27,903 bases of DNA, taken from positions 1 through 27,903 of the forward strand of contig BRYA01000251.1 of assembly GCA_030267965.1 (NCBI GenBank), in the 5' to 3' direction. A program made the position numbers and the translations under genes. Shown here one piece after another: positions 1 through 27,903 of this stretch. The notes beneath the pieces were generated by a model, which made no database searches, had not been told where the DNA came from, and saw only the letters and a list, made by a program, of their open reading frames with translations. Numbering within the stretch: the stretch's first letter is position 1; each line of letters starts with the position of its first letter. The stretch comes from Triparma columacea (taxonomy: Eukaryota; Sar; Bolidophyceae; Parmales; Triparmaceae).

Positions 1-297
1 TAGATTTCTTGAAGTCGCCGCTCTCCCTTCTCCTATAAGAACCCGTTTTAGCCCTTTTACTATCGCGTTCCCCCGATTCTGAAGACCTCATGGATTCTCT
101 TTTTGGCTGATTTCGGTCAGAAAAGTCAGCTTGCCAAGTCGGACTGAAAGTTTTTCGAGAAAGCATTATTTGTCACCCCACCTCATTTGTCATCTTTAAC
201 AACAACAATAAACATCATACACATATAATACACGTATCAATCAGCATCTCAATCAATATATCAAAATCCCACCCCAAACAAGCTACAAAGCCACAAA
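1..297 (+). other. 5' flank and probable leader of the first gene
   Basis: No gene is visible here. The last ~110 bases before the ATG at 298 are A/C-rich, with little G and many CAA/ACA triplets, which suits a promoter-proximal region or an unstructured 5' UTR. Positions 159-172 carry a 14-base string that recurs exactly at 10584-10597, in front of another gene region. No TATA box could be assigned with confidence. Confidence 0.4.
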
Positions 298-1044
298 ATG
301 ATATCCTCGTCTCACCAGCATCGGAGGGAATCCAAACTAGTCATAAATTTCGACCAAACTAGCATAAATTTCGACACAAAAGGGATGACATTAGATCAAA
401 AGGCCTCAGTACGTGATATCCTAAAGGCCTTACACTTAGAGAAGTCTAAGAACAGTGACCTCACGTCCCAGCTTCGTTCCCAGTCTCTTCCCTCAACTTC
501 CCTAGATCCAGCATCAGTATGGTTCGATAAGTCACAACTATACCGTTCCAGGAATCTCCACTTAACCTCAACAGTAAAACACCAGAGGCTTCTACTCGCA
601 AGGTGTGAGAGGGTCCTTGGTTTCGTTTTGGGTGTTGGGGGTGTCGTTGATCGGGTAAGAAGTGCAGTTGAGGGTATCCTTGAACTCACAACTGGACAGG
701 GTAAGGTTGGATCCATTTTGAAGGCTGTTAAGGGGGAGCTGGAGGAGGTTAAGAAATTCGGGGAGGAAGTTTGTAGGGCTGTTAATGGAGAGGGGGGGGA
801 GGAGGAAGGGGGGGGGAGGGAGGGGGGGGTTAGGAGGGCTAGGGATGTTCTGGATGCTGCTTGGGGTGTTGACTATAGCGGCGGGGTGGAAGTTAAAGCG
901 GGGAAGGATGTCTGGGACGGGGGGGGGGAGAGCGACGGGGGGGAAAGCGAGGGGGCGGAGGGGGACACGACACTCGACGAGAGCTGGAGGGGGGAAGAAG
1001 AAGAAGGCCAAGGTGGGGTCCTGGATAGGACAACGCTGGATTAA
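298..1044 (+). CDS. hypothetical Glu/Gly-rich protein, 248 aa
   Basis: I do not recognise this protein. It is a single open frame from an ATG at 298 to TAA at 1042-1044. Residues 1-60 contain a short duplicated segment with the core INFD. Residues ~95-165 are predicted helical, with alternating hydrophobic and charged positions. From ~165 onward the protein is Gly/Glu-rich and encoded by long G-runs, so slippage or indels are possible there. It has no signal peptide, membrane span or catalytic motif. It converges on the REX1-B-like gene, with 86 bp between the stops. The A/C-rich leader and the bias toward codons ending in T or C in the first half favour a real gene. The low-complexity tail is less certain. 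Confidence 0.5.
   Translation: MISSSHQHRRESKLVINFDQTSINFDTKGMTLDQKASVRDILKALHLEKSKNSDLTSQLRSQSLPSTSLDPASVWFDKSQLYRSRNLHLTSTVKHQRLLLARCERVLGFVLGVGGVVDRVRSAVEGILELTTGQGKVGSILKAVKGELEEVKKFGEEVCRAVNGEGGEEEGGGREGGVRRARDVLDAAWGVDYSGGVEVKAGKDVWDGGGESDGGESEGAEGDTTLDESWRGEEEEGQGGVLDRTTLD
342..375 (+). repeat. 21-bp-spaced direct repeat inside the first gene
   Basis: The 13-mer CATAAATTTCGAC occurs at 342-354 and again at 363-375. The 21-bp spacing keeps the frame and duplicates an INFD peptide. It looks like a small in-frame tandem duplication. Confidence 0.7.
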
Positions 1045-1130
1045 GAGGAGAGGGAGGGAGGGGATAGATGACGAGGAGAAGAAACGAAAGGATGTGTATT
1101 ATATTCCAAGACGCATTATTTCAACCTTTC

Positions 1131-2069
1131 TCACTTAATTTGGTTGGCTTCTCTCTCCACGTCCTCGTAAACCCCTTCGTCCTCTACCAGCAGTCCCTCC
1201 CTGACTTCCTCCTTCGCCTCCTCGCACTCCTCCTCCAGCTCTCTGAGTTTCTCCTCCCCTCTCCTAACCTCGTCCTCCACCAGCCCCCTAGTCCTCTCGT
1301 CTCCAACGCCCTTGGACTCGCACAGCCGCACGACTGACAGGTGCAGGGCGGCCGTTACCCTAAGCCTCTCCCTCTCCCTGTCCTGGAGCAGGTCTATGCT
1401 CTTCGCTAAGGCCCTAAGGCCCCCCTCGTACGCCCTCCCCCCCCCCGACCCACTGGACAAACCTCCGACCCTCCTCAGAACCTCCTCCCTAACAACCCTG
1501 ACGACCTTACTGACGACCTCGAACTGAACAGTGACCCCGGCTACGAGCTCCATGTACCTCTCAGCGTCGAACCTCGGGCCAACCCTACAAGCAAGGAAGG
1601 TAGCGTTGTAGTGGGAGTGGATGAGAGACCTGGAGGACTGGGAGGTTAAGACGTGATGGATTAGGGGGTGGAGGGGGAGATTACGGAGGGGAAAATAGGG
1701 GGAGGAGGAGGGGGGAGGAGGAGGGAGAGAGGAAGTTGAGGGGGGAGGGGGGGGAGGGGAGAGGAGAGGAGGGTGCGCGTTTAAGGGACAGTTTGGAAGG
1801 TTCTGGGACATGCAGGGACAGGCGAGCTTCATGAAGTCAGCGTCCATTGGGTTGGAAGGCTTGTTGGAGGTAGGATTTGAGGGGGAATTTGAAGATAGGT
1901 CTATTATTTGGGAAGAGGGGTTCGGAGGCGCGTTTGGAGAACTGCATTCTGAGCTTTTTAGGAGAGACGCGGATCTACGGGAATTCAAAATATCAAATGC
2001 AGCGCGAATATCTATCCCTGTGTCGGGAGGAGGAGGGGGGGACGCGGGATTTTGTGGGATTGAGGCCAT
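1131..2069 (-). CDS. REX1-B-like protein (putative DNA-repair-associated family), 312 aa
   Basis: The frame runs from the ATG at 2069 (MASIPQ) to TGA at 1131-1133. An upstream extension to 2090 would need a TTG start, so I reject it. Residues 1-135 are Pro/Ser-rich and low complexity. Residues ~140-265 form a helical domain with SLIHSHYNATFLAC, an aromatic/acidic stretch RFDAERYMELV, VTVQFEVVSKVV, and then LQDRERERLRVTAALHL. That last pattern (LQ..E...L..TA.L) is what I recall as the signature of the REX1-B family, named from a Chlamydomonas UV-sensitivity locus and related to human REX1BD. The C-terminus (~270-312) is a charged coiled coil. The assignment rests on remembered family patterns only. 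It shares a 34-bp divergent spacer with the next gene. Confidence 0.5.
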   Translation of the reverse strand: MASIPQNPASPPPPPDTGIDIRAAFDILNSRRSASLLKSSECSSPNAPPNPSSQIIDLSSNSPSNPTSNKPSNPMDADFMKLACPCMSQNLPNCPLNAHPPLLSPPPPPPSTSSLPPPPPSSSPYFPLRNLPLHPLIHHVLTSQSSRSLIHSHYNATFLACRVGPRFDAERYMELVAGVTVQFEVVSKVVRVVREEVLRRVGGLSSGSGGGRAYEGGLRALAKSIDLLQDRERERLRVTAALHLSVVRLCESKGVGDERTRGLVEDEVRRGEEKLRELEEECEEAKEEVREGLLVEDEGVYEDVEREANQIK

Positions 2070-2103
2070 CTTTTGATTTGCTTCCCTCAAATTTCCAAAA
2101 GGA
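2070..2103. promoter_or_regulatory. very short divergent intergenic spacer
   Basis: Only 34 bp separate the ATG of the minus-strand gene (2069) from the ATG of the plus-strand gene (2104). Both core promoters and 5' UTRs must therefore overlap each other or lie inside the opposing coding sequences. The spacer is T/A-rich, with no recognisable TATA box. Confidence 0.5.
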
Positions 2104-2841
2104 ATGGCATTTTACAGCTTTTACGTAATTTACCTTGCATTTATAACTTTTACGGTAGTTGTATCCTCCTTCCATTTTCCCCCAAACCCAAACTCATTTC
2201 GAAAGTCAGATCTGCGATCAAGTCCTGAAGATGTCGACCCGATTGAGATCTTGAAACAGGCTGAGAAATTAAGGTCCGAAGCAGCTGAGCTGGAGGCGGC
2301 GAGACCCGAGAGGAAAACTACATCCTTGGTACCTGGAACAAAGTCGAAGAGAATGGAGGTGAAGGGTTGCAAATGGAGATTGATGTTCTCGCTGGAGGGT
2401 GAGGGGCTGCGTTACAATGGAAACGGGGGCGTGGTAACATTCAAACCCGACGGTTACACCGACTTTACAGGCGGGGACATGTCCAAGGTGTGGGGTTGGG
2501 ATTTCGAGGTTACCGACGTGAAGCTGCCGGGTGGGGGAAAGGAATGGCTCTTGCTCTTCAGTGGGGACTTGGACGAGGGGAGGTGGGGGATGGTGCCGGA
2601 GGAGGTTAGGGCGGCATGGGAGCAGCAGGGGGGGGGGCAGGGCAAGATTTACTTCACCGGGGAATTTGTTTTCACCGAGGGGGACGGGTACGTGTTTAAG
2701 AAGGGAACAACTACAGTGAAAATTGACGAGGGACGGCGGAAGAAGATCGGATGGCTTACGGTGGGGATAGAGAAGGGGATCCTGGCTTCTTTCCGGAAGT
2801 GCGGGAGTTTCTCTTTGGAGCCCGTCGATGTCGATGTATAA
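2104..2841 (+). CDS. putative plastid-targeted protein of unknown function, 245 aa
   Basis: One open frame from ATG 2104 to TAA 2839-2841. Residues 1-22 form a hydrophobic signal peptide (MAFYSFYVIYLAFITF), followed by VVVSS then Phe, and then a Ser/Arg/Pro-containing stretch. A cleavage site directly before Phe followed by a basic transit-like region is the known ASAFAP-type bipartite presequence of plastid proteins in algae with red secondary plastids. Residues ~40-65 contain an ILKQAEKL helix. From ~80 to 230 the protein is beta-rich, with WRLMFSLEGEGL, GGVVTFKPDGYTDFTGG, VWGWDFEV, WLLLFSGDL and KIYFTGEFVF, which suggests a small beta-barrel or sandwich. I do not recognise the fold. It ends 122 bp from the convergent RPL5 stop. 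Confidence 0.7.
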   Translation: MAFYSFYVIYLAFITFTVVVSSFHFPPNPNSFRKSDLRSSPEDVDPIEILKQAEKLRSEAAELEAARPERKTTSLVPGTKSKRMEVKGCKWRLMFSLEGEGLRYNGNGGVVTFKPDGYTDFTGGDMSKVWGWDFEVTDVKLPGGGKEWLLLFSGDLDEGRWGMVPEEVRAAWEQQGGGQGKIYFTGEFVFTEGDGYVFKKGTTTVKIDEGRRKKIGWLTVGIEKGILASFRKCGSFSLEPVDVDV

Positions 2842-2963
2842 GTGTATAAGTGGAAAAGGGAATGTGATGCATCTCCAATCCAAATGTAATAATCACCACA
2901 CAGGGTTTGTTTTGCAACGTTGACCTATTAAAAGGATACTTGAACTGGGACGATGCATATCGC

Positions 2964-3887
2964 CTACTCGTCATCCTCATCGTCCTCGGCAGCCTTGGCG
3001 TCCTTCTTGGCCTGGATGCGAGCCTTCCTCTCCTCGTACGAGTCCTTCGCCTTGCGCTTGTGCGACTTGTTCTCGGCGGTGACAGTGTAGGCAGTCTTCT
3101 TGGCAGCAGGGTCGGCGCGGATGGCCTCGTGGACTCCCTCGTAAAGCTCCTCAAGTCCATCGGAGGTGATGTCCCTCTCGACGTAACTCTTGAACTGAGT
3201 CAGGTACTTGGCGTTATCCTCTTCCTCAAGGTACTCCATGTACTCCCCAACGTGGCCACCGAGGATGCGCTCCTTGTGCATTTCGGCATCATACTCCTTA
3301 GTCTCCCTCTCATAACCGGGGAACCTCTTCTCGGAGTGGGGGATGTCAAGTCCTCCGTCAGCGGCTCCCTTAAGGGCGCCGAAAATCCTAGAGCCAGTAG
3401 TAGTAGCCTTGGTTCCGACATCGAGAAGTGCGCGGAAGGGGTACTTATCATCATCGACCTCCGAAACATAGAAGGTCTTTCCGTCGTACTCAGTAGACAC
3501 AACCTCTCCGTCAATCTCAGAGTTTCCCTCGTAGGTAGAGTCAAGGCCGACCTTCTGGAGCATGCGGCGAGCGCAGAGGAGCCCAGTGCAGTAGGCAGCA
3601 GAGTAGTTCTTGAGGCCGCACTCGAGTCCGTAGCGGGCGAGCTCAGTGGACTCAGCGTGGCAGAGGATGCGGTCACCGTCGATGAGGGCAGAGGCAATCT
3701 GGCAGATGACCTTGGTGTTGGTGAACCTCACGATGAACCTGTACTTGGGGGACTGGTACTTGTTCTTGTCCTGAGCACACAACCTCTTACGAGCCCTGTA
3801 GTCGGTCTTACCCTCACGGCGGCGACGGTACTTGACCTGGTAACGGGAGAAGTAAGCCTTGTTCTTGAGGACCTTGACGAAAACCAT
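2964..3887 (-). CDS. RPL5: 60S ribosomal protein L5 (uL18)
   Basis: This intronless frame of 307 aa runs from ATG 3887 to TAG 2964-2966. It covers the whole eukaryotic L5 family: [19 protein letters not shown], then [16 protein letters not shown], then [16 protein letters not shown], then [30 protein letters not shown], and a Lys/Glu-rich C-terminus ending DDEDDE. Length matches the usual ~295-305 aa. The protein binds 5S rRNA and, with uL5/L11, forms the 5S RNP that joins the large subunit in the nucleolus. It is cytosolic, because the N-terminus carries no targeting extension. Codon use is strongly C-ending, as expected for a highly expressed gene. Its promoter lies in 3888 upward; the purine-rich 3896-3960 is probably the 5' UTR. 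Confidence 0.97.
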
Positions 3888-4773
3888 GATTCTGTTGTTG
3901 TTGGAGAGAGTGGGTGGGGAGAGGGGTAGGGTGGTTAGAAGAGATATGAGAAGAGGTATGCGTTGACTTGGTTCACATTCCGGTCGAATCTACGTATTGT
4001 CACAGGCTTGAGGAAGGAGTGTATACTCGGAATATATACTCCATAATGCAAAACCTTCACGAGACCAAACATGGACGACAATGTGTATGTCTGTTTTGTC
4101 CCTTAATGAGTCGTTTTATCACAAAATATTGACACGAGAGTAATATCAGATGCATCTTATCGTATGATTGTGATCGTAGGGGGATTGGGATGCTGCCAGA
4201 GCCTGCATTTACTCAATCTCAAAGCAGAAGAAGGTCGGTGGTGAGGTTGTTGGGTGCTAAGTGGCACATTTGTCGGGATTCGTTCATCCATGAGGGCTTG
4301 TATTCGAATAAGTGGCACATCACTGGAAGGGGAAGTTGTGTTTCGCACGTTTGGAAGAGTTTGGAGGATGAGGACTCACTGTCGATTTTGGCTTTTTCTT
4401 GATGAGGAAATTGGGTGATGAGACATGTTGGAGAGCTCTTCAAAATTGTGATGTCGGGGGGGAAGCGGGGGTTGAGCAATGGAGCGTTGGGGGGTTGCAA
4501 GCTGCGTGGTATTATCGGTTTGGCCGACGGGACGGAAGTGAAAATGATGAGTTTCATGCAACAGAAAGTTTGACTTCAAAAGCTGGCGCTAAATTGAACC
4601 AGAAACGATAAGGAGTCCGTGTCTTCAGACGTCGAATCATCGACTCCTTGGTCTCCTCAGCCCTCAGCCCTCTCCCATTTTTGACAATTTTCATGCGCTC
4701 GCCGCCAGTCACCCCCAAAGACGTATTTTATTTCACACAGCACTCCACATATTATTTTATCATATCAAATATC
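3888..4773. other. intergenic: RPL5 promoter and channel-gene 3' flank
   Basis: This 886-bp stretch holds the promoter of RPL5 and the 3' flank of the channel gene, both on the minus strand. Short open frames exist on both strands, but none shows domain-like composition or family motifs. Small structures present are two copies of TAAGTGGCACAT at 4258-4269 and 4309-4320 (51 bp apart) and an inverted repeat at 4610-4649. The A/T-rich 4725-4773 probably holds the channel transcript's 3' end. Confidence 0.5.
4610..4649. repeat. 8-bp inverted repeat
   Basis: AAGGAGTC at 4610-4617 is the exact reverse complement of GACTCCTT at 4642-4649, leaving a 24-base loop. A stem this short may be chance. It lies downstream of the channel gene's stop codon in transcription terms. 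Confidence 0.35.
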
Positions 4774-7700
4774 TCACCCCGTCAGCGGAGAACCCACGAG
4801 CCCCCCTCCAAATTCGCCCCTTGGCGAGGGCAGCGGCTGCTCGTTTATCTCCTTTTGGAGATCCTTGGTGTTGAAGTCCAAAATCAGCCCGCTTGTGAGT
4901 CTGCTACTTCTTCTACTCCTCGCGCTCGTCCTCCTTGTTGAGAAGCTATTTTTCTTTGTCAGCGAATTTTCCCTGCTCCTCATTCCTGTTTCCGGCTCCT
5001 TCTCCTCCTTCTCCTCCACTTCCTGTGTTCCTTGCTCGAGGGAGGACTGTTGCTCCTCCAAGGCCGATTTCTCCGGACTCATCCACCCCCCACCCACACT
5101 GCCAAAAGAGTCCAAGCTCTTGCTGCGCCCGAAACTCGTTCTCCTCTCCTCACTTCCATCCGCCCCACTTAATTCCTCAATCCCTCCCAAGAAGGTCTCC
5201 GTCCTCTTTTTGCTCATGCTCAGCAGCCCGTGCTTCTCAGGTCTTCCTGATGGCCTCATCACCGTGGAGTGTTTCGCACCGAAGACGCTGCTCCTACCGC
5301 CAGGGGAGTGCGTTCCCATCAACGGGTCGTTACACGTGACCCTCCTGGCCGCTTTGGTAATGGCCATCTGGACAATGGCATGGCTCTCATGATCGTCGTC
5401 CTCGTGCGCATCTGGGTGAACCACAAAGCCCCCGCTCAACATCCTGGAGCGGCTATCGACCGGCGATTGCGTCGTGTGCTCATGCTTCAGTGCCATGTCG
5501 ATGATGTTGGTGCTGATGCTCATATTGATGCTCTTGCGCTTGACGGCTAAGTTCAGGTCTCTCGAGCTCCCGCTTTGGACGACATTGGCAATGCTCTCAA
5601 TGCTTTTTGTTTGGCTATGCTTTACTAGCTGTTTAGACTTGCCAGCCTCATTGAGCTCGTCGTGAACCTCTTTATCGCTGTTCTTGAAGAAGGGCTTCAC
5701 GGCATCATCAGCCGCCATCTCCTGCAGCGCGGGGTTAGCCCTGCTGTGATGCACCACGAACTTCGCGAACATGCCCTTGCTCATCCAGGCTAGCCCCTCC
5801 TTTTCTAGGGCCTCCAGAGAAGCCTCATTATCATTATTCTCCATCTTCGGGTTCAGGGGGCGGGAGGAGGTGGAGGGGGCGGGAGGAGGTGTTAGAGCGG
5901 GGAAGGGGACGGAGTAAAGATGCGCAATCAGACTAACCCAACCCTATCCCATTTTATATCAGTGGCAACCTCCCCGCTACCCACCTTCATCACAGCCATT
6001 TCCCCCTTCGTCATGCTCTTGGCCTTAGCCTTCCTCCTCTCGTGCAACTCAAGGCCCTCCTCCTTTATGCTCTGGACCAGAGTGTCCGCCACGGCCGGAT
6101 GCCTCATCAGAATGAGCGTCAGGGCCTCGTTCGAGAGGTAGTAGCACTGACATGTCTCCAGGCACATCGCCCCGAATTTGTCGTCGTCTTCGTGCACTTC
6201 GACCGCGTCGAAACCGATGAACTCGCCTTCATTGTAGGGCAGTCCCACAACATAGAGCGAAGTGTCGCCAATGCCAACGGATTTGTTATCGTTTTGCGTC
6301 GAATATAACACCTTCCCAACCTTGCCCTTCAAGATAAAGTACATCCCCCGACTTCCTACCAGAGGGTGGTAGAGGATGTCGTTATTAACGAATTGGCAGG
6401 GCTGGAAGTACTGCAACACGCAGCTCACAAAGCTCATGCTCCTGCCCTTGCCAAAAATACAGATCTTTTCCAAGGCATCTTTCTTAGAGCTCAGCACGAC
6501 CTCATTTCGGAGGTGCGAGGGGAGGCAACTCAGAATATACTGCGACAAGCGTAGAGAGGGTGAGCATCAAAGTGCGCGCTTGTGCGAATTTTCTCGCATC
6601 TCACCTGTTCCTCGAAGGGCGACTTTTCATGGAGGCAATAATCCAGGTTGCGTTTCAGCCTCTTCTCCAAGGGCTTGCTAAGTCCCCTGTCCGCACAGTA
6701 GTTGTAAAGACCCAGGAGCCTCTCCTTCACTTGCTTATCACCGTTCTTCTCGTTAGTGATGATGGTGCTCGCGCTTCCCACAATGTAAGAGAACATGGTC
6801 GCGCCCAGGATCATCATGACAGTGGCGTAGAGCCTTCCGTTGTCTTCCTGGGGCAGCACGTCTCCGTAGCCCACCGTCGTCATTGTGGTGAAAGCCCAGT
6901 ACAAGGCCTCAATGTAACTGTCAGAAAGACTAACGGCCTCGTCCTTGCCGGTTTTGGCGAATTCTGTCATGTTGGCGTACCCAAGATCCTCAAAGTCAGC
7001 TTCCGTGGACATATTCCAGAAGCACCCAAAGAAGTGAGCCAACCCGAACAATATGCCAAACAGCTGGGCGGAGGAGAAGCGGAGAGCAGGGCAGCGTTAG
7101 TGGTACGCACTGTAACACATATCACAATGGTTGTTCGTCTTGCCCACAACCCATCCTAATCCTTCTCACCTTCCCGGTCTTCTTCACAGTCTCGTCAAGC
7201 TCGAAGACCTCCTCTACGGCTGACGTGTCGATTTTCAACAACTTAACAAGTTTGAAGAGCCTCACTAGCCTCACTATCCTTATGAGCTTTAATGACCTCA
7301 ACCCACTGTCCCCCCCCCCTCCCTTGTCAGCGAACGCCTCCACTATTTTATCAATGGGAAGGGTGCTCCCAAAGTCGATGATGAACCAAAACTTCAAGTA
7401 GCGAGACCTGATCATCTTCGGAATCGTCACGAGCACATTGTTATCGTCCAAATAGGCGGTCCTGAACGTCACGATAATGTCCACCGTGAATAAGGCATCT
7501 GTTATCCAGTCAATTACTATCCAAGGTTTCGTGGCCTCGATATCGAATCCTAGGCGCAGGGGGACCGCCGCAACGCTGAAGATGATGAATAAACCGACGA
7601 CGACGTCCCAAAGGGTCTTCCTCTTTGTGCCTGGGTCGACAATTTTTCTTGACATGATGTCCTCAGCACGCTCGAGCGACTCGATCTCCTTGGTGGGGTC

Positions 7701-10218
7701 CTCGGGGTCAAGTTTGAGAGTCTTCACGAGGACTTTCTTCGCATTCGCCGAATTCTTGTCGTTGGCGAGCTGGGAAGCACCTGCCAAAAGCGCAATGTCC
7801 ACAGTATCAGCATCCTCTATAGATCCATCTATGAACAGCTTGCTCTTGACCTTAACGCCGCCAATCTCCTTGGTCTCACTTTGCCAGCACTCCTCTTCCA
7901 CTGCGTGCAATTCATTGTTAGTTCTGATCAAATGAGCAGTATCCTCAGCGTAGTAGTCAAGGATCATCTTGAGCTCGTGAGTCTCAATGAACCATAAGTC
8001 TGTTGCAATGGGGGCGCATAGCATAAAATCCATGGGCTCGTTTTTCATCGCGCTGGTCAACCCCAGAACGCTCCCGTCCTTCAGCAGGCCGGATATGACC
8101 CACTGCGCGTCCAGCGGCCTCAAGACCTGGAGGTGCCCCATGTTGACCACAAAGACCTGATCAGGGACGTTATTGTCCACCCTGATGGTTTCTCCTACGC
8201 CTAGGAAGAACGGGCGCAACACGAGGAGTAGCTCAGCGACAAAGTGCCTGTCGAGCCCATCGAAGAGCGTGCTGAGCTTCTCCACCTGGCGGGGGAGGAG
8301 GAGGAGCAAAGCGGGGAAGAGTGAAGCGACGACCAAAAGTTTAGTCGTGTTTTGGGATTGAATTGGCGTGCGCGATAATTTGTTGCGTTTGGTCCTTTCT
8401 CACCTTCGTCTCGTGCACACTCATGGTCAAATCCACCCTCATGTGCACCGGTAGCTGGCGGAGCACCGCAAGCTCGTCAAACACGCTCTTCTGTGTGTAC
8501 ATGTACTGAAAGTGTTTCATGAGCCGTCTACGGAGGGTCTTGGGAAAGTTTCTGTATTTACTATATTCGAGGATGAGTTCTGGAAGGAGGGGGGGGGGGG
8601 TGTTAGTGTTGTGGCGAGCGAGCGAAGCGAGGCGCAAGCAGCCATATTTTGCTTTCCCTGCTCCAATCTTCAAGCGTCGTTGCTTACTTACCTAGCTCTT
8701 TCTTTCGTATTCTTGTTTCGGGGCTCATGGTCTCGACGATTTGGGTGGTGGTGGAGATGATGAAACCGAAGCAGCCAGCCCCGACAATCTCCACGAAGAT
8801 CGAGTATATTCGCTCGCGCTTGTTCGCACCGTATATGTCGCCGTAGCCAACGGCCATCATAGTCGCAATGACCCAGTAGAAGGCCGCAAGATACTGGGAG
8901 AACCAAATGGCAGAGACCCCGTTGCTATTTCCACATTTGCTGATGAGCGACCCCGAAGTGACAGGCCCCTCCATCTCGTAAAGGGTCTGCCCTACTTCGT
9001 AGTCGCATTCGTTCACGGCCGCCCAGAAGCACGCCAGGAAGTGCGCAACGAAGAGGATCGACACTATGAGGTTGACGAGGCGTAGAACGGCAGGGTTTAT
9101 CATTGCTATGATCTGCTGCAGGGAGCCGCGGGAGACAAGCTTCGCCAGCTTTGCGAGGCGGAATAGGCGCAAGATTCGCACGAGCTTTATAGTGCGGAGC
9201 TGGCTCTTCGGGAGTTTGAAAATGGCATTAATTATTGTGTCGAAGGGAATCGTGGAGAAGAAGTCCACAATGAACCACGAGCGTATGTAGCTATGCATGA
9301 TTCGTTGGGAGTTCATTATGAGGTGACCGTGTTTGCTCATGTAACCCGTCTTGAAACTAAACGCCATGTCGAAAAAGAAGATTGTGTCGATGGTCCAGTC
9401 AAATATGAAGCTAGGGGAGCGGAGCGTAGCGAGCGGGGAGAAGTGGGGGAGGGTTCAGCCAATACACGAAGCATGTTAGTACAGCTCTTTACCACTAATG
9501 CGGCCCTTCTTCCCCCCCCCCTATCCCCCTCTCTCCTCCCTCCTCACCTGAACCCTTCCGGCTCTGGCCGGGAAAAGAAGAGCCTAAAGGGGATGACAAT
9601 CACGGAGTAAAGGATCAGCACCCCGCAGAGCACATCCCAGTATAGCTTCCACTTTGCGCGGGGATCGATTACGTATTTCCGCTCTTTCACCCGCTTCTGG
9701 GCCTTATTTTCCCACTTTTTGGCTCTTTTCTTCACGGTTTCACTCAAAAAGTCCACGTCCTTAGACTTGCCCTCTTTCAGGGCCTTTTCCCGTATTTTAT
9801 CCTTCTCTTCCCTAATCACCTCCTTGTCGCCTCCCCATAAACCAAACACCTTATTCAAAGAGGCCTTGTCTTCCTCCTTAAAGTTAAGGACCTCGCCGCT
9901 TGGGGAGGGCACCACCTTTTCAACCTCGTCAACCATGTCCTCCTCGTCGCCGCTATTTTCCTCCTGTATTATCGGTTCGCCATGCGTGGAAAGTCTCATG
10001 ATGGGCTTATACTTGCCACCTGTTGCCCTCCTCAATCTATTACCGTCCCCGTCCATAATTATACCCTCGTCGCCAGATATACCGAGCGCCATGCTTCCGC
10101 CTCCTCCTCCGCCGCCAGCCATCGATTGGAACCTTCCCCTCTTATTGAGAAGGGCCGCATCCCTCCCATGGGACTGCATGTCCCCTCGGACCTGGGCGGC
10201 TCCGGCTTGCATCGCCAT
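4774..10218 (-). CDS. tandem two-repeat voltage-gated K+ channel with two CNBD-like domains, 1602 aa
   Basis: Seven exons on the minus strand join in frame: 10218-9548, 9410-8692, 8579-8404, 8285-7170, 7063-6605, 6539-5943 and 5844-4774 (TGA). Introns are 65-137 bp with mostly GTGAG donors. The sixth donor (GTTGGG) is weaker and is the least certain junction. Repeat 1 has S1 ~188-212, a basic S4 ~295-318 (LVRILRLFRLAKLAKLV), the pore motif MMAVGYGD ending ~415, S6, a C-linker and a CNBD-like fold ~553-635. Repeat 2 has S1 ~748-767, S4 ~852-874 (IRIVRLVRLFKLVKLL), the pore motif TTMTTVGYGD ending ~962, and a second CNBD-like fold ~1080-1185. The tail 1247-1602 is Ser/Arg-rich and disordered. 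Family knowledge: GYGD filters conduct K+, and KCNH/CNGK channels assemble as four repeats, so two of these chains would make one pore. Confidence 0.9.
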
Positions 10219-10313
10219 GGCGTCCTACTCGTTAGTAAGATAAAAGAGGGGCGTGAGAGGAGAAGGATAGGGGAAGGCGATCGGAAGGGGAGATTTATTG
10301 AATCAAAACAACC

Positions 10314-10352
10314 GGGGGGGGGGGGGTTGGGGGGGGGTGGGGTAGGGGGGGA
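10314..10352 (+). promoter_or_regulatory. G-run tract, potential G-quadruplex
   Basis: Several uninterrupted G-runs of 4-14 bases are separated by one or two T or A bases on the plus strand. This satisfies the usual G4 rule of four runs of at least three G with short loops. It lies 96-134 bp upstream of the channel ATG, on its non-coding side. Confidence 0.5.
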
Positions 10353-10990
10353 TGGAAAGCTTTCGGCCACAAGGGCTGACGGAGGGTGGTGGGTAAGAAG
10401 GGCAGGGGTCGAGGGTGGAGGTTCCGTCAGGGGTGGTTATGGGAAGCCCCCAGGAGTAGTTGTGAGTTGTTTCCCAACGAAGGAAGTCAAAAGCAGTCAG
10501 TGGGGGAGGGGGGGTGATGTTTTCCCACTCTTTTTGAGCATCATCCGTGATTGACCAAACTTTTTTTTTAAGACGTTGGCCGCGAAAGCATTATTTGCGA
10601 GTGTGCCCGTTTTACGAGGAACGAACACCTTCGACTAGGTCATGAGTAGTTTTATCATGTTCCCTTTCAGACTTTTTTGCGTCAACTTTGCGTTTACCCG
10701 TTGCACTCCGTTGCGAGACTAAGCTCGAAGATGGCTAATAAGGATTTTCAAGCGTTGCTCTGATGAAGGCTTTGCTATTTCAGGGCTATTAACCTCTAGG
10801 CATTTATGATAATAGCAATTCTGGGACTGGGAAAAAAGAAAAAAGGGACAAAGCACAGATTTACACACACACACCAAAGATTTACATACTCTACAACATT
10901 ATAACTTACCTTACCTAAATAATCTAATTTAGCCTTAGGAAGTTCCTAACGCTAAAACCGTCAACAAAGATCTAATTTTGTTCTCTCTCT

Positions 10991-11088
10991 CGCACCTATT
11001 TGGGGCAATTCTCAATTCCTTTCAAGGCACAGGCCACCCTACGCACCTATTTGGGGCAATTCTCAATTCCTTTCAAGGCACAGGCCAC
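10991..11088 (+). repeat. 51-bp tandem duplication abutting a start codon
   Basis: Copy 1 is 10991-11041 and copy 2 begins at 11042. The first 47 bases are identical (to 11088), and the last few differ. The unit begins CGCACCTATTTGGGGCAATT. 51 is a multiple of three, so a reading frame runs through both copies into the gene at 11093. No ATG lies in the repeats, so they are most likely 5' UTR. Confidence 0.95.
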
Positions 11089-11092
11089 TCTA

Positions 11093-14000
11093 ATGCTTGT
11101 ACTCACCGTACTCACGAGCAACCCCCCCCTTCCTTATGATTCGACCTTCATCGACGCGGTACCTGTCACCAAGTTGTTGACAACCTTAGCTGAAAGTCGA
11201 GGGGACTGCATACTTGTGATTGACGACGACAACGAGCTCGGCGATGCGTCTGAAATTCACTCCCTCGGCGTGCGAATCAAGGCCCTGATTGAGGCTTCCA
11301 CGTTGACTCTTAAAGTGTGTTGGGTCCAAAACGACGCAGAGAGCGATAGCGACAGTGATACGGAGGAGGAAGAAGAGGAGAACCTGAAGTTCCTTCGGTC
11401 CTTGTGCGGGAGAGACAATGTGGTGACTTCTCCCATTTCCGAATTAATGTCTACGCTTAAGAATCTCGAGCGGTCCTTCAAGGACTATAACGCCGGCTCC
11501 TCAGCCCCCGCCCCACCCTCCTCAAAGGCCACCGTGACTCCTAACGAGACAAAGCCTGACCCCGTCGACCCCTCGGAGCCGACGAACGCACTCCTCCAGT
11601 CCACCCTGATCCTCGCTGCTTCAGTCAAGAACGAGTCCGCCCGCCTCGAGGTGCTGAAGGACGCCATAAAGCGAGCCCAAGTCTCGGCTTTAACCAACGA
11701 CGACGCTGCTGGCAAGGTCCTACGCGGCTCGCTCTGCATAGGGGAGGAGGTGGTGAAGATGGGGCAGGCGCTTGACCGTGGGGGTTGGTCCGCCGCTGAG
11801 AGGAAATTGTACCTTAGCATGAAGGAGGGAGTGGTGAGAGAGGTTTCAAGGGTGACGAAGCGCAAAAGGGAGGTGGGGGGAGATGGGGAGGGGGGCGTGA
11901 AGGACGAAGTGAAGGACGACGTGAAGCCGGACATCGCAGACGCTCCGATGAAGAGAGTGAAGAACGAGCCAGCTCCTAACCCAACTAGGACTACGACTGG
12001 GAACGACTCTATCGAGGTCGTCACCCCGGCACCACCGCCTCCGGTCGAGGTCATTGACGTTGACATGAAAGACGAAGTGAAGGACGAGGTTAAGGACGAG
12101 GTGAAGGACGAGGTGAAGGACGAGGTGAAGCCGGTCGTCGCAGACGCTCTGAAGAAGAGAGTGCCCAAAAGCGGCCTCTGGCACGTCGGCATGCGCCGGG
12201 GTGGTGGGGCGGATAAGAAGGGAGCGAGATCCCTATCCGAGGACGACTACAATGATGTTTTGCAGCGGTTTAAATTCGAGTTTGCGTTTGACATGCGAAG
12301 AGGCACCTTGAGGACTAAGTGCCAAAAGGAGAATGGGGGGCCTTGCGGGGCGAACCCCGAGTGGACCTGCAACTGTAAGAAGAACAGCAAGATCCTTGAG
12401 ATTCACAAGCGAAACGGCTGCAAGTACGAGACACGAGGCAGTCCGATAACCCTAACAAGCAATCCGAAAATCGGCAATCTCGGCGGGAGCGAGGTATCAG
12501 CGCATCCAGCGCGGGGGCATCCGTTCCTTAAGAACTCGGGCGAGATCCGATGGGCCATGCTCGACCCCAAAAATACCGGCGGCCGCCCGTGCCGCGACGC
12601 TAAAAAGAAAACCGTCACCGTTAAATTTGACCCCTACGCCTACGCAACCCTCAAGGCCATCGCGGACCTCTCGAAGACGAATCGCGTCGTTCTGTTGTGC
12701 GTCGAGGACAATCTATCCGACTGCCACATCAAGGACCTCATCGACATCATGCTCAAACATAACCTAATCGACTCTGCGACGGCCGTCGAACCGACGTCAA
12801 TGCAACCGGGAGCTGGATGGACGATCTGCAAGTGCGCGAGAGACGTCAACTGGAAGGAGAATTTAATTCGGATCAAGAAGGAGCGATATGCAGAGCCAGC
12901 TCCTAACCCGACTACGACTACGACTGCGAACGACACTATCGAGGTCGTCACCCCGGCACTACCGCCTCCGGTCGAGGTCATTGACGTCGACTTGTCTGAC
13001 TCGGACGAATATGTAGCCCCACCGTCTCCCTCCCTCCCTCTGTCTCCGCCCCCACCGCCTCCCTCCCTCCCTCTGTCTCCGCCCCCACCTCCTCCCTCCG
13101 ACCCGCACCTCCTCGTCGACCCCCTCCTCGGCAACCGCATCCTGTGGCCGCACCCCACCCGGCCCACGATGGACATCGACGAGTTCCTAACGTCCGCCCC
13201 GCCCTCCCGCGTGAGCGTTGATACCTGCTCTTGGATCCAAGTCCTCAACACGTCCCCCGTCTCTCCCTGCTTCGACACGGACGAGAGGGAGAGGGGCACG
13301 TATGACACGTCCGCATACGCTAGCATATTAAACGACCAGATGTGTCTCCCGACGTTCGCAGCCCGTGAAAGCAACAGGGACGCGTGCTCAGCCCTCATCC
13401 TCTCCGCGGCCAAGGAGCACCGTGACACGTCAGGAAAGTGGATGGTCTTCGCCCCATCCGCAGTCCTTGACGCCTTGTGGTATGGCATCGCCAAGGCCAC
13501 AGCTAGGGGGGAGCTTGGGAGCGCGTCCAAGGTCGCACCCTCGCTTGGACAGGATGATGAGAGGAAGCTTATCTGCGTCTACGTTCCAGACTTTGGAGAC
13601 AGGAGGCAGGTGAAGCGCGTCCTCGTGAATCTACTCGAGCTGCTGAAGGGTTTCGAGGGCGCCTACTGCGCCGGCTTCAAGCCTGACATCTTCACGAAAC
13701 TTAACATTTATTCTGGGAACCAATGGCAGCTCCTTGTGTGTATTTACAAGGTTAAGGAAGCGCTGGACTGGGAGTTCGGGGCAGAAGAGTGTGCGGTCGA
13801 GAAGGTCAAGCCTGACCCAGAACCAACCACAACCACAACCACAACCACAACCACCACGGCCCCGGCGGTAACAGACAAAAATGTGAAGTGTGAAGTGTGT
13901 ACAGACGAGAATGTGAAGCGTGAACTCCAGACTTACTTGAATGAGACTCCGAAACCGTCCAAACAACCGCCTCCGGGTGGGTCCAACGGTACCGGTCTGA

Positions 14001-14799
14001 TAGTTCGCACGGGCGTGTCTCGGACGACCCTACTCCCCGCTATCGGTAATCTCCAGAAGCTTCTCCAGCGCAGCAACGCCGATAAGCTTGAGGAGATCGA
14101 GCGAAGATTCTCCGAGCATGGTTGGACCTTCTTTGAGACCTTGGATGGCGGGGAGGACGGAGTCGTCGACCCCCCCGTTAGACCTTTCCTTATTTACATC
14201 GGGGAGATGATTAATCGGATTGCTCCTTTGACAGTGACGGCAGATAAGTCTCTGCTCTACGTGTCGTCTATACCCAAAGACCGTGACCTCGCGGATCTCC
14301 TTCTTGAGTCCAAGGAGAGGCTTAAAGAACTCAAGGAAGATATGAAGGTGGTTAAAAACCTCATTCGGGAAATTGCGAGCGAGGGTAGTTGTTGGACTAT
14401 TTCCAAATACGGGAGTATTAGGCTCGGTCACACGAAAGTTCCCGTCTTTAAGATGAAATTCAAGATTAACAAGGATCTTTTCCAGGATCTAAGCGAGGAG
14501 GTGAGTGTGTGCTCGGAGGAGTTTCCACGGTTGTTGGTTTTTCTGTCGGAGTCATCCTTTCTCTTACCCATCCCCTTTTCGCTCCGTCACAGCTGCGTTC
14601 TTTGGTCGTTGACGAGCTCAAGCTCATCACGGTAAAGGTAACCCAGACGTCTGACAGGTACTTCAAGTCGTCTTCTAAGAACGTTAAGACAGTCCGCGGG
14701 AAGCAGGACAACATCGTCCTGTCGACGGCCCTTGCGGACGGGACTGGGGACGAGGACGAAGACAACGAGTGGTGCTTTGAGAATGTGAACGATGTCTAA
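11093..14799 (+). CDS. 1204-aa protein rich in SUMO-acceptor and SUMO-interacting motifs; function unknown
   Basis: Two exons: 11093-14500 and 14593-14799 (TAA); the 92-bp intron has a GTGAG donor and CAG acceptor, phase 0. The first ATG is 11093; the open frame upstream has only TTG. Residues 1-125 look alpha/beta, with CILVIDDDNE and an acidic run. The middle holds many Psi-K-x-E/D motifs: VKDE 269, VKPD 277, VKNE 289, a VKDE array 325-344, IKKE 594, VKPD 905, VKCE 931, VKRE 941. Two SIM-like cores VEVIDVD stand at 318 and 627, the second followed by LSDSDE. Other segments are a Cys-containing stretch ~430-460 (CQKENGGPCGANPEWTCNCKK), a Pro-rich stretch ~645-680 and alpha/beta segments at ~505-595, ~700-890 and ~965-1204. 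I recognise no catalytic domain. A nuclear SUMO-dependent scaffold is inference. Confidence 0.75.
11966..12064 (+). repeat. 99-bp internal duplication, copy 1
   Basis: Near-identical to 12893-12991, with roughly 7 differences in 99 bases by eye. It encodes a PAPNP...IEVVTPA...VEVIDVD module carrying a SUMO-interacting core. The similarity at third codon positions suggests a recent duplication or gene conversion. Confidence 0.9.
12068..12130 (+). repeat. 12-bp tandem array encoding VKDE units
   Basis: About five 12-bp units of the form GAGGTGAAGGAC give an in-frame run of four VKDE tetrapeptides plus a leading MKDE. Each tetrapeptide is a full Psi-K-x-E sumoylation consensus. The repeat could vary in copy number between strains. 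Confidence 0.9.
12893..12991 (+). repeat. 99-bp internal duplication, copy 2
   Basis: Second copy of the module at 11966-12064. Here it is preceded by IKKE and followed by the acidic LSDSDE, making a stronger SUMO-interacting motif than copy 1. Confidence 0.9.
13026..13102 (+). repeat. pyrimidine-rich tandem repeat encoding a Pro/Ser linker
   Basis: A unit of about 36 bp built on TCCCTCCCTCTGTCTCCGCC is repeated twice, giving the peptide SLPLSPPPPPP twice. It is probably a flexible linker that arose by tandem duplication. Confidence 0.8.
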
Positions 14800-14878
14800 C
14801 ATGAGCAAGCGAGACTAATTTACTAGTACATTGTATACATATATATATATAATTGAATGTGAAAAAACCTTCTACATA
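14800..14878. other. 79-bp convergent spacer, A/T-rich
   Basis: This spacer lies between two convergent stop codons and contains a TA dinucleotide run (~14837-14853). Polyadenylation signals for both genes must lie here or inside the opposing coding sequences. Confidence 0.5.
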
Positions 14879-16630
14879 TTATTTCGGCACGAATCCAAGG
14901 TCTTTAACCCCCTCCTCCCTCTCCCTGACCATATTAACAATCCTTTCCGCCGCTCTCCTAAGTTCTCTTTTAAGGTGTTCGTTTTCCTTCTTCAACTTCC
15001 CGTTTTCCTTCCTAACCTTCGCCATCCTCCTTGCAATTTCAACGACCTCACCCGAGATTCCCTCGTCCCTAATTCTCTCAACTCTTTCCCTTTCCTCTTT
15101 GACTTGATTCTCAATCCATATTCTTGCCTTATCCTCTCTCCCTTTCGCCCAATTCTTAATCCTCTCTTCCTCCTCCCCAACCCATTCCTCCATCCTCCTC
15201 CTTTCCCTTTCTAACCTTTCCTCACCTCTATTTTTAAGCGTCCTAATCTCCTCGACCTTAACCCCAAGTTCCTTGTTTATTCTATACCCTTCATCCCTCT
15301 CCTTAACCGCCTTTTCAACCTTGTCAACAAGTGCACTCTCCCTCATCCCCCAAGCCGTGCTCCTTTTCTCCCACTCCAATATAGACCGGCCTTGCATTGA
15401 GCTACGGTCGGAAAGACGACGGAACGCCTTGTCCTTTAGGAGGACTTGACCCTCTAGATCGGAGATCTGAGATGATAGCTTAGAGAGTGAGGTTATTTGG
15501 GACTTGAGAGATGCTATAACGCAGCCCTGGAGGCTAACAAGCTGCGCTAAGGATGATTCGTCCGTTGTCTCTGAGGGGGAGGAGGATGATTCGTCTGTAG
15601 GTTCTACGTTGTTCTGTCCTGATTTATCTTCGCTTTCTAAAATCTTGGACCTGGTCTCATCGGTCTTTCCGTCCTCCACCTTATCGAGGCTCTCATTTCC
15701 TCCCCCCCCCCCGTAACCCCTAACCTTTCTAGCCTCCCCAATCCCCCCTTCCATAAAAACCTCCTTCCATATAACCTCTCTCCCTTTAATTTCCTCAAGT
15801 TCCTCCTTAAGTTTTTTAATAACCTTCTCCATCCTTTCCTCCACAATGCCTTTAACAACCGCCTTCGTCCCGTCTTGTATTGACGAGAGCTTCGTACGGA
15901 ATAGGGATGCTAGGTATGCGTTGGTATCTTCAGCGGAGTATGACGATGATGATGAGGAGGATGGAACTGACAAACCATTACGTGAGGGGGACGTGGTTGT
16001 TGAAGTCGTCGTTGTTGTAGTAGTAGTAGTAGGTGCTTCAGAAGAAGAGGTTGGTGCAGACATAGATGATCCTTTCAAAACTTCAACCTTCTCTCCAACT
16101 TCAGGTTTGAATTCCTTAACATCGAGAGCCTTTGCGTCTTCTATACGTCCGGCTGCCTCAGGTGTTTCTGTCTCTTTAAAAGAGTCGGAAAAGGTAGGCC
16201 TTGACCACTCAACTTTGTAGATATTTTCAAGCTCCCTACTAAGGTCGATTGTGTTGTCGATGTAACCGTTATCTCTGTCTAGGACTACCTTTAGGTACCT
16301 ACTTACTATCTCCCTACACCTGCCGGCCGCATAATCAGACACAGCGGAGGGAGGGGGGGAGGGGGAGGAGGTGGAGGTTGATTTTAGAAACTCTGAGGTG
16401 AACTTATCAGGAGCCACCGTTGCGTAGTAGGACTGGAGGCTTGAGGCGTAGGCGGAGAGGAGAGAAGTGTAGGGAGGTGGAAGGGTGGGGGGTGGAGGAA
16501 GGGTGGGGGGAGGAGGTGGATTGATGGGGGAGTTTGAAGGATATTCCGAAGGACTTGATTGTGGTGTTGTAGAAGGTATAGAAGGTACGGAAGGTATGTA
16601 AGGTGGGTGAGGTGTCGTTGATTGATCCAT
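14879..16630 (-). CDS. proline-rich coiled-coil protein, 583 aa, unknown function
   Basis: A single open frame from ATG 16630 to TAA 14879-14881. Residues 1-55 are Pro/Ser-rich. Residues ~55-150 form a more ordered helical segment with SLLSAYASSLQSYYATVAPDK and GRCREIVSRYLKVVLDRDN. Residues ~195-235 are a poly-Thr/Ser linker encoded by trinucleotide repeats. Residues ~250-300 and ~365-580 are long charged heptad-type coiled coils (ERMEKVIKKLKEELEEIK; RKENGKLKKENEHLKRELRR). There is no signal peptide or membrane span. The layout of a small N-terminal helical domain followed by coiled coil is common in cytoskeletal or centrosomal proteins, but I cannot name the family. The gene is convergent with the SUMO-motif gene and divergent from P5C dehydrogenase. 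Confidence 0.8.
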   Translation of the reverse strand: MDQSTTPHPPYIPSVPSIPSTTPQSSPSEYPSNSPINPPPPPTLPPPPTLPPPYTSLLSAYASSLQSYYATVAPDKFTSEFLKSTSTSSPSPPPSAVSDYAAGRCREIVSRYLKVVLDRDNGYIDNTIDLSRELENIYKVEWSRPTFSDSFKETETPEAAGRIEDAKALDVKEFKPEVGEKVEVLKGSSMSAPTSSSEAPTTTTTTTTTSTTTSPSRNGLSVPSSSSSSSYSAEDTNAYLASLFRTKLSSIQDGTKAVVKGIVEERMEKVIKKLKEELEEIKGREVIWKEVFMEGGIGEARKVRGYGGGGGNESLDKVEDGKTDETRSKILESEDKSGQNNVEPTDESSSSPSETTDESSLAQLVSLQGCVIASLKSQITSLSKLSSQISDLEGQVLLKDKAFRRLSDRSSMQGRSILEWEKRSTAWGMRESALVDKVEKAVKERDEGYRINKELGVKVEEIRTLKNRGEERLERERRRMEEWVGEEEERIKNWAKGREDKARIWIENQVKEERERVERIRDEGISGEVVEIARRMAKVRKENGKLKKENEHLKRELRRAAERIVNMVREREEGVKDLGFVPK

Positions 16631-17105
16631 AGTATAGTATTGTATCGTAATAGGTAATAAATGGGAAAATATGGGAAAGTATTTTGAGGTTCGGGGAAGA
16701 GGTAGGATGTTTTAGGGTTTAACGTGTTGATATTAGTACATGAATAGATGTTTGTTGTTTTGGTTGTTGTTTAATTTGATATTAGGCGATAAATATATTT
16801 AATTAGCCCTCTTTGAGGCAAATTGAAGGAAATGGGGAAGCTTGGGAGAAAATGGGGAAATCCGAAGAAAAAGAAAGGGTGAAAAGGTGGGAAGAAATGT
16901 TGCCATAGAAAATTCCCCCTATACGTGACGCTGATCCTACTTGGGGGGGCCGGGCCCCCTCAATAGCGCACGCACTTGCTTGTACTTTCTTATCAAGACA
17001 GGAGAATTTCTGCCTTCTTATTGCCTCACCTCAATTCCCAATTTCCCTGCCTTTCCTTTCCTTCCTCGGGAACCCCTTATTTTCTTTCGCAATTTTATCC
17101 CCAAA
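16631..17105. other. divergent intergenic region
   Basis: This 475-bp region lies between the coiled-coil gene (-) and P5C dehydrogenase (+). 16690-16910 is A/T-rich on the coiled-coil side. 16942-16959 is a G-run followed by CCGGG and a C-run, able to fold on itself. 16980-17105 is pyrimidine-rich, resembling a 5' UTR. No gene is visible. Confidence 0.5.
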
Positions 17106-18994
17106 ATGCTATCCACCCTACGTGTCTTTAGAAGCAATCAAATCAAACGCTCATTATCTACCGTACCATGGTCATCCTATACAATAGGTCAAACAACGCC
17201 ATATGAGATAAAAAACCTAGTGAATGGTGAATGGGCGTCGACATCAAAAGTAATGTCAATCCCAAATCCTCTCAACAAGCACGCCTCCAACCCAATTTGT
17301 ATCCAACCAGCTACAACCACCTCCGAGCTCCAACCGTTCGTAGATTCGTTGAACTCCTGTCCTAAAACAGGCCTCCATAATCCTATTAGGAACATTGATA
17401 GGTACCTTATGCTTGGGGACGTTAGCAGGAAGGCGGGGGAATTCCTGAAGAGCGAAGAGGGGGAGGAGTACTTCGCGAGAGCTATTATGCAATGTATGCC
17501 TAAAAGCCATCAACAGGCATTGGGGGAAGTCAGGTGAGAAGAGAAGGGAGGGAGGAGACTGGATGGAGGTGATTTTATTGGCGATTTTATTGGAGATTGT
17601 GTTGGAGATTGTATTGGGGATTGTATTGGGGATGGTACTGGAGATTGTATCGGAGATGGCATTGGGCATTGCGTTCGAGATGACATTTTAGATGACATTT
17701 TAGATGACATTTTAGATGACATTTTAGATGACATTCAAGACATTTTATTAACCCTTCCTCACCCCCCCCTCCTCCCTCCTCCCTCCTCCATCCTCCACAT
17801 AGAGTAACTGCCAACTTCCTCCTAAACTTCTCCTCCGATCAGGTTCGTTTCCTCGCCCGTGGTTTCTCCGTCCCCGGCGACCACGACGGTCAGGAGAGTC
17901 GCGGCTACCGTTTCCCCTACGGTCCCGTAATGATAATCTCCCCCTTCAACTTCCCCCTCGAGATCCCCGTCCTCCAGCTCATGGGTGCCCTCTTCATGGG
18001 GAACAAGGTCTGCCTTAAGCCGGCGGAGAAGGTGGGATTCGTGATGGAACTCTTCCTAAGACTCCTACATGATTGTGGACTACCCAAGTCTGACGTGGAC
18101 CTCCTGAACTCCGTCGGCCCCGTCGCTGGTGAGCTCCTACAGAGGGCAGACGTGCGGGTAACCCAGTTCACCGGTTCCTCCACTGTCGGTGAGCTCCTAT
18201 CAGAGCAGACAAGGGGAAAGGTCAAGATCGAGGACGCAGGTTTCGACTGGAAGATCCTCGGCCCCGACGTCGGCGACACCGAGTACGTAGCCTGGCAGTC
18301 CGACCAGGACGCGTACGCTTGCACGGGGCAGAAGTGCTCCGCGCAGAGCATGCTGTTCGCGCACGACAACTGGATCGAGAGTGGGGTGCTGGATGATATT
18401 GAGAGGATCGCGAGGGACAGGAAACTGGAGGACCTTACGGTCGGACCGGTTTTGACGCACACGACGGAGGACTTCCTTGAACACGTGGAGAAGGTCTCGA
18501 GCATACCAGGGGCTAAGGTACTCTTTGGGGGGAAGGAACTCTCTGACCATAACATACCGGAGTGCTACGGAGCCGTGGAACCTACCGCGGTATACGTTCC
18601 CCTCGAAGAGATCCTGAAGGAGGGTAACTTCGACGTTGTTTGTAAGGAGATCTTCGGACCCTTCCAGGTTGTAACCTCCTACGGTTCCTCCGAGATCTCC
18701 TCCGTCCTCGAGTGCTGCGAGAGGATGTCCCACCACCTAACCGCCGCCGTCGTGTCAAACGACCCCTCCTTCCAGCAGGCTGTTTTGGGCAGCACTGTAA
18801 ACGGTACGACTTACGTGGGGAGGAGGGCGAGGACTACGGGAGCACCACAGAACCACTGGTTCGGACCTGCGGGGGACCCTAGGGGGGCGGGGATAGGGAG
18901 CATTGAGGCGATACAGATGGTCTGGAGCTGCCATAGGGAAATTATACACGACAACAAGGTACAGGAGGGATGGACTAGACCGAAATGTACGTAA
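17106..18994 (+). CDS. mitochondrial delta-1-pyrroline-5-carboxylate dehydrogenase, ALDH12 type, 539 aa
   Basis: Two exons: 17106-17533 and 17803-18994 (TAA), splitting an Arg codon with a GTGAG donor and TAG acceptor. The join restores EVRVTANFLLNFSSDQVRF, as in the family. The protein oxidises glutamate semialdehyde/P5C to glutamate with NAD+, the last step of proline degradation. Motifs: FPYGPVMIISPFNFPLE ~180, FTGSS 265-269, a general-base region KIEDAGFDWKILGPD with Glu ~286, the nucleophile Cys ~321 in TGQKCSAQ, KEIFGPFQ, and the near-invariant RTTGAPQNHWFGPAGDPRGA. Length is close to plant ALDH12A1 (~550). Residues 1-20 are basic and hydroxylated with no acids (MLSTLRVFRSNQIKRSLST), a typical mitochondrial presequence. 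Start is the first ATG, after a pyrimidine-rich leader. Confidence 0.96.
17568..17738 (+). repeat. 12-bp minisatellite inside the P5C dehydrogenase intron
   Basis: Four perfect copies of GATGACATTTTA (17679-17726) are followed by a variant copy to 17738. They are preceded by a degenerate array with the unit GGAGATTGTATT over 17568-17678. All lie inside the 269-bp intron (17534-17802), the longest intron in the window. The array probably expanded the intron. Confidence 0.9.
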
Positions 18995-19333
18995 AGGGGG
19001 GGGGGAGTTTTATAAAGGGTTGGAAAGGAATGGGAGAAGAGAAAGGGAAAGGGGGGGGGAGAGGAGAGGGGGGGGCAGAGGAATAAGGAAGGATTACGCT
19101 TTATCAACAAAATATGTTTTTATGAGGTTTCCAACATAGGCGTTTGGCGAAAGTGGGTCACAAAAAAAGCCGATATACTCCACCCGGTACAGGCTGCGTG
19201 TAGTAGTAGGTAGAACGAAAATATCCAAAACAAAAACTGAACCCAGGTTGCGAAAAAACCCCAAGATCCTAACCCCTAGACCTTCAGCCAGACTAACCCT
19301 GCTTTCTTGGTTTCGTCCAAATAGCTTGGTAGA
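18995..19333. other. intergenic and 5' flank of the kinesin-ROCO-CHAT gene
   Basis: 18995-19080 is G/A-rich and forms the 3' flank of P5C dehydrogenase. 19141-19333 is the probable promoter/5' UTR of the next gene and includes a tRNA-like sequence on the minus strand. An in-frame TAG at 19322-19324 closes the frame just before the ATG at 19334. Confidence 0.5.
19231..19291 (-). pseudogene. degenerate tRNA-Glu-like sequence (tRNA relic or SINE head)
   Basis: On the minus strand, GGTCTAGGGGTTAGGATCTT closely matches the D-arm/A-box region of eukaryotic tRNA-Glu. It is followed by a T-rich anticodon-loop-like stretch and then GGGTTCA, resembling the start of the B-box. The acceptor strands do not pair, and the T-arm departs from GGTTCGANTCC, so a functional tRNA is unlikely. 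A tRNA-derived retroposon fragment or chance similarity are the alternatives. Confidence 0.35.
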
Positions 19334-22300
19334 ATGTCTATTTCGATCAAGGTGGCGATTAGATGGTGAGGGTTTGGGTGCTTATGGCCCGTCGCTGTCC
19401 GAAGTTGGGGTACCCAACATCAAACTGGAATCCCAGTGACCTCTCATGCAGGAAATGGAGTGATGTCCCCACCCGCCTCATCGCGCGAAACTTGTTCCTG
19501 TGCCGTTCTGACCCCTACCCCCCCCCCCCCCCCCTCCCTCCCACTCCGACTCCAGCCGTCCTTTTACGATGGAGGACAAGCTCGGTGTGGAGATGACACA
19601 GAATGGCGAAGAGGAGGGGGAGGTTGAGCTCTTGAATTCAAACTACTCCACCACGCGCTTCCCGTTCTCATACTCTTGGTGGACCGGGTTTAACTACAAA
19701 AATTATGCTCAGTCGAATCTCGACGTTTGCGAGAGGATGAAATTTGTAGGACAGGATGATGTCTATGACTCTGTGGGTCAGAAGATCAAAGCCGACTTAA
19801 TGGACGGAAATGCGGTGGTGCTTTTCGCATACGGTTTGGGCGGAAGCGGGAAGACCTACACCGTCTACGGCCCTGACGCCGCTGACAGTCCTGATGCCTG
19901 GTTCAAGCACTCTGAGCCTCACCACCAATGGGGCCTCTTCCCTCGCCTCGCCTACGATCTCTTCAAGGAGAAGCAGGACGGCTGGAAGTTCAGCATGAAG
20001 TACTTCCAGAACGTCGTCGATATCGTGAGGGATTTGATGTCCCCCATGGCTGAAGAGAAGTCCTACAAGACAGGTATGAGGAAGGACAATGACGGCTTCA
20101 TGAACATTGAATGGTGCCAATCAAGGACTCTGGAGACCTGGGACGACCTGAGAGAGCAGTTCATGAAAAGCAACGCCAAGAAAGTAAGCAGCCCTACGCA
20201 GTTCAACCACCAGAGTACCCGCGGGCACTGCATCTTGACCCTCGAGGTCGAGATGCCCATAAACAGCAAAACTGGCATGAAAGAAAAGAAACGGGTGTAC
20301 GTGTGCGATCTCGCAGGAACGGAGCCCGCCGGAGACCTCTACTACGCAGACTTCCAGAAGACCAAGTACATGGAAGACGGCGAGGAAGTCATTGAGCACA
20401 GGCTCAAGGGTCCCCACAAGGACCAGAGAAAGACGAAGGAACTTCAGGACCAACAAAAGAAAATCAACCTGAGTCTTAGCGAGATGGCTCAGTTCTTCAT
20501 GAAGATGGCAGATGCTGCGAAGAAGAAGAAGCTCAAGCCGGGACAAAGTATCCCGGGATGCAACTCTTACTTCTTGTGCAAGTACCTCAAGGACACCATG
20601 CTTCAGGCGAAGACGTACCTTTTCTGCGCCATTAGGCCGGAGGTGAAGTACCATCCCTACACTTTCGCGACTCTGGGGTTTGCCACGAACGCCAGTGCGA
20701 TCAAGCTCGCCCCCAAGAAGGCCACCGCCAATATAACCGACAACGAGCGCAAGCTCATGGCTGAAATGAAGGACCTCAAGGCCCTTGTCGCCGATCTTCA
20801 GTCGGGTGGAGGGGGGGGGGACGATATGGCCGCCCTTCTCGCCGCGAAGCAGAAGGAGCTTGAGGCAGCCATGGACGGCGAGAATGGGAACATGGCCGAC
20901 GAGGCCCTTAACGAGGCCCTTCTAGCTGTCGAGGCGGCCACGGCCGCCCTCGACAACATCACGAAGAACGATCTCAATGAAGTGAGACATATGGTTAAGC
21001 CTCCCAACCTCCTTAAGCTCACTTGTATGATGTGCACGTGCATGAAGCCTACTGGCGAGACGCTGACCGAGGACTGGCTCGGCAGTAAGAAGATGCTCGG
21101 AGACGCCAAGCTTCTTGAAAAGTTGAAGAACTATCCCAGAGACAAGATCACCGAGGAGATGGCCAAGGGCGCGGAAAAGTACTTAAAAAACAAGGAGCTT
21201 ACCGCCGAGAACTTAGGAAAGGTCAGTAAGGCAGGCCATGGTCTCTATGTTTGGGTTGATGCCATCTTGAAGTACCATAACAGAAAGAAGGAAGGAGCGA
21301 CGACAAGCGACTTAAAGATTGCGAACCAACAGGCTGAGAAACTCAAAACCGATGACATTCTTCAACACCAAATGGCCGCTCTGTCATCTGGTCAGCTCCC
21401 TTTCAATCGTTCTCGCGTCATGGTTGTCGGGCAAGGTAGGGTGGGTAAAACCACGCTCCTCCGTCGCCTCCTCGGCGAGCCATTCAACCCAAACGAGCAG
21501 TCAACCGTCGGCGCCGTAACCCAGGATATTGACGCAAAGGTGAGCAATAGATATACAACAATCCTCTTCGTTCTGCAAAGCGACTAATCCTTCGTTACTG
21601 CCATCTTCGCGATTCGTTTCACTCATCGCAGGCTGTCCGAGAGCAGGAGGGCGTGGACATTTCCCAAGCTGAGACAAGCAATGGCTGGAATTCTATTCTT
21701 GGCGAGGATGATAATGACGAGCACGTCCGGGCTATGAGGAAGGAAGTGGCGAGGCGTGCAAAAGAGAAAAAAATGAAGGAGGAGGAGGAGGAGGAGGAGG
21801 AGGAGGAGGAGGAGAAGGAGGAGGAAGAAGAAGAAGAAGAAGAAGAAAGAGGCAGGGATGCTGCAAAGGAGGGCTTGAATGAGAATGAGGAGAAAGCCAA
21901 GGGGTGGAAGATCGGGAGTGAGCTGACAAAGACAATGTCAGTTACAACATCTGCTGAGGAAGCAATAAGAGTCTGGGCAGAGAAGCACATTGAGGTACAA
22001 GAAATCATGAGAGAGCATGGCTGGCTAAGACCAATGCTCGAGGCTGTTGTTAAGGAGGCAGCCAATGCTTTTGCTCCAGCCCCAACAAGCCCCATCTCCG
22101 ACCCCTCCTCGAAACTTCCCTCCCCCTCTACCAAGCCTGCACCTGCTCCCGCTCCTTCTACCCCTGCTACCTTCCCCGCCCCTTCTGCCCCTGCTCCCTC
22201 CCCCGCACCCAACAACAAACCAACCCGTGAAGAGCAACTGGAGGAGAAGATGAAGGATCTTGGGGACGTGGAACTTGGAGAGGACAATAAGCTACGCCTA

Positions 22301-23417
22301 AGCATCTGGGACTACGGCGGCCAGCGCATCTTCCAGTCCTTCCAGCACCTACTCGTCGTTCGTCGGGCCGTCTACCTGGTCGTCTTCAATATGAAAAGTT
22401 TCCTTGACGCACCACAAAAATCCTTCTCGTTCCTCGACTTTTGGCTGCACACGATTATAATCCACGCTGAAGGCGCCCCTGTCTTCCTCATTGGCACCCG
22501 AGGCGATATGGTAAAGAGCGACGACGACAGGGCAAAGATCTCTCAGATGCTGAAGACCCGATATTCCAAGCTACTTTCCTCGTCTATCACCACCAACACC
22601 GACCAAGATCTTTATTTCTTTCCAGTCGACAATACGTCCTCTGATCCCGCCGACGTCAAGACCTTCCAGAAACTCGCCTCTCTCACCGAGGCCAAGATCT
22701 CCTCTGACAAGCTCCCTCCTCTCCTTTCCTCGAGCTCCTCCACTCCTCTCCCATATATCGACGACAAAGTACCAATTTCGTGGCTGAACTTCTTTGACGA
22801 GCTCCGAAAGCTGGGCGCCGAGAAGGACGATGACGAGGAAGAAAGTGAAACGGAGGAATCTAATCCATACCTTGAAACTGGCCTCGTTCCGACCTCTCAA
22901 AATCCTACAGTCACGGCATTCACCCTCGCGCTCGAGCACAAGGTGTTTGAAGGCCTCTCCACCGAAGAGGAGAAAAAGACCCGCCTCGAAATTGTGCTCA
23001 ATGCTCTCCACGAACTCGGTCTAGTCATTTTCTTCAACAGTAGTACGTCTCTCAAAGCGTACGTAATACTTCAGCCACAGTGGCTCATGGATCAGGTGTG
23101 CTTTGTGATTAGGGATTTCAAGCGCCACCGTCTTCGCAGAGATAAGCGAATCCAGAAAAAGATGCTTGACGAGTGGCTGAACCTTACCGACTCCGGAATT
23201 GCAACAAGTCGTATCTTGGGGGAGCTCTGGGTCGGTCTTGAGGGTGGCCAAGTCAAGTTCTTAATTTCCCTCATGACCAAGCTCGGGCTATTGGTCCCCT
23301 TTAATGAGACTACGGCTAGCTCTTCTCGCTACTTTGCACCAAATCTCGTGACGACGGAGGACGACGACGACGACGACCACAACGATGGCGATGATGGCGA
23401 CGACGACGACAACGACA

Positions 23418-23448
<31 letters not shown>

Positions 23449-26080
23449 CAACGACAATAATAATGATGAAGGTGGCGTACCTTCTGGCACCGAGACCTTC
23501 AACATCGAGTCTTACATGGACGACGCACGTTATCTCCCCAACGGTTTCCTAGAGCGCCTCATCGCCGAGTGTGTGCCGTATGCCACAAACTACACAAGCG
23601 AGAATCCAAGCATATCAATTGATTTCCCCCTCCCTTCTGAGGTCCACGCAAAGGGCAAGATTATGGTGAAGATTGAGGTTCAGGATGGCGACAAGGTTGC
23701 TCTAATTTCCCTTTCGTCCAATGGAAAAGAGATTGTGTGCTCTATTACTCCTCTTGGGGATGGGGATGGGAATGAGTGGAAGCATCATGCCCAACATTTG
23801 ATGGAAAGCGCCGGTGATGTCAACGACGAATTCTTCGAAGGGCGCCTGTCGATGTCGTCTTCGAGGCGCGACGAAGTTGGCGAGATCGGTAATAAGACGA
23901 CGAAGCGGAGTCTCAATGTTATGACACCACAGCAAGAATCTGTCAGGATTGAGAAGGACGAAGAAGGAGTAGAAGCGGAAAAGGACGAAGACGAAGAGAT
24001 GTTCATATTTCTCAAAGAGTGCGGGATCAAGGACAAAAAAGCTTTACTGATTGCAGAAAAGCTTGAAGATGACGGCTATGACGAGGTACAGACTCTCATG
24101 ATTCTTCTCGAGGACAGCGTTGAAGATTTCAAGGAAGCGTTGGAAGAAGCAGGTGAGATGATGGTTAAGAAAGCTTGATTGATTGGAAAGCCTGACAAAC
24201 TGCCATACTGACCCAATTTCGATTCGCTTTTCCATCATTGTAGGAGCCAAGGGAGGATTCTTAATCAAGATAAAGAAGGGTCTAAAGGAGCTTGAAAAGG
24301 TCAAGATAGCAATAAGAAGCAGAAAACCTTACGTCCTCGTGGTTACTGGGGGCAGTGATCTAAACACTGGCGAGGAGACCAACTTGATCGAGAAGGCCTT
24401 CTCTGGCGACAAGAAGAACAGGAAAGCCTTGTTATTGGAGGAGAACAACATCGAAAGTATGACAAAGACAATTTCAGGTGAGGGGGTGAGGGGGTGAGGG
24501 GGTGAGGGGGTGAGGGGACAAATGGCTAACGCAATCACTTCTGTGCTTTCTCCGCTCGCCGCACAGAAAATCGGACCCTTGAGTGCGTCCACTTTGCACT
24601 CCATGGGGCCGTCGGCAAGGCTGACGGAAAGCAAACGGTCGCCATGAAGACGAAAAAGAACGATCCTGACATGAGTACGCCAAGAGAGGTCGGAAATGTG
24701 ATAAAGGCCAGTGGTGGGCATGTCAAAGCTATCATCTTAAATCTTTGCCGAGGCGGGGTGAAGGAGAGTGCAGTGGATTTCATCGGAGGAACCGACTATT
24801 TAATTGGGTGGGAGACAGATGTTGACGACTCTGCGGCTGTCCACTTTAGCGAAGAGTTCTACGCAAGCATCAGAGATGGCGATGAGCTCGAGGTCGCTTT
24901 CTTCCATGCGATCGAAATCTTGAAGAATATACACCGGTGGCAATTTGATCTCGACCCATCTAGCAAAGAGCATAGAAGGGAATTGAAGAATCGGCGCAAC
25001 ACCCAGAAGCGAACAACTCTGAAGATTGCAGGTGTACCGGTTCTTTATAAAAGGAAGGGAGAGGGGGGATTAGAAAAGGTCGAAGAACTCCCAGACGTCA
25101 AGAGGAAAGTAACGTTGAAGAGAGATAGCACATATGCATTTCAAGTTATGATGCTATCGGGGATGCAGGACATCAAGGACAGCCAGAGGAAAATAATAGA
25201 GAAGCTAGACGAATCGATCGACAGCGTGATTACAGCAATGTTTGAAATCGCAGAGTTTGACGTACCGCGCACGTTCGTCATTCTACCATACGAACTTGAA
25301 GAGAGCGAAGAGAGCATAGAGGACGACGGGGAGGGGACGCGGGAGTCAGCTCTTGAGGTTGCGGGGGGGAAACTGGAGAAAGCAACAGGATGGATGTCTA
25401 AACTGACCAGCGTTATGAACGCTGTTTCAGGAGGAAAGGTGACAGAAAAAGTACGCTCTGCGGTGGAGAGTAAGCTCGAGGATACCTTCGCCGATCTGAA
25501 GAGCGATCATTTATACTTGTATTTGATTGACGAGGTAACAGGCAAGCCAGTCACGGGGGATGGTTACCCCTTCCAAATCAAGATTGCAAGCGAAGAGGTA
25601 AGGAAGCTCCTCCCTCTTATGACTTTAGGCCTCAAGGCAATCAGCGCCGCCAATGTTGCCTCAGGGTTAGCCCGCTGTTTCGGAGTGCCTGCGCCCGACC
25701 TGACGCTAGTCGAGGAGACTGCGTCCTCATTCGTTGAATCCATGTCAACCAACAGCAGCGTGGAGAAGTACGATTGTTTACAAAGCGTCGTGGACGAAGG
25801 TTTCGCAAGAGACATTGAGGAATGTGGGGGGAATGAGATGAAGACAAAGCAACTTAGGGGCGCTGCGTTGAAGGATTTTAAGAAATTTCTGAAGGATAAC
25901 GATCCGGAGGGAATGTCGACAGGAGTGTTCTGCGGGCTATCAAGGAGTCAGCGGGACGGACATGTTGTGTGGACACGATTGGACGAGAGGGATATAGTGA
26001 CACGCCCCCTCTCTTCAAGTCAGGTTCACCGGGTGTCAGAGATTAGGGCGATGGAGTCGACGACGGCGACGACAGATTAG
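19334..26080 (+). CDS. kinesin motor / dynein MTBD / Roc-COR / SAM / CHAT protease fusion, 2094 aa
   Basis: Five exons: 19334-19365, 19556-21539, 21632-24152, 24244-24477, 24567-26080 (TAG). All have GTGAG donors and AG acceptors with matching phases. The 32-nt first exon gives MSISIKVAIR; splicing completes the kinesin strand VAIRCRPF, which proves the join. Domains: kinesin motor ~4-400 with P-loop GLGGSGKT 104-111, switch I NHQSTRGH 228-235, switch II DLAGTE ~262-267; coiled coil ~400-482; dynein microtubule-binding domain ~483-590 (NEVRHMVKPPN...KKMLGD...VSKA...VWVDAI); Roc P-loop GQGRVGKT 636-643, then a Glu-rich and Pro/Ala-rich insert, G3 WDYGGQ 897-902, TRGD 960-963; COR ~1045-1415 interrupted by an Asp/Asn run 1246-1283; SAM ~1464-1535; CHAT ~1540-1715 with His 1603 (HFALHG) and Cys 1651 (LNLCRGG); unknown module ~1716-2094. 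Inferred role: GTP-controlled protease on microtubules. Confidence 0.88.
24478..24517 (+). repeat. tandem GTGAGGGG repeat at a splice donor
   Basis: The fourth intron of the fusion gene (24478-24566, 89 bp) opens with five consecutive GTGAGGGG units. Each unit is itself a good 5' splice site. Using a downstream unit would add 8 nt per step, with frame shifts. The first unit keeps the CHAT domain in frame. Confidence 0.9.
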
Positions 26081-26238
26081 GGGAGCATACAGATGAAGGC
26101 CCTAGGAGGGAAAACGCAGAAGAACATCGTATAAGGAGAGGGAGCAAGACAAGGAAGGGAGGGGAAAAGACAATAGAGGAGAATGTGGGAGAAAATAAAT
26201 CTTCACTCTTTTTTTTTCGTTCATCACTCTTCTCCTAG

Positions 26239-26300
26239 ACAACGACGGCAATCTTGTCGACGGCGCCTTCGCCAAGGCGATTGTCGACGACATCTTGTAA
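26239..26300 (+). other. candidate orphan terminal exon
   Basis: A long T/C tract (~26206-26236) ends in CTCCTAG, and is followed by 62 nt that read, in phase 1, NDGNLVDGAFAKAIVDDIL and then TAA. The composition (C/G at third positions) resembles coding sequence, unlike its surroundings. It could be an alternative last exon of the fusion gene. The only phase-matching donor I find is a weak GTCAGG at 26019. It may equally be a relic. Confidence 0.3.
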
Positions 26301-26704
26301 CGACGGCGTTTTTGGGGGGTGCCGGGTGCTCTATTAGGGATCAACAAGGAAACAGAAAGAAGAAAAATGTTCGAAAAGGAGGAGGGGGTGGAGATGTTAA
26401 AGAACGCACTGAGGGGGGGAGAGCTTGGCGTGGAGAGCATGGAGAGGGATGTCTCCAGGAGGGAGAAGGATGTTGAGGGAGCGCAATAGAGACTCAGGGG
26501 GAGTGAGGATGTAGTAGAGGGCAAGGAGAGGAGCATCATTGTCATGATTGAGGTAGTGAGAGGGACATTGGGGTCAAGGAGTTGGGGATAGCTGAGAGGG
26601 AGAGGGATAGGTTTGTCGAGAAGAAATTGAAGGCTATTGAGGACAGTGAGGTTCACATTGAGAGAGAATCGTCATCCTTGCTCTCCGGGGAGAAGGGGGT
26701 CAGG

Positions 26705-26732
26705 GAACACGAGAGAAGGAACACGAGAGAAG
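26705..26732 (+). repeat. perfect 14-bp tandem duplication (frame-breaking)
   Basis: GAACACGAGAGAAG occurs twice head-to-tail (26705-26718, 26719-26732), directly before a TAG. 14 is not a multiple of three, so it shifts the heptad-coding frame. Confidence 0.95.
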
Positions 26733-27787
26733 TAGGGCCTTAGAATTTGAGAAGGAACTTGGGGAGACAAAAAGGACAGTCGTTGAGGAGGAGGGGAGGA
26801 TTGAAAGCAGGCTTGCAGAGTGCAAACTAGGGGAGGATATAATGAGGGATGTTGAGAAGAGGAAAGAGGAGGTGGAGGGAAGGGAGAGAGAAGTTGCAGA
26901 GGAAGAGTCCAGGGCAAAGGAGGAAGTATCAAGGATGAGAGCTGAGGCAGAGAGGGTGAGGGAGATAGACAAGGAGGAGATCAAGAAGCTCAGGGAGGAA
27001 GAGGACATGATAATTGGGGAGAAGTTTGAGTGGGAGGGGAAGAGGGGGGAGGTTGGAAGGGTCATTGTGGTGGAAAGGGAGGAGGTTGAGGGGCTGAGGG
27101 AGGAGAGAGAAGCTCGGGAAGATGAAGAAGTGCAAGTAAGAGGAAATGTTTTTGATGGCACTCTTGGAGGAAAAGGAGAGCATGGAGAGGGAGGATGTGG
27201 AGGGCAGGTGAAAGAAGGAGGAGGCCAAGAGGCTGTTGGAGGCAGGCATGAGGAGGATGGAGGGTGGTAGAGATTGGGGAGAGGCTGTAGGAGTTAAAGG
27301 AGAAGAAGGAAGAGTGTGAGAAACTTAGGGAAATGCTGGACTGGATGAAGGCTGAGATGGGAGGGTAGGTGAGAGAGGAAGGGTGAAGAGAGGAGGGGGG
27401 GGAACAGGGAGGACTGGGAGGATAGGGTTAGGAGGGAGATGATGTAGATTGCGGAGGAGGGGGAGAAGGTCAGGGTGGTGAGAGAGAAGGGCGAGAGATT
27501 TCAGAGGGAGGCATAGGAGGAGAAGGAGAGGTGGGAAAGGGAGAGTGAGAGTGAGGAAAGGGAAAGAATGAGAGAGCTCAGGATAGAGAAGGACAAGGAG
27601 AGGAGAGAGGTGGGGAGTTGGAAAGGAGGATCAAGGAAGTAGAATGGAAGGCAGTGAGGAAGAGGAGGAGGCAAGAGGGCAAGAGGGAGAGAAGGAAAGA
27701 GGAGAATGCATTGGAGGGAGAGAGAGAGAGAGAGAGTGCAAGGACAAGGAAGGGATGGTAAGCAAGAGGGAGAGAGTATGCAAGGAG

Positions 27788-27815
27788 ATTGATAGGAGGT
27801 TATTGATAGGAGGTT
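27788..27815 (+). repeat. perfect 14-bp tandem duplication (second)
   Basis: ATTGATAGGAGGTT occurs twice head-to-tail (27788-27801, 27802-27815) in the decayed coiled-coil region. It has the same length as the duplication at 26705 but an unrelated sequence. Confidence 0.95.
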
Positions 27816-27903
27816 TACAGCAAAGAAGGAAGAGGTTGTTGAATAGTTAGTTGAAGGTGGAGGGAAGAGAGAGAGAGGGGGGATGTGGTGAAGGAAGGCA
27901 GTT

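What the first reader, a model, noticed from the sequence alone, without database searches (positions are those of the whole stretch)
19334..26080. Single-chain kinesin / dynein-MTBD / ROCO GTPase / SAM / CHAT protease
Five exons with fully consistent splice phases link hallmark motifs of five families: kinesin (VAIRCRPF, GLGGSGKT, DLAGTE), dynein microtubule-binding domain, Roc-COR (GQGRVGKT, WDYGGQ, TRGD), SAM and CHAT (HFALHG, LNLCRGG). ROCO proteins are known GTP switches and CHAT domains are caspase/separase-like proteases. I know of no described protein joining these to a kinesin motor and a dynein stalk tip. A plausible reading is a microtubule-docked sensor in which nucleotide state gates proteolysis, for example in cell death, mitotic or flagellar control. 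This is the best candidate for an undescribed system.
Basis: partly seen in the sequence, partly recalled or inferred. Interest (0 to 1): 0.95.

Follow-up and report, generated by a model that had tools for sequence, protein, structure and literature searches.

The report
Kinesin, dynein tip, GTPase, protease fusion
What appears to be a small marine alga carries one gene, stitched together from parts of several other genes, that joins a kinesin motor and the microtubule-gripping tip of dynein to a GTP switch and a caspase-like protease; relatives suggest that such proteins have picked up microtubule parts more than once, perhaps to watch over the cell's skeleton.

Summary
19334-26080 reads as one five-exon gene (2,094 aa). 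Kinesin, dynein stalk-tip, Roc and COR-A pass Pfam cut-offs; CHAT falls just below its cut-off but keeps its His/Cys pair and matches a solved CHAT protein by profile. SAM found no support. A Triparma verrucosa relative carries a dynein tip from a different dynein (tree test p=1.6e-5), and a metagenome protein independently joins the same kinesin family to Roc-COR and a TIR-like region. The exchangeable part has thus repeatedly included microtubule machinery. Best reading: a microtubule-linked, GTP-switched CHAT protease receptor built like NLRs with integrated domains; function unproven, and no transcript was seen. A young chimera without function remains a serious rival.

The parts
19334..19365 (+). 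Exon 1, start codon and first residues of the kinesin motor
   Evidence: C282 kinesin shares ATG, exon and splice phase
19366..19555 (+). Intron 1 (190 nt, GT-AG)
   Evidence: same phase in C282, sequence not alignable
19556..21539 (+). Exon 2: kinesin motor, dynein stalk tip and Roc P-loop in one open frame
19587..20711 (+). Kinesin motor domain; P-loop GLGGSGKT (res. 104-111), switch I NHQSTRGH (228-235), switch II DLAGTE (262-267)
   Evidence: Pfam 1.3e-33; AF2 model, first 38 blocks of 10 residues at mean pLDDT 68-97; Foldseek KIF1A E 1.5e-19; motif positions
19520..20890 (+). Donor segment 1: 86.7% DNA identity to the kinesin gene on contig C282
20895..21281 (+). Dynein microtubule-binding stalk tip (Pfam MT, profile 80-211 of 344)
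   Evidence: dynein heavy chains among solved chains
20879..21277 (+). Donor segment 2: 82% DNA identity to the dynein heavy chain on C325
   Evidence: tree
21278..21301 (+). Junction 2: 24 nt assigned to neither donor
   Evidence: 200-nt stretches of the two donors around it share at most 8 nt exactly
21302..26079 (+). Donor segment 3: Roc-COR-CHAT core, 92-95.5% DNA identity to C319 (there behind DUF285 repeats); homology ends at the stop codon
21429..21452 (+). Roc P-loop GQGRVGKT (res. 636-643)
21540..21631 (+). Intron 2 (92 nt)
21632..24152 (+).
21860..22057 (+). Donor segment 4: 198-nt in-frame insert, 93.9% identical to C714, absent from the C319 copy
22235..22507 (+). Roc second part with WDYGGQ (res. 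898-903) and TRGD (961-964)
22178..22735 (+). 186 codons (res. 855-1040) without any difference from C319: likely recent exchange tract
22973..23347 (+). COR-A domain
24153..24243 (+). Intron 3 (91 nt)
24244..24477 (+). Exon 4
24324..24961 (+). CHAT protease-like domain (res. 1540-1722), interrupted by intron 4; His1603 at 24602-24604, Cys1651 at 24746-24748
24478..24566 (+). Intron 4 (89 nt)
24567..26080 (+). Exon 5: catalytic part of CHAT and C-terminal domain, stop at 26078-26080
24950..26008 (+). C-terminal domain of unknown kind; besides C319, 17 further matches on 12 other contigs
26081..26364 (+). 3' flank (donor 5): about 81-82% identical to C513:66321-66614

Best explanation
A nuclear gene of a Triparma-like bolidophyte alga encodes a ROCO protein with an exchangeable N-terminal input module, a Roc-COR GTP switch, and a CHAT cysteine-protease output. 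In this copy the input module (DUF285 or LRR repeats in its relatives) is a kinesin motor head followed by the globular microtubule-binding tip of a dynein. SHOWN by sequence: the single open gene model, the domains (CHAT by remote similarity), the intact kinesin, Roc and CHAT motifs, the donors in the same genome, and captures of microtubule parts by relatives. INFERRED: the motor head and dynein tip tether the protein to microtubules, or serve as bait for whatever attacks motors; a change of the filament or of the bait relieves Roc-COR, which dimerises or opens and lets CHAT cut a target that starts a defence or death response. The data do not separate dock from bait.
For: One unspliced frame holds motor, tip and Roc P-loop. 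N-termini of this ROCO-CHAT family differ: DUF285 (C319), LRR_5 (T. laevis P0003), dynein tip behind what looks by eye like the end of an LRR (T. verrucosa P0001), kinesin plus dynein tip (window). The two dynein tips come from different dyneins: window with C325, P0001 with C55, UFBoot 100 each; joining them costs 75 log-likelihood units, AU p=1.6e-5. Both are cut to nearly the same piece, profile 80-211 and 79-213 of 344, which suggests selection for the globular tip. One predicted metagenome protein joins the same kinesin family to Roc-COR and a TIR-like region (P0036), and P0113 of its family carries an IFT52-like fragment (24.1 bits, Pfam cut-off 27.9; solved Chlamydomonas IFT52 E 0.0016). 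dN/dS 0.30 between the two ROCO-CHAT copies. Fungal NLR and TPR receptors carry CHAT, and a TPR-CHAT protease activates a gasdermin (PMC12881547, passages). A kinesin motor domain stands in the table of integrated plant-NLR domains that overlap effector targets (PMC4759884, passages; meaning of the table taken from its section title). LRRK2, a ROCO protein, binds microtubules through Roc and blocks kinesin (PMC9758056, passages).
Against: No transcript, protein or phenotype. No test of motor or protease activity. CHAT stays under its Pfam cut-off here (21.4 of 24 bits) and in P0001-P0003 (17.8, 23.5, 22.9), exon 5 alone shows no family, and the genome-wide CHAT search did not list this locus. 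The exon 5 model was poor (pLDDT 42) and the stalk part of the exon 2 model is under 60, mostly under 50, so binding surfaces were not examined. The order kinesin + dynein tip + ROCO + CHAT was seen in this one gene only. Kinesin dS (0.40) and stalk dS (0.70) against their donors are far above the core's 0.066, so much of the constraint seen in those parts may predate the fusion. The window motor departs from 6 of 133 outgroup-invariant sites, one of them in the P-loop (Ser106 to Gly), C282 from 4; at 230 sites conserved in 80% of outgroups it has 14 private changes against 6 in C282. Of 43 proteins of P0036's family only P0036 has kinesin, and its motor has lost the switch II Asp, which fits bait or relic better than a motor. 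The immune role is borrowed from other organisms.
Confidence: 0.5

Rival explanations
1. A young chimera without a selected function: frequent exchange in this genome produced an open frame that has not yet decayed.
For: Five donors and one exchange tract without differences; a second example of segment sharing at C150; low dS of the core (0.066); more private changes in the motor than in C282.
Against: A 6.3-kb coding sequence stays open; core dN/dS 0.30; of 61 amino-acid differences from C319, 15 resolve as changes in the window copy and 11 in C319, so the window copy is not clearly decaying faster; nucleotide and catalytic motifs kept; parallel captures in other lineages.
Confidence: 0.25
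2. A non-immune, microtubule-localised regulated protease, separase-like, for mitosis or for flagellum assembly and shedding.
For: CHAT is structurally close to separase (PMC12881547 passage); donors are a kinesin and a dynein heavy chain; parmaleans are thought to alternate flagellated and silicified stages (PMC10328945 passages); a ROCO relative carries an IFT52-like fragment.
Against: Core cell machinery is seldom rebuilt by recent domain swaps (general knowledge); within the family the N-terminus is swappable and the core occurs behind DUF285 or LRR; COR-A is found at only two loci in the genome.
Confidence: 0.17
3. Not one gene: separate genes or an assembly join.
For: No long-read or cDNA evidence here; the contig is short (27.9 kb) and the gene lies near its end; P0001's gene model, a support for the wider story, could not be checked on DNA.
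Against: Motor, tip and Roc share one frame; 200-nt stretches of the donors at the two junctions share at most 10 and 8 exact nt, so reads could not easily be mis-joined; the segments differ from their donors by 4.5-18%; introns 2-4 conserved with C319.
Confidence: 0.06

Closest known systems
ROCO proteins (LRRK2, DAPK1, MFHAS1, Dictyostelium Roco, bacterial LRR-RocCOR)
   Same: Roc followed by COR; variable partners; DAPK1 binds the cytoskeleton and acts in cell death (PMC6337361 passages); LRRK2 binds microtubules through Roc (PMC9758056 passages)
   Different: CHAT-like output instead of kinase or death domain, kinesin plus dynein tip instead of LRR; Roc is split by a long acidic low-complexity insert. 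The words kinesin and caspase occur 0 times in the main text of the ROCO review PMC6337361
CHAT receptors of fungi and bacteria (TPR-CHAT with gasdermin, Craspase)
   Same: CHAT as output behind a sensor (PMC12881547 passages; PMC9729208 seen in a listing only)
   Different: Here the switch is a Roc-COR GTPase; a gasdermin partner was not sought
Plant NLRs with integrated domains (integrated decoys)
   Same: Recurrent fusion of ordinary cell proteins, a kinesin motor domain among them, to a receptor core (PMC4759884 and PMC5067614 passages)
   Different: No NB-ARC over its cut-off; another switch, another kind of organism; immunity not shown
Orphan stramenopile kinesin (C282 and oomycete, brown-algal relatives)
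   Same: 64-68% identity to the seven best public relatives over 67-71% of residues 1-640; C282 shares exon 1 and phase
   Different: None of the other public matches carries Roc in the Pfam column; the C282 tail is replaced at about 20890

Membership tests
ROCO proteins | Roc GTPase followed by COR in one chain | tested here: met
   Roc and COR-A over Pfam cut-offs, in order; P-loop, WDYGGQ and TRGD present
ROCO proteins | GTP-dependent dimer switch | not testable with these tools
   needs biochemistry
Kinesin superfamily | Complete motor domain with P-loop, switch I and switch II | tested here: met
   Pfam 1.3e-33, confident motor model matching KIF1A, motifs present, one private change in the P-loop that keeps GxxxxGKT
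Kinesin superfamily | Microtubule-stimulated ATPase or movement | not testable with these tools
   no assay
Dynein heavy chain | Microtubule-binding tip | tested here: met
   Pfam MT 2.7e-10, 77% aa identity to the C325 tip over 132 columns
Dynein heavy chain | Full coiled-coil stalk and AAA ring | tested here: not met
   Only profile positions 80-211 of 344; no AAA family over its cut-off in exons 2, 3 or 5
CHAT proteases | CHAT fold with catalytic His and Cys | tested here: inconclusive
   21.4 bits vs cut-off 24, 3 of 3 members match at E up to 10, best 5.4e-6; PDB 8tl0 E 2.1e-6; H1603 and C1651 kept; against: alone missed it; structure model too poor
SAM domain | Profile match to SAM_1 or SAM_2 | tested here: not met
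   No SAM family for any of 5 sequences at E up to 10; no SAM chain among 18 PDB matches
NLR-like receptors with integrated domains | Recurrent exchange of the input domain on a conserved switch-effector core | tested here: met
   DUF285, LRR_5, dynein tip, kinesin plus tip on one core; two independent dynein tips
NLR-like receptors with integrated domains | NB-ARC/NACHT-type STAND ATPase | tested here: not met
   The NB-ARC hit is 12.7 bits, cut-off 23.5
NLR-like receptors with integrated domains | Triggers defence or cell death on challenge | not tested

The most novel reading that the evidence does not exclude
Stramenopile algae, and perhaps other protists, hold a class of intracellular receptors in which a ROCO GTPase, not an NLR ATPase, is the switch, with CHAT or TIR-like outputs, and in which parts of the microtubule and flagellar machinery (kinesin head, dynein tip, IFT52) are captured again and again as sensors: a guard of the microtubule cytoskeleton that answers tampering with a caspase-like protease.
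Probability: 0.3. Interest if true: 0.88.

Novelty: new variant of a known kind. Interest (0 to 1): 0.73.

Why it matters
If functional, this is a ROCO protein whose input is a pair of microtubule-binding modules and whose output is a caspase-like protease. It would give a natural test case for the link between ROCO proteins, microtubules and motors known from LRRK2, and would extend the integrated-domain logic of plant NLRs to a GTPase-switched family in unicellular algae. The donors are identifiable in the same genome, so it also shows, almost step by step, how a new multidomain protein is assembled.

Tried and rejected
SAM: searched with the window, four relatives and a profile against the PDB; no SAM match, so I dropped the name.

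Structure of exon 5: modelled from a 4-row alignment; pLDDT 42, not used for any fold search. The exon 2 model was used for the motor only; one fold search was made.

The first two stalk trees were wrong: minus-strand loci were not turned in the first, and gapped alignment rows of P0001 had been read in for both. Only one search is used; of the 24 MT loci it leaves out L070 (the window itself) and L073. The kinesin part was repeated with clean input and gave the same counts.

Viral origin of the P0036-type fusion: no match among phage records or, by peptide patterns, viral contigs.

FHA in the C282 kinesin tail: looked so by eye, but Pfam gave none, so not claimed. A WDR35-like propeller in P0118 was far below its cut-off (40.1 of 80 bits) and found no IFT chain in the PDB; not used. 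TIR in P0036 is 20.9 bits against a cut-off of 28; relatives P0098 and P0120 pass, hence 'TIR-like'.

The three large protein searches score only the candidates sharing most words (7,981, 7,979 and 7,995) and only proteins of 0.55-1.75 times the query length, so shorter relatives, such as Triparma kinesins of about 1,000 aa, were out of reach.

Literature: no paper of the library holds 'CHAT domain' with 'Roco' and 'GTPase', and the listings for kinesin, dynein and Roc fusion terms and for Roco with TIR showed no such protein by title or start of abstract; the library lacks most subscription papers. PMC10328945 was seen in passages: 'kinesin' occurs 0 times in its main text. PMC7159879 was seen in passages and held nothing on ROCO-CHAT. 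That HaRxL effectors are from an oomycete is recalled.


Full report
1. The gene is real as a reading frame. Exon 2 alone holds the kinesin motor, the dynein tip and the Roc P-loop in one frame of 661 codons; 1,000 order-1 simulations of the same stretch reached at most 287. A paralogue on contig C319 supports introns 2-4: same positions, different lengths (92/91/89 against 106/74/102, no change a multiple of 3), while the two coding sequences stay in frame to the stop; over 1,424 codons dS is 0.066, dN 0.020, ratio 0.30. The kinesin gene on C282 shares exon 1 and the phase of intron 1. No transcript was available.

2. Domains. Pfam gives Kinesin (1.3e-33), MT, the dynein microtubule-binding stalk (2.7e-10), Roc in two parts (1.5e-7, 8.5e-9) and COR-A (2.3e-11), all over cut-off. 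The motor is modelled confidently and is closest to KIF1A structures; P-loop, switch I and switch II are present, with one private change in the P-loop. CHAT is less secure: exon 5 alone shows no family, the genome-wide CHAT search lists five other loci but not this one, and the spliced piece scores 21.4 bits against a cut-off of 24, its relatives 17.8-23.5. In favour, 3 of 3 sequences match CHAT and no other family that well, a profile of the three finds a solved CHAT protein at E 2.1e-6 across both catalytic motifs, and His1603 and Cys1651 are kept. SAM found no support. The C-terminal 350 residues are a domain of unknown kind with 17 further matches on 12 contigs besides C319, several of them behind sequence that looks like a protein kinase by eye.

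3. A mosaic with identifiable donors. Against its own genome (37.85 Mb, 789 contigs) the gene falls into pieces: 19520-20890 is 86.7% identical in DNA to a kinesin gene on C282; 20879-21277 is 82% identical to a dynein heavy chain on C325 with a 4,303-aa frame; 21302-26079 is 92-95.5% identical to C319, where the same Roc-COR-CHAT core follows DUF285 repeats (E 6e-111). Inside the Roc insert, 21860-22057 is 93.9% identical to C714. A search with this insert had 622 candidates, of which 150 were scored and all 150 matched: the window itself, 21 at 81-96% over nearly the full length, one partial at 97%, and 127 at about 44-54%, many in long frames a few kilobases from contig ends. Right after the stop codon the 3' flank turns to C513-like sequence. 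In 200-nt stretches around the two main junctions the donors share no more than 10 and 8 exact nucleotides, which argues against a mis-assembly through repeats. Third-position GC also changes, 0.73 and 0.70 in motor and tip, 0.58-0.60 in the core.

4. Timing. Synonymous divergence from the donors is 0.40 (kinesin), 0.70 (tip) and 0.066 (core). The core contains 186 codons (22178-22735) with no difference at all, where about 16 differences would be expected from the mean rate (my arithmetic). So the pieces did not simply separate from the present donors at one time: either the kinesin and tip come from older duplicates now lost, or exchange with C319 keeps renewing the core. I cannot tell these apart.

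5. Relatives. A search with residues 640-2094 found 3 proteins at E 0.001 or better among 7,981 scored candidates, all from Triparma. P0001 (T. verrucosa, 1,618 aa) also carries a dynein tip before Roc; P0003 (T. laevis) has LRR_5; for P0002 Pfam names neither. In a tree of 25 sequences (the two fusions, one public dynein, 22 MT loci of this genome, two of which are not dynein heavy chains; 132 columns) the window tip is sister to C325 (77% identity) and the P0001 tip to C55 (59%), each with UFBoot 100; forcing the two fusion tips together is rejected (75 log units, AU p=1.6e-5). Both captures kept nearly the same stretch of the domain. P0001's DNA could not be seen, so whether its gene model is right and complete is unknown.

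6. A second kinesin-ROCO fusion. A search with residues 1-640 found 82 proteins among 7,979 scored; one, P0036 from a JGI metagenome, joins the same kinesin family to Roc and COR in one predicted protein of 1,487 aa, with a TIR-like region (20.9 bits, cut-off 28) that passes the cut-off in relatives P0098 and P0120. Its DNA and its organism were not seen. A search with its Roc-COR-TIR part found 43 proteins including itself; none of the other 42 matched the kinesin. Of six of these scanned with Pfam, N-termini include TPR (P0120), Skp1 (P0097) and FHA plus an IFT52-like fragment (P0113, 24.1 bits, cut-off 27.9), the last also matching solved Chlamydomonas IFT52 (E 0.0016). The core of P0036 is about 25% identical to the window's, so I take this fusion as independent. 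Its motor has lost the switch II Asp (NLAG) and changed switch I, so it is unlikely to hydrolyse ATP normally (inference).

7. Function. The constant part is a GTP switch with a protease-like or TIR-like output; the variable part has repeatedly included microtubule or flagellar machinery, next to ordinary repeats such as DUF285, LRR and TPR. This is how plant NLRs with integrated domains are built, and a kinesin motor domain stands in the table of integrated domains that overlap effector targets (PMC4759884, passages). CHAT proteases act behind sensors in fungal death pathways (PMC12881547, passages). LRRK2 shows that a ROCO protein can sit on microtubules and stop kinesin (PMC9758056, passages). 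I therefore favour a microtubule-linked surveillance protease, at about 0.5, with dock and bait unresolved. A young chimera without function (0.25) and a housekeeping protease of mitosis or flagella (0.17) remain open.

8. Source. Triparma-like identity is inferred from the three nearest relatives and from a genome size inside the parmalean range of 31.0-43.6 Mb; its size and contig number match none of the eight assemblies in Table 1 of PMC10328945 (passages). The contig carries ordinary nuclear genes such as ribosomal L5.

Noticed in passing
window 21848-22069; C122, C145, C714 and other places in G000: A roughly 68-aa stretch belongs to a very large gene family (150 scored matches, a lower bound) with frames up to about 3,400 aa, many lying 2-5 kb from contig ends; the C714 copy reads by eye like a membrane protein. 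Possibly a subtelomeric family.
   Followed up: partly
G000:C150:37977-38156 (L027): The short helical segment of exon 3 recurs at 80% identity in front of repeats that look armadillo-like by eye, another sign of segment exchange in this genome.
   Followed up: no
G000 C441:55516 (L071), C136:29681 (L072), C661:27236 (L073): Dynein tip-like domains (MT family) in frames of 752, 664 and 179 aa, too short for dynein heavy chains.
   Followed up: partly
window 26237-26364 and 26373-26420: Short repeats downstream of the gene: the first recurs, in whole or part, at six loci besides C513; the second (48 nt) at seven loci with 92-98% identity.
   Followed up: no
window 26400-27903: Charged, glutamate- and arginine-rich coiled-coil-like sequence broken by stops, perhaps a decayed gene (by eye).
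   Followed up: no
P0005, P0016, P0017: Public kinesin relatives whose Pfam column also names an aminotransferase (P0005, P0016) or actin (P0017); possibly gene-model errors.
   Followed up: no
window 25044-25293: 21 differences from C319 in 250 nt, against 0-15 in the other full blocks, clustered as if exchanged with a third, more distant copy.
   Followed up: no
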